NCBI RefSeq assembly: GCF_013282575.1 | Contig: NZ_JAAAYE010000004.1 | Span: forward strand, 124,001 to 188,000 | Direction of reading: 5' to 3' | From: Paraburkholderia sp. NMBU_R16 | Lineage (GTDB): Bacteria > Pseudomonadota > Gammaproteobacteria > Burkholderiales > Burkholderiaceae | Length of the DNA stretch: 64,000 nt | In this document: positions 1 to 64,000 of the stretch, piece by piece | How the letters are laid out: each line of letters begins with the position of its first letter | How positions within the stretch are numbered: position 1 is the stretch's first letter | Notes under the pieces: model-generated | The model's database searches: none | Told to the model about the DNA's origin: nothing | Seen by the model: the letters and a program-made list of their open reading frames with translations, nothing else | Translations under genes and position numbers: made by a program

Positions 1-82
1 GTTGCGGCTTCGGGGAATCAGTTGCGTTCGGTGGAGGTGGGCATCGGGCATCCCGATGCGAATGGCGCAACCAGTCGAGCCG

Positions 83-1795
83 TCAGCCGGCCTCCCGGCC
101 GACCGCATGTTCGACGAAAAGCTGCACGCGCGCGACACCGTTCCAACTATCGCAGGCGAGCCGATATGCGATATGTGCGCGCGCCGGAAGCAGGTCCGTG
201 TGATTGAACCAGATCGCTTGGAATCGCTGACGCCCGCGCATCAGTTGCAGCTTCAGGTGCTTGTCCTTCACGAGCGCCTGCGAGACCACGTCGAAATCGC
301 CCGAGAACGTCGGCGCCGGAAAACCTTGACCCCAGACGGCCGCGTCGAGCATTTCCACGATCTGCGGTGTGAAATAGGCGTCTTCGAGATCGCCGTCCGT
401 GAAAACGACGCGAGCCAGGACATCCTCGCTGAGCCATTCGCGTCCTACTTTTTCGAACGCCGCTGCAAAGCGCGGCACATCGGCCGCCGCAAGCGTGACG
501 CCGGCCGCCATCGCATGACCGCCGAACTTCGCGAGGAGGCCCGGCTCGCGTTTGGCCATCAAATCGAGCGCATCGCGCAAATGGAAGCCCTGGATCGAGC
601 GGCCCGAACCTTTGGCGACGAGACCCTGCTCGTCGGCGGGCGCGAATGTGAACGCCGGCCGGTGGAACTTCTCCTTGAGCCGGCTCGCGACGATTCCGAT
701 CACACCCTGGTGCCACGCCGGATTGAAGAGCGTGATCGTCGTCGTGCCCGATGGATCGACCCCGGCGAGATCGGCCAGCGCCTGCTCCTGCATGCCGGCT
801 TCGATCTCGCGCCGCTCGCGGTTCATCGCGTCGAGCTGCTGGGCAAGCTCCCAGGCGCGCCCGACATCGTCGGTGATCAGGCACTCGATGCCGAGCGACA
901 TGTCGGAGAGCCGGCCCGCCGCGTTCAGACGCGGCCCGAGTGCAAAGCCGAGGTCGAAGCCGGATGCATTGCGGGAATCGCGTCCGGCGGCTCGGAAAAG
1001 CGCCGCCACGCCGGGCTGCATGCGGCCGCGCCGGATACGCGCGAGGCCCTGCGCGACGAGGACCCGATTGTTGCCGTCGAGCTTGACGACATCGGCGACC
1101 GTACCCAGTGCGACGAGATCGAGCAGCCCGTCGAGCCGCGGCTCGGTCACGCCGGGCGCTTCGAACGCCCCGCGTTCGCGCAACAGCGCTCGCAGCGCGA
1201 GCAATACATAGAACATGACGCCGACGCCGGCGATACATTTGCTCGGAAACGTGCAGCCCGGCTGATTGGGATTGACGATGGCGCGCGCGTCCGGCAAGAC
1301 CTCGCCCGGCAAGTGGTGATCGGTGATCAGCACCTCGATGCCGCGAGCGCGGGCTGCGGCCACCCCGTCGACGCTCGCGATGCCGTTGTCCACCGTGATC
1401 AGCAGGTTGGGCGAGCGCGCCGCTGCCAACTCGACGATCTCGGGCGTCAGCCCGTAGCCGTATTCGAACCGATTGGGCACGAGATAGTCGATCGTCGCGC
1501 CGAACATACGGAGACCGCGCACCGCCACCGCGCATGCCGTCGCGCCGTCGCAGTCATAGTCGGCGACGACGAGCAGGCGACGCTTGGCGGCAATCGCATC
1601 GGCGAGCAGCACGGCAGCGTCGCTGGCGCCCTTCAGGGCGACCGGCGGGACGAGCCGGGTGAAGGCCGTTTCGATTTCTTCCGGCAGGCACACGCCTCGG
1701 GCAGCGTATAGACGCGCCAACACAGGGTGCAGGCCTCGGCTGATCAGCGCAGCAACGTCTGCGGGCGAGGGCGCGCGCTTCACGATTCGGGTCAT
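83..1795 (-). CDS. recJ: single-stranded-DNA-specific exonuclease RecJ
   Basis: Encodes a 570-residue cytoplasmic 5'-3' single-strand DNA exonuclease of the DHH phosphoesterase family, used in RecF-pathway recombination, mismatch repair and base excision repair. The DHH-family motif DYDCDG lies at residues 79-84 and the name-giving DHH triad at 159-161, both binding catalytic metal. The C-terminal part carries the DHHA1-like GGHAMAAG motif. Length matches the E. coli enzyme (577). I chose the internal ATG giving MTRIVKRAP because it matches the family N-terminus; the frame stays open about 46 codons further upstream. The gene lies 70 bases downstream of an unknown gene on the same strand. Confidence 0.95.
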   Translation of the reverse strand: MTRIVKRAPSPADVAALISRGLHPVLARLYAARGVCLPEEIETAFTRLVPPVALKGASDAAVLLADAIAAKRRLLVVADYDCDGATACAVAVRGLRMFGATIDYLVPNRFEYGYGLTPEIVELAAARSPNLLITVDNGIASVDGVAAARARGIEVLITDHHLPGEVLPDARAIVNPNQPGCTFPSKCIAGVGVMFYVLLALRALLRERGAFEAPGVTEPRLDGLLDLVALGTVADVVKLDGNNRVLVAQGLARIRRGRMQPGVAALFRAAGRDSRNASGFDLGFALGPRLNAAGRLSDMSLGIECLITDDVGRAWELAQQLDAMNRERREIEAGMQEQALADLAGVDPSGTTTITLFNPAWHQGVIGIVASRLKEKFHRPAFTFAPADEQGLVAKGSGRSIQGFHLRDALDLMAKREPGLLAKFGGHAMAAGVTLAAADVPRFAAAFEKVGREWLSEDVLARVVFTDGDLEDAYFTPQIVEMLDAAVWGQGFPAPTFSGDFDVVSQALVKDKHLKLQLMRGRQRFQAIWFNHTDLLPARAHIAYRLACDSWNGVARVQLFVEHAVGREAG

Positions 1796-1865
1796 GGCAA
1801 GTCGGGAAAGATCGGAAACGGTGATGTCGCGGGCAGCGTGCTCGGTGCCCGATATGAGCGGCACG

Positions 1866-2972
1866 TCATTCGAACAGCGAAGCGAGTACGCGTCGACGCC
1901 AGAACCGGCGCAAGTCGCCGCGCCCGGCGGCAAGCGTCACCGATGCCGTATCGCCGCACAGCGTCAAGACCAGTGAGCCGATGTCTCCGCCTTCCAGCGC
2001 CGCGAGCGCAGGCGCGAACCATGCCTGCTCGAGTTCGGTGAGCGCGTGACTCCAACCGGGCCAGTCCTGGGCGATGAAGGGTGCCGCGAACGCTTCGAGT
2101 TCGACGAGCGTGGCGCCGCCGCCCGCCAGGCCGGCTGCCGCCGGATTGGCGGCGGCCGGCAGCCGCTCGTACGAGGAGGGCGGCGCGCTCGCCGCGACGC
2201 CGGCGGCCAGCGCCAGGCCGCGCGTGGCGGCCGCGTTGGAAAACACGCGTGCGAACGGACTGCGCACGCTTTGGCGGGCACCTTGCGCGTGTAGCCAGAG
2301 CGAGTTGATCGCGGGCAGGCCACGTGCCTCGCGTGCTTCGTTGATCGGATGTTCGAACCACGCCATCTGGACTTCGTTCTGGAGCTTCATCCAGGCACGC
2401 GAGCGTTGTCCCGTGCGGGCGTCGTGCGGCAGCCAGATTTCGACGCTGCGCCCGCTCGCCCGCAGCGGCGAGGCGCCGGCCAGAGAGCCCAGCGCCTCGC
2501 CGCTCACATACCAGCGGCCGGGACGTGGCGCCTCGATGCGGATTCCAAGCTCTTCGACGAGCGGCCTCGCAATGTCGAAAAGCGCGAAGGCCTCTTCGTC
2601 CTGGAGCTCGAGCGATGCCGGATCGAGCAATATGAGATGGTCGTGCGCCACGCGCAGGTGGACGGGTTCGACACAGGCCCAGACCGCTTCGCCCGGATCC
2701 GCACCATCCGCCAGCATCATATAGGGCGCGAGCGGCGCCTCGTCGGCGGCGCTCGATGCGGCAGCGTCGGCGAGCGCGCCGAACTGGCGCGCCACCCAGC
2801 GCTCGTGCGGCAGCGTGCGCTGAAAATCTTCGCCCGCCACGCGCTCGACGAGCGTGGCGCGTGCGAGCAGTTTGTCGAGGGCCGGCGCGCGCAGCGAATG
2901 CAGCTCGCTTGGTGCGTCGGCGGCCGTCGGCAACGCGAACGGCAAGAGCAGATGAAGACGGTTGGCGTGCAT
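1866..2972 (-). CDS. conserved hypothetical protein
   Basis: A 368-residue protein I cannot assign to a characterised family. It has no signal peptide or membrane segment. It is rich in Ala, Leu, Glu and Trp, and contains short charged motifs such as LPHERWVARQFG near residue 60 and NSLWLHAQGA in the middle. A protein with this layout beside recJ and lolC is, to my memory, common in Burkholderiaceae. Two ATG codons four codons apart (2984 and 2972) are both possible starts; neither has a strong ribosome binding site. It is divergent from lolC and probably cotranscribed with recJ. Confidence 0.75.
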   Translation of the reverse strand: MHANRLHLLLPFALPTAADAPSELHSLRAPALDKLLARATLVERVAGEDFQRTLPHERWVARQFGALADAAASSAADEAPLAPYMMLADGADPGEAVWACVEPVHLRVAHDHLILLDPASLELQDEEAFALFDIARPLVEELGIRIEAPRPGRWYVSGEALGSLAGASPLRASGRSVEIWLPHDARTGQRSRAWMKLQNEVQMAWFEHPINEAREARGLPAINSLWLHAQGARQSVRSPFARVFSNAAATRGLALAAGVAASAPPSSYERLPAAANPAAAGLAGGGATLVELEAFAAPFIAQDWPGWSHALTELEQAWFAPALAALEGGDIGSLVLTLCGDTASVTLAAGRGDLRRFWRRRVLASLFE

Positions 2973-3081
2973 GATGGGGGGCATTGTATGGCAAACTGCG
3001 CCCTTGATCGGCAGTGCGCGCGTTGCGGCACGTCCATTGCGTCGCATGCGATGCCGATGCGCAACGGATTTAAGGACTCGC

Positions 3082-4335
3082 TTGAAACTCCCTTACGAAT
3101 GGCAAATCGGCTGGCGCTACACGCGCGCCGGCAAACGTACGACGGGCAACGGTTTCATCTCGTTCATCGCGCTGGTGTCCATGTCGGGCATCGCGCTCGG
3201 GGTCGCCGCACTGATCGTCGTGCTTTCGGTCATGAACGGCTTTCAGAAGGAAGTGCGCGACCGGATGCTCTCGGTGCTCGCGCACGTGCAGATTTTTTCT
3301 CCGAACGGTGCGATGCCCGATTGGCAGTTGACGGCCCAAGAAGCACGCCGCAATCCGGAGGTGATCGGCGCGGCGCCCTATGTCGATGCGCAGGCACTGC
3401 TCACGCGCGGCGACGCGGTGAGCGGCGTGGCGCTGCGCGGCGTCGAGCCTTCGCTCGAGCCCCAGGTATCGGACATCGGCAAGGAAATGAAAGCGGGACG
3501 CCTCACGGATCTTGCCCCCGGCCAGTTCAATATCGTGCTCGGCGCCGATCTGGCCGACGGGCTCGGCGTGACGGTCGGCGACAAGATCACACTCGTCGCG
3601 CCCGAAGGATCGATCACGCCGGCCGGCATGTTGCCGCGGCTCAAGCAGTTCACCGTAGCGGGCGTATTCCAGTCAGGGCACTACGAATACGACAGCTCGC
3701 TCGCGCTCGTGAACATCCGCGATGCCGAGGCGCTGTTCCGGCTCACGGCGCCGACCGGTGTCAGGCTGCGCCTGAAGGACATGCAGCAGGCACCGCGTGT
3801 GGCGCACGAGCTCGCGCGCAGCTTGTCGGGCGAGTTGTACATTCGCGATTGGACGCAGCAGAACAAGACGTGGTTCTCGGCGGTGAAGATCGAAAAGCGG
3901 ATGATGTTCATCATTCTGACGCTCATCATCGCGGTCGCGGCGTTCAATCTCGTATCGTCGCTCGTCATGACCGTCACGAACAAGCAGGCCGATATCGCAA
4001 TATTGCGCACGCTCGGCGCGCAGCCGGGCTCGATCATGAAGATCTTCGTCGTGCAGGGCATGACGATCGGCTTCGTGGGTACGGCGACCGGCGTGGCGCT
4101 CGGTACGCTCATCGCCTGGAGCATCCCGTGGCTCGTGCCGATGATCGAGCATCTGCTCGGCGTGCAGTTTTTGCCCCCGTCCGTCTATTTCATCAGCGAG
4201 CTGCCGTCCGAGCTCGTACCTGCGGACGTGATCCGGATCGGCGTGATTGCATTCGTGCTGTCGTCGCTCGCTACGCTCTATCCGAGCTGGCGCGGCGCGA
4301 AGGTTCGGCCCGCGGAGGCGCTGCGCTATGAGTGA
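3082..4335 (+). CDS. lolC: lipoprotein-releasing ABC transporter permease LolC/LolF
   Basis: Inner-membrane permease of 417 residues that extracts mature lipoproteins from the inner membrane and passes them to LolA. It has the N-terminal membrane helix after [16 protein letters not shown], a long periplasmic MacB-like domain, and three C-terminal helices with the FtsX fold (about residues 270-400). I chose the TTG start at 3082 because AAGGA lies five bases upstream and the length then equals the family norm. The gene overlaps lolD by eight bases. Only one permease gene is present, which fits a homodimeric LolF-type arrangement rather than the LolC/LolE heterodimer. Confidence 0.93.
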
Positions 4336-5071
4336 GCTCATGATCGGTCGAGGCGCATCGACAATTCCGGCCGTTGCGGCGCAATGCGTGCTCGAAGCAA
4401 CCGGAATCTCGAAAACGTTCGTGCAAGGCGGCTTGAATGTCCCGGTGCTCACGGGCGCGAATCTATCGGTGCGACGCGGCGAGAAACTCGCGATCGTCGG
4501 CGCCTCGGGCTCCGGCAAGAGCACGCTGCTGCACGTGCTGGGCGGGCTCGACGAGCCGAGCGCCGGGCACGTGTCGCTGCTCGGCAAGCCCTTCACGCAA
4601 TTGGCGGAGCGCGAGCGCAACGACTTGCGCAACCGCGCCCTGGGCTTCGTCTATCAGTTCCATCACCTGTTGCCCGAATTCAGCGCGCTCGACAACGTCG
4701 CGATGCCGCTTCGCATTCGCCGGCTCGCGAGCGCCGACGCAAGGCGCGAAGCGATGCGCATGCTGGAACGCGTCGGGCTCGCGCATCGGGCACAACACCG
4801 ACCCGGCGAGCTTTCGGGCGGCGAGCGTCAGCGCGTCGCGATCGCGCGCGCGCTCGTCACCGAGCCGGCCTGCGTCCTGGCGGACGAGCCGACCGGCAAT
4901 CTGGACGGGGGCACGGCCGATACGGTCTTCAACCTGATGCTCGAGCTCTCGGAGAAGCTCGAAACGAGCTTCGTCATCGTCACGCACGATCACGATCTCG
5001 CGGCGCGCTGCGATCGCACGCTGCGGCTGCGCGACGGCGTGCTGCACGAAGATCCACCGGTGCCCGTCTGA
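4328..5071 (+). CDS. lolD: lipoprotein-releasing ABC transporter ATP-binding protein
   Basis: ATPase subunit (247 residues) that powers lipoprotein release by the adjacent permease. It has Walker [10 protein letters not shown], the signature [15 protein letters not shown], Walker [13 protein letters not shown] and the switch His in VTHDHD. The ATG lies inside the end of lolC (ATGAGTGA overlap), so the two are translationally coupled. The N-terminal 15 residues before [11 protein letters not shown] are a little longer than in E. coli; an ATG four codons later is an alternative start. Confidence 0.95.
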
Positions 5072-5104
5072 ACCGGGCGTCATCGATATCGCGGCCCGCT
5101 CGTC

Positions 5105-5893
5105 ATGTGGATCGATACGCACTGTCATCTCGACGCCGCCGAATTCGACGCCGACCGCGAGGCGGTAGCGGGGGCGGCGCGCGACGCGGGCGTCTCGCGG
5201 ATCGTGATTCCGGCAGTGGCCGCAGGCAATTTCGAAACCGTGCGGCTGCTCGCCCGGCAAGTCCCCGGCGGTGCCTACGCGCTCGGAATTCATCCTTTGT
5301 TCACGCGACATGCGCGCGAGGACGATCTTGTCACGCTGCGGCGGGAGATCGAAGCGAGCCTTGAAGATCCATGCTTCGTCGGCATCGGTGAAATCGGCCT
5401 CGATTACTTCGTGCCGGAGCTCGACGACGCGCGCCAGCGGTTTTTCTACGATGCGCAGCTGCGGCTCGCGCGCGAGTTCGATCTACCCGTCATTTGCCAC
5501 GTGCGCAAATCGCAGGACCTCGTACTGAAAGGGCTGCGCCGCAGTGGCGTGAAGTGCGGCATCGCGCATGCCTTCAACGGCAGCTTTCAGCAGGCACACG
5601 CCTTCATCGAGCAAGGCATGCGCCTCGGATTCGGCGGCAACGTCACCTTCGAGCGGGCGCGCCAGATTCGCCGGCTCGCCACCGAGCTGCCGCTCGAAGC
5701 CATCGTCGTCGAAACCGACGCGCCCGATATCGCGCCCGCGTGGCGCTACAAAGGACGCAATACGCCGGATCAGACCGCGCGCATCGGCGCGGTCGTCGCC
5801 GAGTTGCGTGGCCTCGACATCGACCGATTGGCCTTAGGCACGACGGCCAACGCTTACGCCGCATTGCCTCGGCTCGAACCGCGCCATCCATAA
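5105..5893 (+). CDS. TatD-family metal-dependent hydrolase
   Basis: A 262-residue TIM-barrel amidohydrolase of the TatD/YjjV/YcfH family, whose members act as metal-dependent DNases. Metal ligands are visible: DTHCH at residues 4-8, the Glu of GEIGLD, His of VICHVRKS, His of GIAHAFNG and Asp of VETDAPD. It follows lolD by 33 bases and is probably in the same transcript. E. coli also has a TatD paralogue in a comparable context, but the exact paralogue cannot be decided from motifs alone. Confidence 0.9.
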   Translation: MWIDTHCHLDAAEFDADREAVAGAARDAGVSRIVIPAVAAGNFETVRLLARQVPGGAYALGIHPLFTRHAREDDLVTLRREIEASLEDPCFVGIGEIGLDYFVPELDDARQRFFYDAQLRLAREFDLPVICHVRKSQDLVLKGLRRSGVKCGIAHAFNGSFQQAHAFIEQGMRLGFGGNVTFERARQIRRLATELPLEAIVVETDAPDIAPAWRYKGRNTPDQTARIGAVVAELRGLDIDRLALGTTANAYAALPRLEPRHP

Positions 5894-5944
5894 TCGCTCG
5901 TTCCAACGCGCCACCTTTTCGGCGCTTGGCGAAGGAGGGGCGGG

Positions 5945-8545
5945 ATGCGGATGGTGCTCTGCGGGTTCGTGCTCGGCATCGCTACGTTGCAGCAGCGTGC
6001 CGATTTGCCCGGCGCGTTCGCATGGAGTCTCGGTGCACTTATCGTGCTGGCCGCGCTCGGAGGGTTTGTCGCGGGCGCGATTCCGCGGCCGCCTGGCGCA
6101 GGCGACGATGAGCGGACATGGTGTGCTCGCATGGTGCGATGGAGCCGGCAGCATCCGCTGAGCCGCTGGGGCGCACTCGCATTGGCAGCCGCGCTGATGG
6201 GCCATGGCTACGCCGCGTTGCGAGCCGAGTGGCGTTTGCGTGAGGCTTTGCCGCCGCAGTGGGAGGGACGCGATCTGATGCTGCGCGGCGCCGTACGCGG
6301 GCTGCCGGCGCATGAACCCGGCGTTGTGCGCTTCTTGCTTTCCGTCGACGTCGTCGATGTTCGCAGCAGGTTGGGCATCGACAATTTTCCTTCTCTCGTT
6401 CAGCTCAGTTGGTCGGAACGCGCCGGCGGCCGGGTGCCCGCACTCGTCCCCGGTGCGCATTGGCGTTTGACCGTGCGCTTGAAGCGGCCTCATCGCAACG
6501 CGAACTTCAACGGTCGCGATGGGGAGGCCGCACTGTTCGCACGCGGGGTGCGTGCAACCGGTTATGTCGTCGCGCCGTCGAGCGCGCGCCTCGAGCCCGG
6601 CCGTGCGGGCAGTCTCGCGGCACGCGTCGACCGTTGGCGTTTCATGCTGGCCGCCCGCATCGATACGGCACTCGCCGGGGCGCCGCACCTTGGCATCGTC
6701 AAAGCGCTCGCAATCGGGGCGCAAGAGGCGATCGACGCGGCGGACCGCACGATATTGCGCCGTACCGGGACGAGCCACCTCGTCGCGATCTCCGGGCTGC
6801 ATATCGGCTTCGTGGCCGGCGCGAGTGCCGCACTGGCCGCCTGGCTCTGGCGCCGCTCGTGCGGTTTCGGCGTGTGGCTTGGGCGTCGCGGCCGGCGCGA
6901 ATGGCCGCTCGTCGTGCCCGCGCCCGTTGCGGCTGCGCTGACCGGCACGCTGTGCGCAACCGGCTACGCCGCGCTTGCAGGGTTCAACGTGCCCGCGCAG
7001 CGCGCGTTGTGGATGCTCGTAGTGATCAGTGCCGCCGCGGCGCTAGGACGCAATATCGCGTCGTCGCTCGTGCTGGCGTGGGCCGCGGTGCTCGTGCTCG
7101 CCGCCGATCCTTGGGCCGTGATCGCACCCGGCTTCTGGCTCTCGTTTGGCGCGGTCGCCGTCATCGCGCTGGCAATGCAGTTTCAGTTGCGGCGCCCAGG
7201 CGATCGCGAACTCGACATGCCCGAGATCGACGATCCGTTGCAGCCGGGCAGCGAGAGGCGCGCGTCATGGCACGACGGATTGCGCATGCGTTTGCGACGG
7301 CTGGGCGAAAGCCTGGCGCGCGCGGCGCGCGCACAATACGCGGTGACGATCGGGCTCGCGCCGTTGACCGCGTTCTGGTTTTCGCAAATCTCGCTGGCGG
7401 GACCGCTCGCCAACGCGTTCGCCGTGCCTTGGGTGAGCCTCGTCGTCACGCCGGTCGTGCTCGTCGCCGTGGCGTTGCCCGCACCGCTCGACGGGGCCGC
7501 ATTCGAGCTGGCCCACACGCTTCTTGCACCGCTCATGCGGCTTCTGGCCAGGCTGTCGGCGTATGAATGGGCTGAATGGCGGCTCGCGCGCCCGTCGACA
7601 TGGGCAATGGTGTCGACCGCCGTGGGCGTTCTATGGTGTTTGATGCCTCGCGGCTGGCCGATCCGGTTTGCCGCCCCCTTGGCGTGGCTGCCGCTGGCGC
7701 TGCCGCCGCCCGCGCCGGCGCCTGGCACGTTCAGGCTGACGGCACTCGATGTCGGCCAAGGTGCGGCGATCCTCGTCGAAACGGCACGGCACGCGTTGCT
7801 TTTCGACGCCGGGCCGGGCCCCGAGTCGACGAGTGCCGGCGAGCGCATCGTCGTGCCGTCTCTCGTCGCCAATGGCGTGCGCACGCTCGACGCGCTCGCG
7901 CTGAGCCACGGCGACGCCGATCACGCCGGGGGCGCGCCGGCAGTACTCGATGCGATGCCCGTGCGCCAATTGCTCGGCGGCTTGCCGCCCTCGAATCGCC
8001 TATGGGCGCTGGCGCAGGCGGCCGATGCGCACGGGCAGCGCTGCGCTTCGGGGCAGCGCTGGCGATGGGATGGCGTCGAGTTTTCCGTCCTGTGGCCCGA
8101 CGCCGGCCCCTTGCCGAGCAAATCGAACGCGCACTCCTGTGTATTGCGGGTCGAGGCGCCGGGCTTCGCGGCGCTGTTGACCGGCGACATCGATGCGTCC
8201 ATCGAAAATACCTTGCGCCTGCGTGCTCAGGCAGCGCTGCGAGCCGATGTATTGCTCGTGGCCCACCACGGCAGCCGCACGTCGTCGACCGAACCTTTCC
8301 TCGATTCGGTAAGGCCGCGCATCGCCATATTTCAGGTAGGCTATCGCAACCGCTTCGGCCATCCGCATCCGAGTGTGTGGGCTCGCTTTGCAGCGCGCGG
8401 CATCGAGCTCGCGAGAACCGATCGCGACGGTGCCGTGCGAGTGGAGCTAGAAGCCGGCGTGCCGGCGCTGGAACGCTATCGCGATGCGCATCGACGCTAT
8501 TGGATGGATCGCATGGACAGCGGGCATCACGGCGCGGCGGGGTAG
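5945..8545 (+). CDS. comEC: DNA internalization competence protein ComEC/Rec2
   Basis: Polytopic inner-membrane protein of 866 residues forming the channel that takes single-stranded DNA into the cytoplasm during transformation. The order is an N-terminal soluble DUF4131-like region, the Competence membrane domain starting near residue 230 with the family motif LVAISGLHIG, and a C-terminal metallo-beta-lactamase domain with LDVGQG near 600 and the metal motif HGDADHAGG near 655. AAGGAGG seven bases upstream of the ATG supports the start. It ends 69 bases before an alpha/beta hydrolase gene. Presence of comEC does not prove natural competence. Confidence 0.93.
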   Translation: MRMVLCGFVLGIATLQQRADLPGAFAWSLGALIVLAALGGFVAGAIPRPPGAGDDERTWCARMVRWSRQHPLSRWGALALAAALMGHGYAALRAEWRLREALPPQWEGRDLMLRGAVRGLPAHEPGVVRFLLSVDVVDVRSRLGIDNFPSLVQLSWSERAGGRVPALVPGAHWRLTVRLKRPHRNANFNGRDGEAALFARGVRATGYVVAPSSARLEPGRAGSLAARVDRWRFMLAARIDTALAGAPHLGIVKALAIGAQEAIDAADRTILRRTGTSHLVAISGLHIGFVAGASAALAAWLWRRSCGFGVWLGRRGRREWPLVVPAPVAAALTGTLCATGYAALAGFNVPAQRALWMLVVISAAAALGRNIASSLVLAWAAVLVLAADPWAVIAPGFWLSFGAVAVIALAMQFQLRRPGDRELDMPEIDDPLQPGSERRASWHDGLRMRLRRLGESLARAARAQYAVTIGLAPLTAFWFSQISLAGPLANAFAVPWVSLVVTPVVLVAVALPAPLDGAAFELAHTLLAPLMRLLARLSAYEWAEWRLARPSTWAMVSTAVGVLWCLMPRGWPIRFAAPLAWLPLALPPPAPAPGTFRLTALDVGQGAAILVETARHALLFDAGPGPESTSAGERIVVPSLVANGVRTLDALALSHGDADHAGGAPAVLDAMPVRQLLGGLPPSNRLWALAQAADAHGQRCASGQRWRWDGVEFSVLWPDAGPLPSKSNAHSCVLRVEAPGFAALLTGDIDASIENTLRLRAQAALRADVLLVAHHGSRTSSTEPFLDSVRPRIAIFQVGYRNRFGHPHPSVWARFAARGIELARTDRDGAVRVELEAGVPALERYRDAHRRYWMDRMDSGHHGAAG

Positions 8546-8614
8546 CGCCGATCAACCAGGAACGAGCGGGCGGCGGCAGGCAACAGCGGCGGATAACGAC
8601 GGAGGCAGCGGCGC

Positions 8615-12017
<3,403 letters not shown>

Positions 12018-12135
12018 CGAACCGACCGACACCCACGCTTCGCGGATGATTCGCGGCGCGGCGAGGCACCGTATAGTGACTCGCAAGCGCAGCGACTCCG
12101 GGATGCAGTGGGAAAAACAAGTAAAAACGAGATAG

Positions 12136-13455
<1,320 letters not shown>

Positions 13456-13489
13456 TCCACGGGTTTTTCGTCAACGATCGTTTTGCTCG

Positions 13490-13519
13490 CCGCCCCGTGC
13501 CTAGCCGCGGGGCGGTTTT
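13490..13519 (+). terminator. rho-independent terminator after eno
   Basis: An 8-base-pair GC stem (CCGCCCCG with CGGGGCGG) around a 10-base loop is followed by TTTT. It lies between the eno stop and the ftsB start, so it probably limits readthrough from the abundant eno transcript into ftsB. Confidence 0.75.
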
Positions 13520-13540
13520 GAATTTACGGCGCTTTCTCGC

Positions 13541-13981
13541 ATGCGGCTCGTCACTGTCGTTCTCGTCGTCCTGCTCGTGCTGATCCAGTATCCGCTCTGG
13601 TGGGGACATGGCGGCTGGTTGCGCGTGCACGAGCTGCGCGAGGCGCTCGACGCGCAGGCGCATAAGAATACCGATGCCAAGGTGCGCAATCAGCGCATCG
13701 AGGGAGAAGTGCAGGACCTGCAAAGCGGCACGGCCGCGGTCGAGGAGCGTGCCCGTTATGAAATGGGCATGGTCAAGGACGGCGAAGTATTCGTGCAGTT
13801 CGTCTCGCCGAACACGCCGGCAAGCGCGCTCGCGCCCACCGCGGCGAGCAATACCTCGACGCGCGGCGAAGTATCGGCCGCGCCTGTCAGCGTGGTGCCG
13901 AATCCGGTTTCGCGCGTGAAGTCGCGCGGTAAAGAAGAAAAATCAGCCAAGAAGCGCGCCGCCGAAAACACCCGGCAGTAG
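13541..13981 (+). CDS. ftsB: cell division protein FtsB
   Basis: Bitopic divisome protein of 146 residues that forms the FtsQLB complex. One membrane helix (about residues 3-20) is followed by a coiled coil (about 28-65) and the conserved ERARYEMGMVKDGEVF region. Position directly after eno matches E. coli. The C-terminal 55 residues form an Ala/Ser/Thr/Pro-rich tail ending in a Lys-rich stretch, which makes the protein about 40 residues longer than E. coli FtsB (103). Confidence 0.93.
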   Translation: MRLVTVVLVVLLVLIQYPLWWGHGGWLRVHELREALDAQAHKNTDAKVRNQRIEGEVQDLQSGTAAVEERARYEMGMVKDGEVFVQFVSPNTPASALAPTAASNTSTRGEVSAAPVSVVPNPVSRVKSRGKEEKSAKKRAAENTRQ

Positions 13982-14029
13982 CCGTCGTCAGCGGCCCGTC
14001 ACCGCCGTTCGCAAAACGTCATTCGCGCG

Positions 14030-14428
14030 CTACCACCACCAGCCGGGGTAGAAGCCCGGGCTGTAGTACCCGAAGCCCCCACCGCCGACGTAGCCACCGT
14101 AGATCGTAGGCGCCGGATAGTAATACGGCGCGTAGTAGGGCGCGTAGTAGCGAGCCCAGTTATCGGCTGCGATTGCCGCGTCCTGGTCTTTCAACACCTG
14201 TTTGTCGATGTCGTCGTAACGTTTCTTCTCCGCACTGGTGAGCGGACGCGCCGGCGAAGCCGCGCCCGGAGCGTCCGGCGGCAGGCGGCTCAGGATGGGG
14301 CCGGGGGGCGGCTCGACGACGCAGGCGGCGAGCGTCGTGGCTGCGGCGAGCACGAGCGCGAGTCTCACCGGTACGGTGCGGCCGTTTTCGACTCGTTGCA
14401 TCGATGGGTGTTGAATGAGCGTTTTCAT
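14030..14428 (-). CDS. putative Gly/Tyr-rich lipoprotein
   Basis: A 132-residue probable lipoprotein of unknown function. A basic N-terminus and hydrophobic stretch (about residues 20-35) end in the lipobox LAAC with the lipidated Cys at 36. The middle (DAPGAASPARPLTSAEKKRYDDIDKQ) is hydrophilic and the C-terminus is a low-complexity run rich in Tyr, Pro, Gly and Trp with repeated YYAPYYAP units, ending GWWW. GAGG about six bases before the ATG supports the start. It converges with ftsB. Confidence 0.75.
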   Translation of the reverse strand: MKTLIQHPSMQRVENGRTVPVRLALVLAAATTLAACVVEPPPGPILSRLPPDAPGAASPARPLTSAEKKRYDDIDKQVLKDQDAAIAADNWARYYAPYYAPYYYPAPTIYGGYVGGGGFGYYSPGFYPGWWW

Positions 14429-14551
14429 GATGGCCTCGCGAAGCCGCCTCTTGCGAATCCGTGTATCGGGTATCGGATGAACCCTCTGCGGCTGCCAGTG
14501 AAGCTTCGACCGGGCGCACCGTCTGAAAGTGCCGCGGTCCGCGGCCCGCCG

Positions 14552-15508
14552 TCAGTGCCGCTGCGATGCGGCCGGCGTCACGCCGACGGTGACATCGTTG
14601 GCCGAAAAGAGCTGCACGACATCGACGGGGTCGAACTCGAAGCGCTGATTGCAGTATTCGCAATGGATCTCGATGTGACCGTGCTCGTCGATGACGCTGT
14701 CGACTTCCTCACGCCCGAGCATTTTGAGCATCGATCCCACCTTCTCGCGCGAGCAACTGCAGGCGAAGTGTGCCTGTGCCGGCGCGAAGTGCTGGACGTT
14801 CTCCTGCCAGAAAAGACGCTTGAAAAGCGTCTGAGGGTCTTCCTTCAAGAGCTCTTCTTGCGAGAGCGTCGAGCCGAGCACGCACACGCGTTCCCAGGTA
14901 TCCGCGTCATGCTCGCCCGCGTGCGGCACGATACCGCCGTCGCCAGGAAGTTTCTGCAGCAGCATCCCCACCGCCCGCTCGGTATTCGCGGCGAGCCACA
15001 AGCGCGTTTCGAGCTGTTCGGAGTGGCGCATATAGTGTTCGAGCACTTCGGCCATCGACTGGAGGGGGCCTGCCTCGCCATTCAACGGGACGATGCCCTG
15101 ATAGGGCTCGTGCCCGGGGCGGCGGTCCTGCGGGTCGAGCGTGATGACACAGCGTCCGTGCCCGCTGGCGTTGAGCAGATCGGCGAACGGTATCTGCGTG
15201 CCCTTGGCGGCTTCGGCCTCGAGCTCCGCGGAAAACTTCGCGGTCGCGCGCATGGCGAGCGACGAGCTGCATTGGACGACGAGCATTTTCACCGGGCCGT
15301 CGCCGAAAATCTGCATGATCAGCGTACCGTCGAATTTGAGGTTCGCGGACAGCAGCGCGCAGGCGGCCATCATCTCGCCGAGGATGTCGCGCACCGGAGC
15401 GGGGTATTGCCGGCGCGTGAGCACTTCCCGCCACGTGTTGTGCAGCGAGACGATCTCGCCGCGCACGGGCGCGGTGCTGAACATGAATTTTTGCAAATGG
15501 TCTTCCAC
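14552..15508 (-). CDS. hslO: Hsp33 redox-regulated molecular chaperone
   Basis: A 318-residue cytoplasmic holdase chaperone activated by oxidation. The N-terminal core starts with FMFSTAPVRGEIVSL and contains NLKFDGTLIMQIFGDGPVKM. The C-terminal redox switch has four zinc Cys arranged CSC and CEYC about 27 residues apart. The start is taken as GTG at 15508, because AAGGAACAG lies just upstream and the length equals the family norm; the open frame continues further upstream without a better signal. Confidence 0.94.
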   Translation of the reverse strand: MEDHLQKFMFSTAPVRGEIVSLHNTWREVLTRRQYPAPVRDILGEMMAACALLSANLKFDGTLIMQIFGDGPVKMLVVQCSSSLAMRATAKFSAELEAEAAKGTQIPFADLLNASGHGRCVITLDPQDRRPGHEPYQGIVPLNGEAGPLQSMAEVLEHYMRHSEQLETRLWLAANTERAVGMLLQKLPGDGGIVPHAGEHDADTWERVCVLGSTLSQEELLKEDPQTLFKRLFWQENVQHFAPAQAHFACSCSREKVGSMLKMLGREEVDSVIDEHGHIEIHCEYCNQRFEFDPVDVVQLFSANDVTVGVTPAASQRH

Positions 15509-15557
15509 AACCTGTTCCTTCGATCGTCGATGTCGGCCGAGCCTGGTTCGCGCTGCA

Positions 15558-16076
15558 TCAACCGATGCGCACGAGCTGTTCCTTGTAGAGCGCCCTGCGT
15601 TCGATATAGCCCTGTGCATTTTGCGCGAGGCGGCCCACCTCCTCGTCGGTGAGTTCCCGCACGACCTTGGCGGGCGCGCCGAGGATCAGCGTGCGTTCGG
15701 GAAACACCTTGCCTTCGGTGATGACGGCGCCGGCACCCACCAGACAATTGCGGCCGATCACCGCACCGTTCAATACCACGGCCTGAATGCCGATGAGGGC
15801 GCCATCGCATACTGTGCAGCCGTGCAGCATTGCCTGATGCCCGACCGTCGCGCTCGTGCCGATGACGAGCGGGTAGCCTGGATCGGTGTGAAGCACGGCG
15901 CCTTCCTGAATGTTGGTGCCGGCGCCGACTTGAATGGGCTCGTTATCGGCCCGTAGCGACGCGCCGAACCAGACGCTGGCGTTTTCTTCGAGCGTCACGC
16001 GTCCGACGATGGTGGCCGTGTCGGCGACGAATACGCTTTCGTGAATGGTCGGGCCATGCTCGCCCAGCTTGTACAT
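15558..16076 (-). CDS. gamma carbonic anhydrase family protein
   Basis: A 172-residue left-handed beta-helix protein built from hexapeptide repeats, of the gamma carbonic anhydrase/PaaY/YrdA group. Three zinc-ligand His are visible: one in VLHTDPG and two in GHQAMLHGC. Such proteins are trimeric and cytoplasmic; many have no proven activity. It lies 49 bases upstream of hslO on the same strand. The ATG giving MYKLGEHGPTIHES matches the family start. Confidence 0.9.
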   Translation of the reverse strand: MYKLGEHGPTIHESVFVADTATIVGRVTLEENASVWFGASLRADNEPIQVGAGTNIQEGAVLHTDPGYPLVIGTSATVGHQAMLHGCTVCDGALIGIQAVVLNGAVIGRNCLVGAGAVITEGKVFPERTLILGAPAKVVRELTDEEVGRLAQNAQGYIERRALYKEQLVRIG

Positions 16077-16275
16077 CGCCACAGTGAATGTCTCCCGTGC
16101 AAGGCCATGTGTCGCAGCCGTGGAGGGTGGCCGCGCGCCGAGTAAAATGGCCGCCCTTGTCATGCGTTCTACGGCACGCGCGATGCCGAATCACGTATTG
16201 TAAACGGTCCCGCCTTTCACCGCGGTGTTCGCTGCCGGCGCGCCGCAGCGGCCGTGCCGGGCTGCGTTTTTATCG

Positions 16276-17154
16276 ATGGGTCCCGACTCAGTCATGTCTG
16301 CAACAGGTTCTTCCGAAAGCGACGAAATCGAGCGTGAAGACGACGTTCGTCATCTCGCGCTTTGCGTCCTGCTCGAATGCGAGCCGTCGGCGAAGGCCGC
16401 TCATGCCCAGGCGCTGCATCGGCGCTGGCTGGCGCGCGAGTTGCCCTGCGGGACGCAGGCGAGCATCGCCGAGCCGGTCGGTCTACCGGGCAGGCCACGC
16501 GCGCCGCTGCTCGTCGAACCGCGCTTGCTCGCGCATCGCGGCATGCGCTCGCCGGAGGGCCGCGCGGTGCTCCTGCATGCGCTCGCCCACATCGAATTCA
16601 ACGCGATCAACCTCGCGCTCGATGCCGTCTGGCGTTTCGGGCAGATGCCGGGAGCGTTTTACGGCGACTGGCTGCAAGTTGCCGCCGAAGAGTCGCATCA
16701 CTTCACGCTGCTCGCCGCGCGGCTCGCTCAACTCGGGCACGCCTATGGCGATTTCCCCGCGCACAACGGACTCTGGGACATGTGCGAGCGCACGCGGGCA
16801 GACGTACTGGCGCGCATGGCGCTGGTACCGCGCACGCTCGAGGCGCGCGGGCTCGATGCGTCGCCGCCGATTCGCGCACGGCTCGTGCAGGCGGGCGATC
16901 TCGATTCCGCTGCCATTCTCGATGTCATCTTGCGCGATGAAATTGGCCATGTTCGCATCGGCAACCATTGGTTTCGCTACCTGTGCGACGCGCGAGGACT
17001 CGATCCGCATTCCACGTACGTCCGGCTGGCCGAGCAATACCGCGCGCCGCGCTTGCGCGGGCCATTCAACTTCGAGGCACGCCGCCAAGCCGGATTCGAT
17101 GAATTCGAACTGTCGCGGCTGACCGGCGATGAGGGCGCGCCAAGCGACGCCTGA
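16276..17154 (+). CDS. DUF455 family ferritin-like protein
   Basis: A 292-residue helical protein of the DUF455 ferritin-like group. Potential diiron ligands are the ExxH-type motifs in ALAHIEFNAIN, AAEESHHFTLL and RDEIGHVRIGNHW. No substrate is known. Either ATG 16276 or ATG 16294 could start translation; neither has a clear ribosome binding site. It diverges from the gamma carbonic anhydrase gene. Confidence 0.85.
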   Translation: MGPDSVMSATGSSESDEIEREDDVRHLALCVLLECEPSAKAAHAQALHRRWLARELPCGTQASIAEPVGLPGRPRAPLLVEPRLLAHRGMRSPEGRAVLLHALAHIEFNAINLALDAVWRFGQMPGAFYGDWLQVAAEESHHFTLLAARLAQLGHAYGDFPAHNGLWDMCERTRADVLARMALVPRTLEARGLDASPPIRARLVQAGDLDSAAILDVILRDEIGHVRIGNHWFRYLCDARGLDPHSTYVRLAEQYRAPRLRGPFNFEARRQAGFDEFELSRLTGDEGAPSDA

Positions 17155-17232
17155 TGCGCCCGGCGAGGCGATCGTTCGAATCCATGTCGACTTCGCGCAC
17201 AGCGGGACACACAGACGAAACATTTCTCCCGA

Positions 17233-17238
17233 TATAAT
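17233..17238 (+). promoter_or_regulatory. putative -10 box before the second alpha/beta hydrolase
   Basis: TATAAT lies 32 bases before the ATG of the hydrolase gene. A matching -35 is not obvious, so the call rests on the perfect -10 and spacing to the start. Confidence 0.35.
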
Positions 17239-17270
17239 CGAACGACCATTCGTTTTTCGGGCGACGCTTC

Positions 17271-18155
17271 ATGAATACTCCGCAATCCGATTTTCTGACC
17301 GTTCGCGGCATGCGTCTGCACGTGCGCCGTTGGGGCCATCGTGGCGCCCCGACGCTTTTCATGCTGCATGGCTGGATGGACGTTTCCGCGTCGTTCCAGT
17401 TCGTGGTGGATGCGCTGAGCGGCGATTGGCAGGTGATCGCGCCCGACGCACGCGGTTTCGGTCTGTCGGATTGGCCCGTGGCGGAGCGCGGCGGCGGCCA
17501 TTATTGGTTCCACGAATACCTGGCCGACCTCGAAGCCTTGCTCGACCGTTACGCCCCGAGCGGGCAGGTCAATCTCGTCGGACACAGCATGGGGGCAAAC
17601 GTCGCGTGCCTGTACGCCGGCGTGCGGCCCGAGCGCGTGCGACGAGTCGTCGACCTCGAAGGGTTCGGGCTGGCTCCCGCAAAGGCTGCGCAGGCGCCGC
17701 ACCGGCTCGCCGCCTGGCTCGACGAACTGCGCGCGCCTCCCACGCTCAAGACCTACGCGACGCTCGACGACGTCGCCGCGCGTTTGACGAAGACCAATCC
17801 GCGACTTGCACCGGAGCGTGCGCGCTTTTTGGCACGGCATTGGGCGAAACGCGGCGACGACGGGCGCTATCTGTTGCTGGCCGATCCGGCGCACAAGGTG
17901 CGTGGTCCGCTGCTTTACCGGCTCGACGAAATCATGGCGGTGTGGGCGAAGGTCAGCGCAAAAGTTCTGCATGTCGAGGCCGTTGGATCGCCGACGCTTG
18001 CGATGCTGGCGGGTGCCATCCCGCTCGACGAGTTCAAGGCACGCTTCACGGCTTTTCGAGACTGGCGCGAAAAGCTGATCGAAGACGCAGGACATATGGT
18101 TCATCACGATCAACCGGAGCAGATGGCGGCGCTGATCGAGGCGTTTTGCGCCTGA
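17271..18155 (+). CDS. alpha/beta hydrolase
   Basis: A 294-residue soluble alpha/beta-fold hydrolase. The oxyanion-hole strand is MLHGWMDVSASF, the nucleophile elbow is GHSMGANVA (near residue 104) and the catalytic His is in GHMVHHDQPE near the C-terminus. It resembles the family that includes epoxide hydrolases and haloalkane dehalogenases, but the substrate cannot be read from sequence. It is followed closely by the PHP-domain gene. Confidence 0.88.
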   Translation: MNTPQSDFLTVRGMRLHVRRWGHRGAPTLFMLHGWMDVSASFQFVVDALSGDWQVIAPDARGFGLSDWPVAERGGGHYWFHEYLADLEALLDRYAPSGQVNLVGHSMGANVACLYAGVRPERVRRVVDLEGFGLAPAKAAQAPHRLAAWLDELRAPPTLKTYATLDDVAARLTKTNPRLAPERARFLARHWAKRGDDGRYLLLADPAHKVRGPLLYRLDEIMAVWAKVSAKVLHVEAVGSPTLAMLAGAIPLDEFKARFTAFRDWREKLIEDAGHMVHHDQPEQMAALIEAFCA

Positions 18156-18246
18156 GGGGGTGCAAGCGCGTCCGGGCCGCGCTTGGGAAGCCCGAGCCGA
18201 ACGCCGCATTGCAGTAAAATGCTCGGATACTCTCTCCGCTCGAAGC

Positions 18247-19077
18247 ATGAACGCCGATCTGCATTGCCATTCCAACGTATCCGACGGGCTGCTTGCGCCC
18301 GCGGAGGTCGCGCGCCGTGCGCATGCGGGGGGCGTGACCGTCTGGTCGCTGACCGATCACGACGAACTCGGCGGGCAGAGCGAGGCGCGCGCCGCGGCCG
18401 AGGCGCTTGGTATCCGTTATTTGCCGGGGGTCGAAATTTCCGTGACGTGGGCCGCCCGCACGTTGCACGTGGTCGGGCTCGGCGTCGATCCGTCATGTCC
18501 GACGCTCATCGAGGGGCTGCGTGCGACGCGCAACGGGCGAACCGCGAGGGCGCAGGCCATGGCCGCGGCACTCGAGGCAGTCGGCATTCCCGGTGCCTAC
18601 GAGGGCGCGCTTCAGTTCGTGTCGAACCCCGACCTGATTTCACGCACGCATTTCGCGCGCTTCCTCGTCGAAAAAGGTTTTGCCCCGTCGACCGCCGAGG
18701 TGTTCGATCGCTTTCTCGGCGAGGGTAAGCCGGGCTATGTTCCGCATCGCTGGGCGACCCTCGAAAACGCAGTCGGCTGGATTGGCGCGGCCGGCGGCAT
18801 TGCGGTCATTGCGCATCCGGGGCGCTACCGCTATACGCCACTCGAATTCGACGCGCTCTTCGGCGCCTTCGTCGATCTGGGCGGCCGCGCCATCGAGGTT
18901 GTCACGGGCAGTCACACGCCCGATCAGTACCGCGAATACGCCGAGGTCGCGCGTCGTTTCGGATTCGAGGCGTCGCGCGGCTCGGATTTTCACGCGCCCG
19001 GCGAGGGTCGCGTGGAGCTCGGCGCGTTGCCGCCGCTGCCGCCCGATCTGACGCCCGTGTGGGACCGCCTGCTTTGA
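18247..19077 (+). CDS. rnm: PHP-domain 5'-3' exoribonuclease, RNase AM
   Basis: A 276-residue polymerase-and-histidinol-phosphatase domain protein orthologous to E. coli YciV/Rnm, which trims 5' ends of rRNA precursors and small RNAs. Metal motifs are DLHCHSNVSDG at the N-terminus, LTDHD, IAHPGRY and GSDFHAPG. The ATG producing MNADLHCHS is the family start. The neighbour yciO is the same as in E. coli. Confidence 0.9.
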   Translation: MNADLHCHSNVSDGLLAPAEVARRAHAGGVTVWSLTDHDELGGQSEARAAAEALGIRYLPGVEISVTWAARTLHVVGLGVDPSCPTLIEGLRATRNGRTARAQAMAAALEAVGIPGAYEGALQFVSNPDLISRTHFARFLVEKGFAPSTAEVFDRFLGEGKPGYVPHRWATLENAVGWIGAAGGIAVIAHPGRYRYTPLEFDALFGAFVDLGGRAIEVVTGSHTPDQYREYAEVARRFGFEASRGSDFHAPGEGRVELGALPPLPPDLTPVWDRLL

Positions 19078-19190
19078 TGCACGCGCGACGAGCGCGGTTT
19101 CCCGCGAGAACCGGCTGGGCGGCAGTGCGTCGCACGGCGTCAGGTGTCTGCCATGCGCGCGCGTCGCGTCGCTGAACGCTCACTTCGTCC

Positions 19191-19829
19191 ATGTCCCAAT
19201 ACTTCCGGATCCACCCCGATAACCCCCAGCCGCGCTTGATTGCGCAGGCGGTCCATATCGTGAAAGACGGCGGCGTGATAGCGCTGCCGACCGATTCGAG
19301 TTATGCACTCGCGTGCCGTCTCGACGACAAGGACGCCGTGACGCGTCTGCGCCGCATTCGCGGTCTCGATGAGCGGCAGCACTTGTCGTTGCTCGTGCGC
19401 GACCTGTCCGAGCTCGCGAATTTCGCGATGGTCGACAACCGGCAGTTTCGCTTGATCAAGTCGGTGACGCCGGGGCCCTACGTATTCATCCTTCAGGCAA
19501 CGAAGGAAGTGCCCCGGCGGCTCTCTCACCCGTCGCGCAAGACGATCGGGCTGCGCGTGCCGGATCATGCCATCACGCTCGCGTTGCTCGAGGCGCTCGG
19601 CGAGCCGCTCATTGCCACGACGCTGATTCTGCCGCCGGACACCGACCCCGTGAACGATCCCGAGGCGATCCGCATGCGGCTCGAAAAGCAGATCGATCTC
19701 GTGATCGACGGCGGCGCCTGCCCGCGCGAGCCATCGACCGTGGTCGATCTGACGGGCGATGAGCCGCTTCTCGTGCGTGCGGGGCGCGGTGCGCTCGAAC
19801 CGTTCGGACTGAGTGCAATGGAGCAGTGA
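19191..19829 (+). CDS. yciO: Sua5/YciO/YrdC family protein, YciO type
   Basis: A 212-residue YrdC-fold protein. This fold makes threonylcarbamoyl-AMP for tRNA t6A in TsaC/Sua5, but the YciO branch is a paralogue with unclear role. Visible are GGVIALPTDSSYALAC, KSVTPGPYVFILQAT, and the C-terminal RAGRGAL. Position next to rnm supports YciO rather than TsaC. Confidence 0.88.
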   Translation: MSQYFRIHPDNPQPRLIAQAVHIVKDGGVIALPTDSSYALACRLDDKDAVTRLRRIRGLDERQHLSLLVRDLSELANFAMVDNRQFRLIKSVTPGPYVFILQATKEVPRRLSHPSRKTIGLRVPDHAITLALLEALGEPLIATTLILPPDTDPVNDPEAIRMRLEKQIDLVIDGGACPREPSTVVDLTGDEPLLVRAGRGALEPFGLSAMEQ

Positions 19830-19885
19830 AACGCAAGATGCTTGCCGCGCGAGACCGGCCCGCGACCAGTGCGGCCCGGCCCCCT

Positions 19886-19894
19886 TGTTACAAT
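19886..19894 (+). promoter_or_regulatory. putative extended -10 before the site-2 protease gene
   Basis: TGTTACAAT (extended TGn plus TACAAT) lies 9 bases before the ATG of the protease gene. This would leave a very short leader, so it is a low-confidence call. Confidence 0.3.
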
Positions 19895-19903
19895 AAGACC
19901 GAT

Positions 19904-20569
19904 ATGGATGCTTCCCTGATACAAACAATCGCGGTCTATGCGTTGCCCGTGATCTTCGCGATCACGCTGCACGAGGCGGCCCACGGCTATGTGGCCAAGC
20001 TGCTTGGAGACAATACGGCCTACATGATGGGGCGGGTTTCGTTCAATCCGATGCGCCACATCGATCCGCTGGGCACGATCGCCATTCCGCTGCTGCTTTA
20101 TTTCGCCACGGGCGGCGCGTTCATGTTCGGCTACGCGAAACCCGTTCCGGTCGCGTTCAGCAACCTGCGCAATCCACGCTGGGGCAGCCTGTGGGTATCG
20201 CTCGCCGGTCCCGTCTGCAACTTTGCGCAGGCGCTGCTGTGGGGATTCATCGGCGTCGGCTTGTCGCTGTTCTCGATCGACGAACCGTTCTTCTCGCGCA
20301 TGGCGGGCGCCGGCGTCAGCGTGAATCTCGTGCTGGGAATCATCAACCTGTTTCCGTTGCCGCCGCTCGACGGCGGGCGCGTAGTCATGGCGCTGTTGCC
20401 GCCGCGGCAGGCGATCGGCTTGGCGCGCCTCGAGCCGTATGGCTTTTTCGTCGTGATGGCGCTCGTGATCACGGGCGTGCTGACGAGGTTCTGGCTGCGG
20501 CCGCTCATGTCGCTCGGCTACGATGCCTTGACGGCCATCCTGACTCCCTTTGTCTCGCTCTTCAACTAA
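19904..20569 (+). CDS. site-2 protease family (M50) membrane protein
   Basis: A 221-residue polytopic zinc metalloprotease of the short M50 type. The HExxH motif is in ITLHEAAHGY near residue 22 and the second ligand motif is LPPLDGGR near 163. It has about six membrane segments and no PDZ domain, so it is not RseP. Substrate unknown. The stop is four bases before trpS, implying cotranscription; this pairing is familiar in betaproteobacteria. Confidence 0.9.
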   Translation: MDASLIQTIAVYALPVIFAITLHEAAHGYVAKLLGDNTAYMMGRVSFNPMRHIDPLGTIAIPLLLYFATGGAFMFGYAKPVPVAFSNLRNPRWGSLWVSLAGPVCNFAQALLWGFIGVGLSLFSIDEPFFSRMAGAGVSVNLVLGIINLFPLPPLDGGRVVMALLPPRQAIGLARLEPYGFFVVMALVITGVLTRFWLRPLMSLGYDALTAILTPFVSLFN

Positions 20570-20573
20570 GACC

Positions 20574-21776
20574 ATGTTTCCAGACCGCATTTTCTCCGGC
20601 ATGCGACCCACCGGCTCGCTCCACCTCGGCCACTACCATGGCGTGCTGAAGAACTGGGTGCGCCTTCAGTCCGAGTACCCGTGCTTTTTCTGCGTGGTCG
20701 ACTGGCACGCGCTCACCACCCACTACGAGACGCCCGAGGTCATCGAAACCAACGTCTGGGAAGTGCTGATCGACTGGCTTGCATCGGGAATCGATCCCGC
20801 GCAGGCGACGCTTTTCATCCAAAGCCGCGTGCCCGAGCATGCGGAGCTTTCGCTGCTGCTCGGCATGAGCGCGCCGCTCGGCTGGCTGGAACGTGTGCCG
20901 ACCTACAAGGAGCAAATCGAGAAGCTGAAGGACAAGGACCTCTCGACATACGGTTTTCTCGGCTATCCCGTTTTGATGGCGGCGGACATTCTGCTTTATC
21001 GGGCCTCGCTCGTGCCGGTCGGCGAAGATCAGGTGCCGCACGTCGAGATGACGCGCGAGATCGCGCGGCGCTTCAATCATCTCTATGGGCGCGAGCCCGA
21101 TTTCGAGGAAAAGGCGCTCGAGGCAGCCAAGAAGCTGGGCGGCAAACGCGCGAAGTTGTACCGCGAGCTGCGCAATGCCTACCAGCAAGAGGGCGACGAC
21201 GAAGCACTCGAGCAGGCGCGTGCACTGCTGCAGGAGTCGCAAAGCATTTCGATGAGCGATCGCGAGCGGCTTTTCGGCTACCTGGAAGGCGCGCGCAAGA
21301 TCATCCTCGTCGAACCGCAGGTGCTGCTGACGAAGGCTTCGCGCATGCCGGGGCTCGATGGGCAGAAGATGTCGAAGTCCTACGGCAACACGATCGGGTT
21401 GCGCGAGGACGCCGATACGATCGCCAAGAAAGTCCGCACGATGCCGACGGATCCCGCGCGCGTGCGCCGGACCGATCCGGGCGACCCCGACAAATGCCCC
21501 GTCTGGCAACTGCATCAGGTCTATAGCGACGAGGCCACCCACCAATGGGTGCAAAAGGGCTGCCGCTCGGCCGGTATCGGTTGTCTAGAATGCAAGCAAC
21601 CCGTCATCGAGGGCATCTTGCGCGAGCAGCAACCGATGCTCGAGCGCGCGCAAAAGTATATGGACGACCCGACGCTCTTGCGGGCCATCGTGGCCGATGG
21701 CTGCGACAAGGCGCGCAAGTTTGCCACGGAGACGATGCGCGACGTACGTGAGGCCATGGGCCTTTCGTACTCCTGA
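20574..21776 (+). CDS. trpS: tryptophanyl-tRNA synthetase
   Basis: A class I aminoacyl-tRNA synthetase of 400 residues charging tRNA-Trp. It has the HIGH-type motif SLHLGHYHG and the KMSKS motif in GLDGQKMSKSYGN. It is longer than the E. coli enzyme (334), the type usual in Burkholderia. The ATG after the protease stop gives MFPDRIFSGMRPTG, the family start. Confidence 0.95.
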   Translation: MFPDRIFSGMRPTGSLHLGHYHGVLKNWVRLQSEYPCFFCVVDWHALTTHYETPEVIETNVWEVLIDWLASGIDPAQATLFIQSRVPEHAELSLLLGMSAPLGWLERVPTYKEQIEKLKDKDLSTYGFLGYPVLMAADILLYRASLVPVGEDQVPHVEMTREIARRFNHLYGREPDFEEKALEAAKKLGGKRAKLYRELRNAYQQEGDDEALEQARALLQESQSISMSDRERLFGYLEGARKIILVEPQVLLTKASRMPGLDGQKMSKSYGNTIGLREDADTIAKKVRTMPTDPARVRRTDPGDPDKCPVWQLHQVYSDEATHQWVQKGCRSAGIGCLECKQPVIEGILREQQPMLERAQKYMDDPTLLRAIVADGCDKARKFATETMRDVREAMGLSYS

Positions 21777-21824
21777 TCGACCGGCGGTCACGATGCACGC
21801 GCAATGTGCCCGGGCGGGGTGGCG

Positions 21825-22430
21825 ATGAGCGGCGGGCATGCGGCGGCGCCGGGCGCTTCCGCCTGGATCGTCCGGTGGTCGCATCTGCTTTCGCCGGATG
21901 CGACCGTGCTCGACGTTGCCGCGGGTAGCGGTCGTCATGCACGCTGGTTCGCTGCGCGCGGGCATCGTGTGATCGCCCTGGAGCGCGACCCGGACGCGCT
22001 TGCGGCACTGGCGCAGATCGAGGGCGTCGAGCCCGTCGCAGCCGATCTCGAAGACGGCAGTCCATGGCCGCTTCCCGATGCGGCGCGATTTGCGGCTGTC
22101 GTGGTCACGAACTACCTTCATCGTCCGCTGTTGCCGCGTCTTGTCGCATCGCTCGCGCCCGGCGGTTTTTTGTTGTACGAAACGTTCGCGCAAGGCAATG
22201 AAACGGTCGGGAAACCTTCGAACCCCGCGTTTCTGCTCGCGCCGGGCGAGCTGCTCGACGCCGTGAGCGGCATCTTGCGGGTCATCGCGTTCGAAGACGG
22301 TTACACCGCATTACCGCGGCCTGCGTTCGTGCAGCGCTTGTGCGCGGTGCGCGAGGCCGAGAGCGTTCGGGATGCCGTGAGCGGGGCGGGCGCAACCCCG
22401 GGTCTGCCGCGTTACGATTTGAGCGGCTAA
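21825..22430 (+). CDS. class I SAM-dependent methyltransferase
   Basis: A 201-residue Rossmann-fold methyltransferase. Motif I is VLDVAAGSGRHARWF, followed by the acidic ALERDPDAL and the motif IV region VVVTNYLHRPL. The substrate is not apparent; small proteins of this type resemble TehB-like enzymes. The start at 21825 is a choice over an ATG-like codon seven residues upstream. It lies between trpS and dapA. Confidence 0.82.
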   Translation: MSGGHAAAPGASAWIVRWSHLLSPDATVLDVAAGSGRHARWFAARGHRVIALERDPDALAALAQIEGVEPVAADLEDGSPWPLPDAARFAAVVVTNYLHRPLLPRLVASLAPGGFLLYETFAQGNETVGKPSNPAFLLAPGELLDAVSGILRVIAFEDGYTALPRPAFVQRLCAVREAESVRDAVSGAGATPGLPRYDLSG

Positions 22431-22435
22431 TCCGC

Positions 22436-22441
22436 TACAAT
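22436..22441 (+). promoter_or_regulatory. putative -10 box before dapA
   Basis: TACAAT lies 31 bases before the dapA ATG and just after the methyltransferase stop. No clear -35 is seen. Confidence 0.3.
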
Positions 22442-22472
22442 CGCGCTTTCGGAATGGAATTCATGGCGTTTC

Positions 22473-23390
22473 ATGGCTAACGGCACATCCAGCAGCACCC
22501 GGGACGGCGTCCGGATTCGCGGCAGCATTCCCGCAATCGTCACGCCGATGCTCGACGACGGCGGCCTCGATCTGGCGGCGTTTCGCAAGCTGATCGACTG
22601 GCATATCGAGGAAGGCACCAACGCGCTCGTCGTCGTCGGTACGAGCGGCGAATCGGCCACGTTGTCGGTCGAGGAGCACGTCCTCATGATCGAAACGGCC
22701 GTTACGCACGCGGCCGGCCGTATTCCGGTGATTGCCGGCGCCGGGGGTAATTCGACCTCCGAGGCGATCGAGCTGACGGAGCGGGCGAAAGCCGTGGGCG
22801 CCGACGCCACGCTGCAAGTCGTCCCTTACTACAACAAGCCGACGCAAGAGGGCATCTACCGCCATTTCGCGAAAATCGCGGAAGCGGTCGATTTGCCCGT
22901 CATTCTCTATAACGTGCCGGGCCGCACGGTGGCCGACATGTCGAACGAGACGATCCTGCGCCTCGCACAGGTGCCGGGCATCATCGGCGTGAAGGATGCG
23001 ACGGGCAACATCGATCGCGCGGCACATCTGATCAAGGCCGCGCCGTCGCATTTCGGCATCTACAGCGGGGACGACCCGACCGCGATCGCGCTCATGCTGC
23101 TCGGGGGCCACGGCAACATTTCCGTGACGGCCAATGTTGCCCCGCGCGCGATGAGCGAGCTGTGCAAAGCGGCGCTCGAGGCCGACGCGAAAACCGCCCG
23201 TGAAATTCATCTCCGTTTGCTTTCGTTGCACAAGACGCTTTTCATCGAATCGAATCCGATCCCGGTGAAATGGGCGCTCGAGGAAATGGGCCGGATACAA
23301 GGCGGCATCCGCCTGCCGCTGACGCGTCTCGACGAGCGCTGCCACGGTGCCGTGCGCGATGCGTTGCGCGAGGCAGGCGTGCTGCGATAA
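22473..23390 (+). CDS. dapA: 4-hydroxy-tetrahydrodipicolinate synthase
   Basis: A 305-residue TIM-barrel enzyme condensing pyruvate and aspartate semialdehyde, the first step of the lysine/diaminopimelate branch. The catalytic set is visible: Thr pair in [11 protein letters not shown], Tyr in ILYNVPGRT, and the Schiff-base Lys in [11 protein letters not shown]. The dapA-bamC order matches E. coli. Confidence 0.96.
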
Positions 23391-23513
23391 AGGCGGGACC
23401 GATGTCCGCGCGCGCACGCAACGGCGCGCCGGCTGCTGTCATTCACTAACCGAGGTCGTTCGACTCGCGCTCCAGCATCGTTGCAGGCACGCGTTCGCAT
23501 CACGAAGGGTTCC

Positions 23514-24653
23514 ATGAAACGTTCTGTTTTTTTCATTCATGCCGCGCGTACGGCGGCGCTTGTGCTCGCGCTCGGATCGCTTGCCGGCTGCGACACCCTC
23601 AACGAATGGTTCTCGTCCGATAAAGTCGATTACAAGGCCACGCGTTCCGCCCCGCCGCTGACGGTCCCGAGCGACCTGACGGCGAGCACCGCGCCGACGC
23701 AATACACGGCCCCGCCGTCGAACGCTGCACTCGGCGGCGCACCCGAGCGCAATCGCACGGCCGCGGGCAATGCGACGGAAGGGGTGCCGAGCGCGCAAGA
23801 CCCCTACGGCATGCATATCGAGCGCGATGGCGACCGCCGCTGGCTCGTCGTCGACGGCCGCTCGCCCGACCAGCTTTGGCCGCAGTTGCAGGAATTCTGG
23901 CAGGACAACGGCTTCGCGCTGAAAACCAATGCGCCCGCAACGGGCATCATGATGACGGATTGGGCGGAAAACCGCGCCAACATACCGGACGATTGGTTTC
24001 GCCGCACGATTGGCCGGGTGATCGATTTCGCCTACTCGTCAGGCACGCGCGACCGATTCCGTACGCTCGTCGAACGCGGCCCGAACGGCGCAACCGATAT
24101 TTCGATCACGCATAGCGCACTCGAAGAAGTGCTGACCGGGCAGGACAAGGACTCGTCGCGCTGGGTGGAACGTCCGCGCAATCCGGTGCTGGAAGCCGTG
24201 TTTCTTTCGAAGTTGATGCAGAAGTTCGGCCTCACCGACGCGCAATCGAAGGAACTGCTCGCGAACGCGCGTCCCGGCACGGCGCCTGCCACGATCGATA
24301 TGGCCGGTGCCCAGACCACGCTCGAGCTTCAGGAGTCCTTCGATCGGGCATGGCTGCGCGTCGGGCTGGCGCTCGACAGGACGAATTTCACGGTCGATAA
24401 CCGCGATCGCGCGAAGGGGCTCTATTACGTGCGCTATGCCGATTCGATGGCCGAGCTCAAGCGCGACGGTCTGTTCGGCAAGCTGTTCTATCGCAAACCG
24501 GTGGCGTCCGCACCGGGACAGTCGTTCCTCGTCAATGTCCGCCAAAAAGGCGAGGGCCAGACGCAAGTCGCAATCGTGGATGCAAACGGCCAGATCGATA
24601 CCTCGCCGGACGCGAAGAAGATTCTGTCGCTCTTGCATGCTCAACTGAACTGA
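23514..24653 (+). CDS. bamC: outer membrane assembly lipoprotein BamC
   Basis: A 379-residue lipoprotein of the BAM complex. A signal peptide ends in lipobox LAGC (residue 24 region), followed by an unstructured Pro/Thr/Ala-rich segment (YKATRSAPPLTVPSDL, which contacts BamD in E. coli) and two helix-grip domains. Start ATG 23514 gives MKRSVFFIHAARTAALV, a typical signal peptide. Confidence 0.92.
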   Translation: MKRSVFFIHAARTAALVLALGSLAGCDTLNEWFSSDKVDYKATRSAPPLTVPSDLTASTAPTQYTAPPSNAALGGAPERNRTAAGNATEGVPSAQDPYGMHIERDGDRRWLVVDGRSPDQLWPQLQEFWQDNGFALKTNAPATGIMMTDWAENRANIPDDWFRRTIGRVIDFAYSSGTRDRFRTLVERGPNGATDISITHSALEEVLTGQDKDSSRWVERPRNPVLEAVFLSKLMQKFGLTDAQSKELLANARPGTAPATIDMAGAQTTLELQESFDRAWLRVGLALDRTNFTVDNRDRAKGLYYVRYADSMAELKRDGLFGKLFYRKPVASAPGQSFLVNVRQKGEGQTQVAIVDANGQIDTSPDAKKILSLLHAQLN

Positions 24654-24663
24654 CGGGCCGTTC

Positions 24664-25452
24664 ATGCGTTTTGCCAGTCTCGGCAGCGGAAGCGAAGGCA
24701 ACGCGCTCGTCGTCGAAGCGACGAGCGGCACGACGGCGACGCGCGTATTACTGGACTGCGGATTCTCGGCGAAAGAACTCGAACGGCGGCTCGCGCGCCT
24801 CGGATGCGGCATCGAGCAGCTCGACGCCATTCTCGTCACGCACGAGCACAGCGACCACATCGGCAGCGCGCTGACGGTCGCACGCAAATGGAGTGTCCCG
24901 CTTTACATGAGTTGGGGCACGGCGCGCGCGGTGGGTGCGGACGTGGCGCCGGGCGTCGATCTCCACGTGTTATGGGGTGACGAGACGGCCGCTATCGGCG
25001 ACCTTCAAGTATGCCCTTATACCGTTCCCCACGACGCACGCGAGCCGCTGCAGTTCGTTTTCGGGGACGGCGCGCATCGATTGGGCGTGCTGACGGATGT
25101 CGGTACATCGACGCCGCATATCACGGCAATGCTCCACGACTGCGACGCGCTGGTGCTCGAATGCAATCACGATGTCGATATGCTGGCGACGAGCCGCTAT
25201 CCGGCATCGCTGAAGGCGCGAATCGGCGGTAATCACGGGCATCTCAGCAACGACGCGGCAGCGGTCATTTTGGCGTCGCTGCGGCGTTCACGGCTCAAGC
25301 ACATCGTTGCGGCGCATCTGAGCCAGCAAAACAATCAGCCAGAGCTTGCCCAGGCCGCGCTGGCGCGTGTGCTGGGCTCCGCCATACACGACGTGAGGGT
25401 TGCATCGCAGGACGACGGTTTCGCGTGGCTGACGCTAGACGGGATCGACTAA
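24664..25452 (+). CDS. MBL-fold metallohydrolase, YycJ/WalJ-like
   Basis: A 262-residue soluble metallo-beta-lactamase-fold hydrolase. The metal motif is THEHSDHIGS near residue 60, with further ligands in the VPHDAREP and ECNHD segments. The N-terminus MRFASLGSGSEGNALVVEA is characteristic of the YycJ/WalJ group, several of which are DNA exonucleases. It follows bamC by 10 bases. Confidence 0.88.
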   Translation: MRFASLGSGSEGNALVVEATSGTTATRVLLDCGFSAKELERRLARLGCGIEQLDAILVTHEHSDHIGSALTVARKWSVPLYMSWGTARAVGADVAPGVDLHVLWGDETAAIGDLQVCPYTVPHDAREPLQFVFGDGAHRLGVLTDVGTSTPHITAMLHDCDALVLECNHDVDMLATSRYPASLKARIGGNHGHLSNDAAAVILASLRRSRLKHIVAAHLSQQNNQPELAQAALARVLGSAIHDVRVASQDDGFAWLTLDGID

Positions 25453-25494
25453 GGGCGATGTCGGTTCGCGGGAACGCAATTCGCAATTGGCGCA

Positions 25495-25533
25495 GGCAAG
25501 AAAAAACCGGCTCGAAGCCGGTTTTTTCTTGCC
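25495..25533. terminator. bidirectional rho-independent terminator
   Basis: A perfect 39-base palindrome: an 18-base arm with A6 then CCGGCT, a three-base CGA loop, and the mirror arm with AGCCGG then T6. It lies between the convergent stops of the MBL hydrolase and the Ala-rich lipoprotein gene and has a U tract in both directions, so it should end both transcripts. Confidence 0.9.
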
Positions 25534-25548
25534 TTGCAGCTTGACAGC

Positions 25549-25803
25549 TTACTGGCTTGCGCCCGAAGCCGGAGCGGCAGCCGAAGCAGCAGCGTCCGAA
25601 GCAGCGGCAGCAGCACCCGAAGCCGCAGCAGCGTCGCTCGCAGCAGCACCAGCGCTCGAAGCAGCTTCCGAAGCGGCAGCAGCGGCGGGAGCCGAAGCAG
25701 CAGCAGCGTCGCTAGCCGGCGCAGCAGCTTGATCGCTGCTCTTGTTGCATGCGGCCAAAGCCATGGCAGCCAACAGGGATGCTACGAGGAGGGATTTCTT
25801 CAT
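25549..25803 (-). CDS. Ala-rich small lipoprotein
   Basis: An 84-residue probable lipoprotein. The signal peptide MKKSLLVASLLAAMALAAC ends in the lipobox LAAC. The mature part is nearly all Ala, Ser, Asp, Glu, Gly and Pro in loose repeats, predicted disordered or helical. AAGGAC just upstream supports ATG 25803; a GTG two codons earlier is less likely. Similar short Ala/Ser-rich lipoproteins occur across Burkholderia with no known role. Confidence 0.85.
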   Translation of the reverse strand: MKKSLLVASLLAAMALAACNKSSDQAAAPASDAAAASAPAAAAASEAASSAGAAASDAAAASGAAAAASDAAASAAAPASGASQ

Positions 25804-26030
25804 GATCACGTCCTTTTATGGTTAAAGGTAAGCAACAGCGCGAAATAATACCGGTAATGTGCTCCAACACCAACCTGGGCCGCTGGTGGGATGCACATCA
25901 GAGCGTGAATCTTCCCCACGGCTTGGGCGGAAATTATATGCACTTTCGTACGGACCGTCGACAAACCAGGGTCAATACGTTGCCTTTCTCATACAAAATT
26001 TCAGCTTTTTGAACAATAGGGACGATTACC

Positions 26031-27272
26031 TCAAGCGGATGCGCCGATCCGTACCCAGCCGGCAAGATACCACTCGTGCAACAGCGCTGTCATCGACGAA
26101 TCGGCAGAGAGTGTTACAAACCGTTTCCCCTCGATGCGCCTCGTGTCGGCCAGCTCGAGCAGCCACTTTTTGCTCCGCGGCAGACGGTCTTCCTCGCCGT
26201 TGAGAAAGTAGCTGTGCTTTCCGTAAAGCAGCGTCGTCTTCCTGTCGAGCCGAACGCCATGGCGAAGCGCCTTTTTCACGAACGCCGCCTCGTTTGCCGG
26301 CCGCTCGGGCGCCTCGAAGACGACGTGAGCCTTCGGTTCGCCCAGGTAGCTGCCAAGGAACGAGACGATGTCGCGCTCGCTCCAGTGGATGCGAGCAAGG
26401 ATCGCGCCGACCTGCTCGATCAGCCCATCCGGCAGCCGTGCGGGATGCTCGACTGCGTCTTGCCGGGGATCGCGATAGCGGTCGTCCTCGCGCGCTTGCC
26501 GCGCCACGCTGCCGCGTTCGGCCAAGTGATAGAGAAATTGGCCGATGAGTTCGCGCGCCGAAGGCGAGCGAAAGCCGATCGAGCATGTCATACATTCGCC
26601 GAGCGCCACACCGTCGTGAGCGATGTGGGGCGGCAGATACAGCATGTCGCCCGGTTCCAGTACCCATTCTTGCTCGGGCTCGAAGTGCTGTAACACTTTC
26701 AACGGCAATCCGTCTTTCAGGGAAAGATCTTTTTGACCGGAAATTCGCCAGCGTCGCTTGCCCTGAACCTGCAGCAAAAACACATCATAGGAATCGAAAT
26801 GCGGGCCCACCCCGCCGCCGTCGGTGGCGTACGAAATCATGAGGTCGTCGAGCCGCGCGTCCGGAACGAAGCGGAACCTGTCGAGCAAAGCGCGAGCGCG
26901 GTCATCGTGCAAATCGACGCCTTGCACGAGCAACGTCCATTCGCGGCGCCGCACGCTCGGGATTTGCTCGGGTTCGAACGGACCGTGTGCAAGGCGCCAT
27001 GCGCCGCGAAAATGCGTAATGAGCCGTGCTTCGGCGTCGTCGCTTGTCGCCAGAGCGAAGAACTCATCGCGCGCGAGCGGGGGCGCGATGCCGGGCACGG
27101 CCTGACGGACGAGCAACGGTTTTTTCTGCCAATGCCGACGCATGAATTCAGACGGCGTCAAATTCGCGAGCAACGGCGTCGGCAAGTCGTGTGGAGGGGG
27201 CGGAACGGCGGAAGCGGCAGAAGTGGCGGATCGAGCTGAGGCCGGTGTGTGGTCAAGGGGCCGCTTGGGCAT
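26031..27272 (-). CDS. JmjC-type ribosomal protein oxygenase (RoxA/YcfD-like)
   Basis: A 413-residue cytoplasmic 2-oxoglutarate- and Fe(II)-dependent oxygenase of the cupin/JmjC group; E. coli YcfD hydroxylates an Arg of ribosomal protein L16. The iron facial triad is visible as HFD in GPHFDSYDVFLLQ and the distal His in PPHIAHDG. A winged-helix C-terminal domain follows. The N-terminal 35 residues are a Ser/Ala/Pro-rich extension. It diverges from slyD. Confidence 0.9.
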   Translation of the reverse strand: MPKRPLDHTPASARSATSAASAVPPPPHDLPTPLLANLTPSEFMRRHWQKKPLLVRQAVPGIAPPLARDEFFALATSDDAEARLITHFRGAWRLAHGPFEPEQIPSVRRREWTLLVQGVDLHDDRARALLDRFRFVPDARLDDLMISYATDGGGVGPHFDSYDVFLLQVQGKRRWRISGQKDLSLKDGLPLKVLQHFEPEQEWVLEPGDMLYLPPHIAHDGVALGECMTCSIGFRSPSARELIGQFLYHLAERGSVARQAREDDRYRDPRQDAVEHPARLPDGLIEQVGAILARIHWSERDIVSFLGSYLGEPKAHVVFEAPERPANEAAFVKKALRHGVRLDRKTTLLYGKHSYFLNGEEDRLPRSKKWLLELADTRRIEGKRFVTLSADSSMTALLHEWYLAGWVRIGASA

Positions 27273-27274
27273 CG

Positions 27275-27280
27275 TATAAT
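27275..27280 (+). promoter_or_regulatory. putative -10 box of slyD
   Basis: TATAAT lies 25 bases before the slyD ATG, between the divergent slyD and oxygenase genes. The -35 region is unclear. Confidence 0.45.
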
Positions 27281-27304
27281 GAGACCGTATTTTGGAGATT
27301 CCGA

Positions 27305-27844
27305 ATGAAAATCGCGAAGAACACTGTCGTCTCGGTCGCCTATAAGTTGTCGGACGCGCAAGGCAATCTGATCGAGGAAAGCGACGAGCCGATGATCTAT
27401 CTGCACGGCGGGTATGATGGCACGTTCCCCAAGATCGAGGAAGAGCTCGATGGGCAAGAGCCGGGTTACCAAACGCAGATTCAGCTCGAGCCGCAGGACG
27501 CGTTCGGCGAATATGACCCCGACCTCGTGAAAATCGAGCCGCGCAATCGCTTTCCGGAGCCGCTCGAAGTCGGTATGCAATTCGAGGGTACGCCGGAAGA
27601 CGGCGACGACGACATCGATACACTGATTTACACCGTGACGGACCTGGCCGAAGACAAGGTCGTACTGGACGGCAATCATCCTCTGGCGGGCATGGCGTTG
27701 CGCTTTGCGCTGACGGTCAAGGAAGTGCGCGAGGCGACGGCCGACGAGATCGAACACGCCCATGTCCACGGTGCCGATGGCCTCGAAGTCCTCGACGAGG
27801 ACGACGACGAAGACGAGCCGGGCTCAGCTCCCACCTTGCACTGA
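27305..27844 (+). CDS. slyD: FKBP-type peptidyl-prolyl isomerase, SlyD-like
   Basis: A 179-residue cytosolic prolyl isomerase/chaperone. It has the split FKBP domain with the insert-in-flap chaperone domain between about residues 75 and 125 and the conserved HPLAGMALRF segment. Unlike E. coli SlyD it lacks a His/Cys-rich metal-binding tail: only HAHVH near 157 remains, followed by an acidic run of Asp and Glu. A role in nickel delivery is therefore doubtful. Its end overlaps the end of the convergent downstream gene by 21 bases. Confidence 0.92.
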   Translation: MKIAKNTVVSVAYKLSDAQGNLIEESDEPMIYLHGGYDGTFPKIEEELDGQEPGYQTQIQLEPQDAFGEYDPDLVKIEPRNRFPEPLEVGMQFEGTPEDGDDDIDTLIYTVTDLAEDKVVLDGNHPLAGMALRFALTVKEVREATADEIEHAHVHGADGLEVLDEDDDEDEPGSAPTLH

Positions 27845-29131
27845 ACCTGGACCGCTGCGCGCTGGCGCCGCGGGCGCTTCGAGTTGCGGTATCTTCCTGT
27901 CGATACTGCCGCTCGCGCTGCCTGCCTGCGGCCACGCAGGCGGTTGCGGTAGTAGCGGCGGTTCGGATGCGGGCGCATCCGGGATGGAGGGCAGCGCGGC
28001 CGGAGGCGTCGGGAGAAGTTCCGAAGCGCCGGGCGCGACAGACGGGGAGGCGATGCGCGGCGGCATCGCAGGCATCTCCCGCATCTGTGCCGGAATACGG
28101 CGCACGGTGACCTGAAACGGCGGCGCTCTGTCGAAATTCACATCCACTCTGACCCATTGCCTCGTTCTCTCTCGCGGCGCAATCGCGATGCGCGTGACGT
28201 TCGTCATGCGCGCGCCCTTGTCGTCAAAGAGCGGTTGATCGATGGTAAAGCCTCGCGACTGGGCAGCCGCGTCGTCGTGAATGACGACGACCGGCCCTCG
28301 GTACGTCTGGGCCGCTTTAACGAGAGAGCGTTTGAATTCGAGGTAGCCGTCGCGCTTGCGCGTGCGGCCCAGGCGGAGCCACGAGAAGCGTTCGGCATGT
28401 TCGTAACGCGCGAAGTCCGGGTCCGCCTCCAGAAAAACGACGAGCGCATGCGCATTGCGTCGACGGGCGAATTCGGCCGCGTGCTCCAACCAAAAGGCGG
28501 AAGCGATGGCGCGGTCGTCGTATTCCCCGTTGCGGCCACCCCCGCTCAGATAATGATTATTGCCGCCGACGACGTTCAGGCTCACGAATACCGTGTCGTT
28601 CAGCTGCCAGCGGACGTTTTCCCGATATGAATGAAACCGCGCGACGTCGCTTTCGCGTTTGAGGACGATCTGCGATTGGCCGAGCGAGACGTTGTCCGCA
28701 TAAATCGTTTGACGCAGGAAGTCGAGCCGTTCCGCCGCGTCGTAGCCGCCGCCGTTCGCGCTGCCGCATTCCGCCCAGTCATATTGCCCCGGCACGACGA
28801 TGAGCGGTACGCGCGAGGTTGCCAGAATTTGCTGGCGCTGCGCATAGACGTTGTCGGCGCAGCGCTCGGCCGGCCCTTTCAGGTTGCCGTCGTAGACAAC
28901 GAACGCAATGTCATCCTCGAGTCCGATCGCTTGAAGGAGTCGCTGCGTAGCCGCTTCGTCGCCACTCGTTCGCATCGTTCCCGCAATGACGGAGAAGGCG
29001 AAATGCGGTCTGGCCGCGAGAGCGGCCTCACCGTACGCGAGAGCAAGCAGTGCGGCGAACCCTGCCGCTACCGGGCGCAGCGCGGCGCGCGCAAGCCGGC
29101 CCTTCTCAGTGCCGGTCGTCTTGCGCCGCAT
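27824..29131 (-). CDS. exported protein resembling a degenerate calcineurin-like phosphoesterase
   Basis: A 435-residue exported protein. A cleavable signal peptide with basic N-region covers about residues 1-40 (ending EAALAA). The mature region has the layout of a calcineurin-like phosphoesterase: VVYDGNLKG (81-86) where a GD motif is expected and [11 protein letters not shown] (112-122) where GDNEW or GNHE is expected, so key metal-binding Asp/Asn residues appear replaced. A Pro-rich tail occupies the last 70 residues. Start ATG 29131 (or 29143) overlaps the mutS end, so translation is probably coupled. Function unknown; the family assignment is from motif layout and needs a profile search. 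Confidence 0.72.
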
Positions 29132-31772
29132 TGGCCTGTTCATGCAGCTCGTAGAGGAGATCGAGCGCGGCGCGCGGGTTGAGCTCGTTGGGGTCGATGC
29201 CGCGCAGGCGGCTGATGACCGGGTGCGGTGGCGCATCGTGTTCGTGCGCGGATTCATCGGGTGCATCTTCGACGAACGGTGCCGCCGCGAACAAATCGAG
29301 CTGCGGTGTTGCGTAACCGACCGATTGCTGCTCGAGGTGTGCAAGATGTTTGCGCGCGGCGCGTATGACGGCGGCCGGCACGCCCGCCAGTTGCGCGACC
29401 TGGAGCCCGTAACTCTGGCTTGCGGGGCCTTCTTCGACTGCATGGAGAAAGACGATCCCATGCCCATGCTCGACGGCGGACAAGTGGACGTTCGCGGCCT
29501 GCGGGAATTCAGCCGGCAGTTGCGTGAGCTCGAAATAGTGTGTGGCGAAAAGCGTCTGGCAACCGTTGTGCGCGAGCAGGTGCCGGGCGATGGCCCAAGC
29601 GAGTGCGAGGCCGTCGAACGTCGACGTGCCGCGACCGATTTCATCCATCAATACGAGGCTCGCCGGCGTTGCGTCGTTGAGGATTGCGGCGGCCTCCGTC
29701 ATCTCCACCATGAACGTGGAACGGCCGCCGGCCAGATCGTCGGCGGCGCCGATGCGGGTGAAGATTCGATCGATCGGTCCGAACCTGGCACGGCGGGCCG
29801 GCACGTAACTGCCGACATAGGCGAGCAGCGCGATCAATGCCGTTTGCCGCATGAACGTCGATTTACCGCCCATATTGGGGCCGGTGATCAACAGCAGTTT
29901 GCGCTCGTGGCTCAGGCGGCAGTCGTTTGCGACGAACTGCTCGACCTGCGCCTCGACGACGGGGTGCCGTCCCTGCTCGATATCGATCCCTATCTCGGTC
30001 GTGAAAGTGGGTGCGACCCAGTCGAGGGCTTGCGCACGTTCCGCGAAGGCGGCCAGTAAGTCGAGCTCGGCAAGCGCCGAAGCCACACGCTGACATTCGC
30101 CGATGTACGGCAGCAACGCTTGAAGCACGGCGTCGTAGAGCGCTCGCTCGCGTGCAAGCGCGCGTTCCTGCGCCGATAGCGCCTTGTCTTCGAATGTCTT
30201 GAGCTCCGGCGTGATGTAACGCTCCGCATTCTTGAGCGTCTGACGCCGACGGTAGTCGTCGGGGACCTTGTCGGTTTGCCCTCGCGTCACCTCGATATAG
30301 AAACCGTGGACCTTGTTGTATTCGACGCGCAGATTGGCGATGCCGGTACGCGCGCGCTCACGCGCTTCGAGGTCGATGAGGAATTGCCCGCAGTTTTCCG
30401 AGATATCGCGCAACTCGTCGAGCTCGGCGTCATAGCCACGTGCGACGACGCCGCCGTCGCGCACCATCGCGGCCGGCTCCTGGGCGATGGCGCGCTGGAG
30501 CAGTTCGCCGCATTCACGCGGCGGCTCGAGGGCGGCCGCGATGCGTTCGAGCGCAATCGCGCCGGCCGCGGCGTGCGCCACCTGTTCGCGCAGCGCGGGC
30601 AGGGCGGCGAACGTATCGCGCAAGCTCGACAAGTCGCGGGGGCGCGCCGATAGCAATGCGAGGCGCCCTGTGATGCGTTCGATGTCGGCGATGTGCCGTA
30701 AGGCCGTTCTGAGCGCATCGAGACTTGCATGGACAGGCGCATCGAGGAGCGCGCCGATCGCGCCGTGCCGCTCGCGCGCCGACGCTGCGTCGCGCGGCGG
30801 GTGATGGAGCCAATGACGCAGCAGGCGGCTGCCCATCGTCGTACAGCAGGTATCGAGCAACGAGCACAGTGTCGGCGATTCGCCGCCGCGCAGCGTCTCG
30901 GTCAGCTCCAGATTGCGGCGCGTCGCAGGGTCCAGCCCGATGTACTCGGATTCATACTCGACCCTGAGACTGCGGACGTGCCGCAGTTGTTGCCCTTGTG
31001 TCGCCGAGGCATACAACAGCAGCGCACCGGCCGCTCCGCACGCGGCCGTCAGCGATTCAGCACTGAAGCCGTCGAGGCTCGCGACGTTCAACTGATCGCA
31101 AAGCCGCTGTTTGCCCGATGCGATATCGAAATGCCATGTGGGCACGCGCGTGACAGTACCGGGTACGGTAGACGGGAGCAGCGCTGCCGGCGTGTCGGCG
31201 GCCAGGATTTCGGCCGGCCGGATGCGTTCGAGCGCGGCAGCGAGCTGGTCTGGCGCTACCTCGGCCAGCCTCAGTGCGCCGCTCGCGAGATTGAGCCAGG
31301 CGAGACCGACGCCCGTTACGATGCCGCGTTTATTGTGCGCGGGGCTCATCGCAAGCAGATAGGCGTCGCTCTTGTCTGCGAGCAGCGCTGCATCCGTCAG
31401 GGTGCCAGGGGTCACCACGCGCACGACCTTGCGCTCGACCGGGCCCTTCGACGCAGCCGGATCGCCGATCTGCTCGCAGATCGCGACCGACTCGCCGAGT
31501 TTGACGAGCTTCGCCAGATATTGCTCGACCGCGTGATGCGGCACGCCGGCCATCTTGATCGGATTGCCGGCCGATGCACCGCGCTGCGTGAGTGTCAGAT
31601 CGAGCAGGCGCGCCGCTTTTTCGGCGTCCTCATAGAACAGCTCGTAAAAGTCGCCCATTCGATAGAAAACGAGCGTGCCGGGGTGTTCCGCCTTGATGCG
31701 CAAATACTGCTGCATCATCGGCGTATGCGCGGCTACGTCAGGGGCGCCGGGTGCTTCGATTGGATTGCCCAT
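29106..31772 (-). CDS. mutS: DNA mismatch repair protein MutS
   Basis: An 888-residue mismatch recognition ATPase. The mismatch-contacting Phe-X-Glu is in [12 protein letters not shown] (residues 40-50), then connector, lever and clamp domains, then the ATPase with Walker [10 protein letters not shown] near 640 and Walker [17 protein letters not shown]. Length is slightly above E. coli MutS (853) owing to the C-terminal region. A TA module lies upstream on the same strand. Confidence 0.97.
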
Positions 31773-31880
31773 CTCAGTGTCTTTCGTGCTTGCGAGTACA
31801 GCGCGAGAGTGTACCGCGACGAAGGGTTTGAGCAGTCGGCCGAATGGCCAACGAGGGCCGCATCGCCACGCGATGGCGGC

Positions 31881-32273
31881 TCAGGCAAATGCGATGACGT
31901 CCTTGGATTCGAGAACGTTGATCTTGATGATGACTTCGTGAGCCAACAATGCAGGCCTTTTTGCTCTGCCGGCACCTTCGATCAGCTTCACGAAGCCCGT
32001 GGCCGCCATCTTGCTCAGCGTACGGCTCACGTTGGGTTCCGCCCGGCCTGCGAGATTGGCGAGCTCCGCGACGGACTCGGGGCGATGGCTTTCGATGAGG
32101 GAGAGCAGGTGCCGATTTTCCGGCGTCAGCAAGCGGACAATGGCTTCGGCCGATTCGAAGACCTCTTGCGATTCATAGGAAGTCTCGCCGGCGTCCGCCG
32201 GCGCTTCGCGCTCGTTACGCGCCACGGCCAGCATTTCTTTTTTCAACGACTTGAGGGTTTGGATCTTCGCCAT
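31881..32273 (-). CDS. antitoxin-like winged-helix regulator of the TumE pair
   Basis: A 130-residue DNA-binding protein of the COG4190/HVO_A0114 type. A winged helix-turn-helix spans about residues 45-110, with SVAELANLAGRAEPNVSRTLSKM as the recognition region. It starts 12 bases after the stop of the TumE-like toxin gene, the usual toxin-first order of this pair. It probably neutralises the toxin and represses the operon. Confidence 0.8.
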   Translation of the reverse strand: MAKIQTLKSLKKEMLAVARNEREAPADAGETSYESQEVFESAEAIVRLLTPENRHLLSLIESHRPESVAELANLAGRAEPNVSRTLSKMAATGFVKLIEGAGRAKRPALLAHEVIIKINVLESKDVIAFA

Positions 32274-32285
32274 GGTGTGCTCCGT

Positions 32286-32672
32286 CTAGTGGTGCTCTGT
32301 GACTTCGAATGGAACGTCAAGCTCATCGAGCCTTCTCTCGACCTCACCGAAAAAATCCGCGACAAGCTTTTCTGCGGATTCGAAGCGGTATGGGCGGCCT
32401 TTGTCGTCATGGGTCCGGTGCCAATGATCGGCCGCCACGGGGCGGGCAAGGAACCGATTGCCTCGCGCACGAACGGCATGTGCATTGTCGAATCCCAATA
32501 GCCGCTTGCTGTCCGGGCCATGAAGCGTGAACGAATACGAAAGTCCGTGTGGAACACGCTCCGACTTTTGAACCTGCTTCACTTCGAACCTCAGAAAATA
32601 TCCGTCCGCCAAAACATGTTCGCGCCCGTCGTAGCCCAACAGAAATTCAAGAGAGTGCTCGGGTAGGTGCAT
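32286..32672 (-). CDS. TumE-family (DUF6516) toxin
   Basis: A 128-residue soluble protein of the TumE toxin family, recognised from the closing PYRFESAEKLVADFFGEVER segment and the central YSFTLHGPDSKRLLGFDNAH. The start ATG gives MHLPEHSLEFLLG. It is paired with the winged-helix gene directly downstream. Activity of the family is not well defined; the TA assignment comes from family and gene pairing. Confidence 0.8.
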   Translation of the reverse strand: MHLPEHSLEFLLGYDGREHVLADGYFLRFEVKQVQKSERVPHGLSYSFTLHGPDSKRLLGFDNAHAVRARGNRFLARPVAADHWHRTHDDKGRPYRFESAEKLVADFFGEVERRLDELDVPFEVTEHH

Positions 32673-32831
32673 AGTATCCTGTCGTGATAGGGAAGTAAAG
32701 GGTTGTCTGGAATGCTGCACAAGCGCTTCGGCGCATTTGGCACTCACGAAGAGGATGGATGTGGAGGGCGGGTGTCGGCAGTCGGTCGAACGACCAACGA
32801 TGAGGGGGAGAGGGAGCGCGCCTTGCGGGCT

Positions 32832-33626
32832 TCAGTGCGCGAGGACGCTGCGCCGGCGCAGCAGTGCGCTGGCCGTATCGACGAAGGCCGCGAGCACGAG
32901 CATCGCGACGATCACCGTGCATGCCTGCGGCAGGTGGAACAGTGAGAGCTCGTAGTAGAGCATCTGGCCGAGACCGCCTGCGCCGACGAAGCCCAGAATC
33001 GCTGCCATGCGGATGTTGGTCTCCCATCGATAAAGCACATACGCCAGGAACTGCGGCTGGACGCAGGGCAGCGTTCCATAGACGAAGGCCATGGCATGAG
33101 AACTTCCTACTTCCGTCAGCGCACGCGCGGGCGCATCTGGTGCATTCTCCAGCGTTTCGGCGAAAAGGCGGCCCAGGACGCCAGCGGTATGCAGCGCCAG
33201 CGCAAGGGTACCGGCGAACGGCCCCAGTCCGGCGACGAGAACGGTCAAGGTCGCCCACACGAGTTCGGGGACGGCGCGCAGCACATTCAGCAGCAAACGC
33301 GATAGCGCGCGCAGACTCCTTCCGTACATGCCCGAGGCCGGCAGGGCCAACGCAAAGCCGAATAATGCCGCACAGAGCGTCCCGATGGCGGAAACGGCAA
33401 GCGTTTCGAGCATGCTGCCAGCTGTCTTCGAGAGAAACGCTGGCGATAGCTCAGGCGGGAAGAACGACAGCAGGAAATGCAGCATGTCGCCGGCGGCGGC
33501 CGCCGAAACGAGCTGGCCGAGATCGAGCGAGAGATAGGCGAAGCTGCCCAGCACCGCCATGGCGACAGCGATTCCCATGACCAGGCATTTCGTGCAGATG
33601 CGGACCGGTTCGGCTTCGCTCGCCAT
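32832..33626 (-). CDS. PhnE-like ABC permease of a putative selenium importer (second permease)
   Basis: A 264-residue inner-membrane permease with about six helices and the binding-protein-dependent EAA-like loop around [14 protein letters not shown]. The family is PhnE (phosphonate/phosphite type). It begins three bases after the stop of a second PhnE-like gene, so the transporter has a heterodimeric permease. Context with selD, senB and a selenate-type binding protein suggests it moves a selenium oxyanion rather than phosphonate. Confidence 0.85.
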   Translation of the reverse strand: MASEAEPVRICTKCLVMGIAVAMAVLGSFAYLSLDLGQLVSAAAAGDMLHFLLSFFPPELSPAFLSKTAGSMLETLAVSAIGTLCAALFGFALALPASGMYGRSLRALSRLLLNVLRAVPELVWATLTVLVAGLGPFAGTLALALHTAGVLGRLFAETLENAPDAPARALTEVGSSHAMAFVYGTLPCVQPQFLAYVLYRWETNIRMAAILGFVGAGGLGQMLYYELSLFHLPQACTVIVAMLVLAAFVDTASALLRRRSVLAH

Positions 33627-33629
33627 CGC

Positions 33630-34451
33630 TCAGTCCAACAGTTTGCGCAAGCCCGCGCTGAGCGCATCCGCGAGCAGCACGAGCAGCAAAAACGTCACGA
33701 GGATCGTCGCCGTTTCGCCGCCGTCGAGCATCTTCATCGCCTGATCCATCAATTGGCCGAGCCCGCCGGCCCCGACGAATCCCATGACCACCGATGCGCG
33801 GATTGCGCACTCCCAGCGATATACCGTGTACGACACGAGTTCGCGCGCCGCATTGGGCAATAGACCATAGGCCAGCGCCGACAGACGCGGGCTGCCGCTG
33901 CCGAGCAGCGCATGCGCCGGGCGCGCGTCGCTCGATTCGAGGATTTCCGTATAGACCTTGGCCAGCATGCCGCCGTAGGTGATTGCGAGCGCCAGCACGC
34001 CGGCGGCGGGCCCGAGTCCCAGCACCCGTACGAACACCAGTGCCCAAACGAGCTCCGGTATGCCCCGTAGCAGCAGCACGACGACGCGTACGCCGGCGCG
34101 CGTCACTGCGCGTATTCGATATCCGCGGCCGGGGCCGATCCGCGAAACCGACAAGTTGCGGGTCATGGCGGTAGCCAGCGGCGCGGCGAGGATGAACGCG
34201 AGCGCGATTCCGGCCGTGGCAATCGCCAACGTTTCGACCGTGGCCTTCGCGACCAAGCCCAGAAATTCCGCCGAAGCGTCCGGCGGAAGGAAGTGGCCGA
34301 GAAAACTTCCTGCAACCTTCAAATTGCCGGCCTCGAACAGGGCCGCCGGATGAAATTTCGACAGCCTCAAGAGCGGCCACAGCACGATCAGCGCAAGCAC
34401 CAGGGTGGACGCGCGACGCAGTGCGAGAGGATCGCGGGGATGCGCGATCAT
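33630..34451 (-). CDS. PhnE-like ABC permease of a putative selenium importer (first permease)
   Basis: A 273-residue inner-membrane permease, paralogous to the next gene downstream, with the same [15 protein letters not shown] loop. The ATG overlaps the stop of the ATPase gene (ATGA), and the stop is three bases before the next permease. Both permeases share the segment RGIPELVWA / RAVPELVWA, consistent with an old duplication. Confidence 0.85.
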
Positions 34452-35269
34452 TGGCAGGCCGTCCGTGGCGAGGGACCGCGCGTCGAGCGGATCGATACCG
34501 TGTCGTCGCCTTGTACCGGCGGGACGTCGCCTTCGGATGCATAAAGCTCTCGCAGCAATGCATCGCTGACGCGTGCGACGGGCAAGTCGAAGGCGATTTC
34601 TCCCGACCTCAGGCCGACGATGCGCGGAAACCAGCGCAGCGCGAGATCGACCGCATGCAGGCTGGCCACCAGTGCCGCACCATCCGCGTCGGCCTGCTTG
34701 CACAGTTCGCCGAGGGCAAGGTTGGACAACGTGGGATCCATGGCCGATACGGGCTCGTCCGCCAGGACCAAATCGGGACGCTGGTACAGCACGCGCGCGA
34801 TGCCGACGCGCTGCAACTGACCGCCGGACAATCGATCGCAGCGATCGAACAGGCGATCGGCCAGCTCGAGCCGCGCGAGCTGATCGCCGGCGCCCGTCGT
34901 ATCGAGCGGATAGACCAAAGAGAGCAAAGACTTCCATCCCGGCCAAGCCCCGAGGCGGCCCGCGAGAACGGCCGTGACGACGCGCTGGCGTGGCGGCAGG
35001 GGGGGCGCCTGGTGCACCATGCCGATGCGCGATCGCAATCGCCGCAGGCGTGCCGCCGATAGCTCCCACGGGCTGAGGCCGAGGACCTCGACGCGACCCT
35101 CGCTGGGCCGCAGGGAGGTGGCGAGCAAGCGCAGCATCGAAGTCTTTCCCGCGCCCGATGGACCGATGAGCGCAATGCGCTCGCCGCGCTGCGCGGAGAG
35201 CGTGATCTGCCTGAGCGCCCGGTGCCCGTTGGGGTAGCCGAGGCCGACCGCGTCGAGCTGGAAGCTCAC
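34448..35269 (-). CDS. PhnC-like ABC ATPase of a putative selenium importer
   Basis: A 273-residue ATPase subunit. It has Walker [11 protein letters not shown]-loop [12 protein letters not shown], signature [15 protein letters not shown] and Walker [14 protein letters not shown] chose GTG at 35269, which overlaps the stop of the binding-protein gene and yields the standard N-terminus [14 protein letters not shown]; the frame remains open upstream but only as the shadow of that gene. Confidence 0.87.
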
Positions 35270-36141
35270 TTGATCAGGCCCGCGGTGCGAGCCGCCGCTT
35301 CGATGCCGGCATAGTTTTCCGGCTTGGTCGGAATGAATTTGACGGTCCGTTGCAACGCCATGATGGCCCGTTGCTCGGGATCGTGCGGGTCCAAGCGGAG
35401 GAAAGCTTCGGTCAAAGTCTTGCGCAAGGCCGGATCGAGTCCGCCGCGCACGGTCCAGTTGTAATCGTAGTAGGGCGGTGTCACGGCGAATACCCTCACC
35501 TTCGCCGGATCCACCTTGTGCTGCTCGACCAGCTTGTCCCACACCGACGAGTTGAGCACGCCCGCGTCGGCCCTGCCGGACTGCACGAAAGCGGCGGTTG
35601 CGTCGTGCGCGCCCGAAAACGCCACCGTCTTGAAGTCCTTGTCGGGATCGATGCCCGCTTGCAGCAGGAAATAACGCGGCATCAAGTGGCCGGACGTCGA
35701 TGACGGCGCGCCGAAGACGAACGTGTGGCCCTTCAGATCCGCCAACGATTTGATGCCAGGGTCGGCCGTGATGAACTTGCTCGTGAACGTCGCATCTTCC
35801 TGCCGTTGTACGATGGGCACCGTTGCGCCATTCGTGCGGATCTTGCTTTGCACATAGGTAAAGCCGCCCAACCAGGCGAGGTCGATCTTGCCGGTCGCGA
35901 GCGACTCGACGACCGCCGCATAGTCCGTGACCGGCACGAACTCGACCTTCATTCCCGTTTCCTTCTCGAGGTATTTACCCAGCGGCGCGAACTTGCGCTG
36001 CAGTTCGGTCGGCGATTCGTCGGGGATGGCCGACACTTTCAGCACATGTTGCTGTGCCCTGGCGGGCGCGAGAAAAACAAGGCCAAAGAGGGCGATTGCG
36101 GCAAGGCGTTTGAGGACGGGCCAGAGGGCGATGAAGGGCAT
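35266..36141 (-). CDS. putative selenate/selenium-type ABC transporter substrate-binding protein
   Basis: A 291-residue periplasmic binding protein of the PhnD superfamily. A signal peptide covers about residues 1-29 (ending ARAQ). The mature protein begins [28 protein letters not shown] and contains [12 protein letters not shown] and [18 protein letters not shown] PhnD subgroup that sits beside selD is described as the putative selenate ABC binding protein; here selD is the adjacent gene upstream, 51 bases away. The ligand is inferred from this context. Confidence 0.82.
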
Positions 36142-36192
36142 GGTGCGCCGAAATCCAATGGTGGTTGAGTGAACGGTTGATGCGAAACCTGT

Positions 36193-37248
36193 TTATGCCA
36201 CGGCGACCCGGGCGGGACCCGGGATCATCTCGCCGATCACGGCCGCGTCTTCGAATCCTTCGCTGCGGAAAATATCGAGAATCGCGTCCGCGGCGCTCGG
36301 TGCGCAGGACACGAGCAGACCGCCGCTCGTTTGAGGATCGGTCAGCAGCGCTTGCAGGCTAGGCGTGATCGACGAGGCCAGGTCCACCGCATCGCCATAG
36401 CTGGCCCAGTTGCGCGCCGACGCTCCGGTCACCATGCCGGCACTCGCGAGTTCGAGCACGCCCGGCAGCAACGGAATCCGATCCATGTTCAAGCTCGCGC
36501 CCAGACCCGCGCCGCGGCAAAGTTCCAACAAATGGCCGAGCAGACCGAAGCCGGTGACGTCTGTCAGCGCGTGGACGTCCATCACATCGGCGAGGCGCCG
36601 TCCCGGTGTATTGAGCTGAGTGGTGCACGCGATCAGCGCCCGGTAGCCGGCCGCATCGAGTTTGTCTTTTTTGACCGCCGCGGATAGTACGCCCACGCCC
36701 AGCGGTTTGCCGAGGATCAGCTTGTCCCCAGGCTGGGCGGCGTCGTTTTTCTTGATTCGATCGGGATGCACGAGCCCCAGCACCACGAGGCCATAAATCG
36801 GTTCGACGGAGTCGATCGTATGGCCGCCCGCGACCGGAATGCCGGCTTGCGCGCAGACGGATTCCCCGCCCTCGAGGATTTTGGCGATGACTTCGGTCGG
36901 CAGCTTGTCGATGGGCATACCCACCAGTGCGAGCGCCATGATGGGCGTTCCACCCATTGCATAGACATCGGAGATGGCATTGGTGGCGGCGATACGCCCG
37001 AAGTCGTATGGATCGTCGACCACCGGCATGAAGAAGTCGGTAGTGGCGATCAGTGCCTGGCTTTCGTTGAGCTTGTAGACAGCGGCATCGTCGCTGGTTT
37101 CCTTGCCGACGAGCAGTGCTGCCGGAGCGGGCAGGCGCATCGAATTCTTCAGAATTTCGGACAGCACGCCCGGGGCAATTTTGCATCCGCATCCGCCGCC
37201 GTGGGAGAGCGATGTGAGTTTGATCGTTGCGTTGGCTGGCTGATTCAC
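36193..37248 (-). CDS. selD: selenide, water dikinase (selenophosphate synthetase), SelD/SenC
   Basis: A 351-residue cytoplasmic enzyme making selenophosphate from selenide and ATP. The catalytic pair Cys20 and Lys23 lies in the Gly-rich loop GGGCGCK; the position equivalent to Sec in some homologues is Cys. Other motifs are TTDFFMPVVDDPYDFGRIAATNA and LTDVTGFGLLGHL. The start is GTG at 37248, with GGAGAC five bases upstream. It is 13 bases after senB and probably serves as SenC for selenoneine. No selA, selB or tRNA-Sec gene is in the window. Confidence 0.94.
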   Translation of the reverse strand: MNQPANATIKLTSLSHGGGCGCKIAPGVLSEILKNSMRLPAPAALLVGKETSDDAAVYKLNESQALIATTDFFMPVVDDPYDFGRIAATNAISDVYAMGGTPIMALALVGMPIDKLPTEVIAKILEGGESVCAQAGIPVAGGHTIDSVEPIYGLVVLGLVHPDRIKKNDAAQPGDKLILGKPLGVGVLSAAVKKDKLDAAGYRALIACTTQLNTPGRRLADVMDVHALTDVTGFGLLGHLLELCRGAGLGASLNMDRIPLLPGVLELASAGMVTGASARNWASYGDAVDLASSITPSLQALLTDPQTSGGLLVSCAPSAADAILDIFRSEGFEDAAVIGEMIPGPARVAVA

Positions 37249-37261
37249 GAGAGGTCTCCGG

Positions 37262-38257
37262 TTATGTCGGGCGCAGGGCGTCGGCCACAAGTTTAATCAC
37301 TTCGGCGCGCTCCCGCGCGGGCGCGAAAAGCGGCGCGCGCCGCGCGCACTGTCGGCGCAGGCGCGTCAGAAAGCCGGTATCCTGGCTTGCCCGCTGGAGT
37401 AGTTCTGCCAGCTGCGCCGCCTCGCCGGGCGGGAAATAGCCTTCATAATCGCGGCCCAGCATCCCGATATTGCCCGGGATGCGACTCGCCAACACGGGTA
37501 CGCCGCTCGTGATCGCCTCGACGATGACGTTGGCGCCGCCTTCCATGACGCTTGAAATCACCAGCGCTTGCGCGCCGGCGATCCGTCGCCGCGTCTCGGC
37601 ATGCGGCAGATTCGCCAGCCACACATAGCGCTCGCCGAGCGGCCATGTTTGCGCTTGCAGTGCCTGCGCTGCTCGCTGATATTCATCGTCGAGCGCACCG
37701 CCGATGTGAGTCAGGCGTATGCGCGAATCGTCGGGAAGAAGGGCGAGAGACCGCATGGCGGTCAGCGGATCCTTTTCCGGCCGCATGTGGCCGACGAGTA
37801 CGACGTCGAAGTATGCGGAATCCACGGGGGGAGAATGGCACGCGATTGCCGATTGATAGATCACACGGCACTTCGCGCGATGGGCGGCGGACAGCTCGAA
37901 CGGGCCTTCGTCTTGCAGCACCACGAGATGCGTCGCGAGCTCGAGGGAACGCTGCGCGGCGGGATCGCTCCGGATGTCCCGGTAAAGGTCCGTTCCCGTG
38001 AGGACCACTATCAACGGGTGTTTTGGGCACGCATCGGCGAATCGCGCGACGGCGTCGGCCGAGCGCCGCGCATGCAGGGCGATCAGGCATGCGGGCGCCA
38101 GATCGCCCGCGGCGGGCCCCGGCCATTCGCTCGCCAGCGTGACATCGTAGCCGGCGCGCAGAAACCGGGACCAGCGATGAGCGGTTTGCCAGTTGCCGTT
38201 GTTGGCTTTGCGCAGCGCCGGGCTGATAATCGCAATCGTTGGCTTCGGAGGACGCAT
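37262..38257 (-). CDS. senB: selenoneine biosynthesis selenosugar synthase SenB
   Basis: A 331-residue GT4-like glycosyltransferase. In the known pathway SenB uses selenophosphate and UDP-GlcNAc to form a selenosugar. Features are the N-terminal IAIISPALRKANNGNWQTA, typical of this family, the mid-protein GHMRPEKDPLTAMRSL and the nucleotide-sugar motif EGGANVIVEAITSGVPVLAS. ATG 38257 gives MRPPKPTIAI, the expected start. It diverges from senA with an overlapping start and leads an operon with selD and the ABC importer. Confidence 0.9.
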   Translation of the reverse strand: MRPPKPTIAIISPALRKANNGNWQTAHRWSRFLRAGYDVTLASEWPGPAAGDLAPACLIALHARRSADAVARFADACPKHPLIVVLTGTDLYRDIRSDPAAQRSLELATHLVVLQDEGPFELSAAHRAKCRVIYQSAIACHSPPVDSAYFDVVLVGHMRPEKDPLTAMRSLALLPDDSRIRLTHIGGALDDEYQRAAQALQAQTWPLGERYVWLANLPHAETRRRIAGAQALVISSVMEGGANVIVEAITSGVPVLASRIPGNIGMLGRDYEGYFPPGEAAQLAELLQRASQDTGFLTRLRRQCARRAPLFAPARERAEVIKLVADALRPT

Positions 38258-39467
38258 GACACTCGGCTCTGAGGGAATAGCGGCAAGACACATGGGTAAG
38301 GTCGAGCTGGCCGCGGCATTTACCGATTCGCACCGGCGAACCTGGGACGTCCTTCGGAATCTGTCGCCGTCTCAGTGGCAGGTCCGCTACGACCGCGGCA
38401 TCAACCCGCCCTTGTGGGAGTATGCACACATCGCGTGGTTTACGGAGCATTGGGTCCTCAGGGCGCCGCGCCCCGGCCAGGATGGCCGCTTGAGCGCGAC
38501 ATTGCCTTCCACGATGGAACAGGCGGACGGCCTTTTCGATTCGATGCGCGTGGCACATCGGGATCGCTGGCATCTGGTGTTACCGTCGCATGCCGAAATA
38601 CGCCAGTATGGCGCTGATGTACTGGAGCGGGTTCTTGCCGCGCTCGATGCGGCGGACGAAACGGATCGGGATCTCTATTTTTTCAGGCTTGCGTTGTTCC
38701 ACGAGGACATGCACGCGGAAGCGCTGACTTACATGCGCCAGACGCTCGATTACCCGCCGCATGCGCCGCTCGTCCTGCCTGCGGTACGCTCGAACGCGGG
38801 GGCCGCAGCGGCGGGTGGGGAAACGTTCGCGATGGGGTCGCGGGCCGGAGAAGGATTCGTCTTCGACAACGAGAAGTGGGCGCATCCGGTCGATGTCCCC
38901 CCGTTCCGAATCGATCGGACGTGTGTCAGCAATGCGGCCTTCGCCCAATTCGTGGACAGCGGCGGATACCTCGACCCGCAATGGTGGTCCGCATCCGGTA
39001 CTGCGTGGCTGCGACAAAGCGGCCTTGCTCATCCCGCGCGCTGGCGTCCCGCCGGCGATGCAACCGTGGCTGGCCGCCCCGGCCAATGGGAATGGCGCTG
39101 GTTCGGCGAGTGGGTGCCGCTGCCGCTCGAGTTGCCCGTATGCCATGTCAATGCCTTCGAGGCCGAAGCGTATTGCCGCTGGGCGGGCAAGCGTTTGCCG
39201 ACGGAGGCGCAATGGGAATACGCGGCCACGCGTGAGCTGATCGAATGGGGTGATTCGGTGTGGGAATGGACATCCGATTCGTTTTTGCCGTACGCGGAGT
39301 TTTCCGCCGATCCCTACGAGGAATACTCGCTGCCTTGGTTCGGTAGCCATCGGTCGGTTCGCGGAGGCTCGTTCGTGACCCGCGAACGCATGCAGCATCC
39401 TCGGTATCGCAATTTCTATTTGCCGCATAGAAACGACATCTTTGCCGGATTTCGCTGCTGCGCGTGA
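38256..39467 (+). CDS. senA: selenoneine synthase SenA
   Basis: A 403-residue EgtB-like non-heme iron enzyme. In the known pathway SenA joins the selenosugar to hercynine in an oxygen-dependent step, forming the C-Se bond of selenoneine. The N-terminal DinB-like domain (about 15-165) supplies iron ligands: His58 in YAHIAWFTEH and HEDMHAE with His149 and His153. The C-terminal FGE-sulfatase domain (185-403) has GKRLPTEAQWEYAA, DSVWEWTSD, VRGGSF and the closing FAGFRCC. GGAGG four bases before ATG 38256 favours that start; ATG 38292 is possible. Distinguishing it from EgtB rests mainly on senB and selD next door. Confidence 0.88.
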   Translation: MTLGSEGIAARHMGKVELAAAFTDSHRRTWDVLRNLSPSQWQVRYDRGINPPLWEYAHIAWFTEHWVLRAPRPGQDGRLSATLPSTMEQADGLFDSMRVAHRDRWHLVLPSHAEIRQYGADVLERVLAALDAADETDRDLYFFRLALFHEDMHAEALTYMRQTLDYPPHAPLVLPAVRSNAGAAAAGGETFAMGSRAGEGFVFDNEKWAHPVDVPPFRIDRTCVSNAAFAQFVDSGGYLDPQWWSASGTAWLRQSGLAHPARWRPAGDATVAGRPGQWEWRWFGEWVPLPLELPVCHVNAFEAEAYCRWAGKRLPTEAQWEYAATRELIEWGDSVWEWTSDSFLPYAEFSADPYEEYSLPWFGSHRSVRGGSFVTRERMQHPRYRNFYLPHRNDIFAGFRCCA

Positions 39468-39496
39468 CCCGTTTGGCCGGCGGCGGGCACTGCGGC

Positions 39497-40795
39497 TCAT
39501 TCGTCGATCATCGCCTCGATGTCCAGATGCCGCGCGTTCGCATCGCCGCGCCGCTTTACGAGCCAGATCATGGCGCAGACGAACGTGCCGAACGCGACGA
39601 TGATCCATTGCACCGGCATCTTCGCCGCGAGCAACAGGGCATAGGCGCCGAGCATCAACAGCACTGCGATGTTCTGATTGAAATTCTGTACGGCAATCGA
39701 ATGGCCGGCCGTCACGAGCGTCGCGCCGCGATGCTGCAAAAGAGCGTTCATCGGCACGACGAAAAAGCCCGCCAGGCCGCCGAGGCCGATCATCAGCGGA
39801 TACGCGAGCAGAACGTAAAGCGGCAAGAAAGCGCTGCCCAAATGAGCGCCTGCGGAAGCAGGGAAAAGCCCTTTACCGTAGAACGCCATCGCTGCCGTCA
39901 CGATGCCGGCGGCCATGCCGACCGGCAGCACGCGTAGCGAACGCACGAGGGGTACCCATGCTGCGGCGGCCGCGGCGCCTAAAGCGATGCCGATGCCCGT
40001 TGCCCCCTGCATCAGCGCGGCTTTCGACAGCGTCAGGCCGAGATTGACTGCGGCCCATTTGAGCACGAGCAACTGGAGCGTGACGGCGGCGCCCCACATC
40101 AGCGTCGTCACTGCCAGCGGGATTTGGGCCAGCTTGTCCACCCATAGCGTGTTGAAGCATTCGAGGAAGTCGGCGAGCAGTCGGCCGGGCTCGCGCAGGC
40201 GGTTCGGATACCGGGCGCCCGTATCGGGGATCCCGATGTTGACGAGCGCGGCCAGCCCGTACACCGACATGACGGCGAACATGGCGCACTGCGGCGCATG
40301 GGGTATCAACGGCAAGTGCCTGGCCGCGATAGCGTGCTCGACGTAGGCGCTGACGAGCGCGCCGCCCAGCGCGGTGCCGGCAATGGTCGAGAGCACGGTT
40401 GCCGATTCGAGCCAGGCGTTGGCCGCAACGAGCCGCTCGGCCGGCAGTAGTTCAGTGAGGATGCCGTACTTGGCGGGCGAGTAGGCCGCCGCGCCGAAAC
40501 CCACCACACCATAGGCGATGATCGGATGCACGCCGGCGATCATCATTGCACAGCCGATCGCCTTGGCCGCGTTGGCCGTGAACATGACGTGGCGCTTTTG
40601 CATGGCATCGGCGAATGCGCCGACGAACGGGGCAAGCAGCACGTAGGACGCCGTGAAGAAGATTTGCAGCAAAGGCGTGACCCAACTGGCGGCACGCATG
40701 GCGGACAGCAGTGCGATCGCTGCGATGAGCAGCGCGTTATCGGCTACCGATGAGACGAACTGAGCGGCAATGATCGTGTAAAAGCCTTTCTTCAT
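39497..40795 (-). CDS. lplT: lysophospholipid transporter LplT
   Basis: A 432-residue MFS membrane protein with about 12 helices that flips lysophospholipids inward for reacylation. The N-terminus KKGFYTIIAAQFVSSVADNAL and the motif AYSPAKYGILTELLPAERLVAANAW are characteristic. No acyltransferase (aas) partner is adjacent. The ATG 40795 gives the family start. Confidence 0.9.
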   Translation of the reverse strand: MKKGFYTIIAAQFVSSVADNALLIAAIALLSAMRAASWVTPLLQIFFTASYVLLAPFVGAFADAMQKRHVMFTANAAKAIGCAMMIAGVHPIIAYGVVGFGAAAYSPAKYGILTELLPAERLVAANAWLESATVLSTIAGTALGGALVSAYVEHAIAARHLPLIPHAPQCAMFAVMSVYGLAALVNIGIPDTGARYPNRLREPGRLLADFLECFNTLWVDKLAQIPLAVTTLMWGAAVTLQLLVLKWAAVNLGLTLSKAALMQGATGIGIALGAAAAAAWVPLVRSLRVLPVGMAAGIVTAAMAFYGKGLFPASAGAHLGSAFLPLYVLLAYPLMIGLGGLAGFFVVPMNALLQHRGATLVTAGHSIAVQNFNQNIAVLLMLGAYALLLAAKMPVQWIIVAFGTFVCAMIWLVKRRGDANARHLDIEAMIDE

Positions 40796-40826
40796 GGAGA
40801 AACGGCGACGATGGCGCGCGGATGGA

Positions 40827-40856
40827 CAAAAACGCAAAGGGCGGCCGAAGCCGCCC
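40827..40856 (-). terminator. rho-independent terminator after suhB
   Basis: Read on the minus strand, a 7-base-pair stem GGGCGGC / GCCGCCC with a four-base TTCG loop is followed by a T-rich stretch CTTTGCGTTTTT. It lies 65 bases after the suhB stop and before lplT. Confidence 0.7.
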
Positions 40857-40920
40857 CCGTTACATGACCTGACGTTGGCCTGACCGGTCCGCGCACGCGG
40901 ACCGGCGCCCCGGTTCGCCG

Positions 40921-41721
40921 TCAGTCTTGCTGTGCTCGCCGGCTATACGGCGAGAGAATGGGCACCATCTGAGCGTAGATCTTCGGGTTGCCCGCAACGA
41001 TCTCGCCGACATGGAGAAACTCCGAATCGCCCGTGTAATTGCCGACGAGTCCGCCCGCCTCTGTGATGAGCAGGCTGCCTGCTGCCATGTCCCAGGCACT
41101 GATGCCTTGCTCGAAAAAGCCGTCGAGCCGGCCCGCCGCGACGTTCGCGAGATCGAGTGCCGCCGCGCCCGGCCGGCGCAGGCCCGTGCACGAGCGCGTC
41201 ATTTCAGCGAACAGGCGGCAGTAGGCTTCGAGCCGATCGTTCTCGCGAAACGGGAACCCCGTACCGATCAACGAATCGGCGAGCCGGTCGCGGCGGCCGA
41301 CGCGAATGCGCCGGTCGTTCAGATAGGCGCCGCGGCCGCGCGAGGCGGTGTAAAGATCGTTGCGAGTGGGGTCGTACACGCACGCCTGGGTAACGATGCC
41401 CTTATGGGCCAACGCGATCGATACACAGTAGTAGGGCAGCCCGTGAATGAAATTCGTCGTGCCGTCGAGCGGATCGATGATCCATTGGAAATCGGATTCG
41501 TTTTCCGAGCGGCCCGATTCCTCGGCGAGAATCGCGTGATCGGGGTAGGCGGTCTTCAGCGTATCGATGATCGCCGCTTCCGCCGCCTTGTCGACCTCCG
41601 TGACGAAATCGTTGTGCTGTTTTTTGCTGACCTGGATGAGGTCGAGATCGAGCGATGCCCGGTTGATGATCTGCCCGGCGCGGCGAGCGGCCTTGACAGC
41701 GATATTGAGCATGGGATGCAT
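40921..41721 (-). CDS. suhB: inositol-1-monophosphatase SuhB
   Basis: A 266-residue metal-dependent phosphatase; SuhB in E. coli also acts in rRNA transcription antitermination. Metal motifs are [18 protein letters not shown] and [15 protein letters not shown]. The ATG 41721 gives [16 protein letters not shown], matching the family. It diverges from trmJ across a 393-base gap. Confidence 0.95.
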
Positions 41722-42114
41722 GAACAGATTCCTTTTGCCGCGCGAGGCGCCGACGCCGCCGCGGATGGGGCCAAAACCGCCCGGAATGCGCGCCGGGCGC
41801 GTATTCCGTCGACGAAGACGAATTGAAGAAGAGCGGAGCGCACGCGGCCGATCGCACCATGATCGGCCCACCGCGCGCGAATAGGCGTGATTTTACCAGG
41901 AAGCGACCGCGGCGCTCCGGCGAAGACAGCCAACGCGTGAACGACCGTCTCGGGACATTCGCCGCGGCCTTGGGCGTCACATGGCGATACCATATAGCGC
42001 ATCTGTCGGGCGGGCACGATGCCGCGTGTGCCGCTCGTCTCACTGGGAATCGATCGACTCATCTTGAACTCATCCAATCATCGTTCGTTGCAGGCGCCAG
42101 ATATCGACCCCGCC
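41722..42114. other. intergenic region between divergent suhB and trmJ
   Basis: 393 bases without a supported gene. On the minus strand an extended -10 (TGGTAAAAT, 41890-41898) could serve suhB with a leader of about 165 bases. On the plus strand the stretch before trmJ contains ACCATATAG near 41990, a possible weak -10. No RNA gene or repeat was recognised. Confidence 0.5.
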
Positions 42115-42876
42115 ATGGCGGGGCCGCACGGCGGCTTTACCTCTACGCTCTTCGTGCTCGTCGAGCCGAGCCATCCCGGTAACGTGGGCGCGGCGGCGCG
42201 CGCCTTGAAAACCATGGGTTTTTCGCGGCTGGTGCTCGTGGCGCCCCGCGTCGTTCATGTGAAGACGGATGCCGAAGCCATCGCGATGGCGAGCGGCGCG
42301 GACGACGTGCTCGCCTGCGCAACCATCGTTCCAACGCTTGGCGAGGCCCTGGCCGGCGTGCAGTGGTCGGTGGCGCTGACAGCGCGCTCGCGCGAGTACG
42401 GACCGCCGCAGATGGCGCCGCGTACCGCGGCAAGCGAGGCATGTCGTCATACCGCGCAAGGCGATATCGCGTTCGTCTTCGGTAACGAGCGCACCGGGCT
42501 GTCGAACGAACACGTGGAGCGCTGCAGTGCGCTCGCACATATCCCGGCGAATCCCGCCTACAGCTCGCTCAATCTTGCGCAGGCGGTTCAGGTGCTCGCC
42601 TACGAGCTGCGGCTCGCTTATCTTGGCGAGACCGTCGACGTACCGTCGGGCGAGGGGCTCGGTCCGCGCGCGGCGAGCGACGAAATCGAGCGGATGTTCG
42701 TGCATCTGGAGAATGCGCTGATTGCGCTGGAGTTTCTCGATCCGTCGAATCCCAAGAAGCTGATGTCGCGGCTGCGGCGGCTTTTCGCACGCGCGGGCCT
42801 CGAGCGTGAGGAAGTCAATATCGTGCGTGGCATCGCCAAGCACATCTTGCTCAAGACTCCGGGCCCGGGCGACTGA
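42115..42876 (+). CDS. trmJ: tRNA (cytidine/uridine-32-2'-O)-methyltransferase TrmJ
   Basis: A 253-residue SPOUT-class methyltransferase modifying position 32 of tRNA. Knot motifs are LVEPSHPGNVGAAARALKTMG, FGNERTGLSNEHVERC and NPAYSSLNLAQAVQVLAYE. The start ATG 42115 precedes the conserved strand; in-frame codons further up are shadows. Divergent from suhB, as in related genomes. Confidence 0.93.
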   Translation: MAGPHGGFTSTLFVLVEPSHPGNVGAAARALKTMGFSRLVLVAPRVVHVKTDAEAIAMASGADDVLACATIVPTLGEALAGVQWSVALTARSREYGPPQMAPRTAASEACRHTAQGDIAFVFGNERTGLSNEHVERCSALAHIPANPAYSSLNLAQAVQVLAYELRLAYLGETVDVPSGEGLGPRAASDEIERMFVHLENALIALEFLDPSNPKKLMSRLRRLFARAGLEREEVNIVRGIAKHILLKTPGPGD

Positions 42877-42979
42877 CAGCCGCGATCGGGCGGGCTCACC
42901 GAGGCGCGCGGCGTTTCGGCAATGTCCCTGAAACAAACAGGGCGAAAAAGCGCCTCGGGCAAAAAGCGTCGGTTCCCTC

Positions 42980-42985
42980 TACAAT
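42980..42985 (+). promoter_or_regulatory. putative -10 box before cysE
   Basis: TACAAT in the 193-base gap between trmJ and cysE, 85 bases before the cysE ATG. No strong -35 is visible. Two direct repeats lie just downstream. Confidence 0.35.
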
Positions 42986-42993
42986 CGGCCGGT

Positions 42994-43025
42994 CGGTCAT
43001 ATGCAAATCGCCGCCGGTCATATGC
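42994..43025 (+). repeat. two 11-base direct repeats in the cysE leader
   Basis: CGGTCATATGC occurs at 42994-43004 and again, identical, at 43015-43025. The period is 21 bases, two helical turns, and each copy contains the palindrome CATATG. They lie between a putative -10 and the cysE start, a position fit for a repressor or leader control element. Confidence 0.6.
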
Positions 43026-43069
43026 GCGCCTTCGCGCGCCGCGGCCGCGGCTTTTCGAGCGAGCCATTT

Positions 43070-43849
43070 ATGTTCACGAGACTTCGCGAAGACATTGCCT
43101 CCATTCGGGAGCGGGATCCGGCCGCGCGCAGTGCCTGGGAAGTCCTCACGTGTTATCCGGGCTTGCATGCGATCGTGCTGCATCGTGTCGCGCACGTCTG
43201 CTGGCAAGCCGGACGCCGCTTGCTCGCGCGCGCCATTTCGCAGTTCGCCCGCTTTTTGACCGGCATCGAGATTCATCCAGGTGCGACGATCGGTCGACGC
43301 GTTTTCATCGACCACGGGATGGGCGTCGTCATCGGCGAGACCGCCGAGGTAGGGGACGATTGCACGATCTATCAGGGCGTCACGCTCGGCGGCACGATGC
43401 TGACCCGCGGTGCAAAACGGCATCCGACGCTCGAGCGGGGCGTCATCGTGGGCGCCGGTGCCAAGGTACTGGGTGGGTTCACTGTGGGCGCCGAAGCCAA
43501 GATCGGCTCGAATGCGGTCGTCGTCAAACCGGTGCCGGCTGGCGGTACGGCGGTTGGCAATCCGGCCCGCATCGTCGTGGCGGCCGAAGCAAGCCGTACG
43601 GGCGAATGCGCGCCTGAGCGCACCGCGTTTTGCGCCTACGGCATTACGCCGAACGCCGAGGATCCATACTCGCTCGCGCTGCATGGGCTCATCGACCACG
43701 CCGCCAAAGAAAGCCAGCGCGTCGATGAAGTCGTCGCGGCGCTCGAACGTTTGGGCGAGCGTCTGCAGGCGCTCGATGGCGCCGATGGTGCGCTATCTGA
43801 ACTGCGCCGCATCTCCGCGGCGATCGAAGGCAAGGTCGCCCAACCCTGA
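43070..43849 (+). CDS. cysE: serine O-acetyltransferase
   Basis: A 259-residue hexapeptide-repeat acetyltransferase making O-acetylserine for cysteine synthesis. It has [25 protein letters not shown], catalytic His in DHGMG, and the [21 protein letters not shown] signature. The C-terminal 75 residues beyond the beta-helix are longer than usual and predicted helical. ATG 43070 gives [12 protein letters not shown], the family start. Confidence 0.94.
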
Positions 43850-43876
43850 GTGAGAGGCGGACGCGGCCAGGCCGCC

Positions 43877-44716
43877 TCAGTCGAGCGGCAATGCCCGAAT
43901 GCCCTCGGCGTCGACGCGCAGGTAGCCGCCGCGCCGTGGGCCGTGATCGAGATCCCAGTCGGGCAGCACCCAGCGGGTGCCTTCTCTTCCCAGGTGGCAC
44001 GCGGGCTTGTGCGTATGGCCATGGATCATCGTGGTGGTCCCGCTTGCCTTGAAAAGCGCCGCCACGCCCTTCGTCGTGACGTCGTAAAGCGGTGACGGCG
44101 GGCGCGTGCGGCCTGCTTCGCTCGATACGCGCATCCGCTCGGCGAGCGCCCGCCGCCATCTGAGCGGCCAGGCCAGGAACAGCAGCTGCGCGGCGCGCCA
44201 ACGCGCGAGCCGACGGAACGTCTGATACTTGTGGTCGGCGGTGCACAACGCATCGCCATGGGCGAGCACGATGCGCGAGCCGAAAGCAGTCATCACGAAC
44301 GGATCGGGCAGCCAGATCGCGCCGGCCGCGCGCATGAAGCGCTTGCCGAGCAGAAAATCCCGATTCCCATGCATGATGTAAAGCGCAATGCCGCGCTCGG
44401 AGAGCGTATGCAGCACCTCGGCGACGCGCGCGGCGAACGGATCGACCCTGAGCATATCGTCGCCGATCCAATACTCGAACAGATCGCCGAGCACGAAGAC
44501 GGAATCCGCACTGTCCGCGGTCATGAGTATGAAGTGCTCGAAGGCGGCGACGGTACGCGGAATGTGCGGACTCAGATGCAGATCGGAGATGAACAGCAGC
44601 GGACGCGGCGCATGGCCGCGCGTATGCCCGTGCTCAGCCGGCACGGTCGATTCGTTGCTGCGGGGCGCCCCGTCTTGACGCGACGAAACGCCCGCACGGA
44701 TGACGCTCGTGTTCAA
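43877..44716 (-). CDS. lpxH: UDP-2,3-diacylglucosamine diphosphatase LpxH
   Basis: A 279-residue peripheral-membrane calcineurin-like phosphoesterase making lipid X for lipid A. Motifs are [42 protein letters not shown] and IHGHTHKP. The start appears to be TTG at 44716, overlapping the ppiB stop; this gives an extra N-terminal segment of about 40 residues over E. coli LpxH, which has low similarity to anything and could be partly untranslated. Order ppiB-lpxH matches E. coli. Confidence 0.92.
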
Positions 44717-45207
44717 TCGACGACGACTGCTTTTTCGATGATGACATCGTCGACGGGGACGTCCTGATGGAAGCCCTTCGAACTCGTCTTCACCTTCTTG
44801 ATCTTCTCGACGATGTCGAGTCCTTCGACGACGCGCCCGAACACCGCGTAACCCCAGCCTTGCGGCGTCGGCGACGAGTGGTTTAGGAAGTCGTTATCGT
44901 TGACGTTGATGAAGAACTGCGCAGTGGCTGAGTGCGGATCGTTCGTCCGAGCCATTGCGACGGACCCCGTCACGTTCTTCAGACCGTTGTTCGCCTCGTT
45001 GGCGATCGGTGCATCGGTCGGCTTTTGCTTCATGCCCGGTTCGAAGCCGCCGCCCTGGATCATGAATCCGTCGATCACGCGGTGAAAGACCGTGTTGTCG
45101 TAGTGTCCCTTCTTCACGTAGGTGAGAAAGTTCTCGACAGTCTTCGGCGCTTTTTCGGCATCGAGTTCGAGCTTGATGACGCCGTGGTTCGTGTGCAATT
45201 CGACCAT
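44713..45207 (-). CDS. ppiB: cytoplasmic peptidyl-prolyl cis-trans isomerase B (cyclophilin)
   Basis: A 164-residue cyclophilin. Active-site segments are [34 protein letters not shown] and [11 protein letters not shown]. No signal peptide. AAGGAATTCATC precedes the ATG. It is the second of two tandem cyclophilin genes. Confidence 0.95.
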
Positions 45208-45265
45208 GATGAATTCCTTCGCTTGAAAAGTGCCGCGCGGCGACCTGCCGGCGGCGGGTGGAGCG

Positions 45266-45847
45266 TTATTTCGAAACGACGCTTGCCGACTCGATGACGA
45301 TCGGTTTTTGCGGCACATCCGCCATCGGGCCGCGCGTCGTGGTGGGAGTGGCCTCGATTTTCTTCACGACGTCCATGCCCGAGACGACCTTGCCGAAGAC
45401 GGCGTAGCCGTTGCCATCCGGTTTCGGATAGTCGAGCCCGTCGTTGTCGACCGTATTGATGAAAAACTGAGCGGTGGCCGAGTTCGGATCGCTCGTGCGC
45501 GCCATCGCAATCGTTCCCGTCGCGTTCTTCAGACCGTTGCGGCTTTCGAGCGGGATCGGCGCACGCGTCGGTTTTTCCTGATAGGCGGTGGTGAAGCCGC
45601 CGCCTTGAATCATGAAGCCGCGAATCACGCGGTGGAAGATCGTGCCGCTGTACTGGCCGGATTTGACGTAGTCGAGAAAGTTCGCGACCGTCTTCGGCGC
45701 CTTGTCGGGATAGAGTTCGACGCGGATATCGCCCTCGCTCGTCTTCAACAGCACTTGCGGGTGCGCGGCGGAAGAAGCCGTTTGCGCGAGCGCGGGCGCA
45801 CTCGCGATCAGAGCGGCGCTGCCTAGCGCCAACCAGAAGCGTTTCAT
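45266..45847 (-). CDS. ppiA: periplasmic peptidyl-prolyl cis-trans isomerase A (cyclophilin)
   Basis: A 193-residue cyclophilin with a cleavable signal peptide (about residues 1-21, ending PALA). The catalytic region [15 protein letters not shown] and [17 protein letters not shown] resembles the adjacent ppiB closely, suggesting tandem duplication with different destinations. ATG 45847 gives [15 protein letters not shown]; four upstream codons are also open. Confidence 0.92.
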
Positions 45848-45883
45848 GAGCATCCTCATGCGTGGAAAAAAGAAATACCGCGC

Positions 45884-46582
45884 TCAGTTCGACGGCGCGA
45901 TGTAAGGGGCGGGCGCAAACGGGCTCGGGGAACCCGTCGTGAGCGGAGGGGCGTCGGGTGCCGCGATCGTCGACGCGGGGACCGCCGTTGCCGCGGCGCG
46001 CGCTATCGGCTTTTTCGCGGCGCGCGGGGCGACGATGCGTTCGATATCGGCAAGGCGCGCGTTCGTTGCGCCGCTCGTGCGGCCGAGCCGTTGCGCGCGC
46101 TTGTAAGCTTCGGCCGACATTCGCAGATAGAGATCGCCCAGGTTCTCGTAGGCAAGTCCATACCCGGGATTCGCCTTGACGGCCGTTTCGAGCGCGACGC
46201 GCGCGTCGTCGTAGCGACCCGCTTTCGCGTAGAGCGCCGCGAGATTGTTGTAAGGCTCCGGCAGTTCGGGGTATGCCTGAGTGAGCTCGACGAATTGCTC
46301 GATGGCTTCGCTATCGCGATTCAAACGTGCGAGTACGGTGCCGCGTTTGAATTTTGCTTGCGCGTCGCGCGGATTCGATGCGATTCGCGTATCGAGCTCG
46401 GAGAGGGCCGCATTCCAATTTTGCGCCGCGATGGACGCGTCGGCTTGCGGCGTCTCGTCGCGCGTCGCGTGCGTGGTTTGCGCATGCGACGCCGTGGCCG
46501 GCAATACCGCGAGAGCAACGCCGAAGAAGGCGATGGCGGCGAGGGCCGCGATGCGCTCGGTGCGGCCGCTTGAAGGTTTCAT
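45884..46582 (-). CDS. TPR-repeat exported protein
   Basis: A 232-residue exported protein. An N-terminal signal sequence (about 1-35, ending ASHAQ) is followed by three TPR units (about 50-150, e.g. PEPYNNLAALYAKAGRYDDARVALETAVKANP) and an Ala/Pro-rich tail. TPRs mediate protein contacts; role unknown. It is upstream of ppiA on the same strand and diverges from cysS. Confidence 0.85.
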   Translation of the reverse strand: MKPSSGRTERIAALAAIAFFGVALAVLPATASHAQTTHATRDETPQADASIAAQNWNAALSELDTRIASNPRDAQAKFKRGTVLARLNRDSEAIEQFVELTQAYPELPEPYNNLAALYAKAGRYDDARVALETAVKANPGYGLAYENLGDLYLRMSAEAYKRAQRLGRTSGATNARLADIERIVAPRAAKKPIARAAATAVPASTIAAPDAPPLTTGSPSPFAPAPYIAPSN

Positions 46583-46597
46583 AGGCTGAGGTCGAGA

Positions 46598-46606
46598 TGT
46601 TATACT
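46598..46606 (+). promoter_or_regulatory. putative extended -10 promoter of cysS
   Basis: TGTTATACT, an extended -10, lies between the divergent TPR gene and cysS. It would give a leader of about 175 bases before the cysS ATG. The -35 is weak. Confidence 0.45.
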
Positions 46607-46786
46607 CCGGCCCATTCTAACAAAACGTTTGCTCGTTTCCTCGAACGGGCGAACGGTCTTCCGCCAGTCGTGGTCGTCCTTGCCCCGATCGCAGTCTGAT
46701 CGCGGCGCCGAGCGGTCACCCGCCCGCCGCGCCGCCTGCGCGTCGCCCATCTCGCGGGGATGGCTCGGGGCTCGCTCATCGTCTCT

Positions 46787-48181
46787 ATGGAATCACTGCG
46801 CATCTACAACACGCTCGCGCGTGACAAGCAAGCTTTCGTGCCGCGCCGTGCAGGCGAAGTACGAATGTACGTCTGCGGGATGACGGTCTACGACTACTGT
46901 CATGTCGGACACGCGCGCGTGATGGTGGTGTTCGATATCGTGCAACGCTGGTTGCGCACGCTCGGATTTCGCGTGACTTATGTTCGCAACATCACCGACA
47001 TCGACGACAAAATCATTCGGCGCGCAGTCGAAAACGGCGAACCGATCAAAGCGTTGACCGACCGCTTCATCGCGGCGATGCACGAGGACGCCGATGCGCT
47101 CGGCGTCGCGCGCCCCGATCTCGAGCCGCGCGCGACCGATCACATTGCGCAGATGCTCGGCATGATCGAGAAGCTCGAGGCCAATGGCTATGCGTATCGC
47201 GCGAAGGATGGCGACGTCAATTACGCGGTGCGCAAGTTCGCACGTTACGGCGCATTGTCGGGCAAGTCTCTCGAAGATCTGCGCGCGGGCGAGCGTGTTG
47301 CCGCGAACGAAGCGAAAGACGATCCGCTCGATTTCGCGCTGTGGAAACGTGCGAAGCCCGAAGAGCCGGCGGATTCCAGCTGGGATTCGGCGTACGGGCG
47401 CGGGCGCCCCGGGTGGCACATCGAATGTTCGGCCATGAGTTGCACGCTGCTCGGCGAACACTTCGATCTGCACGGCGGCGGTCAGGATCTGCAGTTTCCG
47501 CACCACGAGAACGAAATCGCGCAAAGCGAGGGCGCCACCGGGCAGACGTTCGTCAACTACTGGATGCACAACGGGTTCGTTCAGATCGACAACGAGAAGA
47601 TGTCGAAGTCGCTCGGCAACTTCTTTACGATTCGCGATGTTTTGGCGAAGTACGATCCCGAAGTCGTACGGTTTTTCATCGTGCGCGCGCACTATCGTTC
47701 GCCGCTGAATTACAGCGACGTGCACCTCGACGATGCGCGTGCCGCGCTCACGCGCCTTTACACGGCATTGAAGGACGTGAGTCCCGATGGGGCGCCGCTC
47801 GACTGGCATGAAGATCATGCAGCGCGGTTCCGCGCGGCCATGAATGACGACTTCAATACGCCGGTGGCCGTTGCCGTGCTCTTCGAGCTTGCGAACGTCG
47901 TCAATCGCACGCGCGACGCGGCGCTTGCACGGCAATTGCGCGAGCTCGCGCAAACGGTCGGGCTGCTCGGCCGCGAACCGCGCGTATTCCTGCAGCAGGC
48001 GGCGGGCGGTGTTGGACTTGATTTGGACGAAGCGGCAATCGCGGCGAAGATCGCCGAACGTGCCGCTGCGAAGCAGGCGAAAAAGTATGCCGAGGCAGAC
48101 CGGATTCGGGCCGAGTTGCTCGACGCCGGGGTTGCGCTTGAGGACAAACCGGGCGGGATCACCGAGTGGCGCCGCGTATGA
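46787..48181 (+). CDS. cysS: cysteinyl-tRNA synthetase
   Basis: A 464-residue class I synthetase. The zinc Cys and HIGH-type motif lie in [18 protein letters not shown]; other zinc ligands are in ECSAMS and HHENEIAQS; the KMSKS motif is in [13 protein letters not shown] 46787 gives [15 protein letters not shown], the family start. Confidence 0.96.
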
Positions 48182-48225
48182 ACGTGCATTGCGCGAAGCG
48201 CTAACCGACTCGTCAGGCAGGAGGC

Positions 48226-49110
48226 ATGATGACAACGGCCAGGAAGGCGCCGGTCAAACGCGGCGTGACAGTGAAGCGCGCGTCGAAAGATGTGTCGAAG
48301 ACGGCGGCGAAGCCGAAGGCACCCGCTGCACGCGGCGCGCGCGCAAAACCCAACGGTGCGTTGACCGAGGAAGGCGGCGTTCAGGCTTTCGAGCGTGGCA
48401 TCGACGACGGCGGTGAGATCGTGCGCAAGACGCGCGCGGGTACGAGCGCTCAGGCGTCGGTGCCGGTCCAGATAGCCGGGCTCGAGCCCGCTGTGACCCG
48501 CCCCGCGTATTGGGACCGCGCGTGTGCCGATCTCGTCAAGCGCGATCGGATTCTCAAGCGCTTGATTCCGAAGTTCGGCCCGGTGCATCTGATCAACGGC
48601 AGCGATCCATTCGTCACGCTCGCGCGTGCCGTGGTCGGGCAGCAAATTTCGGTGCCCGCCGCTCAAGCCGTCTGGCGGCGCATCGAACTCGCATGCCCGA
48701 AACTCGCTCCGCAACAGTTCACCCGCCTCGGGCACGAAAAGCTGACCGGATGCGGGCTGTCGAAGCGCAAATCCGAATATCTGATCGATCTCGCGCAGCA
48801 CTTCGTGTCCGGTGCCCTGCACGTCGACAAATGGATGTCGATGGAGGACGAAGCCGTCATTGCGGAGCTCACGCAGATTCGTGGCATCGGCCGATGGACC
48901 GCCGAGATGTTTCTCATCTTCAATTTGTCGCGCCCGGACGTTTTACCGCTCGACGACCTCGGACTCATTCGCGCGATCAGCGTCAACTATTTCAGCGGCG
49001 AGCCCGTCACGCGCAGCGAAGCACGCGAAGTGGCGGCCAATTGGGAGCCATGGCGTACCGTCGCGACCTGGTACATGTGGCGCAGCCTCGACGCTACGCC
49101 TGAGTCATAA
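48226..49110 (+). CDS. DNA-3-methyladenine glycosylase, AlkA-like
   Basis: A 294-residue base-excision repair glycosylase of the HhH-GPD superfamily. The hairpin is IRGIGRWTAEMFLIF near residue 225 and the catalytic Asp is in PLDDLGLIRA. The N-terminal 80 residues are a Lys/Ala-rich low-complexity extension typical of Burkholderia versions and possibly DNA-binding. Start ATG 48226 or 48229; GCAGGAGG lies just upstream. Confidence 0.88.
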   Translation: MMTTARKAPVKRGVTVKRASKDVSKTAAKPKAPAARGARAKPNGALTEEGGVQAFERGIDDGGEIVRKTRAGTSAQASVPVQIAGLEPAVTRPAYWDRACADLVKRDRILKRLIPKFGPVHLINGSDPFVTLARAVVGQQISVPAAQAVWRRIELACPKLAPQQFTRLGHEKLTGCGLSKRKSEYLIDLAQHFVSGALHVDKWMSMEDEAVIAELTQIRGIGRWTAEMFLIFNLSRPDVLPLDDLGLIRAISVNYFSGEPVTRSEAREVAANWEPWRTVATWYMWRSLDATPES

Positions 49111-49114
49111 AAAG

Positions 49115-49137
49115 CTATCGACGGTTGGTTTCGATAG
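49115..49137. repeat. short inverted repeat between glycosylase gene and accA
   Basis: CTATCGA and TCGATAG around a nine-base loop, directly after the glycosylase stop. On the plus strand it lacks a U tract, so it is at best a weak terminator; on the minus strand it is followed by CTTTTTAT, but no minus-strand gene ends here. Confidence 0.35.
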
Positions 49138-49208
49138 ATTCGAACGATTTTGACGTGGACGGTGGCGGTTAGAATACGCGCTGCCGAAAGCCCCCAGGAT
49201 TGAGACCT

Positions 49209-50180
49209 ATGAAAACGACGTTTCTGGATTTCGAACAGCCCATCGCAGAGCTCGAAGCCAAGATTGAAGAATTACGCTTCGTGCAAGACGATTCGGCTGT
49301 CGACATCTCGGAAGAAATCGAGCGGCTCTCGAAGAAGAGCCAGCAACTGACCAAAGACCTCTACGCCAATCTGACACCCTGGCAGGTTTCGCAGATTGCG
49401 CGGCATCCGCAGCGCCCTTATACGCTCGATTACGTCAACGAGCTTTTCACCGATTTTCACGAACTGCACGGCGATCGCGCGTTCGCGGACGATCAATCGA
49501 TCGTCGGTGGTCTGGCGCGTTTCAACGGTCACCCATGCATGATCATCGGCCATCAGAAGGGGCGCGATACGAAGGAGCGCGCTGCGCGCAACTTCGGTAT
49601 GCCGCGGCCCGAAGGCTATCGTAAGGCCGAACGGCTGATGCGTCTTGCCGAGAAGTTCGGACTCCCGCTTTTCACGTTCATCGATACACCGGGCGCTTAT
49701 CCCGGCGTCGGTGCCGAAGAGCGCGGACAGTCCGAAGCGATCGGCCGCAATCTGTATGTGATGGCGGAGCTGAAGGTGCCCGTGATCGCAACGGTGATTG
49801 GGGAAGGCGGCTCGGGCGGCGCGTTGGCGATCGCCGTTGCCGACAGCGTGCTCATGCTGCAGTTCTCGACCTATTCCGTCATTTCGCCGGAAGGCTGCGC
49901 GTCGATCCTTTGGAAGAGCGCGGCGAAGGCGCCCGAGGCGGCAGAAGCGCTCGGCTTGACGGCGCACCGGCTCAAAGCGCTCGGGCTCATCGACAAAATC
50001 GTCAACGAGCCGCTGGGCGGCGCGCATCGCGATGTGAAGGGCATGGCGGCATTCCTGCGCCGCGCGCTCGCCGATTCGCTGCGGCAGTTCCAGGGCATGA
50101 GCGTTGCGGACCTGCGCGAACGCCGCTACGATCGGCTGATGGCGTATGGCAAATTCAAGGAGACGACGCCCGGCGCTTGA
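49209..50180 (+). CDS. accA: acetyl-CoA carboxylase carboxyltransferase subunit alpha
   Basis: A 323-residue subunit transferring the carboxyl group to acetyl-CoA to form malonyl-CoA. Conserved segments are [37 protein letters not shown] and [20 protein letters not shown] 49209 gives [19 protein letters not shown], the family N-terminus. Order accA-tilS matches E. coli. Confidence 0.96.
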
Positions 50181-50245
50181 GTCGCGCATCGTCATGACAT
50201 TCCGTTTCGAGCGCGTGCGAGCCGCGCGCCTTTCCGACTGAGCCC

Positions 50246-51682
50246 GTGACTTCTCTCGTCGATCCCGCCGCCGAGCGCATCGTTCTGGATGCGCTCGGCG
50301 GTGTGCTTTCGACCGTGCCGGGCGACGCGGCGATCGGTATCGCATTCAGCGGAGGCCTCGATTCCACGGTGCTGCTGGATGCGGCCGTGCGTGTGGCGGG
50401 TCCACAGCGCTGCATCGCGTTGCATGTTCATCACGGCCTGAGCCCGAATGCGGATCGGTGGCTTGCGCATTGCGAGAGCACCGCGCGCGCGCTCGGTGCC
50501 GGTTTCGACGCCACCTATGTCGAAGTGCGTCGGCGGCCCGGAGAGAGTCTCGAAGCGGCTGCGCGCGATGCGCGCTATCGCGCGCTCGACGCCCTGTGTG
50601 CGCTGCATCGCGTATCGATGTTGTGGCTTGCGCATCATGCCGACGATCAGGCGGAGACGGTGCTGCTGCAATTGTTGCGGGGCGCGGGGGTGGCGGGGCT
50701 GGCGGCGATGGCGCCGCATCGCCTTGAAGGGACGGCGACGATCGGGCGTGCGCGTCCTTTTCTTGCATTGCTGCGCGCGCAGCTCGAACGCTATGCGCGT
50801 TCGCGCGAGCTGCGCTGGGTCGAGGACGAATCGAATGCGGACACACGCTATGCGCGCAATGCGCTGCGTCACGATGTCATTCCGGCGCTGACCGTACATT
50901 TCCCGGGTTTTCGTGATGCGCTCGCGAGAACGGCTTCGCATGCGGCGAGCGCGCAACGACTGCTCGACGATCTCGCGCAGATCGATCTGAAGGCAATCGG
51001 AAAGGACGACGGGCGCTCGCTTTCCAGGCGCGCGCTGCTGGCGCTCGACGGCGCCCGGGCGGCGAATGCGATGCGCTGGTGGATGCGTGTGAGTGGGCTG
51101 CCCATACCGTCGGCGGCGCGGTTGAGCGAAATGCTGCGGCAATTGCGCGAGGCGCGCGCCGAGCACGCCATGCGCATCGAGCATGCGGGCTCGCGGCTGC
51201 GGCTTTATCGCGATGCCATCTACTGGGAAAGCGGCGAACCGGGCGTTCATGTCGAGGGGCAGGCGAGCGCATCGATCAAAGAGACGTGCGAGCTCGTGTG
51301 GCGAAACGACGAAGTCTGGCGCTTGCCTCAGTGGCGGGGCACGCTTGTGTTCGAGCCGGTTCCTGCGGGAGAGGCCGGAATCGACACCGTGCCCGAGGCG
51401 CTGCTCGCCAGCGCGCCGCTGACAGCTCGGCCGCGCACCGGGGGAGAGCGCATGCGCCGTGCGCCCGGCGCGCCCGCCCGTACGCTCAAGAATCTCTTTC
51501 AGGAGGCGGGCGTGCCGGCCTGGCAACGCGACGTGCCGCTCATTTATCTCGGAGAGCGGCTGTTGTTCGTCCCGAACCTCGGCATCAACGGCGCATTCGC
51601 GACGGCGCCCGGCGCGTCGGCGAGCGAGCGGGGTGGGCCGCGCCGGCGGCTCGAGTGGCGCGCCGATCTGCTCATTGCCTGA
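50246..51682 (+). CDS. tilS: tRNA(Ile)-lysidine synthase
   Basis: A 478-residue N-type ATP pyrophosphatase that converts C34 to lysidine in the minor tRNA-Ile. The PP-loop is AFSGGLDSTVLLDA near residue 34; the LAHHADDQAETVLLQLLRG segment and C-terminal TilS domains follow. The start is GTG at 50246 with no strong ribosome binding site, so it is a little uncertain. Confidence 0.92.
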   Translation: MTSLVDPAAERIVLDALGGVLSTVPGDAAIGIAFSGGLDSTVLLDAAVRVAGPQRCIALHVHHGLSPNADRWLAHCESTARALGAGFDATYVEVRRRPGESLEAAARDARYRALDALCALHRVSMLWLAHHADDQAETVLLQLLRGAGVAGLAAMAPHRLEGTATIGRARPFLALLRAQLERYARSRELRWVEDESNADTRYARNALRHDVIPALTVHFPGFRDALARTASHAASAQRLLDDLAQIDLKAIGKDDGRSLSRRALLALDGARAANAMRWWMRVSGLPIPSAARLSEMLRQLREARAEHAMRIEHAGSRLRLYRDAIYWESGEPGVHVEGQASASIKETCELVWRNDEVWRLPQWRGTLVFEPVPAGEAGIDTVPEALLASAPLTARPRTGGERMRRAPGAPARTLKNLFQEAGVPAWQRDVPLIYLGERLLFVPNLGINGAFATAPGASASERGGPRRRLEWRADLLIA

Positions 51683-52022
51683 GCGTGCAGCGGGCCGCCG
51701 CCGCGCTCGCGCTTGTCTTTTATGCCCTGATCTAGTACGCTCGAACGCTTGTCCGCCCCGCTTTTGCACCCGCTTTTTGCAGTCAGTGCGCTTTCACGCG
51801 AACGCTGCATTTTGCCGTGCGGCGGCGCGCGCGGCGCGTCGTGCCCCCCAACCCGGTGTGTGCACTTCGGGTCTGCCGCGCGGCCCGGCGTACAACAACG
51901 CCACTCTCCACCGCCATCTTTCGTCGTCGTCGAGCGCTCACGAGGCCGCGTGACCGAACGGCATGTTCGCGGGTGCATCTTGGGGCGCGTCGGCGCGATT
52001 TCTCTTCTAGTTCAGAACGACA
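51683..52022. other. 340-base gap between tilS and lysC
   Basis: No supported gene. It presumably contains the lysC promoter and leader. I looked for a lysine riboswitch or leader peptide and recognised neither; no convincing -10/-35 pair stands out. The sequence just before the lysC ATG (TTCAGAACGACA) lacks a clear ribosome binding site. Confidence 0.5.
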
Positions 52023-53273
52023 ATGGCACTCATCGTACATAAATACGGCGGCACTTCGATGGGCTCGGTGGAGCGCATCAAGAACGTTGCCAAGCGCGTC
52101 GCGAAATGGCGGCAGGCGGGCCACAAGTTGGTCGTCGTGCCTTCGGCCATGTCCGGCGAAACGAATCGCCTCCTTGCGCTTGCCAAGGAAATCTCGAGCC
52201 AGCCCGATCCGCGGGAGCTCGACGTCATCGCCGCGACTGGCGAGCAAGTCAGCGTGGGATTGTTGTCGATCGCGCTTCAGGAAGCGGGCGTCGACGCCGT
52301 CAGTTATGCGGGCTGGCAGGTTCCTGTCAGAACGGACAGCGCATTCACGAAGGCGCGCATCAGCGAGATCGACAGCGAGCGCATCATGCGCGATCTCGAT
52401 GCGGGCAAGGTCGTCGTGATCACGGGCTTTCAGGGCGTCGATCCAGAAGGTCATATCACGACGCTCGGCCGCGGCGGGTCGGACACGTCGGCGGTGGCGA
52501 TCGCCGCGGCGCTGGAAGCCGACGAGTGCCTGATTTTCACCGACGTGGACGGGGTCTATACGACGGATCCGCGCGTGGTCGAAGAAGCGCGCCGCCTCGA
52601 CCGTGTGACGTTCGAAGAAATGCTGGAAATGGCTAGCCTGGGCTCGAAGGTACTGCAGATCCGCTCGGTCGAGTTCGCCGGCAAGTACCGTGTCAAGACG
52701 CGCGTACTGTCCAGCCTGACCGATCCGATGATCGCGCTCGAAGAGGAAATGAACTCGGGCACGCTGATTACTTTTGAAGAAGACGAGACCATGGAAAAAG
52801 CAGTCATCTCCGGAATCGCGTTTCAGCGCGATGAGGCCCGCATTGCGGTGCGGGGTGTGCCCGACAAGCCGGGCATCGCATATCAGATTCTCGGCCCGGT
52901 GGCGGATGCGAACATCGACGTCGACATGATCATTCAGAACCAGAGCGTGCAGGGCAAGACCGATTTCACGTTCACGGTGCCGCGTAATGAGTATCAACGC
53001 GCGATGGATATCCTCACCAATAGCGTGAAGGGACATATAAGCGCTGAGGAAGTCGTCGGCGATCCGAAGGTGTCGAAGGTTTCGGTGGTGGGCGTGGGCA
53101 TGCGCTCGCACGTCGGCATCGCGAGCAAGATGTTCCGTACGCTGGCGGAAGAGGGCATCAATATCCAGATGATCGCGACTTCCGAAATCAAGATTTCGGT
53201 GCTCATCGACGAGAAGTACATGGAACTCGCCGTGCGCGCGCTTCATAAGGCGTTCGAACTCGATCAAATCTAA
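52023..53273 (+). CDS. lysC: aspartate kinase
   Basis: A 416-residue enzyme phosphorylating aspartate, the first step to lysine, methionine and threonine. The N-terminal kinase domain has VHKYGGTSMGSVERI and FQGVDPEGHITTLGRGGSDTSAVA; two ACT domains occupy about 265-416 and would bind lysine and/or threonine for feedback control. It is the monofunctional type usual in betaproteobacteria. Confidence 0.95.
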   Translation: MALIVHKYGGTSMGSVERIKNVAKRVAKWRQAGHKLVVVPSAMSGETNRLLALAKEISSQPDPRELDVIAATGEQVSVGLLSIALQEAGVDAVSYAGWQVPVRTDSAFTKARISEIDSERIMRDLDAGKVVVITGFQGVDPEGHITTLGRGGSDTSAVAIAAALEADECLIFTDVDGVYTTDPRVVEEARRLDRVTFEEMLEMASLGSKVLQIRSVEFAGKYRVKTRVLSSLTDPMIALEEEMNSGTLITFEEDETMEKAVISGIAFQRDEARIAVRGVPDKPGIAYQILGPVADANIDVDMIIQNQSVQGKTDFTFTVPRNEYQRAMDILTNSVKGHISAEEVVGDPKVSKVSVVGVGMRSHVGIASKMFRTLAEEGINIQMIATSEIKISVLIDEKYMELAVRALHKAFELDQI

Positions 53274-53386
53274 GGGCGTGCTGTGCGAATGAGCCCGGTT
53301 GCGGCCGGGCGGCGATGGGTCGTTGGATGGTCATGGGCAGCGTTGCGGTGCTCAAAAGCGATGCGGAAAAAAGTGCATCGTAAAAA

Positions 53387-53415
53387 TTGACCGATTCCGT
53401 TGTTCCCGCTATCAT
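53387..53415 (+). promoter_or_regulatory. sigma70-type promoter of tRNA-Ser
   Basis: TTGACC and TATCAT separated by 17 bases, ending 43 bases before the tRNA. It is the best sigma70-like promoter in this region. Confidence 0.65.
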
Positions 53416-53458
53416 CTTGGACTCGTTGCGCTGCCTCCCGGCGCTAACGAACAGTTTG

Positions 53459-53552
53459 GGAGACGTGGCCGAGAGGTCGAAGGCACTCCCCTGCTAAGGG
53501 AGCATCTGGGCCAAAACCTGGATCGAGGGTTCGAATCCCTCCGTCTCCGCCA
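53459..53552 (+). tRNA. tRNA-Ser(GCU)
   Basis: A 94-base class II tRNA. The acceptor stem GGAGACG pairs with CGTCTCC, followed by GCCA, so the CCA is encoded. The anticodon loop CTGCTAA gives anticodon GCU, reading AGC/AGU serine codons. A long variable arm follows, as expected for serine, then the T arm GGTTCGAATCC. It marks the border to the accessory region that follows. Confidence 0.95.
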
Positions 53553-53563
53553 TAAGCGGTGAC

Positions 53564-53598
53564 AAAGCCCCGCGAGTTCTCGGACTCGCGGGGCTTTT
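53564..53598 (+). terminator. rho-independent terminator of tRNA-Ser
   Basis: A 12-base-pair stem (AGCCCCGCGAGT with ACTCGCGGGGCT) around a six-base loop, followed by TTTTCATTTT, just downstream of the tRNA. Confidence 0.85.
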
Positions 53599-53713
53599 CA
53601 TTTTGGCCTCCATCGGAGGAAATAGGCTGTTCGCTGTCAACCTTAGCGCGTCCGTCACGCGACTAAAGGCTGAAATGCCGGGTTGAACCAAAAGTACCGA
53701 CGTTATTCGTCGT

Positions 53714-54406
53714 TCACCGTCGCCGAATGTCCTCAGCTCCGACGAGCGAAGACTCTTCGCTATGCAGAGGTTGGAGCGCAACTTGGACGATGTCCGCCAT
53801 GGCTTGGCCGAGCACCACATGCTGATCGGCGTCGAGGTGAATCCCGTCTCGGTGGCTCGTCGTCGTCACCGTCCCTGCGTCGAAAATCATGCAGCCGTGC
53901 GATCTTGCGATATCGCCGTACGCCTCTGCCAAGCCGACGCACCGGCCTTCGCTGCCGAGGAACTTTGGCATGACGGGCCCATCGGGCACCCTGATAGCTG
54001 GCGGCACGACGATCAGCGCGGGGGGCACGGGCATGCCGGGTTCTATAGGAGCACAGCGTATAGAATCGATCAATGCGCCCATGCCTTCTGCCGAATGCCA
54101 TGCAGTGTTTTCGTGGACCGTCTGGAAATCGTTGGTGCCGAGCATCACGATCACCAAGTCGAGAGGCGAGTGCATTTCGATCACTTGCTCAATGCCTACG
54201 ATGCCGTTGCGTCCGGGCTTGAAGGGATCGTCCCATGCTGTCCTGCGGCCGTTCAGGCAATTCTCGAACACGCGTGCTGCGACTCCTCGCACTCGTAGGG
54301 TGTTTTCCATCACGCCGGGCCAGCGCGCGTCGAACGGCAGGCGCTGACGGGTTCCGGGAACAATGCCCCAGGATAGCGAGTCGGCGTACACCAGAATCTG
54401 TTTCAT
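53714..54406 (-). CDS. SGNH/GDSL-family hydrolase
   Basis: A 230-residue esterase-fold protein without signal peptide. Block I is ILVYADSLSWG (ADS in place of GDS, Ser10 the nucleophile), block III is MLGTNDFQ, and block V is DGIHLDADQH with the catalytic Asp/His. It resembles arylesterase-like SGNH hydrolases acting on acyl or aryl esters. The ATG 54406 gives MKQILVYADS. It is downstream of a small ORF and the AbiE pair on the same strand. Confidence 0.85.
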   Translation of the reverse strand: MKQILVYADSLSWGIVPGTRQRLPFDARWPGVMENTLRVRGVAARVFENCLNGRRTAWDDPFKPGRNGIVGIEQVIEMHSPLDLVIVMLGTNDFQTVHENTAWHSAEGMGALIDSIRCAPIEPGMPVPPALIVVPPAIRVPDGPVMPKFLGSEGRCVGLAEAYGDIARSHGCMIFDAGTVTTTSHRDGIHLDADQHVVLGQAMADIVQVALQPLHSEESSLVGAEDIRRR

Positions 54407-54447
54407 ATCGATTGCAGCCGGACAAAGGAGCATGGGTGCGCCGGTTT

Positions 54448-54618
54448 TCAATAAACCATCTTCATGAGTTCGAGGGCCAGGATTCCACTCACTGCCGCCA
54501 TGGCAGCGATCGGGGCACTCATTGAGACGCCAAGCCAGATCGTCGCAAACGGCGCATTTGCGAGCCAGCCACCCCAATTCCGGCTGAACCCCGCCCCCAA
54601 TAGCAAGTAGCGTTGCAT
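54448..54618 (-). CDS. 56-codon ORF; N-terminus like a SIR2-like protein (possible remnant)
   Basis: A short ORF with a good ribosome binding site (AGGAGA eight bases before ATG). The first 20 residues, including LLLGAGFSRNWGGWLA, look like the Rossmann NAD-binding start of SIR2-like proteins found in phage defence. After about residue 24 the sequence changes to a hydrophobic helix-like stretch (ATIWLGVSMSAPIAAMAAV) and ends at MKMVY. This looks like the start of a large gene fused to unrelated DNA by deletion, yet it could be a translated small membrane peptide. Confidence 0.5.
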   Translation of the reverse strand: MQRYLLLGAGFSRNWGGWLANAPFATIWLGVSMSAPIAAMAAVSGILALELMKMVY

Positions 54619-54691
54619 GATCTGTCTCCTGGTCTACTGGACCTCGTCGGCACGGGAGCGAGAAGAGCGCTTCGAGTATCGTGTTAATCAG

Positions 54692-55714
54692 TCACGCGTC
54701 TCTTCTGTTTATCTTGCCTTCGATGTCGGCGCATACCTGCATGAGCTGATCGAAGGTTGCAGGGTCGCCGAGCAATATTGCGTCATCCAACATGGCGCCG
54801 TAGTCGTCGGCAAGGGCTTTGCGCGCATCTCCTTCGGGAACGAGCCGTAGCTGTCCCTGCGCTGAGTTGGTGTAGTCGATGACCGTGCCGTTAGCGTCTT
54901 TCTCGATGAAGAAGATGGACTTGTGCTGGGCGACCATGGTCGAGACAGCGCGGTCGGACTCGACTTCGTCGAAGTACGCACTGCGCGCAATCGCAGCGAG
55001 ATCGTGCCAATGCCGGGCATAGCGTTCGCCACGGATACGGCCTTGTGCGCAGTACACATGCGCTGCAGTCGCTTTCTCCCAGAAAGTCCGGGCGAGGCTC
55101 ATGACCAGCGGTGAAGCTGTTGGAAACGACACCTCAGGTACATGTCCGTCGATGTCGCACGTGATCGGCATGATCTGATGCGGTTCTCCAGTAGCACGGG
55201 CGCCAAATTCCAGCGTGACTACCGGTGCCACATAGCCAGTCCCCTCTGCGAGGGGAGGGTAACGCACGAATAACTTGTCGTTTTCTGGCCCGCCAAGCTC
55301 AACCTGTGCATCTAGGCCATCGTGTTCCAGCGATGCCTGAATGACGGGTTGGACGTTCGTTCTGATCCAATTCGGAAGCCGGTGGCGTACGGCTTGAGTC
55401 CATTTACTGGCTCGGCTGCGGCTGGATGGCAGTTCGTCACCGTCGCCAATCAGATCCGGTATCAGCTTGCGAATATCGTAGGTCAGGTCAATGTCTTCGG
55501 AGAAGCGATCGATGATCTTGTAGGCCTTGGATAGGGAGGTACCGCCTTTGAAGGTGAGGTCGGCGGACAAGGGCGACTCGAAGAGCGCGCGCAGTGTCCA
55601 CACGACCCATACATCCTTTTCAAGCAGGTGCGCAGGACGTCCCGTTTGATCGCGCGCGTATTCCAGTGCTTCGCGCCGATCGTCCGCGCTAAGACCGAAG
55701 AAGTACTCAGCCAT
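54692..55714 (-). CDS. abiEii: AbiEii-family nucleotidyltransferase toxin
   Basis: A 340-residue toxin of the type IV AbiE system. The nucleotidyltransferase motif is FKGGTSLSKAYKIIDRFSEDIDL, with GGTS at 57-60 and the metal Asp pair at 74 and 76. AbiEii-type enzymes transfer nucleotides to tRNA or similar targets and cause growth arrest during phage infection. The start overlaps the stop of the upstream antitoxin-like gene. Confidence 0.87.
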   Translation of the reverse strand: MAEYFFGLSADDRREALEYARDQTGRPAHLLEKDVWVVWTLRALFESPLSADLTFKGGTSLSKAYKIIDRFSEDIDLTYDIRKLIPDLIGDGDELPSSRSRASKWTQAVRHRLPNWIRTNVQPVIQASLEHDGLDAQVELGGPENDKLFVRYPPLAEGTGYVAPVVTLEFGARATGEPHQIMPITCDIDGHVPEVSFPTASPLVMSLARTFWEKATAAHVYCAQGRIRGERYARHWHDLAAIARSAYFDEVESDRAVSTMVAQHKSIFFIEKDANGTVIDYTNSAQGQLRLVPEGDARKALADDYGAMLDDAILLGDPATFDQLMQVCADIEGKINRRDA

Positions 55715-56303
55715 GCGCAGCTTCCTGACCGATGGCCTGAGCCATCCACGACGGCAGGATAGCCCGGGCAGACGTCAGCGTTTGCCATTCCGTTGCGGGA
55801 AGGGTGCGGTGCAGTGCCGCTAGAGATCTGCCGGCATGTGTCGGCCCCATCCAGGCCAGCGCGCGCACCGCGGCGCCGGCGGCCCCGTTACCCAGCGCCA
55901 GCATCCAGCGGGGGGCGTGTTTGACCAGCAACTCCGAGCGTCCGAGCTTCAGCTTCCGGGTACGCCCCGACGTCACGTAGACCTCCCGCGTCGGCACCTG
56001 CTGGGTCAGGCCGAGTGCGTTCGCAGCACTGGCGCCGTGCGGGGCGATGGTTTCGCCGCTTTGCTCGGCCATGGCTTTCACGACCTTCCCCGGCGCAGGG
56101 GCGCGCGAGCCGAACCGGCTGGAGACGGGGGCGACATAGGTGCCGCGCGCCACGCGCATAAGCTTGCCGGCCTTGCTGAGGCGCGAAAACGCCTGGTCGA
56201 CCGCAACGCGGCTTCCCAGATGCAGGAATTCCTTCGGCGACAGCACGCCGCCCTCGGGGAGAGACCGGGCGTGGAGCAGGATGGTTTCGGGGAGCGTGTT
56301 CAT
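55707..56303 (-). CDS. DUF6088 / AbiEi-like antitoxin
   Basis: A 198-residue protein with an N-terminal winged-helix (about 20-60: GVLSPKEFLHLGSRVAVDQAFSRLSKAGKLMRV, then RGTYVAP) and a C-terminal domain with GASAANALGLTQQVPTREVYVTSGR. It is the partner gene of AbiEii: antitoxin and likely autorepressor. GAGG precedes the ATG. Confidence 0.82.
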   Translation of the reverse strand: MNTLPETILLHARSLPEGGVLSPKEFLHLGSRVAVDQAFSRLSKAGKLMRVARGTYVAPVSSRFGSRAPAPGKVVKAMAEQSGETIAPHGASAANALGLTQQVPTREVYVTSGRTRKLKLGRSELLVKHAPRWMLALGNGAAGAAVRALAWMGPTHAGRSLAALHRTLPATEWQTLTSARAILPSWMAQAIGQEAAHG

Positions 56304-56650
56304 GGATACCTCACGTGTAAGGAATTATACACAGTTTCTGACATCAGGCATCAAGGCCGCGGCGCAGGCTGGGGCAACGGCCCAGGCGCTTTTCGCCGGG
56401 CTTCGATGCGACGGGCGATTAAAATTTGTTGACGATATCAACGATGGGTTGATTGCCATCGCGGCTTCGTAGCAGTCTCGTGGGAACAATGGCGCCAGCC
56501 GCCTGGATCTGCCGATCCACCCAAGCTGGTGGGATCGCCACGGTGGCCAAATTCGCGTTCGGCCGCGAGAGACATCCACGCGCGCGTCTGTTCGTCAGGG
56601 AGTCCGGTGGACGCAGGGTTGGCGATGCCAGGTTTTGAGCGATGCGATGA
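56304..56650. other. 347-base gap between the AbiE pair and the efflux channel gene
   Basis: No supported gene. The end next to the AbiEi-like gene holds its promoter. The remainder has short open frames with no recognisable domain and may be eroded accessory DNA. Confidence 0.5.
56324..56354 (-). promoter_or_regulatory. putative promoter of the AbiE operon
   Basis: Minus-strand TATAAT (56324-56329) lies 21 bases before the AbiEi-like ATG; a TTGATG -35-like element (56349-56354) sits 19 bases further upstream. The -10 is perfect, the spacing is long. Confidence 0.5.
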
Positions 56651-58106
56651 CTACTTGCTGGCTACGGCCTCGGAACCACGAGACTGCCAACCGCCGCCGA
56701 GTGCCTTGAAGGCCGCGACTGCTGCACGTGCTGATTCCGTCTGCGCCTGTGCTCGCTCATCGGAGGCGCGTAGCAAGCTCTCATCGGCTTGCAGCACTTC
56801 GATCAGGCTGACGACGCCTTTCTGATAGGCGGCGAACGAGGCCGTTCGCGCACGGCTCAGCGAGTCGACGCCCTGAGCCAGGATAGCCGCCTGATCTTCG
56901 CGCTTGACGAGTGCCGAAAAAGCATTCTCCACGTCCTCGGTCGCGTGCAGTGCGGCAAGCCGATACGCCGCCCTCGGCCTTCTGGCCCTTGGCCTGGTCG
57001 ATCTGCGCATTGATGCGGCCGAAGTCGAACAGACGCCAGCGCAGGCCGAACACGCCGGCCGCTTGATTGGCACCGCTTGTGAACAGGTTGCCACTGGCCA
57101 CGGAGGTCGCGCTGCCGATCAGCCCACTCAGCGAGAGCTTGGGGTAGTACTCGGCGATGGCGGCGCCAATACGCGCATTGGATGCTGCGAGGCGGCGCTC
57201 GGCAACGATGAGGTCGGGGCGGCGTCTGAGCAGTTCGCCCGGCGACCCCGTGGCCGCGATCTGCGGGGCGACCGGGATGTCGCGCGTTTCCATCAGTTCG
57301 GCGCGGTGCGTGCCGGGTTGCGCGCCCATCATGACGTCGAGTGCGTTCATCGCTGCGTCCAGGCCCGTTTCGAGCACCGGCACCGAGGCCCGGACCTGAG
57401 CAAGCGCGCCTTCAGCCTGCTTGACCTGGAGTTCGGCCGCCAATCCTTTGCCATACAGAAGATTGATCGTTGAAAGCAGGTCTTGCTGAGTTTGCACTTG
57501 CCGCTGCGCCACGTTCAGACGGGCTTGCAGGCCACGGATGGTGATATAGATGTCGGCGGTTTGGGCGGCCACCGCCAATCGAGTGGCCGCTGCGCCGGCT
57601 TCCGAAGCCTGGTAGTCGGCAAGCGCCGCTTCCCGTCCGCGACGCAGGCCCCCGAACACGTCCACCTCCCAACTGGCGGTGAGATCGGCTTCGTATTGGT
57701 TGCCGTGGCGATCAAAACCGGGCGTCGAATTCAAGATCCGGCCCAGCGGCGTTTCGACGGATTGGTAAACTCTCGCGGCCTGACCGCTGACATTGGCGGA
57801 GGGAAGCAACGCGGCATTCGCTGCGCCAAGTCCGGCGCGTGCCTGCGCGACGCGAGCGGCGGCCTGCGCGAGGTCGAGATTCTGGTCCAATGCAAGCGCG
57901 ACGAATCGCGTCAGTTGCGGATCCCCGAAACCCGTCCACCATGTCGTCAGATCGGCACTCGCAGCCGCGTGCCGGTGCTCGACCGAGGCTTGGCCTTGGA
58001 ACTGCTCCGGCATGGATACGTCAGGCCGGACGTAGTCGGGGCCGACCGCGCACCCCGTCAAGAGGCCGGCGGCGATGTACAAAGCAACGATGTGTCTGGG
58101 CAGCAT
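56651..58106 (-). pseudogene. RND efflux outer-membrane channel (OprM/NodT-like), frameshifted
   Basis: Encodes a TolC-family outer-membrane lipoprotein channel. The lipobox is LLTGC with Cys19, followed by AVGPDYVRPDV, the alternating coiled-coil/beta-barrel halves and PDLIVAERRLAASNARIGAAIAEYYPKLSLSG. The frame continues to about residue 378 (DQAKGQKAE) and then shifts: the sequence AAYRLAALHATEDVENAFSALVKRE continues in the next frame to the end. One extra G in a GGG run (plus-strand CCC at 56971-56973) explains it. Either real inactivation or a sequencing error. It diverges from the TetR gene; adaptor and pump lie on the other side. Confidence 0.85.
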
Positions 58107-58133
58107 GAGGATTTCGCTCGCAATGATGTGATG

Positions 58134-58157
58134 GTGACTATAATACAAAAAAGTCAC
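58134..58157. promoter_or_regulatory. TetR operator 1, overlapping the tetR promoter
   Basis: Inverted repeat GTGACT-N12-AGTCAC between the channel gene and the divergent tetR gene. A TATAAT (58139-58144) on the plus strand lies within it, so binding would block tetR and probably the channel gene. Same layout as operator 2. Confidence 0.75.
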
Positions 58158-58195
58158 TAGTTGTTACTTCCTGACGTTGGCAATAAGCTGGAGCT

Positions 58196-58807
58196 ATGAA
58201 AAAAGCAATCCCTTCCCCCGTTCGTGGCCCGGCCGACCACGAGGTGCGCAATCAGATCGTGGCGGCTGCCACCGAGCACTTCAGCCGGTATGGCTACGAG
58301 AAAACGACCGTCTCCGACCTCGCCAAGGCGATCGGCTTCTCGAAGGCGTACATCTACAAGTTCTTCGAGTCCAAGCAGGCGATCGGCGAAATGATCTGTG
58401 CGAACTGCCTGAGCCAGATCGAAGCCGAGGTCAGGGCGGCTGTGGCGGAGGCCGAGCTGCCGCCCGAGAAGCTGCGGCGCATGTTCAAGGTCTCCACTCA
58501 GGCGAGCCTTCGCCTGTTTTTCCAGGACCGCAAGCTTTACGAGATCGCGGCATCGGCGGCCACTGAACAGTGGCAGGCCGTGCGTGCGTATGAGGAGCGC
58601 GTCCAGCAGTTGCTTCAGGACGTCCTGCAAGAGGGCAGGCAGAGTGGGGACTTCGAGCGCAAAACGCCCCTGGATGAGACTGCCATGGCGATTTACCTCG
58701 TTCTGCGACCGTACCTCAATCCGCTACTGCTGCAGCACAGTTTCGATTACACGGATACGGCGCCGGCGCACCTGTCGAGCCTCGTCCTTCGCAGTCTGTC
58801 CCCTTGA
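58196..58807 (+). CDS. TetR/AcrR-family transcriptional regulator
   Basis: A 203-residue repressor. The helix-turn-helix is at about residues 30-62 (KTTVSDLAKAIGFSKAYIYKFFESK). The C-terminal ligand-binding part is divergent. It sits between the channel gene and the adaptor gene, with operator-like repeats on both sides, so it very likely controls the efflux cluster and itself. Confidence 0.92.
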   Translation: MKKAIPSPVRGPADHEVRNQIVAAATEHFSRYGYEKTTVSDLAKAIGFSKAYIYKFFESKQAIGEMICANCLSQIEAEVRAAVAEAELPPEKLRRMFKVSTQASLRLFFQDRKLYEIAASAATEQWQAVRAYEERVQQLLQDVLQEGRQSGDFERKTPLDETAMAIYLVLRPYLNPLLLQHSFDYTDTAPAHLSSLVLRSLSP

Positions 58808-58816
58808 AACTTCGGT

Positions 58817-58840
58817 GTGACTATTGACTAATTTGGTCAC
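58817..58840. promoter_or_regulatory. TetR operator 2, upstream of the adaptor gene
   Basis: GTGACT-N12-GGTCAC, the same half-sites and same 12-base spacer length as operator 1, between the tetR stop and the adaptor gene. A TTGACT (58825-58830) in the spacer may be a -35 element. Confidence 0.72.
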
Positions 58841-58885
58841 TTGAACAACAATGAAAGCCGTCATCACTTCGCCGATGAGACTTTC

Positions 58886-59998
58886 ATGCGCTCCCGCCGC
58901 CTGGTTTCCTTTGTCGTTTGTGCCTTGCCGTTTGCGCTCGTCGCTTGCGGCGGTAAGGCCCCCTCAGATCCGCGCACCGAGGTGCCGCTCGTGCGTTCCG
59001 CGATCGTTCAGAACGCGACCGCCGCATCGCGTTCGTTTACGGGAACCGTAGCCGCACGAGTGCAGAGCGACCTCGGGTTCCGGGTGTCGGGCAAGGTGCT
59101 CGAGCGGCTGGTGGATGCGGGGCAGACCGTCAAACGTGGCCAGCCGCTCATGCGCATCGATCCCGTCGATCTGAAGCTGGCCGCGCAGGCTCAGCAGGAG
59201 GCAGTTGCGGCCGCGCGAGCCCGAGCGCTGCAGACGGCGGGCGATGAAGCTCGTTACCGCGATCTGCGCGGTACCGGCGCGATATCGGCTTCGGCCTACG
59301 ACCAGGTCAAGTCGGCGGCGGATGCGGCCAAAGCCCAGCTCAGTGCCGCCGAAGCGCAAGCCGACGTGGCACGTAACGCGACCCGATATGCCGAGCTGGT
59401 GGCGGACGCGGATGGTGTCGTCATGGAAACGCTGGCCGAACCGGGTCAAGTCGTCGCAGCGGGGCAGACCGTGGTGCGCTTGGCTCACGCCGGACGTCGC
59501 GAGGCCGTCATCCAGTTGCCCGAAACGTTGCGCCCCGAGATCGGTTCAGTGGCGCATGCGACACTCTTCGGCACGCAAGGCGTAAGCGTCCCGGCTACGC
59601 TTCGCCAACTCTCCGATACTGCGGATCGCCTCACGCGCACGTTCGAGGCGCGGTATGTCCTGCAAGGAGAACTGGCCAACGCGCCGTTGGGCGCCACGGT
59701 GACGATCGAGATTCCGGATGCGCGCTCGTCCGTGCAAGGTGGGTTGAAGGTGCCGATGGGTGCCCTGTTCGACGCGGGCAAGGGACCGGGAGTGTGGGTC
59801 ATCGACAGCAACCCGGCCAAGGTGTCCTGGCGGCCGGTTTCGATCCAGCATCTGGATGACGACAGCGCACGCGTCATCGGTCAAGTCCAGCCGGGCGACA
59901 GGATCGTCGCGCTCGGCGCACATCTGCTGCACGAAGGCGAGCGGATTCGGGTGGCAGGCCAAGCCGTTGCCGCGGCGACTGAAGGAGTCCGTCCGTGA
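58886..59998 (+). CDS. RND efflux periplasmic adaptor (membrane fusion protein)
   Basis: A 370-residue lipoprotein adaptor linking pump and outer-membrane channel. The lipobox ends LVAC with Cys21. It has the lipoyl halves (FRVSGKVLERLVDAGQTVKRGQPL and VADADGVVMETLAEPGQVVAAGQ), a helical hairpin between them and the beta-barrel and membrane-proximal domains. ATG 58886 gives a signal peptide; a TTG 15 codons upstream is also in frame. Overlaps the pump gene by four bases. Confidence 0.92.
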   Translation: MRSRRLVSFVVCALPFALVACGGKAPSDPRTEVPLVRSAIVQNATAASRSFTGTVAARVQSDLGFRVSGKVLERLVDAGQTVKRGQPLMRIDPVDLKLAAQAQQEAVAAARARALQTAGDEARYRDLRGTGAISASAYDQVKSAADAAKAQLSAAEAQADVARNATRYAELVADADGVVMETLAEPGQVVAAGQTVVRLAHAGRREAVIQLPETLRPEIGSVAHATLFGTQGVSVPATLRQLSDTADRLTRTFEARYVLQGELANAPLGATVTIEIPDARSSVQGGLKVPMGALFDAGKGPGVWVIDSNPAKVSWRPVSIQHLDDDSARVIGQVQPGDRIVALGAHLLHEGERIRVAGQAVAAATEGVRP

Positions 59999-62900
59999 GC
60001 ACAGGCCGTTTCAACCTGTCGGCGCTCGCCGTGCGCGAGCGCGCCATCACCTTGTTCCTCATCTGCCTGATTTCGCTGGCGGGACTCGTTTCGTTCTTCA
60101 AGCTGGGTCGCGCGGAGGATCCCGCCTTTACGGTCAAGGTGATGACGATCATCACCGCGTGGCCGGGAGCCACCGCTCAGGAAATGCAGGATCAGGTTGC
60201 CGAGAAGATCGAAAAGCGCATGCAGGAGTTGCGCTGGTACGACCGGACCGAAACCTACACGCGACCCGGGCTGGCCTTCACGACCTTGACGTTGCTCGAC
60301 AGCACGCCGCCTTCGCAAGTGCAGGAGGAGTTCTACCAAGCCCGGAAAAAAGTCGGCGACGAGCTCGCCAATCTTCCGCCAGGCGTGATCGGCCCCATGG
60401 TCAACGACGAATACGCCGATGTCACCTTTGCGCTGTTCGCGCTCAAGGCCAAGGGCGAACCGCAGCGCCTGCTGGTACGCGATGCCGAGACGTTGCGCCA
60501 ACGGTTGTTGCATGTGCCGGGCGTGAAGAAGGTCAACATCATCGGCGAGCAGGCGGAGCGAATCTACGTTCAGTTTTCGCATGAGCGTCTGGCCACATTG
60601 GGTGTCAGTCCGCAGGACGTGTTCGCCGCGCTCAACGGCCAGAACGCCCTGACGCCGGCCGGCTCGATCGAGACCAAGGGCCCCGATGTGGTCGTTCGTT
60701 TGGACGGCGCCTTCGACGCATTGCAGAAGATCCGCGACACACCGGTCGTGGCACAAGGTCGCACGCTGAAGCTGTCGGATATTGCCACCGTCAGCCGTGG
60801 CTACGAAGATCCCGCGACATTCATGATCCGCAACAACGGCGAGCCGGCCTTGCTGTTGGGCATCGTCATGCGCGACGGCTGGAATGGACTCGACCTCGGC
60901 AAGGCATTGGACGCGGAGGTGGGCACCATCAACGCCGGATTGCCGCTCGGCATGAGCCTGAGCAAGGTGACGGACCAGGCCGTGAACATCAAGTCGGCGG
61001 TCGACGAGTTCATGATCAAGTTCTTCGCCGCATTGCTGGTGGTCATGTTGGTGAGCTTCGTCAGCATGGGTTGGCGCGTGGGTGTCGTCGTCGCTGCGGC
61101 GGTACCGCTGACGCTGGCGGCCGTCTTCATGGTAATGGCGGCGACGGGCAAGAATTTCGATCGCATCACCCTCGGGTCCCTGATTCTGGCGCTGGGTTTG
61201 CTGGTGGACGACGCGATCATCGCCATCGAAATGATGGTGGTGAAAATGGAGGAGGGTTACGACCGCGTGACCGCTTCCGCCTATGCTTGGAGCCATACCG
61301 CGGCACCGATGCTCTCGGGCACGCTCGTGACGGCCGTCGGCTTCATGCCCAACGGCTTCGCCCGATCCACGGCTGGCGAGTACACCAGCAACATGTTCTG
61401 GATCGTTGGTATTGCACTGATCGCGTCATGGGTCGTCGCCGTGGTTTTCACACCCTACTTGGGCGTCAAGCTCCTGCCCGACTTCAAGAAAGTCGAAGGA
61501 GGCCACAACGCGATCTACGACACGCCGCGCTACAACCGTTTCCGTCGGTTGCTGGGGCGGGTGATTGCGCGCAAATGGCTGGTCGCCGGTTCGGTCGTGG
61601 GCCTCTTCGTGTTGTCTATCGGCGGTATGGCGGTCGTGAAAAAGCAGTTCTTCCCGATTTCCGATCGCCCCGAAGTGCTCGTCGAAGTGCAGATGCCCTA
61701 TGGCATGTCGATCATGCAAACGAGCGCCGCCACGGCGAAGGTGGAAGCTTGGCTTGCCAAACAAAAGGAAGCCAAGATCGTCACGGCCTACGTGGGTCAG
61801 GGTGCACCACGCTTCTATTTGGCGATGGGTCCGGAGCTGCCCGATCCGTCGTTTGCCAAGATCGTGGTGCGCACGGACAGTCAGGATGAGCGCGAGGCGT
61901 TGAAGCAGCGATTGCGACAAGCCATCGCTGACGGTCTGGCCTCCGAAGCGCGCGTGCGCGTGACGCAACTCGTATTCGGTCCGTATTCGCCGTTCCCCGT
62001 TGCGTACCGCGTCACGGGTCCCGATCCGGACAAGCTGCGCGATATTGCGGCTCGAGTTGAGCACGTGATGAATGCCAGCCCGATGATGCGCACGGTCAAC
62101 GCTGACTGGGGCACGCGCACGCCCAGCCTGCACTTCACGTTGCAGCAGGACCGATTGCAGGCCGTGGGACTGAGCTCCAGCGCCGTGGCGCAGCAGCTGC
62201 AATTCCTGCTGACCGGCGTTCCTGTCACTACCGTACGTGAGGACATTCGTACGGTGCAAGTTATCGCCCGCTCGGCCGGCGACACCCGCTTGGACCCGGC
62301 CAAAATAGGTGACTTCACATTGGCGGGCGCCAACGGGCAGCGCATCCCGCTGTCCCAAGTAGGCAAGATCGAAGTGCGCATGGAGGAGCCGATCATGCGG
62401 CGGCGCGACCGTATGCCGACGATCACCGTGCGCGGCGATATCGCCGATGGGCTGCAGCCGCCGGATGTATCGGCGGCGATCACGAAACAGCTTCAGCCCA
62501 TCGTCGACAAGCTGCCGAGCGGGTATCGCATCGAGCAGGCGGGCTCGATCGAGGAGTCGGGCAAAGCGACGAAAGCCATGTTGCCGCTCTTTCCGATCAT
62601 GCTGGCGATTACGTTGCTCATCATCATCTTTCAGGTGCGCTCCATCTCCGCGATGGTCATGGTGTTCCTGACCAGCCCGCTGGGGCTGATCGGTGTGGTG
62701 CCGACGCTGATTTTGTTCCGCCAACCGTTCGGCATCAATGCGTTGGTCGGCTTGATTGCGCTCTCGGGCATCCTGATGCGCAACACACTGATTCTGATCG
62801 GGCAGATCCGCGAGAACGAACAGGCGGGCTTGGATCCCTTTCACTCAGTCGTCGAAGCCACCGTGCAGCGAGCGCGACCGGTGGTCCTGACAGCATTGGC

Positions 62901-63135
62901 AGCGATTCTGGCCTTTATCCCGCTGACTCATTCGGTGTTCTGGGGAACCCTCGCGTACACCCTGATCGGCGGCACGTTGGCCGGGACGGTTTTGACGCTG
63001 ATGTTCCTGCCGGCCATGTATTCGATCTGGTTCAAGATCGGGCCGGGCGGTACGACTGATCGGCGGACAGGTCCGCACGAACACGCGCAGCCTGTGAAAG
63101 AGGTGCTCGATGACGAGTTCGCGGCCAAGTCATGA
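59995..63135 (+). CDS. RND efflux pump, inner-membrane permease
   Basis: A 1046-residue HAE-1 type RND transporter, closest in style to TriC/MexK-like pumps, exporting drugs or detergents driven by proton flux. It has 12 helices and two large periplasmic loops; the TM4 proton-relay Asp pair is in LILALGLLVDDAIIAIEMM. The N-terminus RERAITLFLICLISLAGLVSF and GRAEDPAFTVKVM is typical. Start is GTG, overlapping the adaptor stop (GTGA). Substrate is not predictable. Confidence 0.94.
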   Translation: MSTGRFNLSALAVRERAITLFLICLISLAGLVSFFKLGRAEDPAFTVKVMTIITAWPGATAQEMQDQVAEKIEKRMQELRWYDRTETYTRPGLAFTTLTLLDSTPPSQVQEEFYQARKKVGDELANLPPGVIGPMVNDEYADVTFALFALKAKGEPQRLLVRDAETLRQRLLHVPGVKKVNIIGEQAERIYVQFSHERLATLGVSPQDVFAALNGQNALTPAGSIETKGPDVVVRLDGAFDALQKIRDTPVVAQGRTLKLSDIATVSRGYEDPATFMIRNNGEPALLLGIVMRDGWNGLDLGKALDAEVGTINAGLPLGMSLSKVTDQAVNIKSAVDEFMIKFFAALLVVMLVSFVSMGWRVGVVVAAAVPLTLAAVFMVMAATGKNFDRITLGSLILALGLLVDDAIIAIEMMVVKMEEGYDRVTASAYAWSHTAAPMLSGTLVTAVGFMPNGFARSTAGEYTSNMFWIVGIALIASWVVAVVFTPYLGVKLLPDFKKVEGGHNAIYDTPRYNRFRRLLGRVIARKWLVAGSVVGLFVLSIGGMAVVKKQFFPISDRPEVLVEVQMPYGMSIMQTSAATAKVEAWLAKQKEAKIVTAYVGQGAPRFYLAMGPELPDPSFAKIVVRTDSQDEREALKQRLRQAIADGLASEARVRVTQLVFGPYSPFPVAYRVTGPDPDKLRDIAARVEHVMNASPMMRTVNADWGTRTPSLHFTLQQDRLQAVGLSSSAVAQQLQFLLTGVPVTTVREDIRTVQVIARSAGDTRLDPAKIGDFTLAGANGQRIPLSQVGKIEVRMEEPIMRRRDRMPTITVRGDIADGLQPPDVSAAITKQLQPIVDKLPSGYRIEQAGSIEESGKATKAMLPLFPIMLAITLLIIIFQVRSISAMVMVFLTSPLGLIGVVPTLILFRQPFGINALVGLIALSGILMRNTLILIGQIRENEQAGLDPFHSVVEATVQRARPVVLTALAAILAFIPLTHSVFWGTLAYTLIGGTLAGTVLTLMFLPAMYSIWFKIGPGGTTDRRTGPHEHAQPVKEVLDDEFAAKS

Positions 63136-63208
63136 ACCTCGAATACAAGACCCCGCCGGGCGGCTGATCCGCGCTTTATCCTCATTCACCTGCTAGAAGA
63201 GAACTGCT

Positions 63209-64000
63209 ATGTCGAATTCCAAAGTGATCGTTGTGACCGGCGTGTCATCCGGTATCGGACGCGCTACCGCGGAAAAGTTCGTCAAACGGGGGTGCCAAGT
63301 ATTCGGCACAGTACGCAACCCTGCAAACGCACAGCCCATAGCGGGTGTTGTGCTGATCGAAATGGATATTCGTGACGACACGTCGGTTCAACGTGGATTC
63401 GCGGCCATCATCGCCCAAGCCGGGCGCATCGACGTACTGATCAATAGCGCGGGCGTGACCTTGCTCGGCGCGACTGAGGAAACATCGGTTGCCGAGGCTC
63501 ACGCGCTGTTCGATACCAACGTTTTTGGGGTTTTGCGCACGACACAAGCGGTGCTGCCGCATATGCGCGCGCAGCGCGAGGGAAGAATCGTCAACATCAG
63601 CTCTGTGCTTGGCTTTCTTCCGGCTCCGTACATGGGGCTCTATTCGGCTTCCAAGCATGCCGTCGAGGGAATGTCGGAGACGTTGGATCACGAGGTACGC
63701 AAGTTCGGAGTCCGCGTGGTGCTCGTCGAGCCTTCTTATACGAAGACCAATCTCGATCTCAATGCGCCCCATGCTGCATCCAAGCTCGCAGCCTACGACG
63801 ATGAGCGCGCTGCCGCCTCCCGCGCGATTCAAAAAAGCGTCAGTGAGGCGCCACAGCCCGATGGTGTCGCAACCACGATTGTCGATGCCGCGTTGGGCGA
63901 ATGGAGAATGCGGCGCACGCCGAAAGGCCAAGCTTCTCTCGTGAGAAACAAAATTCGTGCGTGTTGTTTCAGGCCGGGGCGGTTTCGCGCTCAAGCCGGA
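63209..64000 (+). CDS. short-chain dehydrogenase/reductase, truncated by the window end
   Basis: At least 264 codons of a Rossmann-fold SDR oxidoreductase. The cofactor loop is [12 protein letters not shown], then NSAGV, catalytic Ser in NISSVLG and YSASK with Tyr/Lys. It follows the pump gene by 73 bases and may be cotranscribed. No stop is reached in the window. Near 63945-63970 the expected C-terminal RKxxxxFxAGAVxxSxRK pattern appears in the +1 frame, which may mean a frameshift; the evidence is thin. Confidence 0.85.

Follow-up and report, generated by a model that had tools for sequence, protein, structure and literature searches.

We analysed a 64,000-nt stretch of the Paraburkholderia sp. 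NMBU_R16 genome (NZ_JAAAYE010000004.1, positions 124,001-188,000; hereafter the window), which carries a seven-gene locus at window positions 32832..39467 (Table 1). All seven genes are open reading frames at the places given by an earlier sequence-only reading. Likely start codons were picked by eye for each gene, and NCBIfam scores were compared to the curated cut-offs, with the ranges scored being some codons off the starts picked afterwards.

Table 1. Features of the selenium locus, in window coordinates.
Feature	Position	Strand	Start codon and evidence
senA, selenoneine synthase, 403 aa	38256..39467	+	ATG 38256; NF041186 515 bits (cut-off 420); solved relatives; tree
CATG, senA/senB start codon overlap	38255..38258	no strand	CATG in 15/17 aligned rows, window included
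senB, selenosugar synthase, 331 aa	37262..38257	-	ATG 38257; TIGR04348 446 bits (cut-off 300); solved SenB relatives
selD (senC), selenophosphate synthetase, Cys form	36193..37248	-	GTG 37248; TIGR00476 437 bits (cut-off 125)
Periplasmic binding protein, PhnD/PtxB-type importer	35266..36141	-	ATG 36141; TIGR04553 388 bits (cut-off 250)
Importer ATPase	34448..35269	-	GTG 35269; ABC_tran PF00005; best NCBIfam match PhnC 208.5 bits, below cut-off 266.1
Importer permease 1	33630..34451	-	ATG 34451; PF00528; PhnE 190.6 bits, below cut-off 216.7
Importer permease 2	32832..33626	-	ATG 33626; PF00528; PhnE 231.1 bits, above cut-off 216.7

The open frames and family scores bear out the arrangement described in that reading, in which senA diverges from a tight minus-strand run of senB and selD that continues into a binding protein (TIGR04553), an ATPase (PF00005) and two permeases (PF00528). 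A gap of 51 bases separates selD from the binding-protein gene. The ATPase gene overlaps the binding-protein gene by 4 bases (GTGA) and the permease 1 gene overlaps the ATPase gene by 4 bases (ATGA). The start codons of senA and senB overlap within CATG, and thus no intergenic spacer separates the two divergent genes. GGAG lies just before senA in each of the aligned rows with CATG, two of the rows (L040 and L087) being the same genome. A search of positions 31700-40900 gave 1 promoter-like match against 1.8 expected in shuffles, and so provided no evidence for a promoter between senA and senB. Base composition showed no sign of foreign origin, with a G+C content of 64.4% for the cluster and 63.8% for the window.

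Synthesis enzymes and their partners in the genome

SenA, SenB and SelD are encoded together at the locus and all three score above their NCBIfam cut-offs. SenA carries the HX3HXE motif as HEDMHAE, as expected for the EgtB-like senA named in the sequence-only reading. The nearest solved structures by sequence were SenA (8ryz/8k5i, 306 bits), followed by OvsA (220 bits) and EgtB (177 bits). Reciprocal scoring separated SenA from the genome's own EgtB, which scored 527 bits on the EgtB model (TIGR03440, cut-off 360) and 331 on the SenA model, compared to 262 and 515 for SenA. In the SenA tree, the window protein lies among SenB-adjacent proteins and outside the EgtB clade, a position named beforehand as a check, with a branch marked 100* separating it from the EgtB of its own genome.

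These data bear on the alternative that SenA is an ergothioneine synthase and that the cluster makes ergothioneine. SenA has the same domains and HX3HXE site as such enzymes, and SenA-like proteins from one genus (g25), with no senB in flanks of about 1.5 kb, group with SenA rather than with EgtB in the tree. Against this, the EgtB model score lies below its cut-off, the supported branch places SenA with the SenB-adjacent proteins, and a separate EgtB, above the EgtB cut-off, is encoded beside EgtD. We rejected SenA as EgtB on these grounds, and regard ergothioneine as the product of the cluster as highly improbable.

The possibility that SenB is a generic glycosyltransferase was not upheld, given its TIGR04348 score and its retention of key SenB residues. 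Its nearest solved structures by sequence are SenB 8k5u/8jjq/8fbx (281-284 bits). Residues N20, T23, K158, E231 and E239, named as key in papers on Variovorax SenB, correspond to N22, T25, K162, E239 and E247 here (aligned by eye) and are invariant in an alignment of 11 sequences. The SenB motif reads EGGANV here, not EGGAHV.

SelD has the motif HGGGCGCK and is the only SelD in the genome above the family cut-off. SelU is present in the genome, while egtD, for hercynine, lies beside egtB on another contig (C19). The sequence-only reading had called the selenoneine locus complete and the selenium-to-selenoneine route self-contained. The grouping of senA, senB and selD stands, but "complete" is not exact with egtD on C19, and "self-contained" is too strong because, in addition, SelU draws on the same single SelD. 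We rejected selenocysteine use, SelA not being found in the genome. A tRNA-Sec search did not discriminate: it gave two matches 1.3-1.4 bits above the gathering score and seven below, and all 14 control genomes also matched, five of them above the cut-off. No SelD relatives were found in viral contigs.

The importer and its binding pocket

The binding protein has a signal-peptide-like N-terminus (judged by eye) and scores below the cut-off on the phosphonate PhnD model (TIGR03431, 175 bits, cut-off 261). A profile search against the selenate PhnD subgroup had been proposed earlier, and its TIGR04553 score supports the family assignment. The selenate label does not discriminate, since TIGR04553, named "putative selenate", also accepts a PhnD crystallized with phosphite (chain 5lq5, 302 bits), as well as chain 7s6g, which scores 338 bits; the name is therefore no proof of substrate. 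A search of a plasmid collection gave two records of the binding protein at the limit used.

We compared the pocket to that of Pm_PhnD (5LQ5, phosphite complex), using the positions reported for that structure, with D13, N176 and Y206 forming the cap. All 11 pocket and cap positions (Y46, F90, S126, T127, S128, H158, D205, D13, N176, Y206 and I11) are identical in the window protein, and the Tyr cap is present in 103/103 binding-protein sequences. Te_PtxB is reported to bind phosphite at 0.17 uM and the tetrahedral phosphate at 46.8 uM. From its residues, a phosphite-type pocket with a Tyr cap would fit pyramidal selenite better than tetrahedral selenate.

Linkage of the importer to selenium genes

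SenB and the importer lie within 7.5 kb of each other in 14 of the 50 order-level genomes holding both (window included), spread over six families, and egtD is found in 11 of the 13 other linked loci. In a quick tree of the binding proteins, the state of being linked to sen genes switches 13 times, with 10 of these changes forced by supported (starred) branches. Linkage of importers of this type to genes for selenium use, for which a survey of related genomes had been proposed earlier, was found repeatedly. The identical seven-gene order occurs in L037, L038 and L088 (Cupriavidus necator UYPR2.512), and several relatives (L039, L040, L093-L095) have senA-senB with no importer gene in the stretch examined.

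Among the 74 importer loci examined (of 92 in all, found by the importer alone), 24 have selD, selU or sen genes within about 10 kb of the importer and 50 have no selenium gene at this distance. Some links may be hidden, because nine of these 50 stretches lie on contigs shorter than 10 kb. Across genomes, which are related to each other, selD is present in 86/92 with the importer and 199/307 without it. Six importer genomes show no selD, and in four of these (G403, G414, G438 and G448) SelU also fell short of the thresholds applied. A broken pocket and an incomplete genome account for two of the four. In G448 the pocket motif is broken and no permease match adjoins the binding protein, and G414 has a SenB piece below the cut-off. 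The other two, G403 (95% complete) and G438 (86%), belong to one genus and retain an intact pocket.

Besides the importer itself, the commonest named neighbour families were SenA/EgtB, SelD, SenB and EgtD (97 loci, 37 of them picked for a nearby senB). A linked phosphite dehydrogenase gene, ptxD, is a feature of phosphite PhnD/PtxB importers. No phosphite-dehydrogenase-like family was found among ten of the other recurrent importer neighbours scanned, two of which matched nothing. An ergothioneine-related role for the importer, suggested by its frequent position next to egtD, was rejected, as egtD never occurs without selD in 60 importer loci outside the senB-linked set. We also rejected the idea that a novel partner takes the place of senA where that gene is missing, since the gene at the divergent position in L119, L158 and L163 encodes an ordinary SpoU-type RNA methylase.

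The main rival to a selenium importer, which we regard as unlikely, is transport of phosphite or a different reduced phosphorus anion by a system whose position next to selenium genes has nothing to do with selenium. The identical Pm_PhnD pocket, the acceptance of 5lq5 and 7s6g by TIGR04553, and the two importer genomes of one genus with an intact pocket and neither selD nor SelU are all consistent with phosphite. However, the importer is repeatedly linked to selD, selU, senB and senA in many families, and its top named neighbours are selenium and hercynine genes, with no match to phosphite dehydrogenase in the neighbours scanned. It is distinctly unlikely that the importer serves mainly tRNA selenouridine, with its place beside the sen genes a by-product of selD being there. 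The selU and selD genes do adjoin the importer without sen genes in G305, G415, G588 and G687, and SelU is present in the NMBU_R16 genome, but in L076, L077 and L086 the importer lies beside egtD or senA, with selD beyond senB on the other strand. Transport of selenate, following the family name, appears very unlikely, since that name is a non-discriminating prediction, the Tyr cap leaves space for a hydrogen or lone pair, Te_PtxB binds phosphite far more tightly than tetrahedral phosphate, and no selenate reductase was seen among the locus genes.

Proposed route and comparison with known systems

The reading that we favour, and consider probable, is that these genes form a selenoneine cluster equipped with its own selenite importer, feeding both selenoneine and tRNA selenouridine. 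We infer selenium as the importer substrate from gene linkage and not from a sequence model. Weighing against this reading are the pocket shared with phosphite-bound PhnD, the importer loci with no selenium gene nearby, the importer genomes without selD and the relatives that have senA-senB but no importer gene in the stretch examined. Selenite, an anion whose three oxygens give it a pyramidal shape, would most likely be captured in the periplasm by the binding protein and carried inward by the ATPase and the pair of permeases. General cell thiols would then reduce selenite to selenide, no reductase gene having been seen in the locus, and SelD would convert selenide to selenophosphate. By homology to the Variovorax route, in which SenB is reported to put selenium on a UDP-sugar and SenA to join the selenosugar to hercynine, SenB is predicted to transfer selenium to a UDP-sugar and SenA to couple the selenosugar oxidatively to hercynine, giving selenoneine. 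Hercynine would be supplied by EgtD from C19, where EgtB would also use it for ergothioneine. The importer may feed two selenium uses, because the single SelD would also serve SelU.

More broadly, PhnD1/TIGR04553-type importers might be the missing dedicated bacterial selenite importers, with a pocket shaped for pyramidal anions of three oxygens, the selenite lone pair replacing the P-H of phosphite, and phosphite binding by some members, among them the solved PhnD chains accepted by TIGR04553, being mimicry; we offer this as a tentative and somewhat doubtful proposal. According to reviews from 2022 and 2026, identification of a high-affinity selenium transport system (specific high-affinity in the latter) is still lacking for prokaryotes. 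A possible forerunner is an ABC transporter-related ATPase which, according to a review, was earlier predicted to accompany a SelD-based trait of unknown use. The openings of abstracts in the open-licence literature gave no report of a sen-linked importer. The importer at this locus is a concrete candidate for a dedicated bacterial selenium importer, probably for selenite, and belongs to a type tied to selenium genes repeatedly, in many loci with selD, senB, senA and egtD. A single protein and a single mutant would suffice to put selenium import to the test, and our prediction is selenite rather than selenate. The current TIGR04553 "selenate" model, we caution, does not distinguish selenium importers from proteins that bind phosphite.

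Comparison with known systems indicates what is shared and what differs at this locus. Like the sen cluster of Variovorax paradoxus, it has senA, senB and senC, all with their family marks and with the SenB catalytic residues kept. Relative to the published description of that cluster, the run here continues past selD into a four-gene importer, and senA and senB diverge from start codons that overlap. The EgtB/EgtD ergothioneine pathway shares hercynine, and SenA is a relative of EgtB, whereas the sulfur or selenium donor differs and the egtB-egtD pair lies separately on C19. With the phosphite-binding PhnD (5LQ5) and PtxB, the binding protein shares the Tyr cap and every pocket residue reported for Pm_PhnD, but it is encoded among genes for selenium and hercynine metabolism. 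Finally, the locus resembles the "putative selenate" TIGR04553 importers in its score on that model and in encoding the same components (a binding protein, an ATPase and two permeases). Whereas the substrate of those importers is a family prediction only, the importer here is linked to senA and senB as well as selD, and its pocket argues for selenite.

Identity of the selenoneine enzymes

SenA, SenB, SelD and the TIGR04553 ('putative selenate') periplasmic binding protein of the window all score above the cut-offs of their curated models, which upholds the sen identities proposed in the sequence-only reading. Two other importer components, the ATPase and permease 1, do not reach the cut-offs of phosphonate-specific models. 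We compared the proteins to solved structures by sequence. Window SenA was most similar to SenA (306 bits), followed by OvsA (220 bits) and EgtB (177 bits), and window SenB was closest to SenB (284 bits), with conservation, at positions read from alignments, of the residues described as key in the consulted portions of the SenB papers. In a quick SenA/EgtB tree (59 rows, subsampled from 119) window SenA groups with senB-adjacent proteins and a branch of support 100 separates it from the host's own EgtB, as expected of a SenA distinct from EgtB; the long-branch warnings concern rows other than these two. The SenA side includes 14 proteins that lack a close senB in the available flanking DNA.

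SenA-like proteins of genus g25 (L008, L009, L011-L020, L022 and L023) score approximately 392–401 bits, slightly below the SenA cut-off of 420. Those entered in the tree fall on the SenA side, and senB was not found in their flanks of about 1.5 kb. They may have reverted to sulfur or adopted a different substrate. Separately, an importer-sen locus from a relative, L076, encodes SelD and a pyridine nucleotide-disulfide oxidoreductase as one fusion protein (TIGR03169, 506 bits; TIGR00476, 284 bits), possibly a built-in selenium reduction step.

Gene layout, origin and precursor supply

The host genome comprises 6.28 Mb in 562 contigs, with the window on contig C4. With starts chosen from reading frames, the successive junctions of the minus-strand genes are gaps of 13 and 51 bases, then two overlaps of 4 bases each, and finally a gap of 3 bases. 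senA has the opposite orientation. Its start overlaps that of senB in a single CATG, so no spacer separates the pair, and a promoter of either would have to sit inside the oppositely oriented gene. Of 17 aligned rows (window counted; L040 and L087 are one genome), 15 share this CATG, the exceptions being L097 and L098. GGAG lies directly 5' of senA in all 15, and a later ATG of window senA is not ATG in any of the remaining 16 rows.

Features of the sen locus and of loci discussed with it
Feature	Position	Strand	Remark
senB, selD, binding protein, ATPase, two permeases		minus	consecutive, in the order listed
Shared CATG holding the senA and senB start codons	38255-38258	both	from alignment
Two small genes resembling a TumA/TumE-type toxin-antitoxin pair	31881-32747	minus	HVO_A0114, 61 bits; TumE, 31.5 bits; between mutS and the sen cluster
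SelD-oxidoreductase fusion	10434-12938 of L076		in an importer-sen locus

The distance from lplT to mutS is 7.7 kb in the window. Six genus relatives have a close lplT neighbour gene, none with sen genes in that stretch; mutS lies 1.3–2.3 kb from lplT in three, and was not found in the available stretch of the other three. Patchy presence, together with kin in Cupriavidus and Paraburkholderia, suggests that the sen locus was acquired by transfer, of which the base composition of the cluster shows no trace.

EgtD (409 bits) and EgtB (527 bits) are encoded side by side on contig C19, which would enable the genome to make hercynine, though not from the sen locus. The sen-locus selD is the single copy above the cut-off, with two further weak matches below it, and SelU is encoded on contig C47, thus SelD has two clients; SelA was not found in a profile search of the host genome. 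The earlier description of the locus as self-contained therefore fails in detail, with EgtD on C19 and SelD also serving SelU, but the full route is present in the genome overall.

Linkage of the importer to sen genes

Of 249 genomes in the family, 5 encode a SenA that scores above the cut-off. Across 399 genomes of the order, SenB was found above cut-off in 116, the importer protein in 92, SelD in 285 and SelU in 281. Both SenB and the importer are present in 50, only SenB in 66, only the importer in 42 and neither in 241 (odds ratio 4.3, or 2.5 among selD carriers; the genomes are not independent). The two lie within 7.5 kb in 14 of the 50 co-carriers (window included, six families), 24 kb apart in one and on different contigs in 35; the linkage recurs in relatives. 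Linked loci show several orders and orientations, and egtD lies inside 11 of the 13 linked order-level loci besides the window, whose own locus lacks it.

A SenB-seeded scan of named relatives (best 80 of 585, flanks incomplete in 35) placed the importer protein within 10 kb of SenB in 21, senA in 63, selD in 61 and egtD in 21. Among these 80, the window gene order is repeated in Cupriavidus necator UYPR2.512 and Cupriavidus sp. BIS7, while selD was not found between senB and importer in Paraburkholderia tagetis or Cupriavidus lacunae; importer matches in P. tagetis comprise the binding protein and permease 2 only. Seven importer loci (L082, L083, L085, L126, L138, L148 and L155; four named Massilia) contain egtD, egtB, selD and senB, with senA not found in the available stretch, which for L155 ends just upstream of senB. 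Their senA may be located elsewhere; otherwise the selenosugar would be a substrate of EgtB or of a different enzyme.

Importer contexts were examined in 74 of the 92 genomes: 14 are senB-linked, 40 lack SenB above cut-off and 20 carry SenB elsewhere. At a distance of up to about 10 kb, selD, selU or sen genes accompany the importer in 24 of the 74, namely all 14 of the first group, 8 of the second and 2 of the third; the other 50 have no such selenium gene, with nine of the 60 non-senB-linked stretches being contigs under 10 kb. In a phylum survey of 138 genomes the importer protein occurs in 11, eight of them outside the order; of these eight, one has senB and selD adjacent, one selD and selU, and six none. 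Among 97 importer loci, 37 of them chosen for nearby senB and L162 skipped for want of a binding-protein match, the commonest named non-importer neighbours are SenA/EgtB (26), SelD (25), SenB (24) and EgtD (21). Three unnamed clusters (36, 15 and 12 loci) resemble antisense reading frames in the few members inspected, and every other cluster occurs in seven loci at most.

In a quick tree built from 103 binding-protein sequences (L156 dropped as too short) the sen-linked label changes 13 times, 10 of them forced by starred branches; gains and losses are not separable, and some of the rows labelled unlinked may be wrong owing to short contigs. The importer-sen link has repeatedly been formed or lost. 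The window protein belongs to a seven-member clade in which all seven are sen-linked.

Importer substrate and relation to known systems

The binding protein is closest by sequence to the phosphonate-type structure 7s6g (193 bits), then to phosphite-type structures. All pocket residues of Pm_PhnD (5LQ5, a phosphite complex) named in the consulted part of a paper on phosphite binding proteins align with identical residues in the window protein: I39, D41, Y74, F119, S148, T149, S150, H179, N197, D226 and Y227. Across the 103 proteins Y74, S148, H179 and Y227 are invariant, T149, S150 and F119 are kept in all except L185, and D41/N197/D226 are mostly D/N/D. In 21 (e.g. L207, L209 and L212) these three outer residues shift together to E/D/N, a ready natural variant for specificity comparison.

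Four importer genomes lack selD, SelU and SenB above cut-off. In G448 (99% complete) the binding protein, L185, has lost the S-T-S motif and no permease was matched beside it; G414 (85% complete) contains a fragment of SenB that scores under the cut-off; G403 and G438 retain an intact pocket and are true exceptions.

In a control scan of solved chains, TIGR04553 scored 5lq5 at 302 bits and 7s6g at 338, both above its cut-off of 250. Since the 'putative selenate' model accepts a phosphite complex that shares the pocket, neither model nor pocket tells selenite from phosphite, and it is gene linkage that supports selenite. Selenate is a different case. According to the consulted part of the structural work, the cap Tyr has space above three oxygens for H or a lone pair and nothing else, and in a capped relative the binding values are 0.17 µM for phosphite and 46.8 µM for tetrahedral phosphate, which is bound 275 times more weakly. 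We therefore predict that the importer substrate would be selenite rather than selenate.

Judged from its genes, the window contains a genuine selenoneine locus to which an importer is linked. Searches of open-licence papers did not turn up a description of a sen block with importer, and the original sen paper may already show such neighbours. The sen enzymes here are of an already known kind, and the importer-bearing block, elsewhere also with egtD, is a variant.
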